This document shows positions 1-64,000 of a DNA stretch of 64,000 nucleotides, piece by piece. Numbering within the stretch: position 1 is the first letter of the stretch; the number at the start of each line of letters is the position of its first letter. Under the pieces are notes generated by a model. The model ran no database searches. It was not told the origin of the DNA and worked only from the letters and a program-made list of their open reading frames with translations. The position numbers and the translations under genes were made by a program. Source of the DNA: an uncultured Rhodopila sp. (GTDB lineage Bacteria; Pseudomonadota; Alphaproteobacteria; Acetobacterales; Acetobacteraceae). The DNA lies in assembly GCF_903915725.1 (NCBI RefSeq), contig NZ_CAIWTY010000088.1, positions 160,055 through 224,054 on the forward strand, in the 5' to 3' direction.

Positions 1-612
1 CTGCGGTGACGGCACCGTCAATCCGTAGACGGTCATGTGCGGCGCAAGACAGTCGAGCAGCCCGCCTGTCATCCCCGCGACAAGGCCCAGTTCGTCCACG
101 CTGACGAACCGGCTATGCGGCGGCAGGTAGGGGCGTCCCGCCGCCGGATATCGCGCCGGGTCCGCGGTGCCGGCGGCCTGCAGCAGATCCGGGCTGCGCC
201 ACGCGACGATGGCCGCGGCGAGCTCGGCCGCCGGTTTCGCCCCGGCGCCGCACTGCCGCAGCAGCCCCTGCATCAGCAGCGGCGGAGCAACGTTCGGATC
301 GACCCTGCCAGCTTCGTCCTCGATGCGAACCTCGGCCACCCCGAGCGGACCTCTGACCGGATGGATCGAACCGTCGGCCTTCCAGCGTTGCGCGATCACC
401 TGGAAGATCGCCTCGTTCGCCGCGGCGTCAGCTTCCGCCGCGGCGACAGCGTTGCCGCGAATATTGGCCGAGACCGCCACCGCTGAACGCGAAGCCGCGG
501 CCATTTGAGCCGCAACGAACAACAGCAGGCTGAGCCACCACAGCACAATCAGCAGCACGAAGCCGCTTTCGCGCCCGGGCCTTGCTTTTTGACGATTTTT
601 CTCGCCGGACAA
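1..612 (-). CDS. gspK: Type II secretion minor pseudopilin GspK (partial, C-terminus beyond window)
   Basis: Reading the minus strand from a TTG at 612, which follows AAGGA by about six bases, gives an open frame to the window edge (204 codons). The N-terminus shows a pseudopilin-type segment, RESGFVLLIVLWWLSLLLF, with Gly before Phe at the expected prepilin peptidase site. GspK proteins lack the usual Glu at +5, and so does this one. Further on, DELGLVAG and LLDCLAPHMTVYG resemble the saposin-like repeat of GspK. GspK caps the inner-membrane pseudopilus tip together with GspI and GspJ. The ORF track misses it because it starts with TTG and runs off the edge. It diverges from gspJ, which is unusual because K normally follows J directly. 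The start is inferred; family assignment is fairly firm. Confidence 0.8.
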   Translation of the reverse strand, partial: MSGEKNRQKARPGRESGFVLLIVLWWLSLLLFVAAQMAAASRSAVAVSANIRGNAVAAAEADAAANEAIFQVIAQRWKADGSIHPVRGPLGVAEVRIEDEAGRVDPNVAPPLLMQGLLRQCGAGAKPAAELAAAIVAWRSPDLLQAAGTADPARYPAAGRPYLPPHSRFVSVDELGLVAGMTGGLLDCLAPHMTVYGLTVPSPQ

Positions 613-791
613 TGCTCATCCTTTGTTTAATAGATCTTTTTCTCCCGCCCCGTCTTTACGCGCAATAAATTGCCGGTTTCGAAATTTGTAACCATCACGT
701 GAACCGGCAAGTTCGTTCTGGACGCACAGAGATCAGGCGAGCAGCGTGAATCAAAGTTTATACTCAATCCAAATCAAACTTTTCAGGGGGA

Positions 792-1490
792 ATGATGCGT
801 TCAATACTCGCTGGCGCTGTAATAGCGATGCTTGGTTCAACGCCGGTTCTGGCCCAGCAGGGAGGCGAGTGGGACGGACCCGGATTTCACCAGCCGGGTT
901 GCAAAATACCCGCGCAAGTCGTAGCAAATGTACAGGCTCAACTTGCCGTAGTCGTAAAACTTCCTGATCAAAACGGCGGCTTGTTTAACCCCAACCGGAT
1001 GTGGTCCGCCATCGTCGATCGGGCCGGCACGCTTTGCTCGGTTATCGTTACGGGTGACGCATGGCCGGGCAGCCGCGCAATCGCCATCGCCAAGGCGACG
1101 ACGGCCAACGGTTTCAGCAACGATGCCCTGGCGCTCTCGACGGCAAATCTGTATTCGCCGACGCAACCGGGAGGATCACTGTACGGGCTGAACAATTCCA
1201 ACCCTTTCAATCCCGCCTTTCAGCCTCAGGGAACCGGCATCGGTTACGTGCCCGGCGGGATCATTACCTTCGGTGGCGGTGTGGCGCTTTATTCCGGCGG
1301 CAAAGTCATTGGCGGCCTGGGCGTGAGTGGCGACACGTCGTGCGCCGATCATGCGATCTCGTATCGAATGCGGCATTTGGCGGGGTTGGATGGAACCCCC
1401 AACGACGACAATATCGTCTATATACCGGCGGGTTCGGAACCCGGGGGGTTCGAGCAGCCGCACTGCGGTACCACGGATATTACACCATAG
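792..1490 (+). CDS. Secreted GlcG/HbpS-like (DUF336) protein
   Basis: A 232-residue protein starts at ATGATG after an AGGGGG ribosome binding site. Residues 1-21 form a signal peptide ending ALAQ-like (VLAQ), so it should be exported. The body, with LAIAIAKATTANGF, STANLYSPTQPGGSLYGLN, YVPGGIITFGGGVALY and IGGLGVSGDTSCADH, matches the HbpS/GlcG (DUF336) fold, whose members bind haem or cobalamin or act as accessory subunits of oxidoreductases. Two Cys residues in the C-terminal half could form a disulfide in the periplasm. It lies between the divergent gspK and gspJ, which is an odd location and suggests insertion or rearrangement inside a type II secretion locus. The ligand is unknown. Confidence 0.78.
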   Translation: MMRSILAGAVIAMLGSTPVLAQQGGEWDGPGFHQPGCKIPAQVVANVQAQLAVVVKLPDQNGGLFNPNRMWSAIVDRAGTLCSVIVTGDAWPGSRAIAIAKATTANGFSNDALALSTANLYSPTQPGGSLYGLNNSNPFNPAFQPQGTGIGYVPGGIITFGGGVALYSGGKVIGGLGVSGDTSCADHAISYRMRHLAGLDGTPNDDNIVYIPAGSEPGGFEQPHCGTTDITP

Positions 1491-2148
1491 CGAGACGGAA
1501 ACGATCATCGAGCCGAAACCGGCAACCATTATTTCCAGGCAGCGGAGCCCGCCCGCGCGCGACGCGTCGCGGTCGGGCTTCACGCTGTTGGAAATACTGG
1601 TTGTTCTCGCCGTGCTCGGCCTGCTCTTCGTCGGATTGCTGCAAGAAAACCGTTTTGTTCTGCTCGGCTGGGATCGGCAGGCCCGGTTGATGTCGCGGTC
1701 GGAGGATCTCGATGCCGTCGCACGGACGTTGCGGCACCTGATCGAACAGGCGGCGCCTGTATCAAAGTGGGAGACGCCGGTTTTTGCCGGTTCCATGCAT
1801 TCCGTAACTTTTACCAGTGTACTGCCGACCGGGGCCGCGGAGAGGGCGGTCCGGCGGGCCGACGTGGAACTTATCGTGGATGGCGGCCATCGGCTGATAT
1901 TGGTGTGGACGCCGCATTTGCACGCCTTCCGGGTCGGACCGCCGCCGCGGCCGGAACGGACCGAATTACTGGACGGCGTGGAGCGGCTCGATCTGTCCTA
2001 CCTCGGGACGGCGAATGGCGGCGTTTGGCAGTCCGCCTGGCATGATGCGGCGCTGCCGCGGCTGGTGCGCATGCGGATGGTGTTTTCAGACCCCGGGCAT
2101 GCGTCCTGGCCGGACATTCTCGCCGCACCGGTGCTGGAGGCGGAGTAG
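1390..2148 (+). CDS. gspJ: Type II secretion minor pseudopilin GspJ (start uncertain)
   Basis: The prepilin signature SRSGFTLLEILVVLAVLGLL is clear, with cleavage between Gly and Phe, Glu at +5 and a hydrophobic helix. The C-terminal part, ERLDLSYLG..WHDAALPRLVRMRMVF, is characteristic of GspJ, which forms the pseudopilus tip with GspI and GspK. No ATG, GTG or TTG lies in frame between the stop of the upstream gene (1490) and the cleavage site. The nearest in-frame ATG, at 1390, is inside the upstream gene and would give an unusually long 62-residue leader; that start is used here but is doubtful. A rare start such as ATC at 1504 or loss of the native start are alternatives. The ORF in the track begins at 1327 (GTG). 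Confidence 0.7.
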   Translation: MEPPTTTISSIYRRVRNPGGSSSRTAVPRILHHSETETIIEPKPATIISRQRSPPARDASRSGFTLLEILVVLAVLGLLFVGLLQENRFVLLGWDRQARLMSRSEDLDAVARTLRHLIEQAAPVSKWETPVFAGSMHSVTFTSVLPTGAAERAVRRADVELIVDGGHRLILVWTPHLHAFRVGPPPRPERTELLDGVERLDLSYLGTANGGVWQSAWHDAALPRLVRMRMVFSDPGHASWPDILAAPVLEAE

Positions 2149-2186
2149 TCTCGGCCATGGCGGGGAGAGGCAAGCCAGCCACGCCA

Positions 2187-2678
2187 TCAGCCGCTGTGCA
2201 GTTCCGCCAACCGGACCGGGCGAAAATCCCTGACATCCACACCGACATCGGCTTGCCTGGGCAACGGCTTCAGCCGCCCGTGGCTGTGCCCATGCAGGTT
2301 TAGTGCGCCCTTCTTCATCGCGTTCCATGTGCGGAAAGCAAAATGACACAGCACGGCGCTGCGCCCGTCGGCTTCGATCTCGATGTAAGCCTGGCTGCTT
2401 GACCATTCCGGCAGGCCGGCGATGTCCGCCGGATCATTATTACCCTGAATCAGATGCTTGCGGCCGTTCAGCGCGCGTAACAGGGCCGCCGCATCGGCCG
2501 CGTTGGTCTTCAGCGCGAAGTCGCCGAGATGCCAGACCTCGTCCTCCGGCCCGACCGTCTCGTTCCAGCGCGCGATCATCGCCGCGTTCATCTCCGCCAC
2601 GGAGGCGAACGGACGGCGATACAAAGCGAGCGCCCCCGCGTGATTGAAATGCGTGTCGGCGGTGAAGAAGATCGCCAA
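2187..2678 (-). CDS. Calcineurin-like metallophosphoesterase
   Basis: This 163-residue protein carries the full set of metallophosphoesterase metal-binding motifs in order: FTADTHFNHAG at residue 5, HLGDFAL near 50, GNNDPAD near 78 and HGHSHGRL near 129. These supply the Asp, His, Asn and His ligands for a dinuclear metal centre. It belongs to the short YfcE-like or phage-type phosphoesterases whose substrates range from phosphodiesters to phosphoproteins; the substrate is unknown. It is transcribed on the minus strand and its end faces the end of gspJ. The upstream neighbour is a LysR gene with a 64-base gap, so it is probably a separate unit. Confidence 0.8.
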   Translation of the reverse strand: MAIFFTADTHFNHAGALALYRRPFASVAEMNAAMIARWNETVGPEDEVWHLGDFALKTNAADAAALLRALNGRKHLIQGNNDPADIAGLPEWSSSQAYIEIEADGRSAVLCHFAFRTWNAMKKGALNLHGHSHGRLKPLPRQADVGVDVRDFRPVRLAELHSG

Positions 2679-2742
2679 GGCGTTATCCTCTCATCGTCTT
2701 GTCCCGGCCACGAAACTGTGGCCGCGATCGGACCCGGCCGGT

Positions 2743-3609
2743 TTAGGCCGCCGTCGCGGCGGTAAAATCCTTGGCGCGGTTCAACTTCAAAAACCCGTCC
2801 AGCGGCGGAGAATACATCCGTCCGTTCACCGCCGCCAGCACGACGGCGCGCATGTCGCCGGCCTCCGGCACGGGCCGGGCCAGGAGTCCCGGCAGCACGG
2901 CGACATGCCGGGGCAGCAGCGCGACGCCCAGCCCGACAGCCACCATGTGCTGCGCCTGGTCCCAGGATGCCGCGCGCAAGCGCTGTGTTTCGCAGCCGAA
3001 CCGGTCCCACTCGCCGCCCCAGCCGTCGCCGCGCACCACCGTCTCCGTAGCCAGTGCCGGAAGCTTCACGCAAGGTTCGGCTTCGAACGCATGACCCTGC
3101 GGGAACACCGCGCGGCAGCCCTCGTGCAGCAGCTTCCAGCGATCCAGCCGCTCCGGCAGGTTGCCGTCGTCGACCAGCAATGCGGCATCCGTCTCGCCCT
3201 GCAGCAGCGACTCGATCAGCATCGTCTGGTCATCCGATTGCAGGTGCAGTTCCAGCCCGGGGAACCGACGCTCCAGTTCCGCCAGCGATGCAGCGATCAG
3301 ACCGGCTGACAGGCCATCGACCAGGCCGAGGCGCAGCAACGGGGTCTGCCGGCGCATATCGGCTGCCGCCTGGCTGACCGTCTCCGCGGCGCGCACCATC
3401 GTCTCCAGATGCGGCATCATCGACCGGCCGAGCGGCGTAAGCTGCGTCAGGCTGCGTTCGCGGTACAACAGGGGGCCACCGAGTTCATCTTCCAGCCGCT
3501 GGATCGCCCGGGTCAGCGCCGGCTGCGTGACGTTGCAGGCCTCCGCGGCGCGCGTGAAGTTCAGCGTGCGGCACAGCGCCAGAAAGTAGCGGACCTGGTG
3601 CAACTCCAA
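2743..3609 (-). CDS. LysR-family transcriptional regulator
   Basis: Residues 1-60 form a LysR winged helix: MELHQVRYFLALCRTLNFTRAAEACNVTQPALTRAIQRLE, followed by the linker helix and a periplasmic-binding-protein-like effector domain. Length (288 aa) is typical. It lies 42 bases downstream of the peroxiredoxin-like gene and in the same orientation, so it may be the last cistron of the bufferin operon or a regulator of it. The inducer cannot be read from sequence. In LysR regulators linked to redox genes (OxyR type) a Cys pair is expected; I see no clear OxyR-like pair, so OxyR identity is not proposed. Confidence 0.85.
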   Translation of the reverse strand: MELHQVRYFLALCRTLNFTRAAEACNVTQPALTRAIQRLEDELGGPLLYRERSLTQLTPLGRSMMPHLETMVRAAETVSQAAADMRRQTPLLRLGLVDGLSAGLIAASLAELERRFPGLELHLQSDDQTMLIESLLQGETDAALLVDDGNLPERLDRWKLLHEGCRAVFPQGHAFEAEPCVKLPALATETVVRGDGWGGEWDRFGCETQRLRAASWDQAQHMVAVGLGVALLPRHVAVLPGLLARPVPEAGDMRAVVLAAVNGRMYSPPLDGFLKLNRAKDFTAATAA

Positions 3610-3651
3610 CGCGGCATACCTTTTGCGGATCGGCTGCCCGCCTGTACTGCT

Positions 3652-4293
3652 TCAGCCCAACGCGCGCAACGCCTCGATAACATCGGCCGGTTCCGGGCGG
3701 CGGGTGAAATCGACGTCCATGAAGTCGCACGCGATCAGCCCCGCGCGGTCGATCACATACACCGCCGGCACCGGCAGCAGCCCCCCTCCATTGCCCTGCC
3801 GATCGGCCAGGTCGATGCCGGCGCGGGCGATGGAGCTGCGATAGGGTTCGGGCACGTGGAAGACCACGCCGCAGCTCAGGCCGACTCCGCTATCGACATC
3901 CACCAGGACGTCGTAGTGCAGGCCGTGCCGCTGCGTGACCGCCAGGGCGCGTCCGCCGGTTTCGGGCGTGATCGCGGCAAGCCGGCCGCCGGCGGCCTGG
4001 ATATCAGGGAGGGACTCCTCCAGCGCTGCCAGGGTCAGCGCGCAGTACGGGCACCACTGGCCGCGGATGAAGGTCACCACCAGGGGTCCGCGCGCCAGCA
4101 GATCACCCAGGCTGACCAGCCGTTCGGCCGCGCTTGGCAGGAGGAAATCCGGGAACCGCGCCCCTGCCCGCAACGCCTGATCGAGGAAACCGGTGCGGCG
4201 CAGTTCGGCAACGGTGGCTTCGTAGGTGGCGCGCCAGACCGGGTTGACGGCGCTGCGGTCGCGCTGGGCGTCCAGTTTGTCTCGCAGCGTCAT
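3652..4293 (-). CDS. Peroxiredoxin-like protein (AhpC/TSA superfamily)
   Basis: The 213-residue product has the thioredoxin-fold motif FIRGQWCPYCALTLAAL near residue 80, a CxxC arrangement found in the peroxiredoxin-like branch of AhpC/TSA proteins, and an N-terminal helical extension (residues 1-50). The CxxC would act as a thiol peroxidase or disulfide reductase site. The gene follows doxX by 15 bases and probably shares its transcript with bufA-bufB-bufC-doxX. A redox role beside a copper-linked peptide system is an inference from position. No signal peptide is visible, so it should be cytoplasmic. Confidence 0.78.
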   Translation of the reverse strand: MTLRDKLDAQRDRSAVNPVWRATYEATVAELRRTGFLDQALRAGARFPDFLLPSAAERLVSLGDLLARGPLVVTFIRGQWCPYCALTLAALEESLPDIQAAGGRLAAITPETGGRALAVTQRHGLHYDVLVDVDSGVGLSCGVVFHVPEPYRSSIARAGIDLADRQGNGGGLLPVPAVYVIDRAGLIACDFMDVDFTRRPEPADVIEALRALG

Positions 4294-4308
4294 AACCCGG
4301 TCCTTGCA

Positions 4309-4746
4309 TCACGCCGCCTGGCGGCGGAACAGGCCATAACTTAGCAGTCCGTCCAGAGAAACAATACCGGGACCGCGCGTCAGGATCAGCAGCAGCAGGG
4401 TCGCCCAGGTCAGGTGCTCGGGCCAGTTCTCAGGATAGACCAGGGTCTGGATAACAAACACCATCCCCAGCAACGGCAGCGTCGCGACGCGGGTGAACAG
4501 GCCAAGCGCCAGCAGCGTGGACATGCCGAGTTCGTTCGCCGCGGCCAGCGGTGCCGCGATCTCCGGCGGGATCAGCGGCAGGGCGTACTCGTCGCGGAAC
4601 AGCGCGATGGTGGTGTCCCAGCTCGCGATCTTGGTCAGGCCGGAGCGGAAGAAAACGACAGCGGCGGCGATGCGTGCGGCGAGCAGCAGCAGATCGAGCG
4701 GCACGCGGTCGAGCTGGCTGTAGATGCGCAGGACGGCGTTTCTCAT
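4309..4746 (-). CDS. DoxX-family membrane protein of the buf/gig operon
   Basis: A 145-residue inner-membrane protein with four predicted helices, including LLLLAARIAAAVVFFRSGLTK, AAPLAAANELGMSTLLALGLFT and LTWATLLLLILTRG. The pattern FFRSGLTKIASWDTT is typical of DoxX proteins encoded with DUF692/DUF2063/DUF2282 genes (GigD in gold-induced operons). Its ATG overlaps the bufC stop in an ATGA junction, which implies translational coupling. DoxX proteins are thought to take part in membrane redox chemistry; the exact role in bufferin systems is not established. Confidence 0.82.
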   Translation of the reverse strand: MRNAVLRIYSQLDRVPLDLLLLAARIAAAVVFFRSGLTKIASWDTTIALFRDEYALPLIPPEIAAPLAAANELGMSTLLALGLFTRVATLPLLGMVFVIQTLVYPENWPEHLTWATLLLLILTRGPGIVSLDGLLSYGLFRRQAA

Positions 4747-5528
4747 GGCGTTGGCTCCTTAGGTTTCGGCGGGGAAAGGACGGCGTCGGGCAGGCTTTCG
4801 GCCGCGAGCGCACGCAGGGCGGCGCCGAGATCGAAATCCGGGGTTTCAGCGAAGGCCGCGGCAGCGGCGTGGCCGAGCGATTCGCCTTGCGCGAGATGCA
4901 GGCGCAGCGACCAGGTGGCCGGGTCGAGGCGTTCGATCACCACCCCTGGTCCGCCGCGCCGGATTTGCAGCCGGACGGGCTGGGCAACGGGCGTTGTTTC
5001 GGTATCGGTTTCGCCACGGTTGGCCTGCCAGATCTCGTCCACGTTCCAGCCGGATGACATATACAACGCATCGAGACTGAGCCGTAACGTCTCGCCCGCG
5101 CTGGTAGCGGCCCGGGCGACTGCGTCGAACGCCATCTTCGTGCGGGCGGGTGCGTTCCAGGCGGTATTGACCGCCCATTCCAGGCGGGCGACATCGGGCA
5201 GGAACGGATAGTCCGCGACGGGATCGAAACCAGCCAGAAAATCCGCAAATCCTCCGCCATATTCGAACAGACACGGCCGATCGGGCAGGTTGCCGGGAAT
5301 GATCTGCGCGGCGGCGAAGTTGAAGAAGCCGCGGCCGACGAGCCGGACGATGGCGGGATAGGTCGCGGCGAGCGCCTCGGTCAACGTAATGAAGGTGTTG
5401 TTGCGGTAGACCTGAAGGCGTTGCGCCGGGGTGAAGCCGTTGCCAATGACGGCTGCGTCCAGGCCGGAAGCATCGCCGCTGACGATGGCGTCAACAAACG
5501 ATTTCTGCAATTCAGGCAGCGCGGGCAT
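4743..5528 (-). CDS. bufC: BufC/HvfC-type DUF2063 DNA-binding-domain-like protein, partner of the MNIO enzyme
   Basis: The 261-residue protein begins LPELQKSFVDAIVSGD and continues QRLQVYRNNTFITLTEALAATYPAIVRLVG, the signature of the DUF2063 (HvfC/BufC) N-terminal domain. Despite its 'DNA-binding' domain name, this family is the recognition partner of MNIO enzymes. I chose the start at 5528 rather than 5555 because GGAGG lies seven bases upstream and because it gives the usual N-terminus. It overlaps the end of bufB by 17 bases and ends in an ATGA overlap with doxX. Role: partner protein that presents the precursor peptide to BufB. Confidence 0.87.
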   Translation of the reverse strand: MPALPELQKSFVDAIVSGDASGLDAAVIGNGFTPAQRLQVYRNNTFITLTEALAATYPAIVRLVGRGFFNFAAAQIIPGNLPDRPCLFEYGGGFADFLAGFDPVADYPFLPDVARLEWAVNTAWNAPARTKMAFDAVARAATSAGETLRLSLDALYMSSGWNVDEIWQANRGETDTETTPVAQPVRLQIRRGGPGVVIERLDPATWSLRLHLAQGESLGHAAAAAFAETPDFDLGAALRALAAESLPDAVLSPPKPKEPTP

Positions 5529-6369
5529 GGCGGACCTCCATGACGGCATCGGCAAGCGCTGCTTCGTCGAGTAGCACGTCCAGCGGCGGCAGCGCGGTGT
5601 CCCACTCGATCATCGTCGGCACGGGGCCGAACCGCTCCACCGCGTCGCGATACAACGCCCGGACCGGATCGATGACCCGGCCGCCATGGTCGTCGATCAG
5701 CAGCACCTGACCATCGATCTCGTTGCGGGCGTGGCCGGCGAGGTGAATCTCCCCGATCGCATCGGCAGGCAGCGTCCGCATGTACTCCTGCGCGTCCAGG
5801 CCGAGATTATGGGCGCTGACGAAGATATTGTTGACGTCGCACAGAATCCCGCATCCGGTGCGGCGGACGATTTCAGCGAGAAACACCGCCTCGGGCATCG
5901 TCGAGTCGCGGTAGCTGAGGTATGAGGACGGGTTCTCTACCAGGATCTGCCGCCCGAGCGCGGTCTGCATGCGATCGACGTTGCGGCAGATTACCGACAG
6001 CGATTCGTCCGTGTAGGGCAGCGGCACGAGATCGTTCAGCCAGGCGCCGCCATGCGCGCTCCAGGACATGTGCTCGGACACACGGCACGGCTCCAGCCGA
6101 TGCGTCAGGGCCTTGAGGCGCGAGAGGTGGTCCGCGTCAATGCCGTCGGCGCTGCCGAGCGACAGGCCGACGCCGTGCAGCGATAGCGGGTAGTCGGCGC
6201 GGAGGCGTTCCAGAGCATCCGCCGCGGCGGGCGCGCCCATGTAGTTCTCCGGATGGACTTCGAGCCAGCCGGTGCGCGGGCGGCGGGCCATGACCTCGGC
6301 CAGATGCGGCGTGCGCAGGCCGATGCCGCATCGGATTGGCTGTTCCCGGGGGGAAGAGGTAAAGGTCAT
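5512..6369 (-). CDS. bufB: BufB: multinuclear non-haem iron oxidative enzyme (MNIO, DUF692)
   Basis: A 285-residue DUF692 TIM-barrel protein. Diagnostic segments are GIGLRTPHLAEVMARRP, LEVHPENYMG, LHGVGLSLGSADG, VSEHMSWSAHGG, CDVNNIFVSAHNLG, EIHLAGHA and MIEWDTALPP. They contain the conserved His, Glu, Asp and Asn metal ligands of MNIOs. Family members convert cysteines of precursor peptides into oxazolone/thioamide or thiooxazole-type groups using iron and oxygen. It lies 26 bases downstream of bufA, its presumed substrate, and overlaps bufC, its partner. Known homologues (bufferin, gig, hvf operons) share exactly this order. Confidence 0.9.
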   Translation of the reverse strand: MTFTSSPREQPIRCGIGLRTPHLAEVMARRPRTGWLEVHPENYMGAPAAADALERLRADYPLSLHGVGLSLGSADGIDADHLSRLKALTHRLEPCRVSEHMSWSAHGGAWLNDLVPLPYTDESLSVICRNVDRMQTALGRQILVENPSSYLSYRDSTMPEAVFLAEIVRRTGCGILCDVNNIFVSAHNLGLDAQEYMRTLPADAIGEIHLAGHARNEIDGQVLLIDDHGGRVIDPVRALYRDAVERFGPVPTMIEWDTALPPLDVLLDEAALADAVMEVRHARAA

Positions 6370-6395
6370 GGCTGCCGTCCGCGTCCGGGTGTCGC

Positions 6396-6656
6396 TTACT
6401 TCGCCGCCAGCTTACCGCCCGCGATCTTCGCGCAGGTGCCGGCCGGGACGTAGATCCAGGACGCCGGGTCCATGGCGCGGGTGGCGCTGCCGGCGCAGGA
6501 ATGCGTCGCGGTCTGGCAGTCATTCGCCGCTGCGGCGGCGATGCCGAAACACTTCTCCGCCTTGAAGGCGGGTTCCGGGGCCGGGCCGGCGAACGCGGCG
6601 ACCGGCAGGGCGAAGGCGGCGAAAACGGCGGTGTGGACGAGCGTCGAGGTCTTCAT
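6396..6656 (-). CDS. bufA: BufA: bufferin precursor peptide (DUF2282)
   Basis: An 86-residue DUF2282 protein. Residues 1-23 form a Sec signal peptide ([11 protein letters not shown]). The mature part contains the family core [21 protein letters not shown] and [13 protein letters not shown], with four cysteines at 36, 47, 54 and 75. In characterised bufferins cysteines of this core are oxidised by BufB and the product chelates copper in the periplasm. AAGGAA lies nine bases before the ATG. It is the first gene of a minus-strand operon running bufA-bufB-bufC-doxX and probably on into the peroxiredoxin gene. Metal specificity here is inferred from the family. Confidence 0.9.
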
Positions 6657-6824
6657 GATGTCGGTTCCTTCAGTGTATTCGGCGGCGGTTGGGCCGGCCC
6701 CCTGTGGGGTGCGGACGGATACTCGCGAAGGACGGAGCGGCGCGGAAATGCCGTTGGGGCATGGTTTTGATAACCCGGCTGCATCGCCGGAAGCGCGGGG
6801 AGCGGGTGGCGCTTACTTTCCATT

Positions 6825-6851
6825 CGTCATGGCCCGGCCCGGGCCATGACG
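6825..6851. repeat. CATGACG-type intergenic palindrome
   Basis: A perfect inverted repeat, CGTCATGGCCC and GGGCCATGACG, separated by five bases. It lies just past the end of tsaC and upstream of the buf promoter region. It belongs to a dispersed set of CATGACG-ended hairpins seen elsewhere in the window (15.96, 49.4, 51.7, 54.4 and 60.7 kb). It could act as a terminator or a REP-like element. Confidence 0.75.
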
Positions 6852-6865
6852 AGCACGACAAACCC

Positions 6866-7840
6866 TCAGCCCCGCGGCGCCGCGGCGCGATGCAGCCGAT
6901 CGGCGATGGCGAGGCCGAGGCCGGTTTCGGGAACCGGCATGACGGCGATCCGGCGCGCGCGGACCCGGGCGCCCTCGGCGTCCAGCCAGCGCAATCCTTC
7001 GAACAGCCGCGACGCCGCTTCGGTCGTCTCGCCCGCCGCGCTCAACTGAAACTGGCAGCGCGCGCCGGGCAATGCCGGACCAAACGCCAGCAGCGCCTCA
7101 TCCGCCTCCACCGAAACCGCATTCAACCGCACCGGCAGCGCCGGCGCATAATGTGAGGCCAGCAGGCCGGGCGATCGCAGGCCCTCGCCGGGTTCGGCCG
7201 GCGGCAACCCGCGTTGCAGCGGACCGATGAGCGCTTCCAGATCCTCGACCGCGACGCCACCGGGACGGAGCAGAACGGGGTGCGGCCCGGTCAGGTCCAG
7301 CACCGTCGATTCGACGCCTACACCGCACGGGCCGCTGTCCAGCACGGCGGCGATGCGTCCCGACAAGCCGTCCAGCACATGCCGGGCCGTGGTCGGGCTG
7401 ACCGCACCGGATCGATTCGCCGACGGGGCGGCTATCGGGGTGGCCGCCAGCCGGAGCAACTCCAGCGCGACGGGATGCCCGGGCACCCGCACCGCCAGCG
7501 TTTCCAGCCCGGCGCTGGCGAGCAAAGCCACCGGACATTCCGGGCGCCGCGGCAAGACAAGCGTCAGAGGCCCCGGCCAGAACCGCTGCGCCACGAGAAC
7601 GGCCCGGTCATTCGTCTGCACATGCCGAAATGCCTCCTCCGCCGCGGGATAATGCGCGATCAACGGATTGAACCGGGGACGCCCCTTGGCCTGAAAGATC
7701 GCCGCGATGGAAGCGGCATTGGTGGCATCGCCGCCCAGCCCGTAGACAGTCTCGGTGCCGAACGCCACCAACGCCCCGTCGCGCAGCAGTTGCGCCACCC
7801 GTGCCAGGGCGTGCGCGCCGACATTCAGGACTTCAGTCAT
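6866..7840 (-). CDS. tsaC: Threonylcarbamoyladenylate synthase (TsaC/Sua5)
   Basis: The 324-residue product matches Sua5-type L-threonylcarbamoyl-AMP synthases. The YrdC domain occupies about residues 10-200: VAFGTETVYGLGGDATNA, IFQAKGRPRFNPLIAH, FWPGPLTLVLPR, IAAPSANRSGAVSPTTA and STVLDLTGPHPVLLRPGG. A C-terminal Sua5 domain follows (PGLLASHYAP). It makes the activated intermediate for the t6A37 modification of ANN-decoding tRNAs from threonine, bicarbonate and ATP. It diverges from pepA with 83 bases between starts. Length agrees with the two-domain Sua5 form rather than the short TsaC. Confidence 0.93.
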   Translation of the reverse strand: MTEVLNVGAHALARVAQLLRDGALVAFGTETVYGLGGDATNAASIAAIFQAKGRPRFNPLIAHYPAAEEAFRHVQTNDRAVLVAQRFWPGPLTLVLPRRPECPVALLASAGLETLAVRVPGHPVALELLRLAATPIAAPSANRSGAVSPTTARHVLDGLSGRIAAVLDSGPCGVGVESTVLDLTGPHPVLLRPGGVAVEDLEALIGPLQRGLPPAEPGEGLRSPGLLASHYAPALPVRLNAVSVEADEALLAFGPALPGARCQFQLSAAGETTEAASRLFEGLRWLDAEGARVRARRIAVMPVPETGLGLAIADRLHRAAAPRG

Positions 7841-7923
7841 ACCAACACGCCATTAACGATTGATCGTCACCGTGGCAAAGTAGGATTACGCTAGTCGCAG
7901 ATTCGTCCGGAGACATCACCCGC

Positions 7924-9411
7924 ATGCTCGATATCGCCTTCGCCAAGCCGGCGCTGCCAAAATCCGGCGCGCTCGCACTGCTTATCTATGAGGGCGAAAA
8001 ACCGTCCGGGCTATGGCAACAGGCTGATGAGGCGACCGGCGGCGCGATTGCTCGCGCCTTCGAAGTCGCAGAGTTCAAGGGCGCCAAGGGCAAGACCTGC
8101 GTAATCCTCGCGCCAGGCGCGAACCTGTCGCGGGTTCTCGCCGTCGGCCTGGGCAAGCCCGCCGAAGTGAACGCAAAAGTATTCGAAGAAGCCGGCGGCG
8201 CCATCGTCACCAACCTGTCGCAGGAGCCGACGGCCACCATCGCCAACAGCGCACTGGACGCCACGCAGGCGGCCGATGTCGCCTCGGGCGCCGTGCTGCG
8301 CGCCTATCGGTTCGACCGCTACCGCACCAAGGAAAAGCCGGAGGAGCTGCCGAAACTGGCGAAGCTCACCGTGCTCACCGCCGAGACCGCCAAGGCCAAG
8401 ACCGCGTGGGAGCGGGCGGAGGCGGCAGTCAACGGGGTGTACCTGACACGCGACCTGGTCAGTGAGCCGCCCAACGTGCTGCATCCGGCCGAAATGGCGG
8501 AACGCTGCCGCGCATTGACCGAGCTCGGGGTGAAGGTCGACATCTTCGGCCTGAAAGAACTGACGAAGCTGGGCTTCGGCGCCCTGCTCGGCGTTTCGAA
8601 AGGCAGCGCAAACGAGCCGCGCATGGTAGTCATGAGCTGGAGCGGCGTCTCCGGCAACGGCCGCAAGGCGAAGGACAAGCCCGTCGTCTTCGTCGGCAAG
8701 GGCGTCACCTTCGACACCGGCGGCATCAGCATCAAGCCGGCGGCGGGCATGGAAGACATGAAGTGGGACATGGCCGGCGCCGGCACGGTCATCGGCTTGA
8801 TGGCGGCACTGGCGGGGCGCAAGGCGAAGGTGGATGCCATCGGTCTTGTCGGGCTGGTCGAGAACATGCCCTCCGGCACGGCGCAGCGCCCGGGTGACGT
8901 GGTCACCAGCTACTCCGGCCAGACCATTGAAGTGATCAATACCGATGCCGAGGGGCGGCTAGTACTGGCCGACGTCATCTGGTATGCGCAGCAGAAATAC
9001 GATCCGAGGATCATCATCGACCTCGCCACACTAACCGGAGCCATCATTATCGGCCTCGGACATGAATACGGCGGACTGTTCAGTAACGATGATGGTCTGT
9101 CGCAGCGTTTGACCGCGGCCGGACTGGCGACGGGCGAGCGCGTCTGGCGGATGCCGCTGGATGAAGCCTACGACAAGCAGATCAAGTCCGACATCGCCGA
9201 CATGAAGAATGTCGGCGGCCGTCCCGGCGGCTCGATTACCGCTGCCCAGTTCATTCAGCGCTTCGTCAACGGCAAGCCCTGGGCGCATCTGGATATTGCC
9301 GGCATGGCGTGGGCCACCAAGGATTCCGCCGTGATCCCGAAAGGTGCCACCGCCTTCGGCGTGCGGCTGCTCGACCGCCTGGTGGCCGATAACTATGAGT
9401 CCCGCGAATGA
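7924..9411 (+). CDS. pepA: Leucyl aminopeptidase PepA (M17)
   Basis: A 495-residue M17 aminopeptidase. The N-terminal half is the non-catalytic domain; the C-terminal half has VGKGVTFDTGGISIKPA, MKWDMAGAG and the family signature NTDAEGRLVLAD, which supply the two-metal site and the catalytic Lys and Arg. The enzyme removes N-terminal residues from peptides in the cytoplasm; some PepA proteins also bind DNA at recombination sites or regulate pyrimidine genes. It is followed after 22 bases by holC on the same strand, a pairing common in proteobacteria. Confidence 0.96.
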   Translation: MLDIAFAKPALPKSGALALLIYEGEKPSGLWQQADEATGGAIARAFEVAEFKGAKGKTCVILAPGANLSRVLAVGLGKPAEVNAKVFEEAGGAIVTNLSQEPTATIANSALDATQAADVASGAVLRAYRFDRYRTKEKPEELPKLAKLTVLTAETAKAKTAWERAEAAVNGVYLTRDLVSEPPNVLHPAEMAERCRALTELGVKVDIFGLKELTKLGFGALLGVSKGSANEPRMVVMSWSGVSGNGRKAKDKPVVFVGKGVTFDTGGISIKPAAGMEDMKWDMAGAGTVIGLMAALAGRKAKVDAIGLVGLVENMPSGTAQRPGDVVTSYSGQTIEVINTDAEGRLVLADVIWYAQQKYDPRIIIDLATLTGAIIIGLGHEYGGLFSNDDGLSQRLTAAGLATGERVWRMPLDEAYDKQIKSDIADMKNVGGRPGGSITAAQFIQRFVNGKPWAHLDIAGMAWATKDSAVIPKGATAFGVRLLDRLVADNYESRE

Positions 9412-9433
9412 TCGGCATTTCCCGCGGACCGTC

Positions 9434-9874
9434 ATGACCGAGATTGGCTTCTACCACCTGACCCGATCGACGTTGACGCAGGCGTTGCCCCGGCTTTTGA
9501 CGCGCACGCTGGCATCCGGCCAGCGCGCGCTCGTCCTTGGCAAAACCGCGGAAGGGCTGGACGCGTTGAGTGCGGCACTGTGGGCGCAGCCGGATTGGCT
9601 TCCACACGGTTCGGCGGCGGACGGCGACGCCGATATTCAGCCGATTTGGCTGAGTATCGAGCCGAAGGCACTGAATGGGGCTCGGTTCCTGTTCGTTGTG
9701 GAGCAGGCCGACTGGCCGGGACTGGACCAGTTCGACAGGGTGTTTTCCTTATTCGACGGCAACAGTCAGCCCGCTGTCGAAGCCGCACGCGAAAGTTGGC
9801 GTGCGGCGAAGGCGGCTGGCCACACGCTTACGTATTGGCAGCAGACAGAAACCAGCTGGCAAAAGAAGGCCTAG
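9434..9874 (+). CDS. holC: DNA polymerase III chi subunit
   Basis: A 146-residue protein starting at MTEIGFYHLTRSTLTQALPRLL, the typical N-terminus of HolC. Later segments LWAQPDWLPHG, PIWLS and VFSLFDGNSQPAVEAARESW also fit. The track's start at 9344 is too far upstream because it reads into the end of pepA in another frame. Chi belongs to the clamp-loader complex and contacts single-strand binding protein. Placement directly after pepA supports the identification. Confidence 0.92.
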   Translation: MTEIGFYHLTRSTLTQALPRLLTRTLASGQRALVLGKTAEGLDALSAALWAQPDWLPHGSAADGDADIQPIWLSIEPKALNGARFLFVVEQADWPGLDQFDRVFSLFDGNSQPAVEAARESWRAAKAAGHTLTYWQQTETSWQKKA

Positions 9875-9911
9875 CACTCAACCGGCGGTGTAGGAAGGGT
9901 CGCTTCCGGCC

Positions 9912-9932
9912 GGCGGCGCTCCATCCGCCGCC
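9912..9932. terminator. Short GC hairpin between convergent holC and coiled-coil gene
   Basis: GGCGGCG and CGCCGCC flank a seven-base loop. It sits between the ends of two convergent genes and is followed by a short A/T-containing stretch (CAAAAAACG). A bidirectional terminator is plausible; there is no long U tract. Confidence 0.4.
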
Positions 9933-9971
9933 CGATAGACTGCGCAAAAAACGATCCACATCCCCCCGGGG

Positions 9972-10937
9972 CTAACGGCGCTTCGGTGCGGGCTTGGTGT
10001 TCAGCCACCATTTCACCGGCTCCGGCTCGGAGCTGTCCGGCTCCGCCGGGCGCTGGCGGCGCGCATTGGCTTCAGTAACCTCCGGTTCCGCCACCGGGGG
10101 TCCACGCCGTGATGGTTCGGCCTGCACCGGCTCGTAACGAGTCCGTTCGGTGGCGCCCCTGGTGGCGCGATGCGGCACGCTGCGTAATGGCTCGGAGGTT
10201 TCCTCCGACAGGCTCCTGACCAGTTGTTCCGCCGCCTCGCGCGCCGCTTCGGCCGCTCGCAAGGCTTTCTCGGCGGTCCTTCGCGCCTGACGCTCGCTTG
10301 CCAACTGATCCTGAACCTCGTTGGCGGCATCCTCCGCGGACAGCGCGCGCTCCTCGGCTTCGCGCAGGCGGGCTTCCCATGCTTCGGCTTCGCCGCGCAT
10401 CGCATTGGCCGCTTCGCGTTCGCGGCGGAGGGATTCAATAGCTTCGTTTTTCGCGAGTTCGGCATGGCCGATCTTGGTCTGCAAGTCGCGAACGACGGCG
10501 TAGGCTTCGCTCAACGAACGTTCGGCCTTGTCACGCGCTGCGGTTTCGGCTGCGAGAGCGGCCTCGGTTCGTTGCAGGCGACTGCTGCTGGGCACGTTGA
10601 CCGGAGCGGCGATACGGGCGGCAGGCGTGTCATGCACCGGTTCGCGCCGCAGGACGGTGACTGGTATATCGCCGTCCTGAACGAAACGGCGCCGGTGCAA
10701 ACCGCCATTGAAACTACCACCGGAGCGTCCTTGTTGCTCCGAGCGATCCGGCTCCGTACGATGGCGTGGGGAATCGCCCAATAATCCGAGGGCTCGTCGC
10801 ATCTGCGATTCAGCTTCGTCATTCTGACCCGCCTCGCCCGCCGGGTTTTGATCGGGCAGCCGGGTCAACCGGTCTTGTTGAGTTTCTCCAGCCGGGTTAT
10901 CGAGACGCAGTTTTAGATTTTCAGACAATGACATCAC
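9972..10937 (-). CDS. Alanine/glutamate-rich coiled-coil protein of unknown function
   Basis: A 321-residue protein that I cannot assign to a named family. Residues 1-110 are polar and probably disordered. Residues about 115-240 form a long coiled coil rich in Ala, Glu and Arg (RLQRTEAALAAETAARDKAE, EAEAWEARLREAEERALSAE, RTAEKALRAAEAAREAAEQL). The C-terminus is acidic and proline rich and ends EPEPVKWWLNTKPAPKRR. No signal peptide or membrane segment is visible. A scaffold or cytoskeletal-type role is possible but not supported directly. It is transcribed toward holC. Confidence 0.65.
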   Translation of the reverse strand: MMSLSENLKLRLDNPAGETQQDRLTRLPDQNPAGEAGQNDEAESQMRRALGLLGDSPRHRTEPDRSEQQGRSGGSFNGGLHRRRFVQDGDIPVTVLRREPVHDTPAARIAAPVNVPSSSRLQRTEAALAAETAARDKAERSLSEAYAVVRDLQTKIGHAELAKNEAIESLRREREAANAMRGEAEAWEARLREAEERALSAEDAANEVQDQLASERQARRTAEKALRAAEAAREAAEQLVRSLSEETSEPLRSVPHRATRGATERTRYEPVQAEPSRRGPPVAEPEVTEANARRQRPAEPDSSEPEPVKWWLNTKPAPKRR

Positions 10938-11291
10938 CTGGGGATTAAGAGCGCCGGGACGCTGACAAATTCACTCGCCATGGTCCCGTGGGGACCTTTG
11001 AACAAGCATTCTTGAAACGGGCTGTCGACACTCGGGCGGTTGTTCCTTGGACTAAGGCTAGATGACGATCCTTTGGGTCCGTCCGGTCTCAGCTGACGTG
11101 CCGTGACCGGGTCCGCCGCCTAAATGCGCCGAGCCGTTGGAATCGCACTACCTAACGCGGTTAACTTATCGGGTGTTGCAAACAATAGCAAGTGATCAAC
11201 TGCATTAGGCCCTGTCCGGTTCAGGCGGCACGGCTACCATGGCATCTGACCGCGTCGGGTCGCACGGTGGTCGTTTGGAAGGACCGGTTGA
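10938..11291. other. Intergenic region without a recognisable gene (354 bp)
   Basis: This separates the divergent coiled-coil gene and the response-regulator gene and should hold both promoters. I see no convincing ORF on either strand. GGAAGGA lies about nine bases before the response-regulator ATG. Confidence 0.6.
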
Positions 11292-11663
11292 ATGGATAGG
11301 GACCATACGAGCATCGTGGCCGTCGTTGACGATGACAATGACGTCGGAGATGTCCTCGGCGGCCTACTCGAAACGATGGGCTACAATGTTGAAACCTATC
11401 GCTCCGGCATGGACTTTCTGTCGGAGGGCCAGATGGACCGCGTGGCCTGCCTGATTGTCGATCAGAACATGCCGCGCATGACCGGGCTTGAGATGATCGA
11501 AGGGCTGATCGATCGCGGCGTGAATATTCCGGCGTTGCTGATTACCGGCGTCCACGATGCCGAGGTTGAACGCAAAGCCGCTGCTCTCGGGGTCATGACG
11601 GTGCTGGAGAAGCCCATGTCGCACCATGAGTTGCTGCGTTTCATCTCGGTGACGGTCGGATGA
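11292..11663 (+). CDS. Single-domain response regulator (CheY/FixJ receiver)
   Basis: The 123-residue product is a lone receiver domain. VAVVDDDNDVGDVL supplies the acidic pair, LIVDQNMPRMTG the phosphoacceptor Asp, LLITG the switch Thr and VLEKPM the conserved Lys. The sequence pattern resembles FixJ-type receivers in alphaproteobacteria, but there is no output domain. Such proteins usually act as phosphorelay shuttles or by protein-protein contact. No cognate kinase lies nearby, so its partner is unknown. Confidence 0.88.
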   Translation: MDRDHTSIVAVVDDDNDVGDVLGGLLETMGYNVETYRSGMDFLSEGQMDRVACLIVDQNMPRMTGLEMIEGLIDRGVNIPALLITGVHDAEVERKAAALGVMTVLEKPMSHHELLRFISVTVG

Positions 11664-12066
11664 CCCCGGGTGCCGTGGCAGACGTGCTGCCGGGCTGGCA
11701 CCGGTGGGCGGCGTCCCGCGTGCCGGTTCGCGCGATCATGCGTGGAATGCCCGGTCAATAAATCCCCGCCCTGCAAAGTATAAAACGTCCGGACCAGACT
11801 GCCGGACACTTGTGCGAGCCACCCGGAAACCGTCATAGTCTCATCTGAAACCGGCCGGCGGGAGGCACCGCCTGCGGTCCCGGCCGATCGGCGCCGATCT
11901 TGCCTGGCCGCGTCCCGGTTGTGAGACAACTCTGCCCGGACCTGTGCATGTGAACCATATGGCAGCTCCGGGCGGGCGCGGCGAAGCGCGCGGCACAAAG
12001 CCCGAAAGGCCCATGTCGCCGACCTCGGACCGGTGGATGGGTAACACAAGCCGCGCCTTACGGCGC
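11664..12066. other. Intergenic region without a recognisable gene (403 bp)
   Basis: Lies between the ends of the response regulator and the XRE gene, which converge here. ORFs in the track over this stretch are Arg/Pro-rich and look like shadows. I see no RNA gene. Confidence 0.5.
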
Positions 12067-12399
12067 TCAGCGCCGCACCAGACGGCGGGCGGCGCGCAGC
12101 AGAAACTGCCGGTCATCCGGATCGCACGCGCGATACAGCCGGAGCAACGCCAACTCATCGCCCTGCCGCGCTTCGGCCGGCGCCCGCTTGTCGTCGCCGT
12201 ACATCAGATATTCGACGCCAACGCCCAACGCCGCGGCGATGCGTGACAGGTTGCCGGTGACCTGCCCGGTTCGTCCGGTTTCCCACTGAGCGACGGCGCT
12301 GCGGGACACCCCGACACGCCGGGCGAATTCGTCCTGGGTCAGGCTGCTGTCCCGGCGCCTGGCGCGGATGCGTGCGCCGATGTCCGACGTTGTGCTCAT
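12067..12399 (-). CDS. XRE-family helix-turn-helix regulator
   Basis: A 110-residue protein starting MSTTSDIGARIRARRRDSS. Residues 6-60 are a Cro/C1-type HTH: LTQDEFARRVGVSRSAVAQWETGRTGQVTGNLSRIAAALGVGVEYLM. The C-terminal part (ELALLRLYRACDPDDRQFLLRAARRL) is a short helical extension that may help dimerisation. I chose the ATG at 12399 over the upstream start in the track because it gives the standard N-terminus. A 13-bp palindrome lies directly upstream and may be its own operator. Divergent from the small HTH/DUF6362 pair, an arrangement reminiscent of a phage-derived switch. Confidence 0.85.
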   Translation of the reverse strand: MSTTSDIGARIRARRRDSSLTQDEFARRVGVSRSAVAQWETGRTGQVTGNLSRIAAALGVGVEYLMYGDDKRAPAEARQGDELALLRLYRACDPDDRQFLLRAARRLVRR

Positions 12400-12402
12400 A
12401 AA

Positions 12403-12415
12403 AGTTAGTCTAACT
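12403..12415. promoter_or_regulatory. Putative XRE autoregulatory operator
   Basis: AGTTAGTCTAACT is a perfect palindrome with six-base arms around a central T, starting four bases upstream of the XRE ATG. A related half-site run, ACTAACTAACG, occurs at about 12607-12617 in front of the divergent gene. XRE proteins typically bind such short dyads. Binding is inferred. Confidence 0.5.
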
Positions 12416-12585
12416 GACGAACACGTCAAAGTCCAGGAAAACCTTCATGTTGCCCCGGCCGAGCGGCAGCTTGCCGCCGGTTCCGGCTGCTGACCCGGTC
12501 CCGCCACTCGATGGCGGGCTGATTGGCCGCCGGCTCGGATCGAGACGAGGCAGAGGGAAAAATTCCTGCCATCGCGTTATTTTTG

Positions 12586-12614
12586 TTGACGTACAGAGTT
12601 TGTTCTACTAACTA
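12586..12614 (+). promoter_or_regulatory. Putative sigma-70 promoter for the HTH/DUF6362 pair
   Basis: TTGACG and TAACTA are separated by 17 bases, about 40 bases upstream of the GTG at 12654. Three copies of TTGTTC (12600, 12620, 12631) overlap and follow the -10 region and could be binding sites for a repressor. Confidence 0.45.
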
Positions 12615-12653
12615 ACGTATTGTTCACATATTGTTCTGAGTCAGGAGCCCCCG

Positions 12654-12944
12654 GTGCCTAGGAGAATAGTCTGGACAGACGGACAGGATACCCAAATCCG
12701 CAGACTTCGCACCGAAGGCGCAAGCTGGGACGTCATCGCCCTGGCCCTCGGTCTCGCCCGATGGACCGTCATCGAGCGCGGCCGCGCCATCGGTGTCGAG
12801 CGCCCGCCCGCCAACGCCGTCGTCAAACCCGACGAGTCCGGCCGCGCGCCGCTACCGGCGGGCCACGCCGACAGTTGGGGCGCCATCAACCGGCACACCA
12901 CCCTCGACGGCGTGCCATTCCAGTTGCCCGGCGCCATTCGCTGA
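12654..12944 (+). CDS. Small GcrA/AsnC-like helix-turn-helix protein
   Basis: A 96-residue protein starting with GTG. Residues 3-48 read RIVWTDGQDTQIRRLRTEGASWDVIALALGLARWTVIERGRAIG, which follows the GcrA-like pattern in which a Trp-containing helix precedes an HTH. Such proteins are common in alphaproteobacteria and their prophages, often annotated as AsnC-like. The C-terminal half (RAPLPAGHADSWGAIN) is short and has no recognised domain. The next gene starts 23 bases downstream, so the two are probably co-transcribed. Confidence 0.68.
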   Translation: MPRRIVWTDGQDTQIRRLRTEGASWDVIALALGLARWTVIERGRAIGVERPPANAVVKPDESGRAPLPAGHADSWGAINRHTTLDGVPFQLPGAIR

Positions 12945-12967
12945 TCGGCCCGAGATCCTTTCACCTA

Positions 12968-13474
12968 ATGATGGAGCTAACCTTGACGACTGTGCGCGCA
13001 CCCAAACCGGCGCCGGCGCCCGCCGCGAAGCCGGCGACTCGTCCGGTAATGACCAACGGGTATGAGATCGACGCCGACTTCGTGATCTATCGGCTCGAGG
13101 AAGCCGGCGCGACCTTGCTCGCACTGCCCGGGACCGGCTGGTCGACCCGGCTCCGCAGTTCCTCGTTGGAAATCGTGCGGACCGCCCTGGAATCGTACGG
13201 CTGGAGCGAGGCGCGTATCCGTCCGATGGTGCCGCCGGCAGACAAGATAACGCGCATGGACGAGGCAATGAGCTGGATCCCGCTGATTCCGCTGGACCGC
13301 TACGTGTTGCGCCGCGTTGTCGGCGCCCGCAGCCTGGTGCATCCGATAACCGATCGGCATTTATTCCCATGGCGGCGGCTCGGTAAGGCACTGGGGGCCG
13401 ACCACAAGGCGATCCAGCGCTGGCATGCGCAAGGGATTGCGATCATCGTCCAGGCGCTGAAGGCGTCGGTGTAG
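12968..13474 (+). CDS. DUF6362-like protein
   Basis: A 168-residue protein starting at tandem ATGs (MMELTLTTVRAPKPAPAPAAKPA); the track's upstream start is a shadow extension. After a Pro/Ala-rich linker, the body contains DADFVIYRLEEAGATLLALP and ends in a compact HTH-like segment, RLGKALGADHKAIQRWHAQGIAIIVQAL. This pattern matches DUF6362-type proteins often seen in alphaproteobacterial phage-like regions next to small HTH proteins. Function is unknown; DNA binding is an inference from the last segment. Confidence 0.6.
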   Translation: MMELTLTTVRAPKPAPAPAAKPATRPVMTNGYEIDADFVIYRLEEAGATLLALPGTGWSTRLRSSSLEIVRTALESYGWSEARIRPMVPPADKITRMDEAMSWIPLIPLDRYVLRRVVGARSLVHPITDRHLFPWRRLGKALGADHKAIQRWHAQGIAIIVQALKASV

Positions 13475-14141
13475 CCGGAGCCTTTTCACGATTTCCCGTA
13501 TTTTGTGCCGGAACGAATACCGCTTCGGTCCGCACGTGAACGGCCGTCGGTGATAGAGGTGCCAGACACACTCCGGCTGAGGCAGCGGAGCGATCCCGAG
13601 CGGTGCCTCGGACACCCTGCCGCACCGGTCATCCGGCTTGATCGCCGGAACGGCTTGCTTGTGGTTGCGGAAAGACAGTGGGACGTTTTGGCAGCGCAGG
13701 GGTCACGGGCTGAACCGGTCCCGCTATCGGTCGGGCGAATCCGGCTGCCCGGCGCCAAAGTCCTATTGTGAACCAAGTACGATTGTTATATGGCTCACGC
13801 CCACGTGATCGTTGATACGTCCGTCCCGGTGGATCGAGCGAGGTGGTTGAAATGAAAAGTTCGCTAGCCGGCAATCGGCGCCGGATGCAGGCTCTGCCTT
13901 CAGATAATTCGCCGTGTGTCGAATGAATGTTCCCGCATCTGATTGTTGCAGATTTACACCGGACGGATTCTTTCCGCCCCCCGGCTGGCCTGCTGTCGCA
14001 GGACCGGGAGACGATCCATGTCCGACGGCTGATGCGGTCCGGTTATCGCAGTAGCCGGGAAGCGGAGCTTTGACCTTTGCGTCCCGTTCGCCCGTCCGGT
14101 CCTCGACTTTCTGACATCACACGGCGGCTATAAGGAGATTC
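13475..14141. other. Intergenic region without a recognisable gene (667 bp)
   Basis: ORFs in this stretch (for example 13505-13771) show no family pattern and have shadow-like composition. It may mark the junction of the phage-like regulator block and the acquired methyltransferase block. The sequence TATAAGGAGATTC just before 14142 is a strong ribosome binding site for the next gene. Confidence 0.5.
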
Positions 14142-14762
14142 ATGATGGAGCAGTTCTCGTACGTCGGCAAAGACGGCCAATTCGACTATGATCGTTACAG
14201 AAAAGTTCAAACTGAGGGCAACAAGGCCAAAATCGGGATTCAATGGGTCCAGGAAGTCAGTATCGCGTTTCTGTCGGGATATATCATCGGCACCCGGGGG
14301 CGCCCATCATTCGGTCTATGCCACGGGACTCGCGGCGGGGCCGAGCAGGCATGGTTCGCGAAATATCTGGGTTGTCCGGTCCTCGGCACCGAGATATCCG
14401 ATACCGCGACCCAATTCGCCAACACAATCCAGTGGGATTTCCACGAGGTGAAGTCGGAGTGGCTCAGATCAGTCGACTTCATTTACTCGAATAGCTGGGA
14501 CCATAGCTATGATCCGGTGAAGCTGTTCAATTCATGGATGTCATGCCTCAAGCCTGGCGGCCTATGTCTTCTTGAGCACACGTCGGGACATGTCAACGCC
14601 AATGAACTGGATCCGCTTGGCATGACGCTGGAAGAAATGGTTGGTCTTCTGACTGATCTCGGGGCGGGCCGATGGCGGGTCCGGGAAGTGCTGCGTAACG
14701 GCCCGAGCACGGCGCCGGCCGGCGCGCTTTCGGCCGCTCATGTCGTGGTAGAACATAAATAA
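14142..14762 (+). CDS. Class I SAM-dependent methyltransferase-like protein
   Basis: A 206-residue protein following AAGGAG. The Rossmann-type SAM-binding pattern is GLCHGTRGGAEQAWFAKYLG, then VLGTEISDTATQF (acidic loop) and VDFIYSNSWDHSYDPVKLFNSWMSCLKPGGLCLLEHT, the typical motif before strand 5. It probably methylates a small molecule or surface glycan. Base composition is clearly more AT-rich than the neighbours, which suggests transfer. The next gene is an FkbM-type methyltransferase 57 bases on, so the two may form one unit. Confidence 0.78.
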   Translation: MMEQFSYVGKDGQFDYDRYRKVQTEGNKAKIGIQWVQEVSIAFLSGYIIGTRGRPSFGLCHGTRGGAEQAWFAKYLGCPVLGTEISDTATQFANTIQWDFHEVKSEWLRSVDFIYSNSWDHSYDPVKLFNSWMSCLKPGGLCLLEHTSGHVNANELDPLGMTLEEMVGLLTDLGAGRWRVREVLRNGPSTAPAGALSAAHVVVEHK

Positions 14763-14819
14763 CACGGCGGAGCCGCTTCGCTGCCTCGACTGTTGCTGGA
14801 AAAATGTGAGGATAACAGC

Positions 14820-15557
14820 ATGAAACTACGTCAACTAGACGTTGGGGGACAAAAGGTATTCATCCGCGCCAACACGGCCGACGAGATCGTCGCAAAAAAC
14901 TGCCTCGGAGACGAATTTGATCTTGTTTCGGGACTCCTTGAGAAAATTACGCGCCGAAACACGGTTCTCGATCTTGGCGGATATATTGGAACTGCCGCAA
15001 TCAGATTTGCAACCGCGATACCTCATTGCACCGTCATAACCGTAGAGCCGTCGCCTGAAAATTTTCGGATCTTGCAACTGAATACGATGAAATTTCCCAA
15101 CATCATCGCGGTGAATGCAGCGGTAGGAACGGCCGCCGGGAAGATGCAGCTTTATGCGCGAACCACCGGCGAGTCGGGCCATACCCTGGTGCAAAATCCA
15201 AAAGACTGCACCGCGCCGACGAAAGTCTCAACCGTCGACGTCGTGCCGGTACGTGAATTTCTGGAAAGATACTCTCCGCCGACCAATACATTATCTCTGG
15301 TCAAAATCGACATAGAAGGCGGTGAGGTCGATCTCTTGAGGGACCACGGTTGGATCGACGGTTTCGCCATCGCGCTCGCCGAGTTGCATGACAGAATTAT
15401 CGATGGATGCACGGCTGCCTGGCTGGGCGCGACGAGAAAAGAAGCCCGCTTTGACATAACCGACAACGGAGAAAAATCGATCTCGGTCAATCCGGCCATC
15501 CTGCATGCACTGCACGCCGTCGCCCGCCCGGATTCGCCGCCGAACGGTCAACAATGA
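14820..15557 (+). CDS. FkbM-family methyltransferase
   Basis: The 245-residue protein starts at ATG 14820 after GAGGAT; the TTG at 14793 used in the track lacks a better site. FkbM features are DEFDLVSGLLEKITRRNTVLDLGGYIGTAAIRFA, ITVEPSPENFRILQLN, NAAVGTAAGKMQLY and LVKIDIEGGEVDLLRD with LAELHD downstream. FkbM enzymes O-methylate macrolides, glycans or LPS sugars. Like the preceding gene it is relatively AT-rich, consistent with a small acquired surface-modification block. Confidence 0.85.
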   Translation: MKLRQLDVGGQKVFIRANTADEIVAKNCLGDEFDLVSGLLEKITRRNTVLDLGGYIGTAAIRFATAIPHCTVITVEPSPENFRILQLNTMKFPNIIAVNAAVGTAAGKMQLYARTTGESGHTLVQNPKDCTAPTKVSTVDVVPVREFLERYSPPTNTLSLVKIDIEGGEVDLLRDHGWIDGFAIALAELHDRIIDGCTAAWLGATRKEARFDITDNGEKSISVNPAILHALHAVARPDSPPNGQQ

Positions 15558-15679
15558 GTTGAAAAGCCGAATTTATAATCGATCGGCTTGGCGCCCATCG
15601 GAGTTTGGCGTTCCCTGTCCGATCGGCGTCTTAACGCCGGCGATCACTATGGCAGCCGCTCGTACCCCGCACTGACCCG

Positions 15680-15853
15680 CTACACCGCCTCCGATTTTTC
15701 TGCCGTCTCGATGACAAGGTTGATCACCACCGCTTCGGTATCGCTGCGCACCAGCACGCTTTTCAAAGTCCCAATCGTGCTGGCGCCGATCTCCGGATGC
15801 GGCACGTAGGGCGCAACGACGATAGAATCTTCGGCTTCGGCAACGCTTTCCAA
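15680..15853 (-). pseudogene. Short 57-codon ORF, possible gene remnant
   Basis: From TTG at 15853 the minus strand reads LESVAEAEDSIVVAPYVPH, then STIGTLKSVLVRSDTEAVVI and NLVIETAEKSEAV before a stop. The composition looks protein-like, unlike the plus-strand ORF in the track. I cannot assign a family, and there is no clear ribosome binding site. It may be the tail of a decayed gene. Confidence 0.3.
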
Positions 15854-15955
15854 TCTGGCGCCCTAGCGCATCCGGGCTGTCCCGGGCGCAGCCGCCCCGT
15901 CAAGCCGAGGGAGGTCGGCATCAACGCCTTTTCCCTGTGTAGGCAATGGCGTGGG

Positions 15956-15981
15956 ATGGCGGGCCTGCGCCCGCCATGACG
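15956..15981. repeat. CATGACG-type hairpin repeat
   Basis: ATGGCGGGC and GCCCGCCAT around a CTGC tetraloop, followed by GACG. Same family as the hairpins at 6.8, 49.4, 51.7, 54.4 and 60.7 kb. It lies in the 520-bp gene-poor stretch 15558-16079. Confidence 0.7.
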
Positions 15982-16079
15982 ATACTGGCGGCCTGCCGAC
16001 CGGTCAAAGTCAACGCCGGTTGGCGGTCACCGTACCCGCCGGCGTTACCCACGTCCGACCTTCCCTTTTTCACGGAGGC

Positions 16080-17420
16080 TTAGCCGCCCGCGACGAACTT
16101 CTCCAGCCAGTGGATCGTGTAGTCGCCAGCCTGGAATTCCGGGTCGTTGACGATGCGCTGGTGCAGCGGGATCGTCGTCTTGATCCCCACCACCGCGAAT
16201 TCATCCAGCGCCCGCCGCAGCCGGTTGATCGCAGCCTCCCGGGTCGCGGCATGCACGATCAGCTTGGCGATCAGGCTGTCGTAATACGGCGGCACGAAAT
16301 AACCGGCATACAACGCCGAATCGATCCGCACCCCAAGACCGCCGGGGGCATGATACGCGGTCACCCGTCCGGGAGTCGGCACGAACGTCACCGGGTCCTC
16401 GGCGGTGATCCGGCACTCGATCGCATGCCCGTTGAACGTCACGTCGCGCTGCTCGTATCCGAGAAGCTGGCCGGAGGCGACGCGGATCTGCTCGCGCACC
16501 AAATCGACGTCGCACAGCATCTCGGTCACCGGATGCTCCACCTGCAGGCGGGTGTTCATCTCGATGAAGGCGAACTGGCCGTCCTGATACAGGAACTCCA
16601 AGGTGCCGGCGTTGCGATAGCCCAGCTTGCGCAGCGCCGCTGTGGCGGTCTCACCCAGGGCATCCCGCTGCACGGCGCTGATCGCCGGGGAGCCGGCCTC
16701 CTCCAGCACCTTCTGGTGGCGGCGCTGGAGGCTGCAGTCACGCTCCCCGAAATGCACCACGTTGCCGTGGTTGTCGGCCATGATCTGCAGCTCGATATGC
16801 CGCGGCTTGTCGAGATACTTCTCCATGTAGACCGCGTCGTTGCCGAACGCGGTGCGCGATTCGGTGCGCGCAAGGCGATAGGCGTCCTCGATCTCGGACG
16901 TGTCGCGCGCGACCTTCATGCCGCGTCCGCCGCCACCCGCCGCGGCCTTGATCAGCACTGGGTAGCCGATGCGCGCCGCCGTCTCGCGCGCCGACTCCAG
17001 ATCGAGCAGTTCGCCGTCCGAACCGGGCACTAGCGGCACGCCGACAGCTGCCATTGCGGTCTTGGCGGCGATCTTGTCGCCCATCATGCCGATATGCTCG
17101 GCCGAGGGACCGATGAAGGTCAGGCCATGCGCGTCCACCATGTCGGCGAAACTGGCATTCTCCGACAGGAAGCCGTACCCCGGATGGATGGCATCCGCCC
17201 CGGTGATCGCGGCGGCAGACAGGATGGCGGGAATGTTGAGGTAGCTGTCCTTGGCGGGCGGCGGCCCGATACAGACGCTTTCGTCCGCCAGGCGGACATG
17301 CATCGCCTCCGCGTCGGCAGTGGAATGCACCGCGACGGTCGAAATACCCAGCTCGCGGCACGCGCGCTGGATGCGGAGGGCGATCTCGCCTCGATTGGCG
17401 ATCAGGATCTTTTGGAACAA
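16080..17420 (-). CDS. accC: Acetyl-CoA carboxylase, biotin carboxylase subunit
   Basis: A 446-residue biotin carboxylase: [22 protein letters not shown] at the N-terminus, [13 protein letters not shown], the ATP-grasp glycine loop [49 protein letters not shown] and a C-terminal half typical of AccC. It carboxylates biotin on AccB with bicarbonate and ATP, the first step of fatty acid synthesis. It follows accB by four bases and is the last gene of aroQ-accB-accC. Confidence 0.97.
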
Positions 17421-17424
17421 TGGA

Positions 17425-17877
17425 TCATTCCAGGATAATCAGCACTTCGCCGTATTCGACGGGCGCGCTGTGCTGCACCAGGATCGAGGCAACCGTGCCG
17501 GACTTCGGCGCCTTGATCTGGTTGAAGGTCTTCATCGCCTCGATCAGCAGCAAGGTCTGCCCCGCCGTCACCGGCTGCCCGAGGGTCACGAACGGGGGCG
17601 CCCCCGGCTCGGGCGACAGATAGGCCACGCCGACCATCGGGCTGGTGACCGCGCCGGGGTGGTCCGCGAGATCTTGCACGACCGGTGCCACAGCGGCCGC
17701 TACCGGCGCGGGCGCGGGTGCCGCTGCCACCGAGGCCACCATGGTCGCCGGTGCGAGGTTGCGGACGACTCGGATCCGGCTGTCCTTGTCGGCAATCTCG
17801 ATCTCTGACAGGCCGGTTTCCACCAGCACCGCGGCCAAGGCGCGGATTGCGTCGGGATCGATCGGAATACGGGTCAA
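17425..17877 (-). CDS. accB: Biotin carboxyl carrier protein of acetyl-CoA carboxylase
   Basis: A 150-residue BCCP. Residues 1-40 ([27 protein letters not shown]) form the N-terminal domain, followed by an Ala/Pro linker and the biotinyl domain with the biotinylation site [13 protein letters not shown] and the thumb-like [16 protein letters not shown] place the start at TTG 17877, preceded by GGAGG; its first bases overlap the aroQ stop (TTGA). The track's longer ORF extends into aroQ in another frame. Confidence 0.93.
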
Positions 17878-18335
17878 CGGTGTTCCTCCAAAATATCCGC
17901 CATCGCCTGCAAGGCCATGGCATAGCCGCGGACGCCCAGGCCGCAAATGACCCCCGTCGCCGCCAGCGAAACATAGGATTCCCGGCGGAAGGGCTCGCGC
18001 CGGTGAATATTGGTGATGTGCACCTCGATGACCGGCAGGTCCGCCGCCAGAAGCGCGTCCAGCAGGGCCACCGAGGTCGTGGTGAAGCCAGCCGGATTGA
18101 TCACGATACCCGCCGCACGGCCGCGGCATTCCTGCACCCAGGTCACCAACTCGCCCTCGCCATTGGTCTGGCGGAAGTCGATCGCGAGCCCGACATCCTC
18201 AGCCGCCTCGGCGCACAGCGCCTCCACATCGTCCAGCGTCGCGCGGCCGTACAGCTCCGGCTGACGCAGACCCAACATGTTTATGTTGGGCCCGTTGAGC
18301 ACAGCCACCAACGGTCGGATCGCAGAATGAGGCAT
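17874..18335 (-). CDS. aroQ: Type II 3-dehydroquinate dehydratase
   Basis: A 153-residue type II dehydroquinase: VLNGPNINMLGLRQPELYG with the catalytic Tyr-containing lid, IDFRQTNGEGELV, GIVINPAGFTTTSVALLDAL and VIEVHITNIHRREPFRRES with the catalytic His. It converts 3-dehydroquinate to 3-dehydroshikimate. Starts at 18335 (MPHSAIRP) or 18353 (MLRAHVMP) are both possible; family alignment favours the shorter. It heads the aroQ-accB-accC operon, an order common in alphaproteobacteria, and overlaps accB by four bases. Confidence 0.95.
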   Translation of the reverse strand: MPHSAIRPLVAVLNGPNINMLGLRQPELYGRATLDDVEALCAEAAEDVGLAIDFRQTNGEGELVTWVQECRGRAAGIVINPAGFTTTSVALLDALLAADLPVIEVHITNIHRREPFRRESYVSLAATGVICGLGVRGYAMALQAMADILEEHR

Positions 18336-18441
18336 AACGTGCGCCCGTAGCATAGGCAAGGCCGCTGGTCCATTGCTGGAAAGGAAGGTCGGGGCTCCGC
18401 CCCGAACCCCGCCAAGGGGCGAGGCCCCTTGGAACCATGAC

Positions 18442-18519
18442 TTGGGGGGATTGGGGGAGAGGGGGCAACTCGGGCGTTGCAATCGCCTCAGTCGCCCCCC
18501 TCTCCCCCAATCCCCCCAA
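18442..18519. repeat. Long G/C-biased inverted repeat
   Basis: The left arm at 18442-18466 (starting TTGGGGGGATTGGGGGAGAG) pairs with 18494-18519 with a single extra base over 25-26 positions, around a 27-base loop. Smaller dyads flank it: GGGGCTCCGCCCC, AAGGGGCGAGGCCCCTT, AGGGCCGCCGGCCCT and CAGGGCAGCGCCCTG. The strand bias (G-runs then C-runs) is marked. It fills the gap between the divergent aroQ and thiS. Confidence 0.85.
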
Positions 18520-18623
18520 ATTAACGGGATCGAAGGGCCGCCGGCCCTTTGCGGGTCCAGGGCAGCGCCCTGGCCTTCCTGCCCGGCGTTGCCGCCCGGC
18601 GGCGGGCGCACCATAGTCTTGGG

Positions 18624-18848
18624 ATGCATGGTGCTGTCGCGTTGACCCTGAACGGCGAAAGCCGGGTGTTTGACGGACCCGCTAGCGGCCCGCTCTCGGT
18701 TGCGGCGTTGCTCGTCGCGATCGGCCTGGACACCCGCAAGGTGGCGGTGGAGCGGAACGAGGAAATCGTGCCGCGCTCGCGCTACGCCGACACCTGGTTA
18801 ATCAGCGGCGATGCGCTGGAGATCGTGCATTTCATCGGTGGAGGCTGA
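18624..18848 (+). CDS. thiS: Thiamine sulfur carrier protein ThiS
   Basis: A 74-residue ubiquitin-fold protein: [44 protein letters not shown] and the C-terminal [11 protein letters not shown]. The terminal Gly-Gly is the site of thiocarboxylation; here there are three Gly. I start it at ATG 18624 because the upstream part of the track ORF is out of family. thiG begins two bases after its stop. I see no TPP riboswitch upstream. Confidence 0.92.
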
Positions 18849-18850
18849 GC

Positions 18851-19633
18851 ATGGACGGATCTGACGACACCTGGACGGTGGCGGGCCGGACCTTCCGGTC
18901 CCGGCTGATCGTCGGCACCGGACGCTACAAGGACCTGGAGGAGACCGGCCGGGCGATCGAGGCGAGCGGGGCGGAGATCGTCACCGTGGCGTTGCGCCGG
19001 GTGAACCTGTCGGACCCGAACGCCCCGATGCTGCAGGATCATGTGGACCCGAAGAAATATACCTACCTGCCGAACACCGCCGGCTGCTTCACCGCCAGGG
19101 AAGCGGTGCGGACCTTGCGCCTGGCGCGCGAGGCCGGCGGCTGGAACCTGGTGAAACTGGAGGTGCTGGGGCCGCCGCCGCTGCTCTATCCGGACATGCC
19201 AGGCACGTTCGAAGCGGCGGAGGCGCTGATCAAGGACGGGTTCGAGGTGATGGTCTACTGCGCGGACGATCCGCTGGCGGCGAAGCGGCTGCAGGACATG
19301 GGCTGCGTTGCGATCATGCCACTCGGCGCGCCCATCGGTTCCGGGCTGGGAATCCAGAACCCGGCGATGATCAGCATGATGAAGGAGCAGGTGACGGTGC
19401 CGTTCCTGGTCGATGCCGGCGTCGGCACGGCATCGGATGCGGCGATCGCGATGGAGCTGGGCTGTGACGCGGTGCTGCTGAACTCGGCGATTGCCCATGC
19501 GAAGGATCCGGTGCTGATGGCGCGGGCAATGAAGGCGGCCATCGAGGCGGGGCGGCTGGCTTTCCGCGCCGGACGGATGCCGCGGCGGATGGGAGCGGAC
19601 CCGTCGAGTCCGCTGGCGGGGTTGATCCGGTAA
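18851..19633 (+). CDS. thiG: Thiazole synthase
   Basis: A 260-residue TIM-barrel protein: [71 protein letters not shown] and [22 protein letters not shown] with the Schiff-base Lys in the VKLEVLG strand. ThiG joins deoxyxylulose phosphate, dehydroglycine and ThiS-thiocarboxylate into the thiazole phosphate of thiamine. Forms an operon with thiS. Confidence 0.96.
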
Positions 19634-19634
19634 C

Positions 19635-19667
19635 GGGGCCCGGCCGCCTTCCGCGCGGCCGGGCCCC
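19635..19667. terminator. Bidirectional hairpin terminator between thiG and the ABC exporter
   Basis: A perfect 13-bp stem, GGGGCCCGGCCGC with GCGGCCGGGCCCC, around a seven-base loop. It occupies the whole 36-base gap between two convergent genes. There is no U tract. Confidence 0.75.
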
Positions 19668-19669
19668 GG

Positions 19670-20434
19670 TCAGGCGATCTCGAGCGGCGTGCCGAGATAT
19701 TGCGACAGCACCGCCTGCGGGGCTCCGTCCGCGCGGATCTTGCCCTGGTCCAGCCAGAGGACCCGCGTGCACCAGTCCCGGATGATCTCGACCTGATGGC
19801 TCGACAGCACAAGGATGTCGGCGCCGCGCACCATTTCTTCGAGGCGGTGCTTCGCCTTCTCCAGGAACACCGCATCGCCGGCCAGGAACCATTCATCCAT
19901 CAGCAGGATTTGCGGCTTGATCGCGGTCGCCAGGGCGAACCCCAGTCGCACCACCATGCCGGCCGAGTAAATCCGCACCGGCAGGTCGAGAAAGTCCGAG
20001 AGTTCGGCGAACTGAGCGACGTCCTCCTCCAGCCGCGGCAGCATCGGCTTAGGCAGCCCGTTGTACAGGCCGCGCAACAGGATGTTCTCCCGCCCGGTCA
20101 GTTCCATGTTCATGCCGAGGCTAGGATCGAGCAGGGCGTTCAGGCTGCCCTGGACCCGCAGCCGGCCGGTGACGGGTTCGTAAATCCCGGCGAGCACGCG
20201 CAGCAGCGTTGTCTTGCCCGCGCCGTTGCTGCCGACAAGGCCAAGCCGATCGCCTTGTTCCAGGGACAGGTTGATGTCCTGCAGTGCGCGGACGACGACC
20301 CGCTGCTGCTGGTCCTGTCCCAGCCGTCCGGACGCCGCGGCCACGACCATCTTCTTCAGGCTGCGCGAGCTGCCGTGATAGAGGGGAAACCAGACCGAGA
20401 CGTTTTCAACCTCGATGCGTGCGCGAACCGCCAT
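19670..20434 (-). CDS. Polysaccharide-type ABC exporter ATP-binding protein (Wzt/KpsT-like)
   Basis: A 254-residue ATPase with Walker A GSNGAGKTTLLRV, a YSAGMVVRLGFALA signature typical of the polysaccharide/teichoic acid exporter class, Walker B ILLMDEWFLAGD and the switch His in VLSSHQ. The N-terminus, VENVSVWFPLYHGSSRSLKK, matches KpsT/TagH-like proteins. There is no C-terminal carbohydrate-binding extension as in O9a Wzt. With the adjacent permease it should export a lipid-linked glycan or capsule polymer. No glycosyltransferases lie next to it. Confidence 0.88.
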   Translation of the reverse strand: MAVRARIEVENVSVWFPLYHGSSRSLKKMVVAAASGRLGQDQQQRVVVRALQDINLSLEQGDRLGLVGSNGAGKTTLLRVLAGIYEPVTGRLRVQGSLNALLDPSLGMNMELTGRENILLRGLYNGLPKPMLPRLEEDVAQFAELSDFLDLPVRIYSAGMVVRLGFALATAIKPQILLMDEWFLAGDAVFLEKAKHRLEEMVRGADILVLSSHQVEIIRDWCTRVLWLDQGKIRADGAPQAVLSQYLGTPLEIA

Positions 20435-20437
20435 GCT

Positions 20438-21289
20438 TCAAATCCAGAACGTGATGCGGCCGCGAGCCCTGGTGAAGAACGCCCAGGATACGACGCACAG
20501 CATCAGACTAAAACCGATCGCCCCCAGCCAGGCCGTGGTGGTCAGGGCGCCGCCGCCGAGCAGCGGGCCGCGCACGATCTCCAGCAGGTCGAAGAATGGG
20601 TTGAGAGGCAGCTTCGCCATGCCCGTCCCTAACTGCTCCGGCTTCCAGATCACCGGCGTGACGAAGAACATGATCTGCATCACGCTGTTCACAATCGGCT
20701 GTATATCGCGGAAGCGGGCGCAGAACGCCCCGAGCAGCAATGTGAGCGCCAGGGCATCGACGATCCAGAGCAGCAGTCCGGGAATCGCCATCAGGCCCTC
20801 CCACCCCGGCCACCGGGAGAAGATCGCAAAGGTCACGACGATGACCAGGATGTTATGGCCGAGAACGATGGTATTGCGGATCAGGGTACGGGCGGCGAAT
20901 ACGGAAAAGGGCATGCGGACCGACCGGATCACGCTCTCGGCTTCGGTGAAGGTGGTGCACCCCTCGGACACCAGCGCCGACAGGAAACCCCATAGAACCT
21001 GCGACAGAGCCAGAAACGGCAAGTAATCGCTGATATCCATCTTGAACAGCGTCGAGTACAGGACCCCGAGCGCGGCCACCATGACGCCGGTCGAGATGGT
21101 GAGCCAGAACGGGCCGAGCATCGAACCGCGATAGCGCAAGCGGATATCCAGCCAGCCCAGTGCGAAGGCCAGCCGCCAGAGCCGCGCCCCGCGCACAAGG
21201 TCGTCGATAGCCAGACGGTGGCGGGACGAGGCCGACATATCCGCCTTCAGGTCCAGGGAGGCGGTGGCGGCGATGGTCGTTGTGCTCAT
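20438..21289 (-). CDS. ABC-2 polysaccharide exporter permease (Wzm/KpsM-like)
   Basis: A 283-residue membrane protein with about six helices (LGPFWLTISTGVMVAALGVLY, VLWGFLSALVSEG, IVLGHNILVIVVTFAIF, LLLWIVDALALTLLLGAFCARFRDI, IMFFVTPVIWKPEQ, LGAIGFSLMLCVVSWAFF). The segment RDIQPIVNSVMQIMFFVTPVIW is diagnostic of ABC-2 polyol/polysaccharide exporters. I prefer the ATG at 21289 (MSTTTIAA). It lies three bases upstream of the ATPase gene. Confidence 0.87.
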   Translation of the reverse strand: MSTTTIAATASLDLKADMSASSRHRLAIDDLVRGARLWRLAFALGWLDIRLRYRGSMLGPFWLTISTGVMVAALGVLYSTLFKMDISDYLPFLALSQVLWGFLSALVSEGCTTFTEAESVIRSVRMPFSVFAARTLIRNTIVLGHNILVIVVTFAIFSRWPGWEGLMAIPGLLLWIVDALALTLLLGAFCARFRDIQPIVNSVMQIMFFVTPVIWKPEQLGTGMAKLPLNPFFDLLEIVRGPLLGGGALTTTAWLGAIGFSLMLCVVSWAFFTRARGRITFWI

Positions 21290-21615
21290 GACGCGGCGCG
21301 GATACCTCATTCGGGCGCTCAGCACAACAAACGGTTGCCCTGGTTTGCCGCCGCGGCTCTGACGCAGTTGTGCGATTGGCCGGTTTTCCCGGCGCGTTGG
21401 CATTCCTGCCACGGTCGCGTTGCGGGCATGCGGCGAAGCAGACTGCCTTCATTTCAGCCCGATTTTGCTTGATACTGCGCCATGCGAGATGACTTGCGTG
21501 AAAGATGGATGTCGTTTAAGGACTTAGCCGAGGTTCCTGAGTGCCTGCTTAAACGGGGACGGATCGTCCGCCGTATCCATGTATTTTTGTCGCGACGACA
21601 CGGAGACGCATTCGT
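21290..21615. other. Divergent intergenic region (326 bp)
   Basis: Separates the starts of the exporter permease and the transglycosylase and should contain two promoters. I see no convincing gene; the 308-residue minus-strand ORF that ends here is the antisense of the transglycosylase gene. Confidence 0.5.
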
Positions 21616-22779
21616 ATGACCGCACCGGATCGCCTGACCACAGGCCGCCGTCTTCGCGCCGTCAGCACGCTCGCCATTCTGGCCGCATTGGGTGCCTGCA
21701 GCCAGGGAACCCACCAGAGCGCCATCGACGAATCGGCCCGCTACGCCGCCCATGCCCGCGGCGACTACCGGCCGCCCGGACCGCCGGACGATCCCTGGGG
21801 GCCCTATATCCGCGAAGCCTCCGCCAAGTATGACATTCCGGAGATCTGGATCCGCTCGCTTATGCGTGTGGAATCCGGCGGCAAGGAATACGTGAACGGA
21901 GGCCTGGTTACCTCCGGTGCCGGCGCGATGGGCCTGATGCAGGTCATGCCGGCCACCTATGACGGATTGCGCGATCGCTACAACCTGGGCGACGACCCGT
22001 ACGAGCCGCATGACAACATCATGGCCGGCACTGCCTATATGCGTGAAATGTATGAGCTTTATGGCAGCCCCGGCTTCCTGGCGGCATACAATGCCGGGCC
22101 GGCCCGGCTGGACGACTACCTGGCGAACATCCGCCCCCTGCCCGACGAAACCCGCCACTACGTCGCGATGATCGGCCCGAACCTGAGGGGGATCTACCCG
22201 AACAACCGCTCGGCCGCGGATGAGATGGCGATGAACGCGCTGCCGATGAACATCCCGCCCGGCCGGCGATACGGCCGACCGAGCCATCCGGTGATGCTGG
22301 CCGGTGCCAACCCGGGCGGCGGCGGAAGGGTGCCGCATCGCGCGCCGGTGGAGGTCGCTCAACTTCCGGAACCGCCGCATTATCGCGCTTCAGGCAGCCA
22401 ACAGGTAGCGATGGTTACACCGCCGATGGCGCCGCCACCGCCGCCGCCCTCCGGCGGATTCCACGTCATCGCATCGGCCAACGCAGCCGACACGGCACCC
22501 GCGCGCCACGGCGCTGCCGCCTCGGGTCAATGGGCGATCCAGGTCGGGGCCTTTGCCAACCAGGGCCAGGCGCACGGTGCGCTGAACGCGGCCACGGGCC
22601 ATGCTCACGTCGAACTGGCGGTCGCCCACCCGTATGTTGCGAGTGTCCACCAGGGCCGCACGGTGATGTGGCGCGCCCGGATGACCGGGATGTCGCGCGA
22701 GACGGCGATCCAGGCGTGCGAGAAGATCACGCACGGGCGGTCGAGCTGCATCGTGCTCTCGCCGGACGCGCAGTCGTAA
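21616..22779 (+). CDS. Lipoprotein lytic transglycosylase with C-terminal SPOR-like domain
   Basis: The 387-residue product has a lipoprotein signal with lipobox LGAC (Cys28). Residues about 60-195 form an SLT domain: IRSLMRVESGGKEY with the catalytic Glu, GAMGLMQVMPATYDGL and FLAAYNAGPARLDDYLA. A Pro/Gly-rich linker follows (PPPPPPSGG), then WAIQVGAFANQGQAHGALNAA and VMWRARMTGMSRETAIQACEKI, a SPOR-like peptidoglycan-binding domain. It should cleave murein glycan strands at the outer membrane or septum, similar in plan to RlpA/MltC-type proteins. Confidence 0.9.
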   Translation: MTAPDRLTTGRRLRAVSTLAILAALGACSQGTHQSAIDESARYAAHARGDYRPPGPPDDPWGPYIREASAKYDIPEIWIRSLMRVESGGKEYVNGGLVTSGAGAMGLMQVMPATYDGLRDRYNLGDDPYEPHDNIMAGTAYMREMYELYGSPGFLAAYNAGPARLDDYLANIRPLPDETRHYVAMIGPNLRGIYPNNRSAADEMAMNALPMNIPPGRRYGRPSHPVMLAGANPGGGGRVPHRAPVEVAQLPEPPHYRASGSQQVAMVTPPMAPPPPPPSGGFHVIASANAADTAPARHGAAASGQWAIQVGAFANQGQAHGALNAATGHAHVELAVAHPYVASVHQGRTVMWRARMTGMSRETAIQACEKITHGRSSCIVLSPDAQS

Positions 22780-22787
22780 GGATTTCA

Positions 22788-22827
22788 GCGTTGTTGCCGG
22801 GCGGCGCCAGGCTGCCCGCAACAACGC
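22788..22827. terminator. Bidirectional hairpin after transglycosylase gene
   Basis: GCGTTGTTGCCGGGC pairs with GCCCGCAACAACGC with a one-base bulge, between two convergent genes. Confidence 0.65.
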
Positions 22828-22831
22828 AGGG

Positions 22832-23394
22832 TCAGAGTGGCTTCAGCGGCGGCGTTTCGCCTTCCGGTAGCGGCACCTCAGCGACGTTCAGAACCAGCGA
22901 CACCAAGCTGTAATAGCCGACGGCGCCGACGAGATCGATGATCCCGCGGTCGCCGAAGCGGTCCAGTGCCGGCTGGTAACGGGTATCGGACACCGCGCCC
23001 GTGCTCAGCAGTTCGGTGACAAATTCATAGACCAGCATTTCGTCGGAGCTGAGTTCCCGCGGCCGGCGTCCGGCGGCGATCGAATCCAGAATGTCCGGGT
23101 TCAGGCCGGCCTCGATGGCCAGGCGGCGGTGGGCGAAGAACTCGTATTGCGCGCCCCATTTGCGGCCGGCGAGGCAGATCGCCAGTTCGTTCAGCGGCGC
23201 CGGGATGGAGCTGCCGAAACGCACATAGGCGCCGACGCGCTGCACAGGTCGCAAAGCTGCGGGCTGCGCAACAAGGCGTTGAATGGTCCGCGCAGGCCGG
23301 AACCGCGCGGGCCGGACTGGATCGCCTCGGCAACCGCCCGCTGCTCGTCGGTCATGGTTTCCGGGGTCAACTCTGGAAAGCGCGGTTCGGACAT
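22832..23394 (-). pseudogene. Carboxymuconolactone decarboxylase-family gene broken by a frameshift
   Basis: Two overlapping minus-strand ORFs give one family member. The first reads SEPRFPELTPETMTDEQRAV, then GPFNALLRSPQLCDL (23394 to about 23247); the second continues VQRVGAYVRFGSSIPAPLNELA, HRRLAIEAGLNPDILDSIAAGR and IIDLVGAVGYYSLVSLVLN. The join falls at CTGTGCAGCG near 23244-23250, where one extra G (CTGGTGCAG) would restore a continuous frame. It may be a real pseudogene or a sequencing error. Intact members are AhpD-like alkylhydroperoxidase or decarboxylase proteins of about 185 residues. The CxxC redox motif is absent, as in the carboxymuconolactone subgroup. Confidence 0.75.
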
Positions 23395-23505
23395 CGTCTG
23401 ACTTCCTTCGGTCGAATGGGTGAGGCCGGCGGCGCAGCGTAGCGCATCTGACGTTGCGGCAAAAAGCGCGCGGTGCCGGGCGGGCCTTTCACCGAGGTCC
23501 TCCTG

Positions 23506-24168
23506 TTACAGCTCGATCCAGTCGGCGTAGCGGTGCAGCATATCGGCGGGATCCTGGTAGATCGCGATGCACCCGGCCTTGCGTAGGTCGTCTTCGGCAA
23601 AGCCGCCGCACAGCACGCCGATGGTGCGGAGTCCGGCCTTGCCCGCCGCCTCGGCGTCGTAAGGCGTGTCACCGACGACAATCGCCGCACGCGGGTCGAT
23701 GTCGCCCAGCCGCGCCAGCGCTGCCAGGAAGATATCCGGATGCGGCTTGGACTTTTCGGCGTCCTCCGAGGAGGTTTGGGTGTCCGTGAGGCCGTCGATC
23801 CGGGCGATGCGCTTGTAGGCCTCCAGTTCCTCATTCTTCGCCGAGGACGCCAGGGCGATCGTTCTGCCGTCCTGCCGAAGGCGCAGAAACAGGTCTCGCA
23901 CGTCCGGGAAGGCGCTCACCGCGGGGAGATACTTTGCCTTGAACAGCGCACTGCGGTGCGCGGCGATCACCTCGCCCTGGCGGTCGAGGTCGTGCCTGGA
24001 CAGGAATACCGGCATCAACTGGTCGCGGCCTTTGCCGATGTGGCCGCGAATGGCCCGGGCATCGACATCATGGCCGAAGTCGCGGAAGGCGTCCTGCCAT
24101 GAGCGGGCGTGCAGATCGACCGAATCAACCAGGGTTCCGTCCACATCGAAAATCACCGCGTTTGGCAT
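23506..24168 (-). CDS. HAD-family hydrolase (phosphoglycolate phosphatase-like)
   Basis: A 220-residue HAD phosphatase. Motif I is IFDVDGTLVDS with the nucleophilic Asp, followed by a helical cap (residues 17-85). Motif II is ALASSAKNEEL, motif III carries Lys in SKPHPDIF, and motif IV is IVVGDTPYDAEAAGKAG. Closest in layout to Gph/beta-phosphoglucomutase proteins; the substrate is unknown. The ATG is at 24168. Confidence 0.88.
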   Translation of the reverse strand: MPNAVIFDVDGTLVDSVDLHARSWQDAFRDFGHDVDARAIRGHIGKGRDQLMPVFLSRHDLDRQGEVIAAHRSALFKAKYLPAVSAFPDVRDLFLRLRQDGRTIALASSAKNEELEAYKRIARIDGLTDTQTSSEDAEKSKPHPDIFLAALARLGDIDPRAAIVVGDTPYDAEAAGKAGLRTIGVLCGGFAEDDLRKAGCIAIYQDPADMLHRYADWIEL

Positions 24169-24354
24169 CTGCGTCTCCCTTTTGGTTGCAGGCTTCCGGA
24201 ACGCATGAAGCAGCGCCGAAGCGTTTCGCTGCCGGAGTCACGTTGTTGCGAAGACCGGCAAACAAGCCAGAACAAAGTATTCGTCCCGATTGCTGCGTGT
24301 CAGGCCGGGGCGGCATCATCCCGTTCGCGTGGGCGAACAGATGAATTATTAGCC

Positions 24355-24725
24355 GAGTATAGTTTTGACCTACAATGGTAAGTAGGCATCAAACATTTAT
24401 TCACACTTTGCGGTCAACCTGAAAAAGCCGGCGGGAATTCTCCCGCCGGCTCAACACTCGGAGGTAAGCACGTGCTAGAACACCTTACACTCCAGGCGCT
24501 TATTGTGGTGATCGTGACCATCAAAGTCAAGATCATCATCAAACAGCGACGGGGGAGTAGGCCGGTCCCGGGACACCGGGCCGGCCTGCCCCGGGTGATC
24601 AGGCCGCGCTCGATTCGCTCAGCACATACTGCGGCATGCCGCCGGGTTGACTCGCGCAGCATAGGGTGCCGGAGCCTGCGGTGTTTGCCGGTTTCCGCCG
24701 GCAGCGGGCGGAGAAAATGTCGCAC
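24355..24725. repeat. Tandem duplication unit, copy 1 (diverged)
   Basis: This stretch aligns with 24726-25096 at a constant offset of 370-371. Matching landmarks are GAGTATAG (24355/24726), ATTTATTCA (24395/24766), a hairpin (24426/24797), CGGAGGTAAGC (about 24460/24830), the micro-ORF (24472/24842), a second hairpin and an acnA-tail relic (24599-24643 against 24969-25013). The 42 bases from the middle to the end of the micro-ORF are almost unchanged, while the flanks have drifted. Copy 1 shows decay: its leader ATG is CTG and its micro-ORF stop is lost. Confidence 0.85.
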
Positions 24726-24789
24726 GAGTATAGGTCGCGCCCACGGTAGTATGCTGCCGTCAACGATTTATTCATTATTTGCGGTCAAC

Positions 24790-24837
24790 ATGAAAAAGCC
24801 GGCGGGATTGTCCCGCCGGCTCAACACTCGGAGGTAA
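24790..24837 (+). CDS. Possible 15-residue leader ORF preceding the micro-protein
   Basis: ATG AAA AAG then CCG GCG ... CGG AGG TAA encodes MKKPAGLSRRLNTRR. Its coding sequence contains the hairpin and its stop codon overlaps the Shine-Dalgarno (GGAGGTAA) of the micro-ORF, four bases before the GTG. Translation of this leader would open the hairpin and could couple initiation downstream. Copy 1 lacks the ATG. No independent evidence of expression. Confidence 0.35.
   Translation: MKKPAGLSRRLNTRR
24797..24821. other. Conserved hairpin upstream of the micro-ORF
   Basis: An 11-bp perfect stem (AGCCGGCGGGA/TCCCGCCGGCT) with a three-base loop. The copy-1 equivalent at 24426-24451 keeps every stem base but has a four-base loop, so the structure is better conserved than the loop. 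Confidence 0.75.
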
Positions 24838-24841
24838 GCCA

Positions 24842-24922
24842 GTGCTACAACACCTTACGCTCCTAGCGCTTATTGTGGTGATCGTGACCATCAAAGTCAA
24901 GATCATCATCAAGAAGCGATAG
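24842..24922 (+). CDS. 26-residue hydrophobic/basic micro-protein
   Basis: GTG start, with GGAGG seven bases upstream. The product reads MLQHLTLLALIVVIVTIKVK followed by IIIKKR: a short hydrophobic stretch (residues 5-17) and then alternating Lys and Ile/Val, ending in basic residues. It is too short for the ORF track. Size and composition resemble small membrane toxins of type I systems or membrane-associated micro-proteins, but I recognise no family. Conservation of the ORF between two tandem copies, with flanking hairpins also kept, supports its being a real gene. It converges on acnA with 46 bases between stops. Confidence 0.55.
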   Translation: MLQHLTLLALIVVIVTIKVKIIIKKR

Positions 24923-24926
24923 GGGA

Positions 24927-24959
24927 GCAGGCCGGCCCCGGGAAACCGGGCCGGCCTGC
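24927..24959. terminator. GAAA-loop hairpin between micro-ORF and acnA
   Basis: GCAGGCCGGCCCCGG and CCGGGCCGGCCTGC pair with one bulged C around a GAAA tetraloop. It lies between the two convergent stops and may terminate both transcripts. The copy-1 equivalent has GACA as loop and one G-U change. Confidence 0.7.
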
Positions 24960-24968
24960 CCCGGGTGA

Positions 24969-27662
<2,694 letters not shown>

Positions 27663-27802
27663 GCTGTGATTTCCGCCCCGTGCGATGGGGCGCCTCTGTT
27701 GTGCGGCGGGGGGTAGAGATCGCGCCGCGGATGAAATATTGACTGCACGGCGGGCTTTAACCACACCGGCCGGTGATCGTCCACCGGCCGGTTTCGCAGG
27801 GG

Positions 27803-28402
27803 ATGGATGTGCTGAAGGCAGATGGCGTCGCGGTGTTCCGGGGCGAGCGGCTGGTGTTTCGCGACTTGTCCCTGGCGGTGCCGGCGAGAGGCGCGCTGGT
27901 GCTGGCCGGCGCGAACGGGTCGGGCAAGTCCACCTTGCTGCGCCTGCTGGCCGGGCTGGTGCGCCCGGAGGCCGGGCGTGTGCTGTGGGACGGGGAGGAC
28001 GCGTTTGCCGATGTTGCCTCGCACGGGCGGCGGGTTTGCTATGTCGGCCACCAGGATGCGGTGAAGCCGGGGCTGACGGTGACGGAGAATTTGCGCTTCG
28101 CCGCTGCTGTTTCCGGCCGATCCGTGAGGACGGCGCTGGCGGCGGTCGGGTTGGAGGCTCTGGCCGATCTGCCGGCGCGGATGCTGTCGGCGGGGCAGAA
28201 GAGGCGGTTGGCGCTGTCGCGGCTGGTGCTGTCGGCCGCACCGCTGTGGCTGCTGGATGAGCCGACGCTCGGGCTGGATACCGCGGCGATCGAACGGTTC
28301 GGCGGACTGCTGGCGGAGCATCGGGCTTCGGGCGGGATGGTGGTGGCGGCGACTCATGTGCCTCTGCCGCTGGCGGACGTGGCCGGGCTGCGGTTGGGCT
28401 GA
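27803..28402 (+). CDS. ccmA: Haem exporter ATP-binding protein CcmA
   Basis: A 199-residue ABC ATPase from ATG 27803 ([19 protein letters not shown]). Walker A is [16 protein letters not shown], the signature is [13 protein letters not shown] (typical CcmA form) and Walker B is [12 protein letters not shown]. CcmA works with CcmB, CcmC and CcmD to release holo-CcmE during cytochrome c maturation. Its stop overlaps the ccmB start (TGATG). Confidence 0.92.
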
Positions 28403-29067
28403 TGCGGGTTTTTTGGGCGGTGCTGGCGCGGGATTTGCGCCTTTCGGTGCGGCATGGCGCGGATACGCTGGCGGCGCTGCTGTTTTTCGTGGCGACGGCG
28501 TCGCTGTTTCCTTTGGCGATCGGTCCCGGGCCGGAGACTTTGGGGCGGATCGCGCCGGGGATCATCTGGGTGTGCGCGCTGCTGGCTGCTTTGTTGCCTT
28601 TGGATCGGCTGTTCGGGGCGGATCTGGAGGACGGTTCGCTGGATCTGCTGATGCTGTCAGGGCTGGGCGCCTCCGGGATCGTCGGAGCGAAGGCGCTGTC
28701 GCATTGGCTGGTGACGGGGGTGCCGCTGCTGCTGGTGGCAGCGCCCGTGGCGGTGATGCTGCGGATGCCGGAGGGGGGTATTCCGGCTTTGCTGATCGGG
28801 CTGCTGATCGGGAGTTTGCTGCTGTCGCTGTTCGGGGGGATGGGGGCGGCGATTGTTCTGGGTGCCCGGCGGGGGGGCGTGCTGCTGCCGCTGCTGATTT
28901 TGCCGCTGGTGACTCCGGTGCTGATTTTTGGCGCGGCGGCAGCGGATGCGGCGGCTGGGGGGTTCTCGGCGCGGCCGCATTTGTTGCTGTTGGGGGCGAT
29001 GCTGGCGGCGGCGTTGCCGTTGTGCCCGCTGGCGGGTGGGGCGGCGTTGAGGGGGGCGGTGGAGTAG
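28402..29067 (+). CDS. ccmB: Haem exporter permease CcmB
   Basis: A 221-residue membrane protein with six hydrophobic segments. The N-terminus FWAVLARDLRLSVRHGADTLAALLFFV and the conserved LDRLFGADLEDGSLDLLMLSG are diagnostic of CcmB. It pairs with CcmA. Other ccm genes are not visible here, so ccmC and ccmD must lie elsewhere. Confidence 0.92.
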   Translation: MRVFWAVLARDLRLSVRHGADTLAALLFFVATASLFPLAIGPGPETLGRIAPGIIWVCALLAALLPLDRLFGADLEDGSLDLLMLSGLGASGIVGAKALSHWLVTGVPLLLVAAPVAVMLRMPEGGIPALLIGLLIGSLLLSLFGGMGAAIVLGARRGGVLLPLLILPLVTPVLIFGAAAADAAAGGFSARPHLLLLGAMLAAALPLCPLAGGAALRGAVE

Positions 29068-29408
29068 GAAATGGTGGGCGGACGGATACGCAGGCCGCTT
29101 GCCGACCGGCGCCGTGCGATTAAATGCTTTATTTCCCCGCCCCGTGACATTGAACTTTGTTTGGCGCAGCACTCGGGTTTAAATGGATACTTTCCGAATC
29201 TCGAAAGTTATTACCACGCCAAGCCTAAGTATCTCAGGTCCCTTAACCGAATAGCCGCTATCCCAAGCGGCTATCGGTCCATGAGCCCAAGGACTGTGCA
29301 CTGGGGCTGGATATGATCATCGGCGCCCAGCACCAGTGTTGGGTGATTTTTCGATAACGCCCCGCGACACGGAGCAAATGTTCCCAACAAAAGGTTGCTA
29401 TCGACAGC
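29068..29408. other. Intergenic region between ccmB and the accessory island (341 bp)
   Basis: Noticeably more AT-rich than its surroundings. It contains a 9-bp hairpin, ATAGCCGCT and AGCGGCTAT around a six-base loop (29251-29274), perhaps a terminator. No gene is visible. It may mark one boundary of an acquired island. Confidence 0.5.
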
Positions 29409-30200
29409 TCAGGGGACGACGGCCAAGCGACCCCGAGGTGTTAATTGATACATAATACTTCCAGTCCGAGAGCTTTGGCCGTGAGCGACCAAGCCCACAT
29501 CGACTAAACGAGCGAGTGCAAGCGCAGCTTCCGGCTTTGTAAGACCTGACGACTTAGCAACGCCGGACAGACTGCGACGCGCATAGGCTTCGCTGTTCAG
29601 GGCATTTATTACGTTTCGGTCGGATTCTGAAAGTTTGGCGCTCACTGACGGTTCGAGCGGCGTTTGCGAGGAAAGCGGCGGTAGAAGCGAAGCAGATTGG
29701 CTACCTCCGTCTTGCGGCATTGCAGGTGACGCTGCAATGGGACTAGCATGCGCGGTCTTCTCCTCAGCGAGATCGGCAACCTCGTCGCGCAGCGTTTGTT
29801 GCCCCTCCTTCAACCGTTGCTGTTCTGCTTGGGTCCGATGCAAAACTTGGCCGGACAGGCTCTCCATAAACGCGCGTGAAGAAAACGAAGCAATAAGGCA
29901 GTAGGCAGCTAGGCTGAGAAGATCCCAGTCGAAATCATCCGCCACCTTCGATATATTTTTCAACAATTCGCTTTGAGCAACCGCGAGAAAAATCGGAACA
30001 CAAAGGGCCGCCACGATTCCGACTACCAAGTCAGTAATCAATTCCCCGTCCCAACGTGAGGTTTCAGAGGCAGACAGCGCTGCCAGTTGATCTGCGTCGA
30101 CCTTCTTCGATGGAACTTGGCGCCGTGAGCGATGGCCGGCCAAGCCGCCAAGAAGGCCGGCGCTCGTCATCACAAGCAGAACCTCGAGTACTGGTCGCAC
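29409..30200 (-). CDS. YEATS-associated-helix-like membrane protein with C-terminal winged helix
   Basis: A 263-residue protein. Three membrane segments are VLEVLLVMTSAGLLGGLAG (1-22), ITDLVVGIVAALCVPIFLAV (near 55-75) and LLSLAAYCLIASFSSRAFME (near 95-115). The patterns VPIFL, the 'CLIA' stretch and SSRAFMESLSGQVL match proteins called YEATS-associated helix-containing. A coiled coil follows (RTQAEQQRLKEGQQTLRDEVADLAEE), then a linker and a MarR/ArsR-like winged helix (VINALNSEAYARRSLSGVAK, TPRGRL). Such proteins are predicted sensors or effectors in prokaryotic conflict systems. Base composition is lower in GC than neighbours. Confidence 0.55.
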   Translation of the reverse strand: MRPVLEVLLVMTSAGLLGGLAGHRSRRQVPSKKVDADQLAALSASETSRWDGELITDLVVGIVAALCVPIFLAVAQSELLKNISKVADDFDWDLLSLAAYCLIASFSSRAFMESLSGQVLHRTQAEQQRLKEGQQTLRDEVADLAEEKTAHASPIAASPAMPQDGGSQSASLLPPLSSQTPLEPSVSAKLSESDRNVINALNSEAYARRSLSGVAKSSGLTKPEAALALARLVDVGLVAHGQSSRTGSIMYQLTPRGRLAVVP

Positions 30201-30257
30201 CGTTAAACTCCTCTATCTTATCTAACCAACCGACAATCGGTGGCTAGATCACCTACT

Positions 30258-30695
30258 TCAGCGTGCTTTTGGAAACCGTTGCGGGCAGATAGGAGATCCC
30301 TTCGACCGGGGTGATTCGGATTGCCACGCCCCGCCGCCGTCAGGCCCACTCGTGCGGCAAGCCGCACAACGACCTCGCAGTCGCGAACTTCCCCAACGGA
30401 GGTTGCCGCTAACAAAGGAAGCATCAGAGACCGATAATCCGGATTGGGCATCCATTAGAATTAGCGAATAATAGTCGACGTGGGAATAACCCTTCTCGGC
30501 CTCGATGGATTGGCTGATCGTGCGAAACTGGCCGACCCGGAATTTCGCGCGCGGAGTGGCGTCGTCGAATTGTCGTGGCGCCTTCGTCGCGTACACCACA
30601 CGGATCTCGCAATCCCCAATCACCCGTTTGTTGATCGCGTTGCGCACGTCCTCCGACCGAAACACTCGATGACGCCGAGCGCGATGGTCAGGCAT
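30258..30695 (-). CDS. Unknown protein in the REase-HEPN/RusA island
   Basis: From ATG 30695 the 145-residue product reads MPDHRARRHRVFRSEDVRNA, then IGDCEIRVVYATKAPRQFDD and GYSHVDYYSLILMDAQSGLS. It overlaps the end of the REase-HEPN gene by eight bases, which supports translational coupling. The last 40 residues (Cys/Arg/Gly/Ser-rich) look out of frame; an alternative frame gives MLPLLAATSVGEVRDCEVVV. A frameshift near 30400-30440 is therefore possible. I recognise no family. Confidence 0.45.
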   Translation of the reverse strand: MPDHRARRHRVFRSEDVRNAINKRVIGDCEIRVVYATKAPRQFDDATPRAKFRVGQFRTISQSIEAEKGYSHVDYYSLILMDAQSGLSVSDASFVSGNLRWGSSRLRGRCAACRTSGPDGGGAWQSESPRSKGSPICPQRFPKAR

Positions 30696-31368
30696 CCGCC
30701 TGCTCCGCGGCCACCTCCGCAATGCCCAACTTCAGCGCCTTCAACTGGTCCAGCAAGAACTCCACCTGCTCCGCCGACACATCCACCGAGAAATCGCCAT
30801 GAACAACCGAGGACCGCACCCTCGCCATCTCCCGCAGCCGTCGCGCGTCCTCGCTCTCGAGATACCCCTCTTCCGCCAGCGCCTGAACCGCCTGGAGCGG
30901 CGAATACGCTTCGCGACTCCCCGGCCCGCGAGCCAGCCGAGCAAGAGCTTCCAGCACCGCCCAACCGGCGACCAGCGCCGGCACATAATGCCCGGCATCG
31001 GCCAACACCCGGACCTCCCCAAGCCGGGCATCAATCTGCTCAGCGGTCGGCTGCGCGATGTCATCCGGCATCTCCGACGCCGGACCGACGTAGAGAGCCT
31101 GGAATTCCCACCCCTGATGCTCCGCCACCGTCTTCGAAAGCTCTATAAGCTGCCGCTTTCCGGCGGCCTGGTTCCCGGGACGCATAAGCTCGATGATGAT
31201 GCCGCCGCCATCCGGACCGATGGCGATTGCATCGGGCGTGTATCCCGCCAGAAACGGAGGGACCAGGTCCGCCGAAGGATTGATGACGAACCTGAGGCCG
31301 CGCGCTTCGTATGAGGGCTGCAAGCGCCTCAAAACGCTGAGTCCGCCGGGCTGGCTCTCGGGCATCAT
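30688..31368 (-). CDS. Restriction-endonuclease-like/HEPN two-domain protein
   Basis: A 226-residue protein. The N-terminal part (about 1-100) contains YTPDAIAIGPDGGGIIIELM followed by RPGNQAAGKRQLIELSKTV, a PD-(D/E)xK-like core with Asp and Glu plus a basic residue. The C-terminal part (about 115-226) is all helical and ends with RVRSSVVHGDFSVD; R-x4-H (RSSVVH) fits the HEPN RNase motif. AGG-rich GGAGGG precedes the ATG at 31368, and the start overlaps the RusA stop (ATGA). Likely a nuclease in a toxin or defence role; this is inference from domain pattern. Confidence 0.6.
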   Translation of the reverse strand: MMPESQPGGLSVLRRLQPSYEARGLRFVINPSADLVPPFLAGYTPDAIAIGPDGGGIIIELMRPGNQAAGKRQLIELSKTVAEHQGWEFQALYVGPASEMPDDIAQPTAEQIDARLGEVRVLADAGHYVPALVAGWAVLEALARLARGPGSREAYSPLQAVQALAEEGYLESEDARRLREMARVRSSVVHGDFSVDVSAEQVEFLLDQLKALKLGIAEVAAEQADA

Positions 31369-31817
31369 GGTAGCACCCTCCACCGAAGATCGTCGTCAAT
31401 CCGGATATAGACCACCGGACGTTCCATTTCAGTTGCTTGCTCGAGGGTAGGTGTCAAGGACCGAAGGACGGTGTCAGTCTCCGGCTCGAACTTCTGAACC
31501 GTGATCCGCTCCAAAAGCCGATCGTCCGGGTAAATGACCGCGATCATCCCGTCCACGATCAGCTTGACGATATTATCCACATCCCCGTCCATCGGGGCGG
31601 AAGGAAAGTAGAAGATGGTCGCCGCCAGCGCCCGGCCGTCGAGGAAAAAGAAGTCCCTCAACGCGTCTACCCGGGCTTTCGCGGCCTCTCCGACCTTCCG
31701 CTTCCAGCGTTCCTTGGCGTTCGCATTCTTGCTCTGGTGCGACAGCGGCGTGTCCTGGATCAGGAACTCGACCGGGAACGGCAAGCTCAGGTCCGGTTCG
31801 AGTATCGCTTCGCTCAA
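31365..31817 (-). CDS. RusA-like Holliday-junction/endonuclease fold protein
   Basis: A 150-residue protein starting with TTG. It shows the RusA pattern: FPVEFLIQDTPLSHQSKN (N-terminal strand), then TIFYFPSAPMDGDVDNIVKL with the Asp-x-Asp-Asn motif, IVDGMIAVIYPDDRLLERI with a further Asp pair, and a C-terminal strand RPVVYIRIDDD. RusA enzymes cut Holliday junctions and are usually phage-borne; here no phage genes surround it. It overlaps the REase-HEPN gene at ATGA, so the two are translated together. Confidence 0.68.
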   Translation of the reverse strand: MSEAILEPDLSLPFPVEFLIQDTPLSHQSKNANAKERWKRKVGEAAKARVDALRDFFFLDGRALAATIFYFPSAPMDGDVDNIVKLIVDGMIAVIYPDDRLLERITVQKFEPETDTVLRSLTPTLEQATEMERPVVYIRIDDDLRWRVLP

Positions 31818-32092
31818 CTTCCGTCATCCCGACTAACTGGCGGCACAAATCACACGACCAAATCCCGCACCGGGCAGCGCCGCAATACGCCCGACAGAGT
31901 ACGTCCCGACGACCTGCTGCGGAGCCACCAGCCTCGAAGTCGTACTACTCAAGACATTATCCGCCTTGGCGGTGCCGTGCATCGATTTTTCCGGCTTGCG
32001 GCCTCCGGGATATCCCCTTGTTGGCGCTCCCCCTTGATGATCCTGCTATTACCACCGGTATCCCATGCGGTTCTGCCGCTCTCGCCGTCCGG

Positions 32093-32392
32093 TTAAGCCT
32101 CGGCTTTGCCGCGCAACCCGGGCACATGCGGCCCATAGAACGCCCGCAGCGCTGCCATCTCCCGAGCAAGCTCATCGGGGGTCGGCTGGGGAAGCGGAAG
32201 CGCGGCGGCAATGATGCCCGCGAAAACATCATGCTGCGTCGCGTTAGGCCCGAGGCACTCGGCGGCTTCCCGCGCCGAAATTTCTCCCGCCGAATATCGC
32301 CGCAGAATGATCAGGGCGTTCTCGTCGGGTGCGCCACCCGGATCTTGCGACCCGGACTCTCCCCCGCCGCCCGCTCGATGATGGTGTTCCAC
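32093..32392 (-). CDS. Small antitoxin-like protein of unknown family
   Basis: A 99-residue ORF. The convincing part is ALIILRRYSAGEISAREAAE, CLGPNATQHDVFAGIIAAAL and ELAREMAALRAFYGP, which resembles short proteins often predicted as antitoxins beside PIN toxins. The N-terminal 25 residues are low complexity. The frame directly upstream reads MLGVAEVRGLIRSAEDVWNT and ends nearby, so a start shift or frameshift is possible. No PIN gene follows. Confidence 0.4.
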   Translation of the reverse strand: MEHHHRAGGGGESGSQDPGGAPDENALIILRRYSAGEISAREAAECLGPNATQHDVFAGIIAAALPLPQPTPDELAREMAALRAFYGPHVPGLRGKAEA

Positions 32393-32490
32393 ACGTCCTC
32401 CGCTGACCGGATCAATCCGCGCACCTCAGCAACGCCGAGCATCCCGGTCGTGGCAATGGCGACAAGGCCGGTGGCGGGCCGTTACGAGGG

Positions 32491-32955
32491 CTAAACCGGC
32501 AGCGGCGCCGCCTTCATCCGCTCCATGCTGAAGCGGCTGCTGACATTGCGCAGCGGCACCGCGGCGATCAGCTTGCGGTAGAACTGGTCGTAAGCCGCGA
32601 TATCCGCGACCACCACATGCAGCAGGTAATCGACATCGCCGCTCATGCGCCATGCATCGACGATCTCCGGCGTGTCCTTGATCACCCTGGCGAAGCGGCC
32701 GAGCCAGTCGCTGCTGTGATCCGCCGTCTCCACCGCGACGAACACCGACACCGGCAGGCCCACCTTGTCGGCATCCAGGATCGCCACCCGGCGCTGAATG
32801 ATGCCGTCCTGCTCCATCCGGCGGATGCGCTTCCAGCACGGCGTCGGGGTCAGGCCGACCTTGGCGGCGATATCCGCCAGGGACAGCGAGGCATCGACCG
32901 AAATCAGGCGGAGGATCTCCCGGTCGAGGCGATCGATATCCTTGTCGGCAGCCAT
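32491..32955 (-). CDS. Lrp/AsnC-family transcriptional regulator
   Basis: A 154-residue protein. Residues 7-60 form the winged helix: LDREILRLISVDASLSLADIAAKVGLTPTPCWKRIRRMEQDGII. The RAM ligand-binding domain follows (GLPVSVFVAVETADH, AWRMSGDVDYLLHVVVADIAAYDQF). The Cys-Trp (PTPCWKR) variant of the recognition helix is typical of Lrp proteins. It probably responds to an amino acid; target unknown. Confidence 0.9.
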   Translation of the reverse strand: MAADKDIDRLDREILRLISVDASLSLADIAAKVGLTPTPCWKRIRRMEQDGIIQRRVAILDADKVGLPVSVFVAVETADHSSDWLGRFARVIKDTPEIVDAWRMSGDVDYLLHVVVADIAAYDQFYRKLIAAVPLRNVSSRFSMERMKAAPLPV

Positions 32956-33073
32956 GCGCGTCAGCCTTTCTCTCAGACCGGCGAACCGGCGAATCCTACT
33001 GAGAGATCCTCTTAACCGGTTCCGCGAGAGAAGAAAATCTCCAAACTGCGCGATTTAAGCGGCACCCGGAGAA

Positions 33074-33388
33074 TTATTTTCCCGCAGCCGCCGCGTGCTC
33101 CTCCGGCGTGCGCAACGTCAGCGCGAGCGCGTGCAGGCCCCCCTGCTCCGCCGGACCGAATTCCGCGGCCAGCGCCGTATGGACGGCGCGGGACCGGGCG
33201 ACGCGGCCGACGCCCTGGAACGCGCTGCTGACGAGCAGCACGCTGTAATGCGACTGCCCGCCCGGCTGGGCGCCGGCATGGCCGGCATGCCTGTCGCTGT
33301 CGTCTTCGATCCGGATGACCGCCGGCGCGAAGGCCGTGGTAAGGGCCGCGTTGATCCGATCGGCCCGGGAGGAGGAGGAATGTTTCAT
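33074..33388 (-). CDS. bolA: BolA-family protein
   Basis: A 104-residue BolA/IbaG-fold protein: RINAALTTAFAPAVIRIEDDSDRHAGHAG, SHYSVLLVSSAFQGVGRVARSRAVHTALAAEFG and GLHALALTLRTPEEH. The conserved RxxxVHTAL segment carries the His that coordinates an iron-sulfur cluster with monothiol glutaredoxin. BolA proteins link iron status and morphology. No glutaredoxin gene is adjacent. Confidence 0.9.
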   Translation of the reverse strand: MKHSSSSRADRINAALTTAFAPAVIRIEDDSDRHAGHAGAQPGGQSHYSVLLVSSAFQGVGRVARSRAVHTALAAEFGPAEQGGLHALALTLRTPEEHAAAAGK

Positions 33389-33445
33389 GCCCCCATTATC
33401 CCGCTTTCCGGCCCGCCCGCCAAGCGCCCGCGGCGGCGGATCGAA

Positions 33446-36295
33446 TCAGGCGGCGATCCCGGCACCGGTTCGGCCAAAGCTCAAGGTCTCGATCAACGCC
33501 GGCACCGCGGCCGCCGGCACGGGCCTTGCCAACAGGAAGCCCTGCGCATCGACCGAACCCTCGGCCATCAGCCAATCCAACTGCTCACGGGTTTCCACGC
33601 CTTCTGCGGTGACCGCGACGCCGAGGCCGGCACACAGCCCGATAACCGACCGCACGATCGCCGCGCTGTCGGTCTCGGTCTTGCCCAGACACTGGACGAA
33701 GCTCTGATCGATCTTGACGCGATCGAACGGAAACCGCCGCAGGTGACTGAGTGACGAATACCCCGTGCCGAAGTCATCGAGCGCGATTCTCGCCCCCAGC
33801 GCCTTCAGGCCATGCAGCGTCGCCAGTGTCTCCTCGGTGTCCTGGAACATCGCGGTTTCGGTGATCTCGATCTCCAGCCGCGCCGCGGGCAGGCCGGTGG
33901 ATCGCAGCACGCCGCCGACCATGTCGACAAGCCACGGCCCTGCCCGGAACTGCACCGCCGAGATGTTGACCGCGATCTTGACGTCATTCGTCCATCCGGC
34001 CGCATCGGCGCAGGCCCGTCGCAGCACCCATTCGCCGATTGGGCCGATGAGACCGATTTCCTCGGCCAGCGGGACGAAGTGTGTCGGAGAAATTAGCCCG
34101 TCCTCGGGGTGCTGCCACCGCAGCAGCGCTTCGAAACCGATGATCCGGCCATGCTCGAGGTTCACGACCGGCTGGTAGTACATCTCGAACTGCTCCGCCT
34201 CGAGCGCCTGACGGAGATCGAGCTCCAGCTTCCTGCGGATCTGCATCTGGGCATCCATTTCCGGCTCGAAGAAGCGCCAGGTGCCGCGCCCGTCCAGCTT
34301 GGCCCGATACAGCGCAAGGTCCGCGTTCTTCAGCAGCGTGTCGGGCGCCTCGCTTTCGCCGGAGGCAATCGCAATACCGATGCTGACGCCGATGTCCACA
34401 TGATGTCCGCACACCTGGTAGGGCGCACAGAGCGCCGCGACCAGGCGCTGGGCCAGCAAAGCCGCCTGCGGCGCCTGATCGACCGCGGCCTGAAGGATGG
34501 CAAACTCGTCGCCGCCAAGGCGCGCCACCATGTCCTCCTCCCGCAGTTCCGCACACAAACGTTTGGTCACCTCCTGGAGAAGGGCGTCGCCCGCCGGATG
34601 GCCGAGCGTGTCGTTGATCGCCTTGAACCGGTCGAGGTCCAGATACAGCAGCGAGAAACGCTCTCCGCGGCGTGCCCGGACCAGTGCCTCCTCCAGCCGC
34701 GTATGGAACAACAGACGGTTGGGCAGTCCGGTCAGCGCGTCGTGATGCGCCATGTACTCGATGCGTTTTTCATTGCGGCGGCGTTCGGTGATATCCTCCA
34801 GCGTCAGCAGCCAGCCGCCATCCTCCAGGGGCCGCAGCGAAGCGGCGACGACCCGGTTGCCTTGCACCGCTTCGAGCGAAACGCTCGCGATCCCGTTCGA
34901 ACCGAACTCGCGATACTCCTCGTAAACCTGCTTCAGAGTCCGCCCCTGGAAGCAATCGGCCATGACACTGACAGCGAGCACGTCGCGGTACGTCATGCCG
35001 AGCCGGAAGCTGCCCGGCGCCACCCCGGCGACCTCGCACAGACGGGGATTGGCCACGATAAGCCGTTCCTCGGCGTCATACATGGCGAGCCCCTGGGACA
35101 TGTTGGTCAGGGCGGCATCGAAACGCAGGTTGGTTTGCCGCAGACTGAGCGCATTCTGGCGGAACACCTCGATCGCCGCTGCCATGGCGCCGATTTCATC
35201 CTTGCGGCCGCGCTCGGGAACCGCCGCGGCGACGTCGCCCGCCGCCAGCCGCGTCACGGTGTCGGTCAGATGCTGCACCGGCAGAACCAGGCGGCGCAAC
35301 AGGATAAGCAGCGCCGCGGCGCCGAGCAGCAGCATGCCGATGGTAGCCGCGGCGGCGATGGCGAGGTGTTCCTGCGCTTCGACGGCCAACGCCGTTCCGC
35401 GTTCCACGGCCTCGGCGATCGCGGCATCGCGGGCGATCAGCGTGCCCCTCAGCGCCTCGATGGTCCAGCGGCGCCACTCCACCAGAGACATTGGCCGATC
35501 GGCGCCGGACCGCGCCATGGCCAGGACCTCCCGGTAGCGCGGCTCCGAGTCGCGGAAGAAGCTGTCGCGTGTCGCGGCAACGGCGGCGTCCAGCCGGGGC
35601 GACTCGCCGACGATCAGAACCTGGCGCTGCAGGCGCTCCCAGGCGTGCTGGATCTGGCCGGTCAGATACATCGACTGATCGGTCTGGTTCGCCGGGATCG
35701 GCTGACCGCCCATCCAGCCGCTGAGATAGGTGCTGCGGCGGCCTGCGGCGGACCGCATCTCCACGGCCAGGCTGCCGACGGCAACCACCTCGCCGACGGA
35801 CGCGTTGGCGTGGGCGGCCTCCCGTTCGGCGCGCGCCACCGCCCGTTCGACCTCGTCGAGCCGCTCGATGGCGCCCGCGACCATCGGCGCCACAAAGCTG
35901 AGGTCGCGCTCGGCCCTGGGCCGTTTGACCGCCTCGGCGACGCGGGCGCGCGCGTCGAGCAGCATCGCCCGGGCTCGCGTCACCGCCTCATCGGGCAATC
36001 CGGCGGCGAGCATGCTGCGCTGCGTGCGGTCCAGCAGGGCGTCGTTGCGCGCCGCGACTTCGGCGAGGTTTTCCACACCGGACAAATCCGACAGGGAGCG
36101 CTCCTGCAGCGCGCCGCGCTCGACCGACAGGGCCTCGACGAGCTGCAGTGCATCGCCCATCGCCTTGGCCATCTGCACCGCGGCGCGGGCCTCGGCCCAA
36201 TCCCGCTGGGCGCGCGTGGCGATCCAGGCAGACCATCCCGCTGCGGGCAGGCAGGCCGCGGCGAAGCACAACAGGAATACGGTTCTCAGGTTCAT
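33446..36295 (-). CDS. Membrane-bound GGDEF-EAL c-di-GMP signalling protein
   Basis: A 949-residue protein: N-terminal signal/TM (1-25), a long periplasmic helical sensor region (to about 325), TM helix IAAAATIGMLLLGAAALLILL, HAMP (VTRLAAGDVAAAVPERG), a PAS-type domain (NMSQGLAMYDAEERLIVANP), GGDEF with intact RLGGDEFAI and EAL with intact GFEALLRW, LEIEITETAM and LDDFGTGYSSL. Both active sites therefore look competent: diguanylate cyclase and phosphodiesterase. The sensor region resembles nitrate/NIT-like helical sensors but I cannot name the ligand. Stands alone on the minus strand. Confidence 0.93.
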   Translation of the reverse strand: MNLRTVFLLCFAAACLPAAGWSAWIATRAQRDWAEARAAVQMAKAMGDALQLVEALSVERGALQERSLSDLSGVENLAEVAARNDALLDRTQRSMLAAGLPDEAVTRARAMLLDARARVAEAVKRPRAERDLSFVAPMVAGAIERLDEVERAVARAEREAAHANASVGEVVAVGSLAVEMRSAAGRRSTYLSGWMGGQPIPANQTDQSMYLTGQIQHAWERLQRQVLIVGESPRLDAAVAATRDSFFRDSEPRYREVLAMARSGADRPMSLVEWRRWTIEALRGTLIARDAAIAEAVERGTALAVEAQEHLAIAAAATIGMLLLGAAALLILLRRLVLPVQHLTDTVTRLAAGDVAAAVPERGRKDEIGAMAAAIEVFRQNALSLRQTNLRFDAALTNMSQGLAMYDAEERLIVANPRLCEVAGVAPGSFRLGMTYRDVLAVSVMADCFQGRTLKQVYEEYREFGSNGIASVSLEAVQGNRVVAASLRPLEDGGWLLTLEDITERRRNEKRIEYMAHHDALTGLPNRLLFHTRLEEALVRARRGERFSLLYLDLDRFKAINDTLGHPAGDALLQEVTKRLCAELREEDMVARLGGDEFAILQAAVDQAPQAALLAQRLVAALCAPYQVCGHHVDIGVSIGIAIASGESEAPDTLLKNADLALYRAKLDGRGTWRFFEPEMDAQMQIRRKLELDLRQALEAEQFEMYYQPVVNLEHGRIIGFEALLRWQHPEDGLISPTHFVPLAEEIGLIGPIGEWVLRRACADAAGWTNDVKIAVNISAVQFRAGPWLVDMVGGVLRSTGLPAARLEIEITETAMFQDTEETLATLHGLKALGARIALDDFGTGYSSLSHLRRFPFDRVKIDQSFVQCLGKTETDSAAIVRSVIGLCAGLGVAVTAEGVETREQLDWLMAEGSVDAQGFLLARPVPAAAVPALIETLSFGRTGAGIAA

Positions 36296-36797
36296 TTATG
36301 TGTCTTTTCAACCGTCTGCGCGGCGGTTGCAAAGCCGGGACATCGAAACCGGCCTTTGGCCGCCCGGCGGTGTTCCCGATTCATCCATATGGCGACCCTG
36401 TCCTTTCATCGTCGCGACGTTAACAATGCCAAGGTCTTCGCCCTGCCAGGGTTTTCGCCCTGATGGTTCGCTTATACGCGAAAAGTTCATACGAACACGA
36501 TAAGGTTAACAGACCGTTAAGACGCCGGCTTGTGTGCATGTTGCACCGCAGCAGCCCATCGGCCGGGCTGACCCGCAAATGTCATACGATCTGTCATAGC
36601 AGTTATTGATCCACGATAATGATGCGTATCTTCTCCAGCCCGGATTATCCGCCTAAGCTGGACTCGTCCGGTTCGGATCGCGGCTGATCGCCGGTATCTG
36701 CCGCGTTCTCCGGGAGATCACTCGGCGTGAGCCCCCGAATGTCGTAAGGTCGCGCGCGGTTACCGGAAGATATGGACACGTTTTGGGAGTTTGCTCC
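36296..36797. other. Divergent intergenic region (502 bp)
   Basis: Lies between the starts of the GGDEF-EAL gene and the Pmp3-like gene. ORFs here are shadows or out-of-frame extensions. It should hold both promoters; no RNA gene is recognised. Confidence 0.5.
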
Positions 36798-37001
36798 ATG
36801 CGCCTGCTCGTTGCCCTCTTGCTGCCCTGGCTGGCATTCTTCACCATCGGCCGCCCCTTTGTCGGCTTGCTGTGCCTGATCCTGCAAATCACGTTGATTG
36901 GTTGGATCCCGGCGGCGATCTGGGCCGCCTACGCAGTCAGCCAGTATCAAACCGACCAGAAGATCGAGCGGGCGATCAAACCGGCGCGCCGGCCGTTCTA
37001 A
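36798..37001 (+). CDS. YqaE/Pmp3-family small membrane protein
   Basis: A 67-residue protein from ATG 36798 after GGGAG. Two hydrophobic helices, LLVALLLPWLAFFTIG and LLCLILQITLIGWIPAAIWAAYAV, are separated by RPFVG; the pattern LPW..FF..GRP....LLCLILQ..LIGWIPA.IWA is that of Pmp3/YqaE proteins. These affect membrane potential and salt or cold tolerance. Slightly longer C-terminal basic tail than usual. It converges on pqqD. Confidence 0.85.
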   Translation: MRLLVALLLPWLAFFTIGRPFVGLLCLILQITLIGWIPAAIWAAYAVSQYQTDQKIERAIKPARRPF

Positions 37002-37142
37002 ATCGCGCCGCGCGTCAGGGCCGGATTGCAGGTGTTCCTTGGGATGCGCCGTTGCGCGCGACCGCCACTCGGCCCGGTGGGAAAAATAACCAATAGCCCG
37101 GGCGGCTACCGCAGCATATCGGCTGCACGTTTCACGCACACG

Positions 37143-37448
37143 CTACACGGGCCGGGCGTCCTCCAGCACCGTGTCGTCGGCGAGTTCCTGAAGCAGGGAC
37201 AGGACATCGCCCAGAACCTGATCACGCGGCGCGGCGAACCGTGCGGCGAGGTCATCCACCATCACCGAAACGCTGCGGGCGCCGTCGACCAGCTTGAGCA
37301 CCTCCACAGCGATTTCGTCCGGCATGATCAGCCGCTCCGGCGCCAATATGACCCAGGCCTGCCGCGTCGCATCGAAGCGAAACCGGGTCCCGCGTGGAAA
37401 CCGCGGAACCGAGGATTCCTGGATCGCGATCCGGATGCGGGCGGTCAC
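37143..37448 (-). CDS. pqqD: PQQ biosynthesis peptide chaperone PqqD
   Basis: A 101-residue protein: SSVPRFPRGTRFRFDATRQAWVILAPERLIMPDEIAVEVLKLVDGARS then DDLAARF. This RRE fold binds PqqA and presents it to PqqE. I start it at GTG 37448, whose bases overlap the pqqC stop (GTGA). Last gene of the minus-strand pqq unit. Confidence 0.93.
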   Translation of the reverse strand: MTARIRIAIQESSVPRFPRGTRFRFDATRQAWVILAPERLIMPDEIAVEVLKLVDGARSVSVMVDDLAARFAAPRDQVLGDVLSLLQELADDTVLEDARPV

Positions 37449-38167
37449 GGCACGAACGCGCCGGGCGGAATGTGGCCTTCGACATAAGCGCCCCAAAGCG
37501 CGTCCATCTGCACCCACAGCACGTCGCATTTGAAACGCAACGCCGCCAGCACGTCCTCCTGCTGCTGCCGGGTCCGCGCCTCCGTCTTGCAGTATTCCAG
37601 CGCGAAGCGCGCGTCCTGCGGCGCCTGCGTCAGGCGCGGCTGGAAATAGGCCAGTGTGTCGCGGCTGATAAAGTCGTAGTTGGCGAGCATCCCCGCCACC
37701 CGCTCGGCGATGATCGTCGGCGAGAACATTTCGGTCAATGAGGACGCCACCGCTTCCAGCACGGACCGGTCGCGCACGAAGGCGACATAGGCCTCGACCG
37801 CAAACCGCGTCGCCGGCAGGATGCCCCTGGTGGAAATCACATAGTCCCGATCAAGGCCGAGCCCATCGGTCAGCCGCAGCCAGCGCTCGATCCCGCCCGG
37901 CTGTTCGCCATCCCCGTCGTGGTCGATCAGCCGGGATCGCCAGGCCCGCCGCAGCGCCGGAGTCGGCAGCCGCGCGAGCAAGGTCGCATCCTTGGCGGGA
38001 ATGTTGCACTGGTAGTAGTAGCGGTTCAACGCCCAGGCCTGGATCTGCCCGCGGGTCAGCTCACCGCGGTACTTGCGCTTGTGGAACGGGTGGTTGCTGT
38101 GATAGCGCTCCGCGCCGATAGCACGCAGCTCGGCTTCCAGTTGGTCCGGGCTTAACAGGGAATTCAT
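37445..38167 (-). CDS. pqqC: PqqC pyrroloquinoline-quinone synthase
   Basis: A 240-residue helical oxidase: NHPFHKRKYRGELTRGQIQAWALNRYYYQCNIPAKDATLLA, LIDHDGDGEQPGGIERWLRL, YVAFVRDRSVLEAVASSLTEMFSP and DFISRDTLAYFQPRL. It performs the last ring closure and eight-electron oxidation to PQQ. Overlaps pqqB and pqqD by four bases each, indicating translational coupling. Confidence 0.96.
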   Translation of the reverse strand: MNSLLSPDQLEAELRAIGAERYHSNHPFHKRKYRGELTRGQIQAWALNRYYYQCNIPAKDATLLARLPTPALRRAWRSRLIDHDGDGEQPGGIERWLRLTDGLGLDRDYVISTRGILPATRFAVEAYVAFVRDRSVLEAVASSLTEMFSPTIIAERVAGMLANYDFISRDTLAYFQPRLTQAPQDARFALEYCKTEARTRQQQEDVLAALRFKCDVLWVQMDALWGAYVEGHIPPGAFVP

Positions 38168-39081
38168 AGAACAATCTCCATCCCGTCATACGCAACTTCC
38201 CAACCGGCCTGTTTGGCGATCGCCCGTTCCGGCGAATCGTCCAGCAGGATGGGGTTGCTGTTGTTGATGTGGATAAACACCTTCCGCCGCACCTCGATAT
38301 ACCGGAACGTTTCGATTGTCCCATGCGGGTCCGCGACGCTCATGTGGCCCATGCGTTGGCCGGTCTTGCTGCCCGACCCTTCGCAGATCATTTCATCGTC
38401 GGTCCATAACGTGCCGTCGAAGAAAACCAGATCCGATCCCCGCAGACGTTCAGCGACATCCGCGGGCAGTCGCGCGCAGCCGGAGATAAAATAGCACGCC
38501 GAACCGAGCCGATCGGCCAGCCGCAGCCCGACCGTGTCCTCCGCGCCGCCGGACAGGTCCGCGGTATCGCCCTCCAGGTATAGCGCCACCTTGCCGGGCA
38601 CGCTGAATAATTCCGCAACGACTCCGCCCGGCAAATCGAACGCTTCGCCCAAAGCCACTGCCCGGCGCTCGACAAATGCCGGGTTCAGCGCATTGAAGAT
38701 CGGATTGGCGCGCAACGCTTCATGCACCCGGCCGGTGGCGAACAGAGTAAAACTCTGGCTCTCCCGCAAGTGCAGCAGGCCGGCCACCGCATCCACCTCC
38801 CCACATGTCAGAATCACCCCGGCAATCGGTGAATCGCGCAATCCGCGCCGGGGCTGCAACATCGGCCGCGCCTCGATCTGCTGGCGCAAATCCGGGCTGG
38901 CGTTGACCACGATCCAGTTATCGTCGTCGCCGGACACCGCGATCGAACACTGCGTGCGCGGACGCGCAGCCGGATCACCGGCGCGGGCGCGGCGGCAGGC
39001 TTCGTTGTTGGCGTTCCATTGCGGAAATCCTCCGCCGGCCGCGGCACCCAGAACGACGATACGCAGCAGACCATCCTCCAT
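38164..39081 (-). CDS. pqqB: PqqB (metallo-beta-lactamase-fold hydroxylase)
   Basis: A 305-residue protein from ATG 39081: RIVVLGAAAGGGFPQWNAN, CRRARAGDPAARPRTQCSIAVSGDD, SPIAGVILTCGEVDAVAGLLHLRE and FFDGTLWTDDEM. The family uses iron to hydroxylate the Tyr of the diglutamyl-tyrosine intermediate. The usual metallo-beta-lactamase His cluster is modified (TCGEVDAVAGLL), as expected for PqqB. The track extends the ORF into lysR in another frame. Confidence 0.95.
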   Translation of the reverse strand: MEDGLLRIVVLGAAAGGGFPQWNANNEACRRARAGDPAARPRTQCSIAVSGDDDNWIVVNASPDLRQQIEARPMLQPRRGLRDSPIAGVILTCGEVDAVAGLLHLRESQSFTLFATGRVHEALRANPIFNALNPAFVERRAVALGEAFDLPGGVVAELFSVPGKVALYLEGDTADLSGGAEDTVGLRLADRLGSACYFISGCARLPADVAERLRGSDLVFFDGTLWTDDEMICEGSGSKTGQRMGHMSVADPHGTIETFRYIEVRRKVFIHINNSNPILLDDSPERAIAKQAGWEVAYDGMEIVL

Positions 39082-39083
39082 TT

Positions 39084-40079
39084 TTACTTCGGGGCAAGCC
39101 CCGCCTGTGCCTCCGCACACAGAAACGGAGGACACGGCTCCACCGGCGGTGGCCGGATCGCGTCCCCGGCGGCACGCAGGGCGGTAACGAATGTCGCCTG
39201 CGGTTCGGAGTCGCGATACTGCGACTGCATCAGCGTCACGACGCGGCGGTGCTCCATGCCGATATCGTACAATGCGACGTCGTAACTTGCAGCGCCGCTG
39301 ATCCGCGCGCTCAGCGCCGGAACGATCGCCACGCCGCGCCGCGCCTGCACCATCGCTAGCGCGAGCTCGTACGAGCGGACGCGGCCGACAACGCGGTGGT
39401 GCGGCAGAAACCGTTGATACCATTCCGCAATACGAAGCTGATACGCGCTGCCGAACGTAAACTGCACCACGCTGTTCAAGATCCGCCGGTGATCGACGCA
39501 AAGCTGCTCCGCAGGGTCGATGATGCCGGACAGATCAACGTCGCGCGGCACCGCCAGCACATAGGGGTCGGAAAACACATCGCTTTGCAGAAACGACAGG
39601 CTGCTGCTGGCCAGCGACCCGGCCGACACCACCGCAACAGTCAGCCGGCGCGTATACAGCATCTCGATCGCATCGGCCGGCGCGACCTCGTGCACGTCCA
39701 GTTCCACGTCAGGACAGATCTCCGCCATGCGCGCCTGCACGTCGGGCAGCAGCGCCCGGGCGATGGAACTCAGGATGCCGATGGACAGAACACCCCGCGT
39801 GCCCTTGGCGTGCGCGGCGAGGCCGGCCACGGCCTCATCGACCTCGGCCATGATGATCTGCGCGCGGCGGCAGAGAAATTCGCCCGCGTCGGTCAGCGCG
39901 AACTGGCTGCGACCACGCTCGAACAGCAACTGCCCGACGGATTCCTCCAGCTTGGCGATATGCTGCGACAGCGACGGCTGCGTCTGGTCCAGCAGCTTCG
40001 CGGCGTGAGTCATCGACCGCGTGTGTGCCACCGCGAGAAAGATACGGAGCTGATTTAAAGTGAACGGGGGCGGCGGCAT
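39084..40079 (-). CDS. LysR-family regulator inside the pqq operon
   Basis: A 331-residue LysR protein starting at MPPPPFTLNQLRIFLAVAHTRS, then MTHAAKLLDQTQPSLSQHIAKLEESVG. The effector-binding domain contains LSIGILSSIARALLPDVQARM and VELDVHEVAPADA, and resembles NAC/Cbl/CynR-type domains. It lies between pqqA and pqqB, with only two bases before pqqB, so it is co-transcribed with the PQQ enzymes. This position is not usual for pqq operons and suggests it controls pqq expression or that of PQQ-dependent dehydrogenases. Confidence 0.88.
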   Translation of the reverse strand: MPPPPFTLNQLRIFLAVAHTRSMTHAAKLLDQTQPSLSQHIAKLEESVGQLLFERGRSQFALTDAGEFLCRRAQIIMAEVDEAVAGLAAHAKGTRGVLSIGILSSIARALLPDVQARMAEICPDVELDVHEVAPADAIEMLYTRRLTVAVVSAGSLASSSLSFLQSDVFSDPYVLAVPRDVDLSGIIDPAEQLCVDHRRILNSVVQFTFGSAYQLRIAEWYQRFLPHHRVVGRVRSYELALAMVQARRGVAIVPALSARISGAASYDVALYDIGMEHRRVVTLMQSQYRDSEPQATFVTALRAAGDAIRPPPVEPCPPFLCAEAQAGLAPK

Positions 40080-40090
40080 GTCAGCCTGTC

Positions 40091-40121
40091 GAAAAGCGGC
40101 GCGGTGCAATCCCGCGCCGCT
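40091..40121 (-). terminator. Attenuator/terminator downstream of pqqA
   Basis: On the minus strand AGCGGCGCGG pairs with CCGCGCCGCT around seven bases and is followed by TTTTC. Ten-bp GC stem plus short U run lie between pqqA and lysR. Partial termination here would give more pqqA transcript than enzyme transcript, as known in other pqq operons. Confidence 0.8.
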
Positions 40122-40130
40122 CTCCCTCTA

Positions 40131-40208
40131 TCAGACGACCGCGCAGGCGTAGGCGTTGATTTCGCAGCCGACAGCGATGCGCGTGACCTTTGGTTTACGC
40201 CAGGACAT
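40131..40208 (-). CDS. pqqA: PQQ precursor peptide PqqA
   Basis: A 25-residue peptide missed by the ORF track: MSWRKPKVTRIAVGCEINAY followed by ACAVV. Glu16 and Tyr20 have the obligatory E-x3-Y spacing; these two side chains become the PQQ skeleton. First gene of the minus-strand pqq unit, 51 bases upstream of lysR, with a hairpin between. Confidence 0.93.
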   Translation of the reverse strand: MSWRKPKVTRIAVGCEINAYACAVV

Positions 40209-40384
40209 TCTTGACACTCCCATTTATCCGCCGAACCGGCTTATCCGGTAGCGCTTGTACACCATCCTATCGCCGGATCGGTTCGGAAAGCTATATCGCC
40301 CATAAGCGAACCGCTTATGACCTCTATTGCTTCTTTCCGACAGGCTGAATCGCCACTCTCGGTGGCCAATGGGAGGAGACCAAC

Positions 40385-41494
40385 TTGCAAACCGACGCGA
40401 TCGAGCCGCCGCTCGCCCTGCTGGCTGAAGTGACCCACCGGTGCCCGTTGCAGTGTCCGTATTGCTCGAATCCGGTCCAACTCAGGGGCGCATCAGGGGA
40501 GCTTACAACGGCTGAGTGGCAGCAGGTCCTGACAAGCGCGGCGGACATCGGCGTGCTTCAGGTGCATTTCTCCGGCGGCGAGCCAACTGCCCGCGCCGAC
40601 TTGCCGGATCTGGTGCGTCACGCAGTTGCTACCGGGCTTTACACAAATCTGATCACGTCGGGCGTTCCGCTCGATCAGCGGCGCGTGGATGTCCTGGCGG
40701 ACGCCGGGCTCGACCACGTGCAGATCAGCTTTCAGGATGCCGAGGACGTGAACGGCGACCGCATCGCGGGCATGACCGGCGCACAGAAGAAGAAGCGCGA
40801 GGTGTCGGCGATCATCCACCGGGCGGGTCTGCCGCTAACGATCAATCTCGTGGTGCACCGGCAGAACCTGGAGCGTCTGCCGGAGATGCTGGACATGTCG
40901 GTCGAACTCGGGGCGTCGAGGATCGAGGTGGCGCATGTGCAGTATTACGGCTGGGCCTTGGCCAACCGCGACGCGCTGCTGCCCTCGCGCGCCCAGTTGG
41001 ACCGGGCGACCGAGGCGGTTGATGCGGCGCGCGAGCGCCTGGCCGGCGCCGTGGTGATCGACTACGTCGTGCCCGATTACTATGCTCAACTGCCGAAAGC
41101 CTGCATGGGCGGCTGGGGCCGGCGTTTCCTGACCGTCACGCCGACAGGTCTTGTGTTGCCTTGCCATGCCGCGGAGAGCCTGCCGGGATTCGATTTCCCC
41201 TCGGTGCGGGACTGGCCGCTCGGCGAGATCTGGCGGTCCTCCGGCGCGTTCAACCGCTTCCGCGGCACCGCCTGGATGCCGGAGCCATGCGCGACCTGCG
41301 ATCGGCGGGAGATCGACTGGGGCGGCTGCCGGTGCCAGGCCTTCGCGCTGACCCGAAATGTCACCGCAACCGATCCGGCGTGCGGGCTGTCAGCAGATCA
41401 TGGGTTGCTGGATGTGGCGGTGCGCGAGGCCGGGGGCGAACCGCCGGAGTTCCTCTATCGCCGCATCGGGGTCAGGCCAGTGCCGGTTGGCTGA
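40385..41494 (+). CDS. pqqE: PqqA peptide cyclase PqqE (radical SAM)
   Basis: A 369-residue radical SAM protein. The cluster motif is THRCPLQCPYCSNP; SGGEPTARADLPDL and the C-terminal SPASM region with CMGGWGRRFLTVTPTGLVLPCHAAESLP and CATCDRREIDWGGCRCQAFAL complete the family pattern. It links Glu and Tyr of PqqA. I accept the TTG start at 40385 because GGGAGGAG lies eight bases upstream. It diverges from pqqA (176 bases between starts), whereas pqqE usually follows pqqD. Confidence 0.95.
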   Translation: MQTDAIEPPLALLAEVTHRCPLQCPYCSNPVQLRGASGELTTAEWQQVLTSAADIGVLQVHFSGGEPTARADLPDLVRHAVATGLYTNLITSGVPLDQRRVDVLADAGLDHVQISFQDAEDVNGDRIAGMTGAQKKKREVSAIIHRAGLPLTINLVVHRQNLERLPEMLDMSVELGASRIEVAHVQYYGWALANRDALLPSRAQLDRATEAVDAARERLAGAVVIDYVVPDYYAQLPKACMGGWGRRFLTVTPTGLVLPCHAAESLPGFDFPSVRDWPLGEIWRSSGAFNRFRGTAWMPEPCATCDRREIDWGGCRCQAFALTRNVTATDPACGLSADHGLLDVAVREAGGEPPEFLYRRIGVRPVPVG

Positions 41495-41523
41495 CGGCTG
41501 TCGCCCGGACAACGGACCGTCCG

Positions 41524-42795
41524 CTAGACACCTTTAAAGCGCCGGCGGACCAGGATGAGTGCCGCGAAGCTGAGCGCCGCTGTTATCATGACGTAATAAC
41601 TTGGCGCCAGCTTGCTGCCGGTAAGATCGATCAGCCAGGTGGCGTAGAACGGCGCAAACCCGCCGAATATTACCACGGCGATGTTGTAGCTGAGCGACAG
41701 GCCGGTCATACGCGTGCTGGTCGGGAACAAGGTCGCCATCAGCGATGGCAGCGCTCCGCTGTAGCAAGACTTCAGCGCACTGATCCAACAAACGGTCAGC
41801 ACCAACATCGGCAGGGATGGATGGGCTGCCAGCAAGGCGAACGCCGGATAGACCGTGATGATGAAAAGTAGCGCGGCGCCCATCATGATGCGCGTCTGCC
41901 CAATCTTGTCCGCCCAAATTCCAACGAACGGAACGGCCACGACCTGCAGCGCCGCGGCGATCGCGCCGGCCAGGAAACCGGTGGCCGGCGGCAGGGCCAG
42001 TTGGCGCAGCGCATAAGTCGGCATGTAGACCAACAGGTACTGCGAACTTGTCGAGATCACCACGACACCAATGGCCAGCAGAAGGCAGTCCCACTGCCGC
42101 ACCACCACCGCACGGACCGGTCGGCGCGCGGCCTCTGCACTGAGGAATGGCGAGGTTTCATCGAGGCGGCTGCGGATATAGTAGCCGACAGGTCCGATCA
42201 GCAGGCCTGCCGCGAATGGAATGCGCCAACCCCAGGATTGCAACTGCTCCGCCGAAAGCGCTGTCGTCAGCACCACGCCGAAGCCGGTGGCGGCGAGTGC
42301 GGCCATGCCTTGGCTCGACCACTGCCAACTGGCAAAGAACCCGGCACGGTCGGGGCGGTGCTCGACGAGAAAGCTCGTCGAAGCGGCGAACTCCCCGCCG
42401 ACGGAGAAACCTTGGAGCAAGCGCGCCGCAAGGACGAGTATCGGCGCCAGAATGCCAATCGACTGGTAACCCGGCATGACGGTCATGATGCCGGTGCCCG
42501 CCGTCATCAGCGCAATCGACAGTGTCAGCGCCTTCTTTCGCCCCGCGCGATCACCGTAAGCGCCGAGCCAGAGGGCGCCGACCGGTCGCGCAAGGAAGGT
42601 GATGCCGAAGGTGCCGAGCGTGACCAGGAGCGAGACTGTCTCATTCGTGCCAGGAAAGAACACCTTGGAGATCGTCACGGCGAAATAGCCGTAGACGAGG
42701 ATTTCGTAGAACTCCAGCGCGTTGCCCAAAGAGGCCGCCACGATCAACCGCGCGGAGTGCCGGGGGCCGATGGGGTGCTGTGTGGTCGCGGTCAT
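41524..42795 (-). CDS. MFS transporter, metabolite:H+ symporter type
   Basis: A 423-residue major facilitator with 12 predicted helices. ARLIVAASLGNALEFYEILVYGYFAVTISKVFFPG, RPVGALWLGAYGDRAGRKKALT and LLQGFSVGGEFAASTSFLVEH are typical of the MHS family (citrate, alpha-ketoglutarate, shikimate, proline/betaine). The substrate is unknown. It converges on pqqE (29 bases) and may import a substrate related to PQQ-dependent metabolism, but that is only positional. Confidence 0.88.
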   Translation of the reverse strand: MTATTQHPIGPRHSARLIVAASLGNALEFYEILVYGYFAVTISKVFFPGTNETVSLLVTLGTFGITFLARPVGALWLGAYGDRAGRKKALTLSIALMTAGTGIMTVMPGYQSIGILAPILVLAARLLQGFSVGGEFAASTSFLVEHRPDRAGFFASWQWSSQGMAALAATGFGVVLTTALSAEQLQSWGWRIPFAAGLLIGPVGYYIRSRLDETSPFLSAEAARRPVRAVVVRQWDCLLLAIGVVVISTSSQYLLVYMPTYALRQLALPPATGFLAGAIAAALQVVAVPFVGIWADKIGQTRIMMGAALLFIITVYPAFALLAAHPSLPMLVLTVCWISALKSCYSGALPSLMATLFPTSTRMTGLSLSYNIAVVIFGGFAPFYATWLIDLTGSKLAPSYYVMITAALSFAALILVRRRFKGV

Positions 42796-42920
42796 ACTCC
42801 GGCTCCCGTGCGTTACGCGCGGGAAGAAGCACGTTCAGCAGGTGCGCCGGAAGCCCGGTCAAGCAAAACATCCGTGCGGCGCGGCACCCGCGCATTTGCA
42901 AGCTTGCCGGGGCGACGAGT

Positions 42921-43856
42921 CTACCGTGCCGACGTCCAACCCTTGTAATCGCCCACGTTCTCGCGCGTTACCAGCTTACTATCCATCAGCAGCGGGTCCG
43001 TCTCCGGCTTCTTGCCGTTCATCAGCCCGACGCCTTCCTGCACCGCCAGCCGCGCCATCATGAACGGGTCCTGGCTGGCGGTGGCAATAAACTCCTTGGC
43101 GTTCGGGTCCTTCAGTGCCGTCTCGGCGTCCGGGGCGCCGTCAACCGAGGTGATCGGGAAGGTACCGCGGTGCATCTGCCGCGCCGCCAGTTCAGCGCCG
43201 ATGGCGGTCGGGTCGTTGATTGCGAACACCCCGTCGATCGAGGTGAACCGGGTCAGCAGCGACTGCATGGTCGCAAGCCCGCCCTCACGCGAGCCCTTGG
43301 CGTCCTGATCCGACGACAGCAGCTTGATGTCCGGGTGCTTGCCGATGACTTCCTTGCAGCCGTTCACCCGCTCGATCACCGAGGACACCTGCGGGCCGTT
43401 CAGGATGATCAGGCCGCCCTTCCCTCCCATCTTCTCCGCCAGATAATCGCATGCGATGGTGCCGGCCTGGGTATTGTTGGTTTCGACTGTGGCATCCGCG
43501 CCCTTCGCCGCGGTATCGACCGCGACAACGACGATGCCAGACGCCCGCGCCCGCTTGATCGCGGGTTCGATAGCCTTCGGATCGCCCGGGTTGAGCAGGA
43601 TCATGTCGACGCCGGCGGCGATAAAATTGTCGATCTGAGTGTTCTGCTTGCCCAGATCGTAGTCGAAACCGACGGCCGTCACCTTGACGTTCGGGTTGGT
43701 CTTCTTCGCCTCGAACTCCGCGCCTTTTGCCAACGCGACGAAGAACGGATTGCCCATGGAGCCGACGGAAATACCGATCGCCTTCAGGTCCCGAGCTGTG
43801 GCGGCACCAGCGCAAACAGCCAAAGCGGCGCTTGCAAGCAGGATTGTTTTGAGCAT
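42921..43856 (-). CDS. CUT2 sugar ABC transporter, substrate-binding protein (system A)
   Basis: A 311-residue periplasmic protein with signal peptide (LKTILLASAALAVCAGAATA). The ribose-type fold shows KAIGISVGSMGNPFFVALAKG, QNTQIDNFIAAGVDMILLNP, GIVVVAVDTAAKG and DGVFAINDPTAIGAELAA. It delivers a pentose, hexose or polyol to the permease/ATPase pair encoded just upstream. Last gene of system A (ATPase-permease-binding protein), 14 bases after the permease. Confidence 0.9.
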   Translation of the reverse strand: MLKTILLASAALAVCAGAATARDLKAIGISVGSMGNPFFVALAKGAEFEAKKTNPNVKVTAVGFDYDLGKQNTQIDNFIAAGVDMILLNPGDPKAIEPAIKRARASGIVVVAVDTAAKGADATVETNNTQAGTIACDYLAEKMGGKGGLIILNGPQVSSVIERVNGCKEVIGKHPDIKLLSSDQDAKGSREGGLATMQSLLTRFTSIDGVFAINDPTAIGAELAARQMHRGTFPITSVDGAPDAETALKDPNAKEFIATASQDPFMMARLAVQEGVGLMNGKKPETDPLLMDSKLVTRENVGDYKGWTSAR

Positions 43857-43870
43857 GTTTCCCCCGTTGA

Positions 43871-44893
43871 TTATGTCCGCGCCGAACCGCGCAGCCGGTA
43901 GCGATCAAGTGCCACCGCGCCGATGATGACGGCGCCTTTGGCGATGTATTGCCAGACATCGGTGACGCCGAGCAGGATCAGCCCGTTGGTGAGCACGGCG
44001 ATAATCAGCGCGCCGATAAGCGTGCCCCAGATGCTGCCGATGCCGCCAACGAAGCTGGTGCCGCCCAGGATCACCGCCGCGATGGCGTCCAGCTCGTACG
44101 ACTGTCCGAGCTGCAGGCCGTTGGCGGCATAGAGCCGCGCCGCCTGCATCACGCCGCCCAGACCGGCCAGCAGTCCGGAGGCGCCGTAGACGAACAGCAG
44201 CACCGCCCAGACCTTGATGCCGGACAGCCGCGCCGCCGCCGGATTGCCGCCCACGGCGTAGATATGCACGCCCAGCACGGTGCGTCGCAGGATCAGCCAC
44301 GACCCGACAATCATCAGGAAGGCGATCACCACCAGCCAGGGGATCGAGAAGACTCCCTCGATCCCGATCGAATCATTGCCGATGAACGCGAAAGGCAGAT
44401 CGGAATTGAACACCGTCGTATCGTTGCCGAGCAGCCGCGCCAGGCCACGCACCGCGGTCAGCGACCCCAATGTCACGATAAACGGTGGCAACTGCAGGAA
44501 GGCGATCAGCACACCGTTGGCAAGGCCGATGACCAGACCGGTCAGCAGGGCGGCGAGGACGCCGAGATCGCCGGCGACCTGCGACACCTCCAACCCGACC
44601 ACGGCCGCGGCGGCAAGGATCGACCCGACGGACAGGTCGATGCCGCCGGTCAGGATCACGAAGGTCATGCCGGCGCCGAGCACCGCGTTGATCGAGGCCT
44701 GCTGAGCGACGATCGACAGGTTCTGCCAGCTCAGGAACCGGCCCTCACCCGTGAAGTAGATCCCGGCCAGCTGCACCAGGACGCCAAGGATGATCAGCAC
44801 CGGCAGCATGCCGATGGATCGGATCAAGCTGCGCATCTGCTCCTGGCGGAGCCGCTGGCGTTCCGGCTTGGAGGTGCTGACCGTGTCGCTCAT
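43871..44893 (-). CDS. CUT2 sugar ABC transporter, permease (system A)
   Basis: A 340-residue RbsC-like permease: [88 protein letters not shown] and [24 protein letters not shown] are the standard CUT2 signatures. Overlaps the ATPase gene by four bases. Confidence 0.93.
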
Positions 44894-46422
44894 GCTGCCA
44901 CCTTTTCGATGTCGACGCCTGTTGCGAATGCCATGATGCTTTGTTCGGTGATGTCGTGGCCGGAGACTTCCCCGACGGTGCGTCCCTCCCGCATCACCAC
45001 CACCCTGTCGGCGATGCCGACGACCTCCGGAAGTTCGGAGCTGATCACCAGCACCGCCGCCCCGCTTTGGGCGAGTTCGTCGATGATGCGGTAGATCTCC
45101 GACTTGGCGCCGATATCGACGCCGCGTGTCGGCTCATCCAGGATCAGCACCTTCGGCTTGGTTTCCAGCAGGCGGGACAGCAGTACCTTCTGCTGGTTGC
45201 CGCCGGACAGGGTGCCGACGGGAATCTCCGGCCCCGGCACGCGGATCGCCATCGCCTTGATCGCCGCCAGCGATCGAACGCGGGCGCGGCCGCGATCCAG
45301 CCAGCCGCCCCTCCCCGCGTCGCGGCCGATGACGCCGAGATTGATGTTGTCGCCGCAAGTCATGTCGAGGAACAGTCCCTGCGCCTTGCGGTCCTCGGTC
45401 AGGTAGACCACGCCGCCGTCGATAGCCTCCCCGGGGCTGCGGTAGTCCACCGGCTGGCCATTCAGTTTGACGGTGCCGGCGGTGCGGGGTTCGGCGCCGT
45501 AGATCAGGCGGGCGAGTTCGGTGCGGCCGGCACCGACGAGGCCGGCGAGACCCAGCACCTCCCCGGCGTGCAGGGTGAAGCTGCCGCTTTTGACCCGGCC
45601 GCCGTCGGACAGATTCCCGACTTCCAGCACTGGCGTTCGCGCGCCGCCGGGCTTGTGTTCCTTCTTGTAGAAGGATGACAGGTCGCGGCCGACCATCATG
45701 CGGACGATGGATTCGGGCTGGATTTCGTCGCGGCTGAGGGTGCCGACATAGCCGCCGTCGCGCAGCACGGAGACGCGTTCGGACAGTTCGTAGACCTCCG
45801 CCATGCGGTGGGAGATGTAGATGATCGCGAGGCCTTCGGCCTTCAGGCGGAGGATGACCTGAAACAGCTTTTCGGTCTCGCGGCTGGACAGTGCGGTGGT
45901 TGGTTCGTCCATCACCAGGATGCGGGAGCGTTGGTGGATGGCGCGGGCGACCTCCACCATCTGCTGTTCGGCGATCGACAGGTCGCCCACCAGGGTGCGA
46001 GGGCCGAACGTGGCGCCGAGGCTGCGCAGAATGTCGGCGCATCCCGCATACATGGCGGCGCGGTCGATCATGGCGCCATGACGGGCTTCGCGGCCGAGAT
46101 AGATGTTTTCGGCGACGCTAAGGTTCGGCGACAGCGCGAGTTCCTGGTAGATGATGGCGATGCCGTGCGCCTTGGCGGCGAGCGGGCCGTCGATCTGCAC
46201 GGGCTTGCCGTCGATTTCGATTTCGGCGCCGGAGTCGGGGATGTAGGCGCCGGAGAGGATTTTCATCAGCGTGGATTTGCCGGCGCCGTTCTCACCCATC
46301 AGCGCGTGGACCTCGCCGGGGTAGACGGTAAGCTGGACGTTGCGCAGCGCCTTCACGCCCGGGAAGGTTTTCGAGACGTTCTGCATGCGCAGTATCGGCG
46401 CGGTATCAGGCGATGCCGGCAT
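44890..46422 (-). CDS. CUT2 sugar ABC transporter, double ATPase (system A)
   Basis: A 510-residue RbsA-like protein with two ABC domains. Domain 1 has [34 protein letters not shown] and [16 protein letters not shown]; domain 2 has the shortened P-loop [34 protein letters not shown] and [20 protein letters not shown]. Only the first site is expected to hydrolyse ATP efficiently. First gene of system A. Confidence 0.94.
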
Positions 46423-46649
46423 CGGTAGCCTCCCTGGTGCCCGGGACGTTCAGACCGGTGCCGCCGCGGTGGCACGACCAGTTTGACGGTTCCGCATGTC
46501 CGGGCGCTTTCTTTGTCGGCGATTGACCCGCCGGGATTCCGTCGTTCGTAGATCACCTCGATGGAAAATGGATGTCAAAACGGCGTCAGTCGGGTAAGTT
46601 GTTGCGAGGATGGCGGGTTACCGGCCTCGCTTGTGTGTGTGGACACTCC

Positions 46650-46789
46650 GCGTTTCGACGCAGAGTTCGCAGAGCGGGGCGCAGAGGGCGCAGAGCAGAT
46701 TTTTGGGCTTTCCCGGGCGCATTGGGCCGCGCGGCAACGCTTTCTCTGCGTGCTCTGCGCCCCGCTCTGCGAACGCTGCGTCGAAACGC
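46650..46789. repeat. Long inverted repeat with 37-bp arms
   Basis: 46650-46686 (GCGTTTCGACGCAGAGTTCG...) pairs with 46753-46789 with one mismatch in 37 bases; pairing continues partly inward. The arms themselves are built from repeats of CGCAGAG. It fills most of the 407-base gap between system B and system A and generates spurious ORFs on both strands. It could form a cruciform or a strong RNA hairpin. Confidence 0.88.
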
Positions 46790-46829
46790 AGTGGCAATAA
46801 CAAAGCACTGCTCCGATCGCGTCGCAAAA

Positions 46830-47831
46830 TTACTCCGCGGGGCTAAACCCCGGGGGACGCGCCCGTTGAGCGGCCACTGCAATCGCCGCCTCCCGGCGTT
46901 TCTGCAACTGCTGGTCCGCCAGGACGCCAAGCAAAATGACAGTGCCCATCACGGCGAAGTTCAGCGAGCTGGGAATGCCCAGTATATTCACGAGGTTCTG
47001 CAACACCTGAAGCAGCGCGGTGCCGAGCACGATGCCAAGAATCGAGCCCTCCCCGCCGCGCAGGCTGCAGCCGCCCAGCACCGCGGCGGCGATGGCGTAA
47101 AGCTCGTAGAAATTGCCGAACGTCGAGGGCGAAACGGAATTGGTGTAGAAGACCAGGAAGATCGTCGAAACTCCCGCGAGCAGGCCGCTTAGTACATAGG
47201 CCCCGGCGATCACCAGGTTCGTGTTGATGCCGGAGTATCGTGCCGCTTCTTCGTTCTTGCCGACGGCAAACAGGTAGCGGCCGAACACCGAGCGGTGCAG
47301 CACGACGCCCAGCACCAACGCCACGGCGATCAAAAAGATAAAGCTGTGCGGGATGCCGAAGCTGCGGCCGGAGGCGAGCCAGCTTAGCGTGTCGGCATCG
47401 TTGCCGTAACCGAAGCCCATCGTCGAATCGTCGGTGTAATAACGTGCCGCGCCGCGGTAGATCAGCAGGCCGCACAAGGTGACGATGAACGGCTGCATGC
47501 GGACCTTGGTGATCAGAAACCCCTGGATCGCGCCCAGAACAAGGCCGCCGGACAACACCGCCAGCAGGGCAACGGGCCAGCCGGTATCCCGGTTCGCCAC
47601 CAGATCGATAAAGATCACGCCCAGCAGCGAGAACATTGACCCGACCGACAGGTCGATGCCGCCGGTGATGATGGTCAGCCCCTCGCCGATGGAAAATATC
47701 CCGAACAGGCCAATCAGGTTGGCCATGTCGAGAAGGTTCACGCCGGACAGGAACCGGGGATTCAGCGCCTCGGTGATGCCGCTGATGACGACCAGCAATA
47801 GCAGCAGCCCGAGTTCTTTCTTTGGAAGCAT
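46830..47831 (-). CDS. CUT2 sugar ABC transporter, permease (system B)
   Basis: A 333-residue permease: [89 protein letters not shown] and AAAVLGGCSLRGGEGSILGIVLGTALLQVL. Its ATG overlaps the ATPase stop (TGATG). CUT2 membership is certain; substrate unknown. The C-terminal tail is basic and longer than usual. Confidence 0.92.
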   Translation of the reverse strand: MLPKKELGLLLLLVVISGITEALNPRFLSGVNLLDMANLIGLFGIFSIGEGLTIITGGIDLSVGSMFSLLGVIFIDLVANRDTGWPVALLAVLSGGLVLGAIQGFLITKVRMQPFIVTLCGLLIYRGAARYYTDDSTMGFGYGNDADTLSWLASGRSFGIPHSFIFLIAVALVLGVVLHRSVFGRYLFAVGKNEEAARYSGINTNLVIAGAYVLSGLLAGVSTIFLVFYTNSVSPSTFGNFYELYAIAAAVLGGCSLRGGEGSILGIVLGTALLQVLQNLVNILGIPSSLNFAVMGTVILLGVLADQQLQKRREAAIAVAAQRARPPGFSPAE

Positions 47832-49342
47832 CAATCAAGTTCCTGGCCGATGGCGAGGCGAAGGACGTTGTATTCGCTGAACTGCGGACGTTGCAGGATG
47901 CCGCTGATCGCGCCCTCGTGCATCACTGCGATGCGGTCGGAGACGCCGATGACTTCCTCCATGTCCGATGAGATCATCAGGATCGCGACGCCGCTATCGG
48001 CGAGGTCGCGCATCAGGGTGTAGATTTCGCTTTTGGCGCCGACATCGACACCGCGCGTCGGTTCGTCGAATATCACGACCTTCGGGCGCATCGACAGCCA
48101 TTTGGCCAGCACGACCTTTTGCTGGTTTCCGCCGGACAGTGTCACGACCTTGCCTTTGTCGCCCGCAGCCTTGATCGACAAGCGTTTTCGTTGCGCGCTG
48201 GAGACAGCCAACTCGGACGCGCGGCTGACCAGCATCATCCTGGCGTGGGCCATCAGGCTGGCCAGCGTGATGTTCTCCACCAGCGGCATGTCCAGGATCA
48301 GGCCGGAGCGCTTGCGGTCCTCCGGCACGAGGAAGATGCCGTTGCGGATCGCCCGGCGCGGTGATCGCACCGCCACCGGCATTCCGTCCAACCGGATTTC
48401 TCCCGCAATGATTGGGTCGATGCCGAAGATCGCGCGCGCCAGGGAGGTTCGGCCGGCCCCGACAAGCCCGGCCAGTCCCAAAATCTCGCCATGGCGGACG
48501 GACAGGTTCAGGCGTGCGTCGGCGAAGCCTTTCGTTACAACACCGCGGATTTCACAGCCGCCCTCGATCGGCTCGGTTCTCGGCGGGATATACAGCGCCT
48601 TCAGGTCGCGACCGATCATCAGGCGGATCATGGGGGCGTGGTCGATTTCGTGGTGCGCGAGGTGGCCAACGACCCGCCCGTCCCGCAGGCAGACCAGCCG
48701 ATGGGCGCAGGCTTTGACCTCGGCGAGGCGGTGGGAGATGTAGATGATGGAGACGCCCTGCGCGCGCAAATCGGCGATCACCTTCAGCAGGCGTTCGGTT
48801 TCCTGGAGAGTGAGACTGGATGTTGGTTCATCCATGATGATGATTCGGGCGTCGATCGACAGCGCCTTGGCGATTTCCACGAGCTGTCGCTGGGCGATGG
48901 AAAGGCCCTCGACGGCCGTGTCGGGACCGAAATCGGCGCCGAGACGATCGAGCAACGGCGCTACGCGTTCGCGCTGGCGTTTGCGGCTGACCAGGCCGAA
49001 GGTCAGCGGTTCGCGGCCGATACAGACATTGGCGGCGACGTCGAGATTGTCGAACAGGTTGAGTTCCTGGTGGACGAAAGCGATGCCGGCGCGCATCGAT
49101 TCTGTTACGGTGAGACTCTCGCGATCCTGTCCGTCGATACGGATCACACCGGATGTCGGCTTTTCGACGCCGCCCAGGATTTTCATCAGGGTCGATTTGC
49201 CGGCGCCGTTTTCGCCGATAAGGCCCAGGACCTCGCCGCGCCCGACCGACAGATCGATGTTGTCGAGCGCGGTGACCCCGGGAAACACCTTGGTGATGCC
49301 AGCGAGTTCGAGCAGCGGGCTCGCTTCTTGCGTATTGGTCAT
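47831..49342 (-). CDS. CUT2 sugar ABC transporter, double ATPase (system B)
   Basis: A 503-residue two-domain ATPase: [57 protein letters not shown] in domain 1; [34 protein letters not shown] and [20 protein letters not shown] in domain 2. Coupled to the permease gene downstream. The matching binding protein is the gene starting at 50557, separated by a repeat-bearing 264-base gap. Confidence 0.93.
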   Translation of the reverse strand: MTNTQEASPLLELAGITKVFPGVTALDNIDLSVGRGEVLGLIGENGAGKSTLMKILGGVEKPTSGVIRIDGQDRESLTVTESMRAGIAFVHQELNLFDNLDVAANVCIGREPLTFGLVSRKRQRERVAPLLDRLGADFGPDTAVEGLSIAQRQLVEIAKALSIDARIIIMDEPTSSLTLQETERLLKVIADLRAQGVSIIYISHRLAEVKACAHRLVCLRDGRVVGHLAHHEIDHAPMIRLMIGRDLKALYIPPRTEPIEGGCEIRGVVTKGFADARLNLSVRHGEILGLAGLVGAGRTSLARAIFGIDPIIAGEIRLDGMPVAVRSPRRAIRNGIFLVPEDRKRSGLILDMPLVENITLASLMAHARMMLVSRASELAVSSAQRKRLSIKAAGDKGKVVTLSGGNQQKVVLAKWLSMRPKVVIFDEPTRGVDVGAKSEIYTLMRDLADSGVAILMISSDMEEVIGVSDRIAVMHEGAISGILQRPQFSEYNVLRLAIGQELD

Positions 49343-49417
49343 GGCGCGGCATTAGCAATGGCACTGACAACTCGCGTAGGCGCCGGACTTATCATCGGAG
49401 GCGCGGACTCCACCCCC

Positions 49418-49509
49418 GTGTCATGGCCGGCCTTGTGCCGGCCATCCACGACTTGCGGTGCCGAACCATCCAAAGTCGTGGATGGCCGGACCAAGTCCGG
49501 CCATGACAC
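49418..49509. repeat. Composite double-hairpin inverted repeat (CATGACG family)
   Basis: 37-base arms 49418-49454 (GTGTCATGGCCGGCC...) and 49473-49509 pair nearly throughout. Each arm also folds on itself (GGCCGGC..GCCGGCC and GGCCGGA..TCCGGCC), so the DNA or RNA could adopt a cloverleaf or a long rod. Differences between arms are matched inside each small hairpin. Located between the binding-protein and ATPase genes of system B, where it may stop or stabilise the transcript. Confidence 0.88.
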
Positions 49510-49606
49510 AACTGGAACGGCCGACTCCTGTTCCGATAAGTAAGCGCTTTTGGACAATCCCCTGGACAAGCCGGGGGCGGGCCCTGGCGATGAAAGCGAT
49601 GTCACC

Positions 49607-50557
49607 CTACTTCGCCAGAAGCTGCTTCATGGACGCCTGGAATTCGGCCACGTTAGACTTCTCGATGACGCGGGTGGGGATGATGATCAGTTTATTTTCC
49701 GGAATGAACGACTTGTCGCCGTTGATGTATTTGATCATGTCGGTCATCGACTGGTAGCCGAATTCGAACGGCTGCTGCACGATCGTTGACTGGATCGTGC
49801 CGTCGGCGATACCGCGCAGGGTCTGCGGGTCCTCATCGAAGCCGACGACCTTTACCGAGCCGGCCTTGCCCGCCTCCTTCACCGCCGAATAGATCTGCGG
49901 CGTGTTGTAGGAGTATAGCCCCACCAGACAATCGACGCCGCCTTTGGCGAGCGCGTCCTGCACGTTCGACTTTGCCTTGGCGAAATCGACTCCGTCGGTG
50001 CGGATGTCGAGGATCTGGATTCCGCCGCCGGCCAGCGTGTCCTTGATGCCCTGCACCCGCTCGCGGGCGTTGTCCGCGTCCATGGTGCCAACGAACATCA
50101 TCACTTTGCCGCCATTCGGCAACGCCTTTTTGATCTCCGCGCCCGCCTGCTTTCCGGCGGCGATGTTGTCGGTGCCGATATAGACTGCGCGATTCGACTG
50201 CGGCGCGTCGCTGTCGGTGGTGAACAGCACGGCCTTGGCGGCGACCTTGTTGAACTCGGCGGTGGAATTCTTCGGATCGATGGCGGAAACCGATACGCCG
50301 GCGATGCCTCGCGCCAGCAGGTCGTCCAGTTCCCGCCGCTGTTCGGCGGCGGTGGCCTGTCCGGTGATGACGACTTCCATGCTGTAGTCGGGATGTTGCT
50401 TTTGCGCCTTCTCGACGCCGCGCTTGGCGATGGTCCAGAAATCGGCGGCGGCGTTGGTGACCAGCGCGAGTTGCTTCTTGTTCTGGGCCAGGGCCGGGGA
50501 GGCAAACAACGCGACGGCAAGCGCACCGGCGAATGCGGGGGCAAGAATGCGTGACAT
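49607..50557 (-). CDS. CUT2 sugar ABC transporter, substrate-binding protein (system B)
   Basis: A 316-residue periplasmic protein with signal peptide (AFAGALAVALFASPALA). Features are LALVTNAAADFWTIAKRGVEKA, RRELDDLLARGIAGVSVSAIDP, RAVYIGTDNIAAGKQAG and VVGFDEDPQTLRGIADGTIQSTIVQQPFEFGY, typical of RbsB-like proteins. Next gene downstream is the system B ATPase. Confidence 0.9.
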   Translation of the reverse strand: MSRILAPAFAGALAVALFASPALAQNKKQLALVTNAAADFWTIAKRGVEKAQKQHPDYSMEVVITGQATAAEQRRELDDLLARGIAGVSVSAIDPKNSTAEFNKVAAKAVLFTTDSDAPQSNRAVYIGTDNIAAGKQAGAEIKKALPNGGKVMMFVGTMDADNARERVQGIKDTLAGGGIQILDIRTDGVDFAKAKSNVQDALAKGGVDCLVGLYSYNTPQIYSAVKEAGKAGSVKVVGFDEDPQTLRGIADGTIQSTIVQQPFEFGYQSMTDMIKYINGDKSFIPENKLIIIPTRVIEKSNVAEFQASMKQLLAK

Positions 50558-50635
50558 TTTTTGTTTCCTGAACGTGACCTACCTGATGGGAAGCCTAACT
50601 TTCATTGTCCTGGTCTGGCAACCTGGGGGCGTTTG

Positions 50636-51643
50636 CTAACTCTCCCGCGGGGCGCGCATCCGTTGCGCGTAGACATTGATGACCAGAGCGATCAGCAGGA
50701 TCAGCCCACGGATCAGGATCTTCAGGAAGCTGTCGATGTTGATGTGGTCGAGGCCGTTGTTCAGCACGCCGAGCACGAACAGGCCGATGACGGTGTTGCC
50801 GATGCCGCCCTGGCCGCCGAACAGGCTGGTACCGCCTACGACCACCGCCGAAATGCTGTCGAGCAGATAGGTGTCGAACTCGTTCTGCTGCGCACTGCCG
50901 AAATACGCCACCCCCAGCATGCCGGCGACACCGGAACACACCGCCGAGATGACCATCACCGCCGACAGGATCGCACGGACGTTGACACCGGAATATTCGG
51001 CCGCCTCGCGGTTGCCGCCGGTCATGTAGACGTAGCGGCCGAACCGCGTATAGGTCAGCAAGATGTGACCCGCGAGAAGAAACAGCGCCGTTACTATAAC
51101 AATCCATGGGATCGGCCCTAGCGACTTCGATCCCAGGGTCACGATCAACGGCGGCATCGCATAGGCGATCTGCCCGCGCACCAGCAGGGCGCAGATGCCG
51201 GCGCCGATCTGCAGCATCGCCAGGGTCATGATGAAGCTTGGGATACCGACGATGGTCAGTCCGAAGGCATTGACCGCGCCGAGCGCGAAACAGGACGCCA
51301 GTGCGATCAGGATTGCCGCCCACCCCGGTAGCGGAATGTTGGCGATGGTGACGCTGGGATCCTGCAAAGTGAAATAGGCCGCGACGATTCCGGTGGCGTT
51401 GGCGATGCTGGCGACGGACAGGTCGATCTCGGCGCACAGGATGACGAAAGTCAGGCCGACGGCGATGATGCCGGTTACCGAGATCTGCGTCAGGATGTTC
51501 TGCAGGTTGCCGGTTGTGGCAAAGGAATCGCTGGCGGCGGAGAAGAACCCGACCAGGATAATCAGGGTCGCGAACGGGGCGATGTTGCGCAGTTGGCCGC
51601 GCAGCCAGCCCCGGACATCAGATGAATGGCCCGCGGTGGTCAT
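50636..51643 (-). CDS. CUT2 sugar ABC transporter, permease (system C)
   Basis: A 335-residue permease from ATG 51643 (MTTAGHSSDVRGWLRGQLRN). Signatures: ISVTGIIAVGLTFVILCAEIDLSVASIANATGIVA, IVGIPSFIMTLAMLQIGAGICALLV, GGNREAAEYSGVNVRAILSAVMVISAVCSGVAGMLGVAYF and VVVGGTSLFGGQGGIGNTVIGLFVLG. The track ORF runs further upstream without support. Unlike systems A and B it does not overlap its ATPase gene; a repeat lies between. Confidence 0.92.
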   Translation of the reverse strand: MTTAGHSSDVRGWLRGQLRNIAPFATLIILVGFFSAASDSFATTGNLQNILTQISVTGIIAVGLTFVILCAEIDLSVASIANATGIVAAYFTLQDPSVTIANIPLPGWAAILIALASCFALGAVNAFGLTIVGIPSFIMTLAMLQIGAGICALLVRGQIAYAMPPLIVTLGSKSLGPIPWIVIVTALFLLAGHILLTYTRFGRYVYMTGGNREAAEYSGVNVRAILSAVMVISAVCSGVAGMLGVAYFGSAQQNEFDTYLLDSISAVVVGGTSLFGGQGGIGNTVIGLFVLGVLNNGLDHINIDSFLKILIRGLILLIALVINVYAQRMRAPRES

Positions 51644-51656
51644 GCCAACAACCGCT

Positions 51657-51740
51657 TCATGGTCCGCGAAGTCGGACCATCCACGCCTTGCGGTGCGTGT
51701 TGCGGCAGAGGCGTGGATGGCGGGCCTTCGCCCGCCATGA
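51657..51740. repeat. Composite double-hairpin inverted repeat (CATGACG family)
   Basis: Two small hairpins, ATGGTCCG/CGGACCAT and ATGGCGGGC/GCCCGCCAT, are joined by a pairing of CCACGCCT with AGGCGTGG. The outer ends are TCATGG and CCATGA. Same architecture as 49418-49509 although the hairpin sequences differ. Lies between the ATPase and permease genes of system C. Confidence 0.85.
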
Positions 51741-51782
51741 CGGATAAACGACGTGCGCCGGCCGGACAGCCCCGCATCTTCC

Positions 51783-53273
51783 TCACGCAACCTCCAGCAG
51801 CCGATCTTTGCTCACCGGCTCATCGGCGAATTCCCGCACCACCCTGCCCTTCCTCATCACAACGATCCTATCAGCCAGCGACAGCACCGTTTCGGGTTCG
51901 GTCGAAACCACGACGATCGCGATCCCCTGATCCCGCAGGCCGCGGACGATTTTCACCACGTCATCCTTGGCACCCACATCCATCCCGCGCGTCGGCTCGC
52001 TCAGCACCAGCACCCGAGGCGGGTGGGTCAGCCATTTCGCCAGCGCCACTTTCTGCTGATTGCCGCCCGACAGCGTGCCGAGCGTTCGTTCCGTATCCGC
52101 CGGCCGGATGCGCAACTGCTCGACATGCCGCCGGGCGATCGCGCGTTCCGCCGCCGGCCGCAGCCACAGGCGGTTGATGCGGTCCAGAATCGCGATCGTC
52201 GCGTTCTTGAATACCGGCTCCGCGCCGAACAGCATCAGCCGCCGGCTCTCCGGCAGGAACGCTATGCCGGCGCGCCGCGCCCGCGGCGTGGACGACAGCC
52301 GCACCGCCCGGCCATCCAGGGCGATCCGCCCACGCTCCGCCCGAAAAACGCCGAACAAAGTGCGGGCCAGCTCAAGCTGTCCTGAACCAAGGAAACCGTA
52401 AATCCCCAGCACCTCGCCCGCCCGCACGGTCAGCGACACATCGCGATAGGCACCCGCGCGGGTCAGGCCGTCGAGCTCCAGCACCGGCTTGGCATCCGGG
52501 CGGCTGTGCAGCTCGATGTCGGCGAGGTAGCTCTCTTCCAGCTCCTCATGTCCGGTGCCGATCATGCGGTCGATGATCCAGCGCTTGCCGATGCGGGCGC
52601 AGGGTTCGGTGGCCACGGCGTGGCCGTTGCGGAACACCGTAACCCGGTCGCAGATCGCCAGCACGTCGTCGAGGAAATGCGAGATGAACACGATGCTGCG
52701 ACCGGTCTCCTTCAGCCGGCGGAGCAGCCCGAACAGCCGCTCGACCTCCGGCGGCGCCAGCGCCGATGTCGGCTCGTCGAGAATGATGATGCGGGCGCCG
52801 GAGAACAGCACCCGCGCCACCTCGACAAGCTGCTGTAGCCCCAAAGGCAGATCGCCCATCCGCGTGCGCGGATCGATATCGATGCCGAGATTGGCGAGAT
52901 GCTCCGCGGCCCCGCGCCGCATCGCCCGCCAGTCGATCAACCCGAGCCGCCCCACCGGCTGCACGCCCAAATGAACATTCTCCGCCACACTCAGATCGGC
53001 CACCACCGACAATTCCTGGTGCACCATGCCGATGCCGGCGTTCCGGGCGTCGCGGGGGGAAGCGAAACGGACTTCACGCCCCTCGAGACGCATCTCGCCC
53101 TGATACAAGGCATGCACGCCCGCGATGATCTTCATCAGTGTGGACTTGCCGGCGCCGTTCTCGCCCACCAGGCCATGGATCTCGCCAGCCGCCAGAGAGA
53201 AATCGACGGCGCGCAGGGCCGTCACGCCGCCGAAGGTCTTGGTGATGCTGGACAGGTCCAGAAGGGGCGCCAC
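51783..53273 (-). CDS. CUT2 sugar ABC transporter, double ATPase (system C)
   Basis: A 496-residue ATPase starting at GTG 53273 (APLLDLSSITKTFGGVTALR), eight bases after the binding-protein stop. Domain 1: [53 protein letters not shown]; domain 2: [34 protein letters not shown] and VLVLSEPTRGMDVGAKDDV. In domain 2 the Walker B Asp is replaced by Ser (LSEPT), which would weaken hydrolysis there. The track's N-terminal extension is a shadow. Confidence 0.92.
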   Translation of the reverse strand: MAPLLDLSSITKTFGGVTALRAVDFSLAAGEIHGLVGENGAGKSTLMKIIAGVHALYQGEMRLEGREVRFASPRDARNAGIGMVHQELSVVADLSVAENVHLGVQPVGRLGLIDWRAMRRGAAEHLANLGIDIDPRTRMGDLPLGLQQLVEVARVLFSGARIIILDEPTSALAPPEVERLFGLLRRLKETGRSIVFISHFLDDVLAICDRVTVFRNGHAVATEPCARIGKRWIIDRMIGTGHEELEESYLADIELHSRPDAKPVLELDGLTRAGAYRDVSLTVRAGEVLGIYGFLGSGQLELARTLFGVFRAERGRIALDGRAVRLSSTPRARRAGIAFLPESRRLMLFGAEPVFKNATIAILDRINRLWLRPAAERAIARRHVEQLRIRPADTERTLGTLSGGNQQKVALAKWLTHPPRVLVLSEPTRGMDVGAKDDVVKIVRGLRDQGIAIVVVSTEPETVLSLADRIVVMRKGRVVREFADEPVSKDRLLEVA

Positions 53274-53281
53274 GTGCGGGA

Positions 53282-54280
53282 TCAGATCAGGAAGTGCTCC
53301 TCCATCCAGGCCATGCCGGGGGCATTGGCCTTGGTAACGACCGGGCCATCGACGATGATGTTCTTGGGGATGCCGCCCTCGCCGGTCTTTTCGCCACCGA
53401 CGACCGCGCCCACCCCGGCGACGACGGCGCCGCCGTGGATGCGGCACGACGGGTTGCGCACCGTAGCCAGCATGCGGCCGTCACTCACCGCAGCCAGAGC
53501 CGGGGGCATCGCGTCGCAGCCCCCGATTTTGATCTCGGTGCGGCTATGCGCCTTCATCACGTTGTAGGCAGCGAGCGCCATGTCGTCATTGTGGAAATAG
53601 GCGGCGCTGATCTTCGGATATTTCGTTAACAGCGTCTCCCAGATGCGGGCGACCTTGGTGACGTCCCAGTCGCCGGGCTGCGTGTCCAGCACTTCAATCT
53701 TCGGGTATTTCTTGACCACGGACTGGAAGCCGCGCGCCCGGCCCTGCGCGCCGGTGTGGCCGAGGGCGCCCTGGGTCATGATCATGGTGCCCTCGCCGCC
53801 GATGGCATCGACCAGAGCCTGCGTCACCGATGCGCCCATGAACTCGTTGTCGGGGGCGAGGAAGCTGTGGATGTTGATGCTGTCGAGCGGAGCGATCAGC
53901 GTGTCCATGTCGATGACCGGCGTGCCGGCGTCGATCAGGCGATTGACCGGGGCAGTCAGCGTGCCGATGCCGAAGGCCTGGATGGCGACGAAGTCCCATT
54001 TCTGCGAGGCGAGGTTGTCGATCGCGGCGCGCTGCTTTTGCGCCGCGAGTTCGCCGTCGAACCAGGTGACCTCCACATTGAACAGCTTGCCCCAGTATTC
54101 CGCGGCCTGCTTGCCCTGAGCGCACCATGTCGCCTGCAAGCCGGCGTTCGAAAACGCCGCCTTTAGCGGCCTGGCCGATCGGCCGGTGGCCTTGGCGATG
54201 TCCTGGGCGAGCGCGGGGTTGATGCCGAATGCCGCAAGCACGGCCCCGGCGCCCTGCAGGAGTGCCCTGCGGTTGGCCAT
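53282..54280 (-). CDS. CUT2-type ABC transporter, substrate-binding protein (system C)
   Basis: A 332-residue protein with an export signal (NRRALLQGAGAVLAAFGINPALA); the RR near the start gives a weak Tat-like look, though it lacks a full SRRxFLK motif. The body (KAAFSNAGLQATWCAQGKQAAEYWGKLF, RAAIDNLASQKWDFVAIQAFG, HNDDMALAAYNVMKAH, KIGGCDAMPPALAAVSDGRM) is RbsB-like but diverged. First gene of system C. Confidence 0.85.
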   Translation of the reverse strand: MANRRALLQGAGAVLAAFGINPALAQDIAKATGRSARPLKAAFSNAGLQATWCAQGKQAAEYWGKLFNVEVTWFDGELAAQKQRAAIDNLASQKWDFVAIQAFGIGTLTAPVNRLIDAGTPVIDMDTLIAPLDSINIHSFLAPDNEFMGASVTQALVDAIGGEGTMIMTQGALGHTGAQGRARGFQSVVKKYPKIEVLDTQPGDWDVTKVARIWETLLTKYPKISAAYFHNDDMALAAYNVMKAHSRTEIKIGGCDAMPPALAAVSDGRMLATVRNPSCRIHGGAVVAGVGAVVGGEKTGEGGIPKNIIVDGPVVTKANAPGMAWMEEHFLI

Positions 54281-54404
54281 GGTTGTTCCTCCCGTTTTAT
54301 CGTTGGGCGGACGTTAGTGCCGGGCGGTGGCGTGCGGCAACCGCACCGGGGGGGCGAAGCGAGCACACCGGCGCGATTGGAATCGTGGGCGCGGTTGGGT
54401 CCGG

Positions 54405-54490
54405 TCATCACGGGCGAAGGCCCGCGAGCCACGTCTTAGCCAGCACCTGCACCACAAGGCGTGATGGTCCGCCTGCGCGGACCATGACGA
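54405..54490. repeat. CATGACG-type composite repeat next to the IS
   Basis: Contains CGGGCGAAGGCCCG and ATGGTCCGC/GCGGACCAT around CTGC, followed by GACG. It ends 17 bases before the IS left end. Confidence 0.65.
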
Positions 54491-54496
54491 GGAGGC

Positions 54497-54506
54497 ATCG
54501 CAACCC
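54497..54506. repeat. Target-site duplication, left copy
   Basis: ATCGCAACCC directly before the IS left end; the identical 10 bases follow the right end at 55755-55764. Confidence 0.92.
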
Positions 54507-55754
54507 CAGGGGAATCGGGTGAACCTTTTCACCCGGTGATGAGGCTTGCAAGAAAGTCGTCATCCCACCCGGCCGCCTTGCGCCTGCCGCGCAACGAGTT
54601 CTTGCCAGGGGCTCGTCTGAGGAGGTTGAGGGCCATGTGCTTGATGGTGGTGAAGTTGGCCGGGGCGTGCTCAGTCCGCACGCGGCACTCGTCATCGCGG
54701 AAAACCATGTCCAGGACCCAATGCAGGCTGTTCTCAATCGCCCAATGGCTGCGTATGACCGGCCCGAGGAGGTGCGCCAGCATAACCAGCGAGGTGATAT
54801 AAAACCGTGTCTCCGTCTCGACTTTTCCGCTGATCTCACGGCTGCTTTCGACCATGACCACGGCTTTCAGCCCGGGCCATGCATGGCGCTCCTGAAGCCA
54901 GCCGGCATCGTGCATGACGGTGGTGGTCCGCGTTTCGATGCGGCCGTGGTCGCCATCGATCGTCGTATCCCGGCTGACCGTGGCGTCCGCGAAGCCCCTG
55001 GCTTTCTGTTCGGTAACGAAGAGTTCGACATCCTCGCGCAATGAGGTCTGGTTGCCCTTCAGCGCCAGGACGTAATCGGCCTTCTTGTCGATGACCTTCT
55101 GCGCAATGTCGCGCTGGCACCCCATGGCATCGATCGTGATGATCGCGCCCTCTATCGCCAGCATCTCCAGCAGCTTGGGGATCGCTATGATCTCGTTGGA
55201 TTTTTCCGCCACCTTGACCTGGCCGAGCACGAGACGCTGGCGGGCCGCGAAGGCGGAAACCATGTGGATGGCGGCTTTGCCGGTGCTCTTGGAGCGGCGC
55301 ACGGTCTTGCCGTCGATGGCGATCACGCCGGCCGGAATGCCGGTCAGAGCGGCGACCCAAGCGACGAAGCAGCGCTGGAACTGGTCGGCGTCCAGCACCG
55401 CCAGGATGTCGCTCAGGTGGCCGTGGTCGGGCGTGCCATCCTTGAACGGACGGACGCGGCGAAGGAATGCGAGTTTCTTCACCCCGACCAGGGCGATCTC
55501 GGTGAACGCCTCGGCCCCGGCAAGCACGCCGAGCAGGCACAAGAGCAGGACCTCGTCGAGCGGGTAGGTCACCTTGCCTTGCTGGCGCGGGTCGTGGAGG
55601 TCCTTGAAATGACTCAAAAAGACGACCGTTTCGTCGAATGCACCGCAGTCCGTTGTCGCGCCGTCCATTGCCGTTCCCCGCTCAGCGAATCGAGGATCGG
55701 CATAGATTCAGCACTTTAGCGGTTTGTCACGTGCTCATTCACCCGATTGCCCTG
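54507..55754. mobile_element. Intact ISAs1-family insertion sequence (1248 bp)
   Basis: Terminal inverted repeats CAGGGGAATCGGGTGAA (left) and TTCACCCGATTGCCCTG (right) match at 16 of 17 positions. A single transposase gene fills the interior. A perfect 10-bp target duplication, ATCGCAACCC, flanks the element, so it inserted recently and has not rearranged. It sits about 200 bases upstream of rpsA. Confidence 0.95.
54529..55668 (-). CDS. ISAs1-family DDE transposase
   Basis: A 379-residue transposase. N-terminal FLSHFKDLHDPRQQGKVTYPLDEVLLLCLLGVLAGAE is the ISAs1/H-repeat signature; the DDE core includes VIAIDGKTVRRS (first Asp), IITIDAMGCQRDIAQKVIDKKADYVLALKGNQ (second Asp) and IRSHWAIENSLHWVLDMVFRDDECR (Glu). 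Length and all motifs look intact, so the element should be active or recently active. Confidence 0.95.
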   Translation of the reverse strand: MDGATTDCGAFDETVVFLSHFKDLHDPRQQGKVTYPLDEVLLLCLLGVLAGAEAFTEIALVGVKKLAFLRRVRPFKDGTPDHGHLSDILAVLDADQFQRCFVAWVAALTGIPAGVIAIDGKTVRRSKSTGKAAIHMVSAFAARQRLVLGQVKVAEKSNEIIAIPKLLEMLAIEGAIITIDAMGCQRDIAQKVIDKKADYVLALKGNQTSLREDVELFVTEQKARGFADATVSRDTTIDGDHGRIETRTTTVMHDAGWLQERHAWPGLKAVVMVESSREISGKVETETRFYITSLVMLAHLLGPVIRSHWAIENSLHWVLDMVFRDDECRVRTEHAPANFTTIKHMALNLLRRAPGKNSLRGRRKAAGWDDDFLASLITG

Positions 55755-55764
55755 ATCGCAACCC
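55755..55764. repeat. Target-site duplication, right copy
   Basis: ATCGCAACCC immediately after the IS right end, identical to 54497-54506. Confidence 0.92.
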
Positions 55765-55957
55765 GCACCTGCCTTGACTTTCCCATGCAAAAGTTTATCT
55801 GACTGCCCGCCCCGGCAATCCCGCCAGGGTTTTGACGCCCACCCGGCCCGCACCTCAGGCTTGCGGGCAAGTCGTGCTTCCGCCCCATTGGGAACGCGCA
55901 TACCAACGGCAATCACCGGGACCATCCCGGCCATCCGTAACGGAAAACACCTACCTC

Positions 55958-57694
55958 ATGGCAGCATCCGCCTCCGCGCGTGTCCAAGAACCCGTGCAAG
56001 ACCATTTCCAGGGCGAGGATTTCGCCTCGCTCCTCGACGAAACACTCGGCACGGATACCAGTTTCGACGGCTCGGTCGTTACCGGCCGCGTGCTCCGGCT
56101 GACCGACGAATTCGCCATCGTCGATGTCGGCCTCAAGTCCGAGGGCCGCGTCGCCCTCAAGGAATTCGGGCCGCCCGGCGCCAAGGCGGAAGTCCGGCCC
56201 GGCGACCTGATCGAGCTCTATGTCGAGCGGTATGAAGACCGCGACGGCTCCATCATCCTGTCGCGCGAGAAGGCCCGCCGCGAGGAGGCTTGGACCAATC
56301 TCGAAAAAGCGTTCGAGGCGCAGAAGCGCGTCGACGGCACCATTTACGGCCGGGTCAAGGGCGGCTTCACCGTCGATCTCGGCGGCGCGGTGGCGTTCCT
56401 GCCCGGCAGCCAGGTCGATATCCGCCCCGTGCGCGACGTCGGCCCGCTGATGGGCACGCCGCAGCCGTTCCAGATCCTCAAGATGGACCGCGCGCGCGGC
56501 AACATCGTCGTCTCCCGCCGCGCCGTGCTGGAAGAGACCCGCGCCGAACAGCGCAGCGAGCTGATCCAGGGCCTCAAGGAGGGCATGATCCTCGACGGCG
56601 TGGTGAAGAACATCACCGATTACGGCGCGTTCGTGGATCTCGGCGGCGTCGATGGCCTGCTGCATGTCACCGACATCGCCTGGCGCCGCATCAACCACCC
56701 GTCCGAGGCGCTGACCATCGGTCAGGCCGTCAAGGTCCAGGTGATCCGCTTCAACTCGGATACCCAGCGCATCAGCCTCGGTATGAAGCAGCTCGAAGCA
56801 GATCCGTGGGAGGGCGTCGCAGCGAAGTATCCGCCCGGAGCAAAATACTCCGGCCGCGTCACCAACATCACCGACTACGGCGCCTTCGTGGAGCTGGAGC
56901 CGGGGGTCGAAGGTCTGGTTCACGTCTCCGAGATGTCGTGGACGAAAAAGAACGTCCATCCCGGCAAGATCGTGTCCACCAGCCAGGAAGTCGACGTCAT
57001 GGTGCTCGACGTGGACAGCTCCAAGCGGCGCATTTCGCTCGGCCTCAAGCAGGTCCAGCGCAACCCGTGGGAGCAGTTCGTCGAGGAGCATCCGATTGGC
57101 TCCGAGGTCGAGGGCGAGATCCGCAACATCACGGAATTCGGCCTGTTCATCGGCCTGTCTGCGGACATCGACGGCATGATCCACATGTCCGACCTGTCCT
57201 GGGACGAAGTCGGCGAAGCGGCGATGGCGGCGTACGAAAAGGGCCAGAACGTCAAGGCGAAGGTGCTCGACGTCGACGTGGAGAAGGAACGCATCAGCCT
57301 CGGCATCAAGCAATTGCGCGATGACCCGGCCCGCAGCGTGCTTGACACCGTCAACAAGGGCGACGTCGTGACCTGCATCGTCAGCGCGGTCCAGGCCAAC
57401 GGCATCGAGGTCAAGGTCAACGACGTGCTGACCGGCTTCATCCGCCGCGCCGAACTCGCTCGCGACAAGGGAGATCAGCGCCCCGACCGCTTCGCCGTCG
57501 GCGAGAAGGTCGATGCCAAGATCACCGCGGTCGATCGCCAGTCGCGCAAGCTGACCCTGACCATCAAGGGCAAGGAAGTCGAGGAAGAGAAGCAGGCGAT
57601 GGCCGAGTTCGGGTCTTCCGACTCCGGTGCATCGCTGGGCGATATCCTGGGGGCCGCGATCCGTCGCCGCAACCAGCAAGCCCAGGACAGCTAG
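55958..57694 (+). CDS. rpsA: 30S ribosomal protein S1
   Basis: A 578-residue protein from ATG 55958 with six S1 (OB-fold) repeats. DFASLLDETLGTDTSFDGSVVTGRVLRL starts repeat 1; YGRVKGGFTVDLGGAVAFLPGSQVD is repeat 2; DGVVKNITDYGAFVDLGGVDGLLHVTDIAW repeat 3; GRVTNITDYGAFVELEPGVEGLVHVSEMSW repeat 4; two more follow. S1 unwinds and holds mRNA at the small subunit. cmk, usually upstream, is not here; instead an IS lies about 200 bases before the start. Confidence 0.97.
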   Translation: MAASASARVQEPVQDHFQGEDFASLLDETLGTDTSFDGSVVTGRVLRLTDEFAIVDVGLKSEGRVALKEFGPPGAKAEVRPGDLIELYVERYEDRDGSIILSREKARREEAWTNLEKAFEAQKRVDGTIYGRVKGGFTVDLGGAVAFLPGSQVDIRPVRDVGPLMGTPQPFQILKMDRARGNIVVSRRAVLEETRAEQRSELIQGLKEGMILDGVVKNITDYGAFVDLGGVDGLLHVTDIAWRRINHPSEALTIGQAVKVQVIRFNSDTQRISLGMKQLEADPWEGVAAKYPPGAKYSGRVTNITDYGAFVELEPGVEGLVHVSEMSWTKKNVHPGKIVSTSQEVDVMVLDVDSSKRRISLGLKQVQRNPWEQFVEEHPIGSEVEGEIRNITEFGLFIGLSADIDGMIHMSDLSWDEVGEAAMAAYEKGQNVKAKVLDVDVEKERISLGIKQLRDDPARSVLDTVNKGDVVTCIVSAVQANGIEVKVNDVLTGFIRRAELARDKGDQRPDRFAVGEKVDAKITAVDRQSRKLTLTIKGKEVEEEKQAMAEFGSSDSGASLGDILGAAIRRRNQQAQDS

Positions 57695-57709
57695 TCAGGC
57701 CGCCGGCGC

Positions 57710-58633
57710 ATGTCGCTGGAGACCGACTTGCTATTGGACAGGCGGCGCCTCAAGCGCCGCCTGAACTTTTGGCGCGTGGGCGCGGTGATCGCCGTGGTCG
57801 CCGCGCTGCTGGCCGGAGCGAAGGGCGCCGGCCTGGCGCCGGGCGGCGCCCATATCGCGCGCGTCACGGTGGACGGCCTGATCACCGAGGACCGCAAGCT
57901 GACCGAGGCGATCGACGACCTGGCCGGGGACAATTCGGTCAAGGCGGTGATCGTGTCGATCAACAGCCCGGGGGGCAGCGTTTCCGGCGGCGAAACCATG
58001 CACGATGCGATCACCCGGGTAGCGGCGAAAAAGCCGGTCGTCGCGGTGATGCGAGGACTGGCTGCCTCCGCCGGCTATATGATCGCGGTGCCGGCCAACC
58101 GTATCTACGCGCGTGAAGCGACGCTGACCGGCTCCATCGGCGTGCTGCTGGAAACCGGTGAAGTGTCGGGCCTGCTGAACAAGGTGGGGATCAGCGCGGA
58201 GGTTGTACGCTCCGGTCCTCTCAAGGACGAGCCAAGCCTGGTGCGGCCATTGTCGCCCGAGGGCAAAGTCGTTTTGCAGGGTCTGGTCAACGATATGTAC
58301 GACCAGTTCGTCGGCATGGTGGCGGAGGGCCGCCATATGGATGAAGCCAAGATCCGGCCATTGGCCGATGGCCGTCCGTATACCGGGCGGCAGGCATTGG
58401 CCCTTGGCCTGGTGGACGCCATCGGCGGGGAGCGAGAGGCGAAGGACTGGCTGGCGGCCGAAAAAGGCATTTCCGCCACCTTGCCGATAGAGGATTTGCA
58501 GACCAGCGGCTTCGCCCGTCAGGCATTGTCCGGGCAGCTAAACGTCATGTTTCAGGGCCTGTGGAAAATGCTGATTTCACAAAGCCTTAGTCTTGACGGA
58601 CCCTTGGCCATCTGGCAACGTTCCGGGAACTGA
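57710..58633 (+). CDS. sppA: Signal peptide peptidase SppA
   Basis: A 307-residue short-type SppA. One N-terminal TM helix (FWRVGAVIAVVAALLAGA), then IVSINSPGGSVSGGETMHDAI, VVAVMRGLAASAGYMIAVPANRIYA with the catalytic Ser, TGSIGVLLETGE and VRSGPLKDEPS with the Lys general base. It degrades cleaved signal peptides in the inner membrane. Starts 15 bases after rpsA. Confidence 0.93.
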   Translation: MSLETDLLLDRRRLKRRLNFWRVGAVIAVVAALLAGAKGAGLAPGGAHIARVTVDGLITEDRKLTEAIDDLAGDNSVKAVIVSINSPGGSVSGGETMHDAITRVAAKKPVVAVMRGLAASAGYMIAVPANRIYAREATLTGSIGVLLETGEVSGLLNKVGISAEVVRSGPLKDEPSLVRPLSPEGKVVLQGLVNDMYDQFVGMVAEGRHMDEAKIRPLADGRPYTGRQALALGLVDAIGGEREAKDWLAAEKGISATLPIEDLQTSGFARQALSGQLNVMFQGLWKMLISQSLSLDGPLAIWQRSGN

Positions 58634-58648
58634 TTCTCGGGGGCGCAA

Positions 58649-58969
58649 TTGACCAAATCTGAACTGATCGCGGAATTGGCAACTGCCAATCCGCATCTTC
58701 GTGGGCAGGATGTGGAGACCATCGTAGCCACGATTTTCGAGGAAATAACCTATGCCCTGGCGCGGGGCGAACGCGTGGAACTCCGCGGGTTCGGCGCCTT
58801 TACCGTCAAGCACCGCGAAGCGCGCACCGGACGCAACCCACGCACCGGCGAATCGGTCTCGGTGGACGAAAAATCGGTTCCTTTCTTCAAGGCCGGCAAG
58901 GAACTCAGGCAACGTGTCAACACCGGCAAGTCGCCCCGGGCAGTGACCGCCGAACGCAAACAGGCCTGA
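58649..58969 (+). CDS. ihfB: Integration host factor beta subunit
   Basis: A 106-residue HU/IHF-fold protein: [67 protein letters not shown] with the DNA-intercalating Pro in RNPRTG. TTG start, preceded by GGGGG. The rpsA-sppA-ihfB order fits the alphaproteobacterial rpsA-ihfB neighbourhood, which supports the beta assignment. Confidence 0.93.
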
Positions 58970-58989
58970 AAAAGGAGTTCTCGGCCGTC

Positions 58990-59298
58990 ATGGTGTTCCT
59001 GCTCGTTACTTTGATCATCAGCGTGCCGCTGGTGCTGTTCGCGCTGTCGAACCAAGAGCCTGTGGTGCTCGCGCTTTGGCCGACGGATTACACCCTTCAC
59101 GATGTGCCGCTGTCGATCGCCATCCTTGTCGCCCTGGCCGTCGGGTTCCTGCTGGGAGCCTTCATGGTCTGGTTCTCGACCCTGACCCACCGGCGCCGCG
59201 CGCGGCGGGCGGAGCGCAAGGTTCGCCTGCTCGAAGCCCACGTTGACACCCTGAAGGCCCGCACCGCGACCAGCGCATCCCTGCCGCCGGCGGCGTGA
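58990..59298 (+). CDS. lapA: LapA/DUF1049 domain membrane protein
   Basis: A 102-residue protein with two membrane helices (FLLVTLIISVPLVLFALSNQEPVVLALWP and LSIAILVALAVGFLLGAFMVWF), separated by the conserved short loop, and a C-terminal coiled coil (RRARRAERKVRLLEAHVDTL). This is the LapA (DUF1049) pattern, implicated in LPS assembly control. Its stop overlaps the pyrF start. Confidence 0.85.
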   Translation: MVFLLVTLIISVPLVLFALSNQEPVVLALWPTDYTLHDVPLSIAILVALAVGFLLGAFMVWFSTLTHRRRARRAERKVRLLEAHVDTLKARTATSASLPPAA

Positions 59299-59990
59299 TG
59301 GCAGCCGGCGGGCGGCTGATTGTCGCTCTCGACACGGTCGATCAGGCCCGGGCGCGAGCCTGGGCCGAGGCCGTCGCGCCGCATGCCGGGCTGCTGAAGC
59401 TGGGGCTGGAGTTCTTCCTGGCGAACGGGTCCGCCGGCTTTCGCGGCATCTCCGGGGCGCCGATTTTCCTCGACCTGAAGCTGCACGACATTCCCAACAC
59501 CGTGGCAGGCGGAGTTCGTGCGGTGCTGCCGCTGCGGCCCCGGATGCTGACCATCCACGCCTCCGGCGGCGCCGCCATGATCCAGGCCGCGCACCAGGCC
59601 GCCCTCTCAGCCGCGGCCGATCGGCCGATGATTTTGGCGGTGACGGTTCTCACCAGCCTGGATGAGACGGCTCTGCACGCCGTCGGCGTCGGTTCCTCCC
59701 CAGCCGAACAGGTCCTCCGCCTCGGGCGGCTGGCCATCGAATCAGGCGCCGACGGGCTGGTGTGCAGCCCGCTGGAGGTGGCGATGCTGCGGCAGGCGCT
59801 GGGTCCGGCTGTGAAGTTGGTCGTCCCGGGGATCAGGCCGGAAGGAGACGCCGCCGGGGATCAGACGCGGACGATGACTCCGGCCCGCGCTGTGGCCGAG
59901 GGCGCCGACTGGATTGTCGTCGGCCGGCCGATAACCGGGGCGGCCGATCCGGGCACGGCGGCGGCGGCGATTGCCGCCGGCATCCAATGA
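59298..59990 (+). CDS. pyrF: Orotidine 5'-phosphate decarboxylase
   Basis: A 230-residue protein: RLIVALDTVDQARARAWAE, GLLKLGLEFFLANG, IFLDLKLHDIPNTVAGGVRA with the catalytic Asp/Lys network, DGLVCSPLEVAMLRQ and LVVPGIRPEG. It forms UMP from OMP. I use ATG 59298, which overlaps the lapA stop (TGATG), rather than the GTG three bases earlier. Confidence 0.95.
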   Translation: MAAGGRLIVALDTVDQARARAWAEAVAPHAGLLKLGLEFFLANGSAGFRGISGAPIFLDLKLHDIPNTVAGGVRAVLPLRPRMLTIHASGGAAMIQAAHQAALSAAADRPMILAVTVLTSLDETALHAVGVGSSPAEQVLRLGRLAIESGADGLVCSPLEVAMLRQALGPAVKLVVPGIRPEGDAAGDQTRTMTPARAVAEGADWIVVGRPITGAADPGTAAAAIAAGIQ

Positions 59991-60607
59991 TCCGGGTGAA
60001 GATATGCGGCATCAATGACCCGGCAGGTTTTGACGCCGCGGTCGAGGCCGGGGCCGATTGGGTGGGATTCGTGTTCTTTCCCCCCTCCCCCCGGTTCGTC
60101 ACGCCCGAAACCGCAGCCGGCCTGTCCGCCCGGCTCGACGGCGGCCCGCCGCGGGTGGGTCTGTTCGTAGAGCCGACGGTCGCCATGATTGCCAGCGTGC
60201 TGGATCATCTGAAGCTGGATGTGCTGCAGATCTACGGCGCGGTGGAAACCGTTCCGGCGATCCGGCAGCAATTCGGTCTGCCGATATGGCGCGCGTTTGG
60301 CGTCAACACTCAGTCCGATCTTCCGGACGATGCGGCCGGAGCGGATGGTTTGGTGATTGAAGCCAAACCCCCGGCCACAGCCGATCGGCCGGGGGGCAAT
60401 GCGACGTGCTTTGACTGGAGTATTCTGGGGGGATGGCGGGCGCCCGCGCCCTGGCTACTGGCAGGCGGACTGACACCAGATAACGTCGCCGCCGCGGTGC
60501 GGCAGACCGGAGCACCGGCGGTGGATGTGTCCTCCGGCGTGGAGCGGGCAAAGGGGGTGAAGGACCCGGCGTTGATCCGCGCGTTTATCAGCGCCGCGAA
60601 GGATTAG
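59987..60607 (+). CDS. trpF: Phosphoribosylanthranilate isomerase
   Basis: A 206-residue TrpF: IRVKICGINDPAGFDAAVEAGADWVGFVFFPPSPRFVTPETA with the catalytic Cys in KICGI, VGLFVEPT, LDVLQIYGAVE and AGGLTPDNVAAAVRQ. Its ATG overlaps the pyrF stop (ATGA). In many alphaproteobacteria trpF is followed by trpB and trpA; here they are absent and phaR converges. Confidence 0.95.
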   Translation: MIRVKICGINDPAGFDAAVEAGADWVGFVFFPPSPRFVTPETAAGLSARLDGGPPRVGLFVEPTVAMIASVLDHLKLDVLQIYGAVETVPAIRQQFGLPIWRAFGVNTQSDLPDDAAGADGLVIEAKPPATADRPGGNATCFDWSILGGWRAPAPWLLAGGLTPDNVAAAVRQTGAPAVDVSSGVERAKGVKDPALIRAFISAAKD

Positions 60608-60792
60608 GGCGCAACCCGCCGGCTGTCATCGCGTCTGATAGCAATCGAGAGATGCCGCCGGAGGCCGGCAGTCTTTGCCTTAAAGCGGCACCGCAACGCG
60701 TGAATGGAGCACCGTCGCGCACCATGACGGGGGCAACAAAAACGGAACCTGCGCCCGCCATGACGGTTGAGGCGCAGGTGAAAGTGCCTGGT

Positions 60793-61386
60793 TCAGCGGG
60801 CTTTCGCCGCCTTCAACTCCTCGCGCAGACGCTCGATCTCGGTCCGCAGCGCCTCGATCTCGGACTGATGCGCATCGGACGGGTTGGTCGGCTCCGTCCC
60901 GCGGTAGAACGGCGTGAACATGCTGAACGCACGCTCCATCATCGCGATGTTCTGCCGCCCCACTTCCTCGATGTTGCCGAACGGGAACAGGGTGCCCATG
61001 GTCTTCTGCAACGCCGTGCGAATCTGCTCCTGCTGCTCGGCAAAAGATGTCATCGCATGTTCAAGATACTTCGGCACCAGGCCCTGCATCGAGCCGCCAT
61101 ACAGCCCGATCAACTGGCGCAGGAAATTTGTCGGCAGAAGGTTCTGGCCCTTGCCTTCTTCCTCGACAATGATCTGCGTCAGCACACCACGGGTGATGTC
61201 GTCGCCGCTTTTCGCGTCGTAAACGACAAAGTCCCGCCCGAGCCGCACCATGTCGGCCAGGTTATCCAGCGTTATGTAGCTGGAACTCTCAGTGTTGTAT
61301 AAACGGCGGTTGGCGTATTTCTTCACCACGACCGGCGGTTTATCAGCGTCCGCCGTCTCCGCGATCGTCTCAACGGGTACAGACAT
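60793..61386 (-). CDS. phaR: Polyhydroxyalkanoate synthesis repressor PhaR
   Basis: A 197-residue protein starting MSVPVETIAETADADKPPVVV. The PHB/PhaR N-terminal DNA-binding domain is KKYANRRLYNTESSSYITLDNLADMVRLGRDFVVYDAKSGDDITRGVL; the middle contains LRQLIGLYGGSMQGLVPKYLEHAM, and the C-terminus is a coiled coil. PhaR senses PHA granules and represses phasin and PHA genes. AGG lies seven bases before the ATG. It diverges from the phaE/phaC pair, supporting its role. Confidence 0.95.
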   Translation of the reverse strand: MSVPVETIAETADADKPPVVVKKYANRRLYNTESSSYITLDNLADMVRLGRDFVVYDAKSGDDITRGVLTQIIVEEEGKGQNLLPTNFLRQLIGLYGGSMQGLVPKYLEHAMTSFAEQQEQIRTALQKTMGTLFPFGNIEEVGRQNIAMMERAFSMFTPFYRGTEPTNPSDAHQSEIEALRTEIERLREELKAAKAR

Positions 61387-61535
61387 GCACACCTCGCAAT
61401 TGCCCCCCTATCTAACGCCTATCTCGCAACTGCGATAGACTGATTCCGTGCTCGGCCAGCCGGCGCGCGCCGGTTTGACGTTTCGCCGTCGAGCCGACGC
61501 GCCTATGGTCCGGGCGCGAGGAGGATGAATGACTC

Positions 61536-62018
61536 ATGGGAGTCGATGCCGGTTTGGACAGTACCGGGCACGATGCGGATGGCTGCGACTCTGCCGGGGC
61601 GGCAGGCAATGGCGAAACCCGCCAAGGCCCGGCCACATCCCGCGCGCGGGGGCTGGCGCAGGACTGGATCACGCTCTGGCAGAGCGAGCTCAGCGCGATG
61701 GCGGCGGATCCGGAGATGCGCGAGACGTGGCAGTCGATGATGGCGCTGTGGGCCGGCACCATGGCCGCCTCGCTGCGGGCGATGCCGCGCGACTTGTCGC
61801 CCCAATGGCCATCCGGACGGCATGACCAGGCGGCCCGAGGCGCCGGGGCCGCTGATGCGCCGCGGGCCGCGCCCGCTGCTGCTGCACCTGACGCTCGCGA
61901 TGCTGAGATCGAACGTCTCGCGCGCCACGTCGCCGCTCTGGAGCGCCGACTGGCCGACATCGAACGTGGCGGAGATCCTCCAGTCAATCCAAAGCGCCGT
62001 CCGCGACGGAAACCTTGA
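61536..62018 (+). CDS. PhaE-like PHA synthase subunit
   Basis: A 160-residue protein. The core is LAQDWITLWQSELSAMAADPEMRETWQSMMALWAGTMAASLRA, a helical segment typical of PhaE/PhaE-like subunits, followed by an Ala/Pro/Arg linker and a short coiled coil, EIERLARHVAALERRLADIERG, ending KRRPRRKP. GAGGAGG lies 11 bases before the ATG. Much shorter than classical PhaE (about 360), so naming is tentative. The last 197 bases overlap the phaC-like gene in another frame. Confidence 0.65.
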   Translation: MGVDAGLDSTGHDADGCDSAGAAGNGETRQGPATSRARGLAQDWITLWQSELSAMAADPEMRETWQSMMALWAGTMAASLRAMPRDLSPQWPSGRHDQAARGAGAADAPRAAPAAAAPDARDAEIERLARHVAALERRLADIERGGDPPVNPKRRPRRKP

Positions 62019-63054
62019 AGCCTCGTTTCCGGCCGAGGTGTGGCTGGAGACGCTGGAGCAGGATGCCGCGCTGATCGAGGGAATCGCGGCCTACCGGCGG
62101 CACCCGTGGGAGCGCACCCTGGCCGATCCCCCTGCCGTCTGGGAAGAAGGCGATTCGCGGCTGCTGGACTACGGCGGTCCCGCGTGCCAGCCCGTGCTGT
62201 TTGTCCCCAGCCTGATCAATCGCGCCTATGTGCTCGACCTGGCGGAGGGCAATTCCATGCTGCGCTGGTTGGCGGCGAACGGCGTCCGGCCGCTGCTGCT
62301 GGACTGGGGCTGGCCGGGGGAGATCGAACGGCGCTTCAGCATCACGGACTATGTCGCCGGCCGGCTCGAGCGAGCCATGACCGAGGCGGCCCGGATCGCC
62401 GGCGCGGCGCCGGTCCTGGCTGGATATTGCATGGGAGGCACCCTGGCGGTAGCCGCGGCGCAGCGCCGCCCGGACCTGATCAGCGGACTGGCGTTATTGG
62501 CGGCGCCCTGGGATTTTCATGCCCCCGATCCGGAACGGGCGCAGCAGGCGGCGTCCATGCTGCCGCTGCTGGAACCTGCGTTCGCCTTCAGCCGGACCCT
62601 GCCGGTGGATTTGCTGCAAACGCTGTTCGCGCTGCTCGACCCGTGGGGGGTGGCCGACAAATACCGCGCCTTCGCCAGCCTCCGGCAGGACAGCGACCGG
62701 GCGAGGCTGTTCGTGGCGTTGGAGGACTGGTTGAACGATGGCGTGCCGCTGGCGGCGGAGGTGGCGCGGTCCTGCCTTGGCGAATGGTATGGCGAGAACG
62801 CCCCGGCACGCGGCGTGTGGCGGATTGCCGGGCTGCCGGTCCGGCCGGAGGCGATCCGGACGCCCACTTTTGTCGCGGTGCCGGGACGCGACCGGATCGT
62901 GCCGCCGGAATCGGCGCTTCCGCTGGCCCGCGCAATCCCCGGCGCGGTGCTGCACCAGCCCGCCGCCGGGCATATCAGCATGGCCGCCGGTGCCCGGGCG
63001 GAAACGGCGTTGTGGCGTCCGTTGCTGGGATGGCTGCGGCGGTTGGGGCAGTAA
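61822..63054 (+). CDS. phaC: PHA synthase-like alpha/beta hydrolase (PhaC, class III-like)
   Basis: A 410-residue protein. GPLMRRGPRPLLLHLTLAML starts the family-like region; then EGIAAYRRHPW, VLFVPSLINRAYVLDLAEGNSMLRWLA, RPLLLDWGWPG, the lipase box GYCMGG with the nucleophilic Cys near residue 203, GRDRIVPPESA with the Asp and AGHISMAAG with the His. A Cys rather than Ser nucleophile marks PHA synthases. ATG 61822 or 61855 are the best starts; both lie inside the PhaE-like gene, giving a 160-200 base overlap. With phaR adjacent, a PHA role is likely. Confidence 0.83.
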   Translation: MTRRPEAPGPLMRRGPRPLLLHLTLAMLRSNVSRATSPLWSADWPTSNVAEILQSIQSAVRDGNLEASFPAEVWLETLEQDAALIEGIAAYRRHPWERTLADPPAVWEEGDSRLLDYGGPACQPVLFVPSLINRAYVLDLAEGNSMLRWLAANGVRPLLLDWGWPGEIERRFSITDYVAGRLERAMTEAARIAGAAPVLAGYCMGGTLAVAAAQRRPDLISGLALLAAPWDFHAPDPERAQQAASMLPLLEPAFAFSRTLPVDLLQTLFALLDPWGVADKYRAFASLRQDSDRARLFVALEDWLNDGVPLAAEVARSCLGEWYGENAPARGVWRIAGLPVRPEAIRTPTFVAVPGRDRIVPPESALPLARAIPGAVLHQPAAGHISMAAGARAETALWRPLLGWLRRLGQ

Positions 63055-63057
63055 CCG

Positions 63058-63942
63058 TTAGAAACTGCCGTATCTGAGCTCGATCGTGGTGTCGTCCAGC
63101 TTCTTCGGTATAGAAATGAACTGGGTACGCTCGGGGTTAAGCAACCGGTCGAACATCCGGATCAGCCGCTCGCCCCGCAGCACCCGGGTCAGCGCACCGA
63201 ACAGCGAGAAGATGTCGACAGGCTCGCCCTCGGCGGCAATGCACAGTTCGAATCCGCTTTCCCCGTAGTCCGGAAAATTGGCCGCTATTGTTTGGCCGAC
63301 CACCCTGGGACGCTCGAGCACCCATTCGGCGGTCGCGCCGGAGATGTCGGGGGTGACGTTGGTCCCGTCAGGCAGTGTCACATTCGGCGACGTCCCCTGC
63401 ACGGCGATGCCGACGGGTAGGGGACCGCTCAGGTTGACCATCACGACGATCACTGTTTGCGGGTCCTGGACCGTCAGCACACCGAGCACGTCGTCCCCCG
63501 GATTGACCGCAAGCCCGAGCGGCACGGGTGCGGTGGTGGCGTCGCCACGGGCCCACCACTGCGTCCACGCTTGCGCCGTGGTGGTGCCGTCCGCCAGCAG
63601 GGTCGAGGCGGTTCCAACCTGGGGCAGCGAAGAGTCGAGATAGAGCCGCTGACCGTCGAGACCAATCCAGTTGGAACAGATGTAAGGGACACCGGCTGGT
63701 CCTTGCAGCAGCGGCGGCGGCAGTTGCAACGAGGCCGGAACTTTCCAGCTCCCCCAGACCTGCAGGAAATGGCGATCTTCGTTTGCGGTAATGTAGGCGC
63801 CGGACCAATTGCCGCTGGTTTCGATGCGGGTCGCCGAGGGCACGGCGGCATCCATGGACCTTAGGGCCCGTCCGGGAACTATCGAATCGCGTTGCCGCCC
63901 TGAACGTGCCGGATTCTCGGCGGACTCGTTGGACGATATCAT
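63058..63942 (-). CDS. G1-family glutamic endopeptidase-like protein (eqolisin fold)
   Basis: A 294-residue protein with TSGNWSGAYI, VWGSWKVPASL, YICSNWIGLDG, AQAWTQWWARGD (catalytic Gln) and SGATAEWVLERPRVVG (catalytic Glu), the ordered motifs of the G1 glutamic peptidase family. Best known from fungi (scytalidoglutamic peptidase), with scattered bacterial members. The first 35 residues lack a clear signal peptide, and a C-terminal tail of about 50 residues is additional. Family assignment is good; activity and location are not shown by sequence. It converges on phaC with three bases between ends. Confidence 0.8.
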   Translation of the reverse strand: MISSNESAENPARSGRQRDSIVPGRALRSMDAAVPSATRIETSGNWSGAYITANEDRHFLQVWGSWKVPASLQLPPPLLQGPAGVPYICSNWIGLDGQRLYLDSSLPQVGTASTLLADGTTTAQAWTQWWARGDATTAPVPLGLAVNPGDDVLGVLTVQDPQTVIVVMVNLSGPLPVGIAVQGTSPNVTLPDGTNVTPDISGATAEWVLERPRVVGQTIAANFPDYGESGFELCIAAEGEPVDIFSLFGALTRVLRGERLIRMFDRLLNPERTQFISIPKKLDDTTIELRYGSF

Positions 63943-63948
63943 CGTGGG

Positions 63949-64000
63949 ATGATTGACCCTGACCCGATTCGCGAACGTTTTGGCAAGTTGTCAGCGCATC
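63949..64000 (+). CDS. Start of an ORF leaving the right edge (possibly a transposase)
   Basis: ATG 63949 reads MIDPDPIRERFGKLSAH to the edge, with GTGGGATG upstream. The IRERF opening resembles the N-terminus of ISAzo13-type transposases, but 17 residues cannot settle it. Confidence 0.3.
   Translation, partial: MIDPDPIRERFGKLSAH

Follow-up and report, generated by a model that had tools for sequence, protein, structure and literature searches.

A RusA-like nuclease gene paired and co-inherited with an AHJR-like REase-HEPN fusion gene in Proteobacteria

In a 64,000-nucleotide stretch of a contig from an uncultured Rhodopila sp. (hereafter the window), two overlapping genes encode a predicted RusA-like nuclease and a protein that combines an AHJR/Hjc-like REase domain with a HepT-like HEPN domain (Table 1). 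RusA and AHJR-REase-HEPN are obligate partners, inherited together as a compact two-gene module. This module has inserted as one unit into numerous chromosomal and plasmid locations across Proteobacteria, chiefly in Alphaproteobacteria. We tentatively favour, with confidence short of even, that the two proteins jointly would constitute a nucleic-acid conflict or stress module that recognizes branched DNA and employs the HEPN RNase as its effector.

Table 1. Features of the RusA/REase-HEPN pair and its surroundings in the window
Feature	Position	Strand	Basis and remarks
RusA-like structure-specific endodeoxyribonuclease (predicted)	31365..31817	-	150 aa, TTG start; Pfam, profile, fold
ATGA overlap of RusA stop and REase-HEPN start	31365..31368	-	Sequence
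AHJR/Hjc-like REase fused to HepT-like HEPN	30688..31368	-	Pfam, profile, AlphaFold, alignments
AHJR/Hjc-like REase domain	~residues 8-105 of REase-HEPN	-	ExK lysine replaced by Met
HepT-like HEPN RNase domain (predicted)	~residues 108-225 of REase-HEPN	-	R185-x4-H190
DNA block ~85% identical to nearest relative (G024)	30696..31845	-	blastn
Third ORF, not in module	30258..30695	-	Coding-like in its 5' half, apparent decay in its 3' half
Mrr N-terminal-domain-like remnant, not in module	30218..30451	-	Other frame; Pfam Mrr_N E=0.003, below curated cut-off
YLATT three-TM protein, not in module	29409..30200	-	Pfam PF20303 E=5e-18; possible C-terminal wHTH

The RusA-like identity proposed in the initial annotation was confirmed by Pfam (PF05866, E=2e-7, 31.9 bits against a cut-off of 22.8) and by an AlphaFold model, for which the fold search returned 1q8r, 2h8e and 2h8c as top matches with modest scores; E. 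coli RusA (1q8r) was likewise matched in a profile search of solved structures. Residues D79, D81, N82, K85 and D99 are invariant in an alignment of 17 relatives, and every intact RusA copy retains the catalytic residues. Judged by fold, profile, catalytic acids and DNA-binding lysine, the window protein is a member of the RusA resolvase family, for which junction cleavage is predicted. It shares its fold and the catalytic Asp/Asp/Lys/Asp pattern with the known Holliday-junction resolvase (PF05866; E. coli RusA, 1q8r), but represents a dedicated subfamily that is absent from the phage records searched and coupled to AHJR whenever the similarity is strong. RusA resolvases are known mainly as prophage recombination enzymes. 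The phage records contained no match to the window RusA and the viral contigs gave a single match of 31 residues, while relatives of REase-HEPN were found in neither of these collections; this absence speaks neither for nor against a role in defence.

The second product had been described as an REase-like/HEPN protein, and Pfam, AlphaFold and fold search recovered both folds together with the R-x4-H motif, whereas the REase site turned out to be incomplete. The matches to PF18743 (REase_AHJR-like; E=8e-15, 54.9 bits against a cut-off of 26.1) and PF01934 (HepT-like HEPN; E=1e-5, 25.7 against 23.5 bits) both exceed the Pfam cut-offs. Among the profiles of solved structures, the REase half weakly matched Sulfolobus ST1444 (2eo0) and the HEPN half weakly matched Shewanella HepT (5yep). 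The AlphaFold model has a mean pLDDT of 82, and its fold matches, all with modest scores, include the REase folds 2vld and 4qbn and the HEPN/HepT folds 2hsb, 7ae6, 5yep and 6m6u. According to the alignment, D46 and E60 of the PD..ExK motif are kept but the lysine is replaced by methionine (IIELMR), whereas R185-x4-H190 of the HEPN domain is invariant within the A1 relatives. The protein thus has the N-terminal PD..ExK fold in common with the archaeal Hjc resolvase (PF01870; ST1444, 2eo0) on a weak profile match, from which it differs by its C-terminal HEPN fusion and, in the window copy, by the lost ExK lysine. The ATGA junction noted earlier between the two genes is present, a similarly close junction occurs in many relatives, and we infer from it that translation of RusA and REase-HEPN may be coupled.

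According to the initial annotation, its proposal would be refuted if homologues of the pair never occurred together; the result is decisively the opposite, and the two genes do recur as neighbours. Across 36 loci, comprising the relatives of REase-HEPN from whole genomes and plasmids, RusA is the immediately preceding gene in the same orientation in 33, and this neighbour persists even for relatives at ~25-30% identity. The loci without an adjacent RusA are those of two distant relatives (L094, L097) and of a degraded copy (L099). In the reciprocal search starting from RusA, each of the 18 strong matches obtained from 59 genomes adjoins an AHJR gene, and the 6 RusA-positive plasmids among 72,556 records are the same 6 that were found with REase-HEPN, each carrying the pair. 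The distances among RusA proteins and among REase-HEPN proteins correlate closely (Mantel r=0.87; 0 of 5000 permutations as high, permutation maximum 0.44). The block of blastn homology to the nearest relative comprises, at the pair, the two genes and ~28 bp upstream of RusA, and nothing more. A recurrent third partner was found in none of the loci except for a few small groups.

The distribution of the module is patchy. Within the order, 12 genomes out of 299 contain a PF18743 match; within the class, A1 is matched in 10 out of 385. A search of genome contigs with a closer alignment gave 8 loci. In the pyruvate dehydrogenase operon, a sister version of RusA and AHJR occupies precisely the interval between E2 and lpd at three loci (L082, L083 and L085, in G015, G001 and G011, respectively), all from genomes of the same genus (Rhodopila), and in five relatives E2 and lpd are directly joined at the empty site. 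Since the insertion is clean where it occurs and E2 and lpd are joined elsewhere, we regard the pair as a discrete insertion unit.

The gene neighbourhoods of the pair are varied, and the 102 neighbours are mostly metabolic with few PADLOC matches. No recurrent defence neighbour was found among these 102 genes, PIN-like and AbiE neighbours being confined to single loci. As the neighbourhoods are not defence islands, an antiphage or defence role of the pair is still something that we infer. Near the pair on plasmids of Agrobacterium and Rhizobium, L034:6631-8565 and L035:8226-10205 encode GHKL-type (HATPase_c_3) ATP-binding proteins with a weak match to the PADLOC REase_II model. Upstream of the pair, the stretch 32083-32457 of the window is shared with G024 (L070), where it forms the end of a larger PIN-like ORF that weakly matches PADLOC PDC-S70 and is followed by a small partner ORF; the window copy of this stretch looks truncated. 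At the same CcmB-flanked site in G024, three genes precede the pair, two of them PIN-like and one unknown (L070:4877-8050). These upstream differences between the window and G024 are consistent with the site beside CcmB being a variable insertion site.

The active sites of the REase-HEPN protein vary across relatives. With the degraded L099 set aside, 30/30 relatives outside a sister clade possess the HEPN R-x4-H motif. The window copy and six more relatives have a non-basic residue instead of the REase ExK lysine, the glutamate is gone in two further ones, and many retain the complete motif with its lysine. The sister clade, comprising five loci and including a second copy in the genome of the window itself (C68), has lost the HEPN motif, retained the REase ExK/ExR and kept RusA. 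From these patterns of catalytic residues, RusA appears as the constant nuclease of the module and its partner as a protein that usually carries at least one of two active sites. Values of dN/dS, each from a single sequence pair, are 0.07-0.39 for RusA, REase and the active HEPN, in line with purifying selection, and 0.53 for the HEPN region without the motif. The second copy also carries a C-terminal extension (YAIQTAGGRINYIGMAG..., L084:7672-8667, L081:7729-8715) that resembles GIY-YIG by eye; a sequence search of databases gave no match to support this identity.

RusA and Hjc families bind and cut branched DNA. HEPN/HepT domains with R-x4-H are established RNases of toxin-antitoxin (TA) systems and abortive infection (PMC3710099, PMC7641770). 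A DNA-structure-sensing, RNA-cleaving module is favoured because of this knowledge of the RusA, Hjc and HEPN families together with the pairing and the catalytic patterns. By extrapolation from their families, RusA and the Hjc-like domain would recognize branched DNA, for example intermediates of an invader's replication or recombination, or DNA that is damaged. This recognition would release or activate the HEPN RNase, which might then cut RNA and halt growth by dormancy or abortive infection. In the sister clade, the output may instead be DNA cleavage, since this clade has retained the DNA-nuclease site but not the HEPN site. That the pair is in this form a new two-component system for immunity or stress, with RusA and the Hjc-like domain sensing branched DNA and licensing the fused HEPN RNase (in the sister clade a DNase), is a possibility we put forward with due reserve.

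A conflict or TA-like module in general would fit the fused HEPN domain as well as the patchiness and cleanness of the insertions, and a TA module proper dispenses with DNA sensing altogether: the HEPN protein would be an RNase toxin and the upstream overlapping RusA its antitoxin or neutralizer. The HepT-like toxin domain, the two compact genes with their ATGA overlap in an antitoxin-first-like order, and the patchy occurrence, scattered among housekeeping genes and on plasmids, all suit this explanation, and in HepT/MntA (type VII) systems a HepT-like HEPN RNase with R-x4-H is likewise encoded in a compact two-gene operon. The partner in HepT/MntA, however, is a minimal nucleotidyltransferase, whereas it is a RusA nuclease here, and the HEPN domain of the window is fused to an Hjc-like domain. 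The window protein scores 18.5 against a cut-off of 60 with NCBIfam HepT_toxin, and no MntA/MNT-type antitoxin was matched among the proteins of the cluster. Invariant catalytic residues in RusA are unexpected for a pure binder, and the sister clade retains RusA despite the lost HEPN motif. Moreover, in three draft or metagenome assemblies (G022, G334, G846) RusA is broken by frameshift or truncation while REase-HEPN is still open, which would speak against an antitoxin if the breaks in these assemblies are real. We consider a TA module rather unlikely.

Alternatively, the pair might form an accessory DNA-repair or recombination complex, in which RusA processes branched DNA jointly with the Hjc-like domain, and HEPN contributes to dimerization or to RNA/R-loop processing. 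Two junction-resolvase-like folds in one operon, the HEPN motif missing from the sister clade and the mostly non-defence neighbourhoods speak for it, as does plasmid pTi CFBP2177, on which the pair adjoins LigD and an ImuA/ImuB/DnaE2 mutasome. Conservation of the HEPN R-x4-H throughout the relatives outside the sister clade, combined with loss of the REase lysine in several, is however the opposite of what a primary role in DNA repair would entail, and the distribution is very patchy. This explanation thus appears unlikely as well, and the DNA-structure-sensing, RNA-cleaving module remains our preferred reading.

The initial annotation had further placed the pair in an island of four closely packed minus-strand genes with an unknown third gene and a membrane sensor. 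These four ORFs exist, and the third indeed overlaps REase-HEPN by eight bases (30688-30695). As a real partner, the third ORF did not hold up: it has no Pfam match, neither the 33 genomes searched within the genus nor the plasmid collection contains a relative, and its positional GC over the full length (0.61/0.55/0.61) is a non-coding pattern. Weak matches to acnA_upstr_60 and aCcr1 were taken as chance. Its 3' half overlaps the Mrr_N-like fragment of the other frame, which points to a restriction gene that has decayed. For the fourth gene, the YLATT assignment stands, while the winged helix is weakly supported (HTH_36, E=0.21). YLATT was found beside the pair in no relative, its one other match among 59 genomes is weak and lies away from the pair, and its GC3 is 0.53 versus 0.77 for the pair; the gene is a separate, unrelated acquisition. 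That pair, unknown gene and YLATT membrane sensor make up one defence system, as their packing on one strand in this single genome might suggest, is thus highly improbable, given that neither additional gene recurs beside any relative of the pair, that the base composition of YLATT differs and the third ORF seems to have decayed, and that the homology block of the nearest relative covers the pair alone; as a conserved four-gene system the island is refuted.

The fusion of an archaeal Holliday-junction-resolvase-like (AHJR) REase with HEPN-M (DUF86/PF01934) is already known, and the main text of Anantharaman et al. 2013 describes it as occasional (PMC3710099). The domain architecture given there (PF18743) is the same as that of the second protein of the window, but that main text, unlike our analysis of the module, mentions neither a RusA partner nor a pattern of catalytic decay or the way in which the genes insert. 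We found no description of a RusA + AHJR-HEPN system in the main texts of open-licence papers, no match for either protein to a known antiphage system in PADLOC-DB up to E=5, and no known system for the pair in NCBIfam or PHROGs. While the fusion is known, its obligate pairing with RusA thus looks to be undescribed so far.

The RusA subfamily reported here is firmly tied to an Hjc-like protein with a fused RNase and inherited with it as one unit, in a two-gene module that fits a 1.1-kb cassette. If our preferred reading is true, a resolvase would have been turned into a sensor of replication and recombination intermediates, and if RusA reports branched DNA to the HEPN RNase, the pair would represent a new coupling of DNA-structure sensing to growth arrest.
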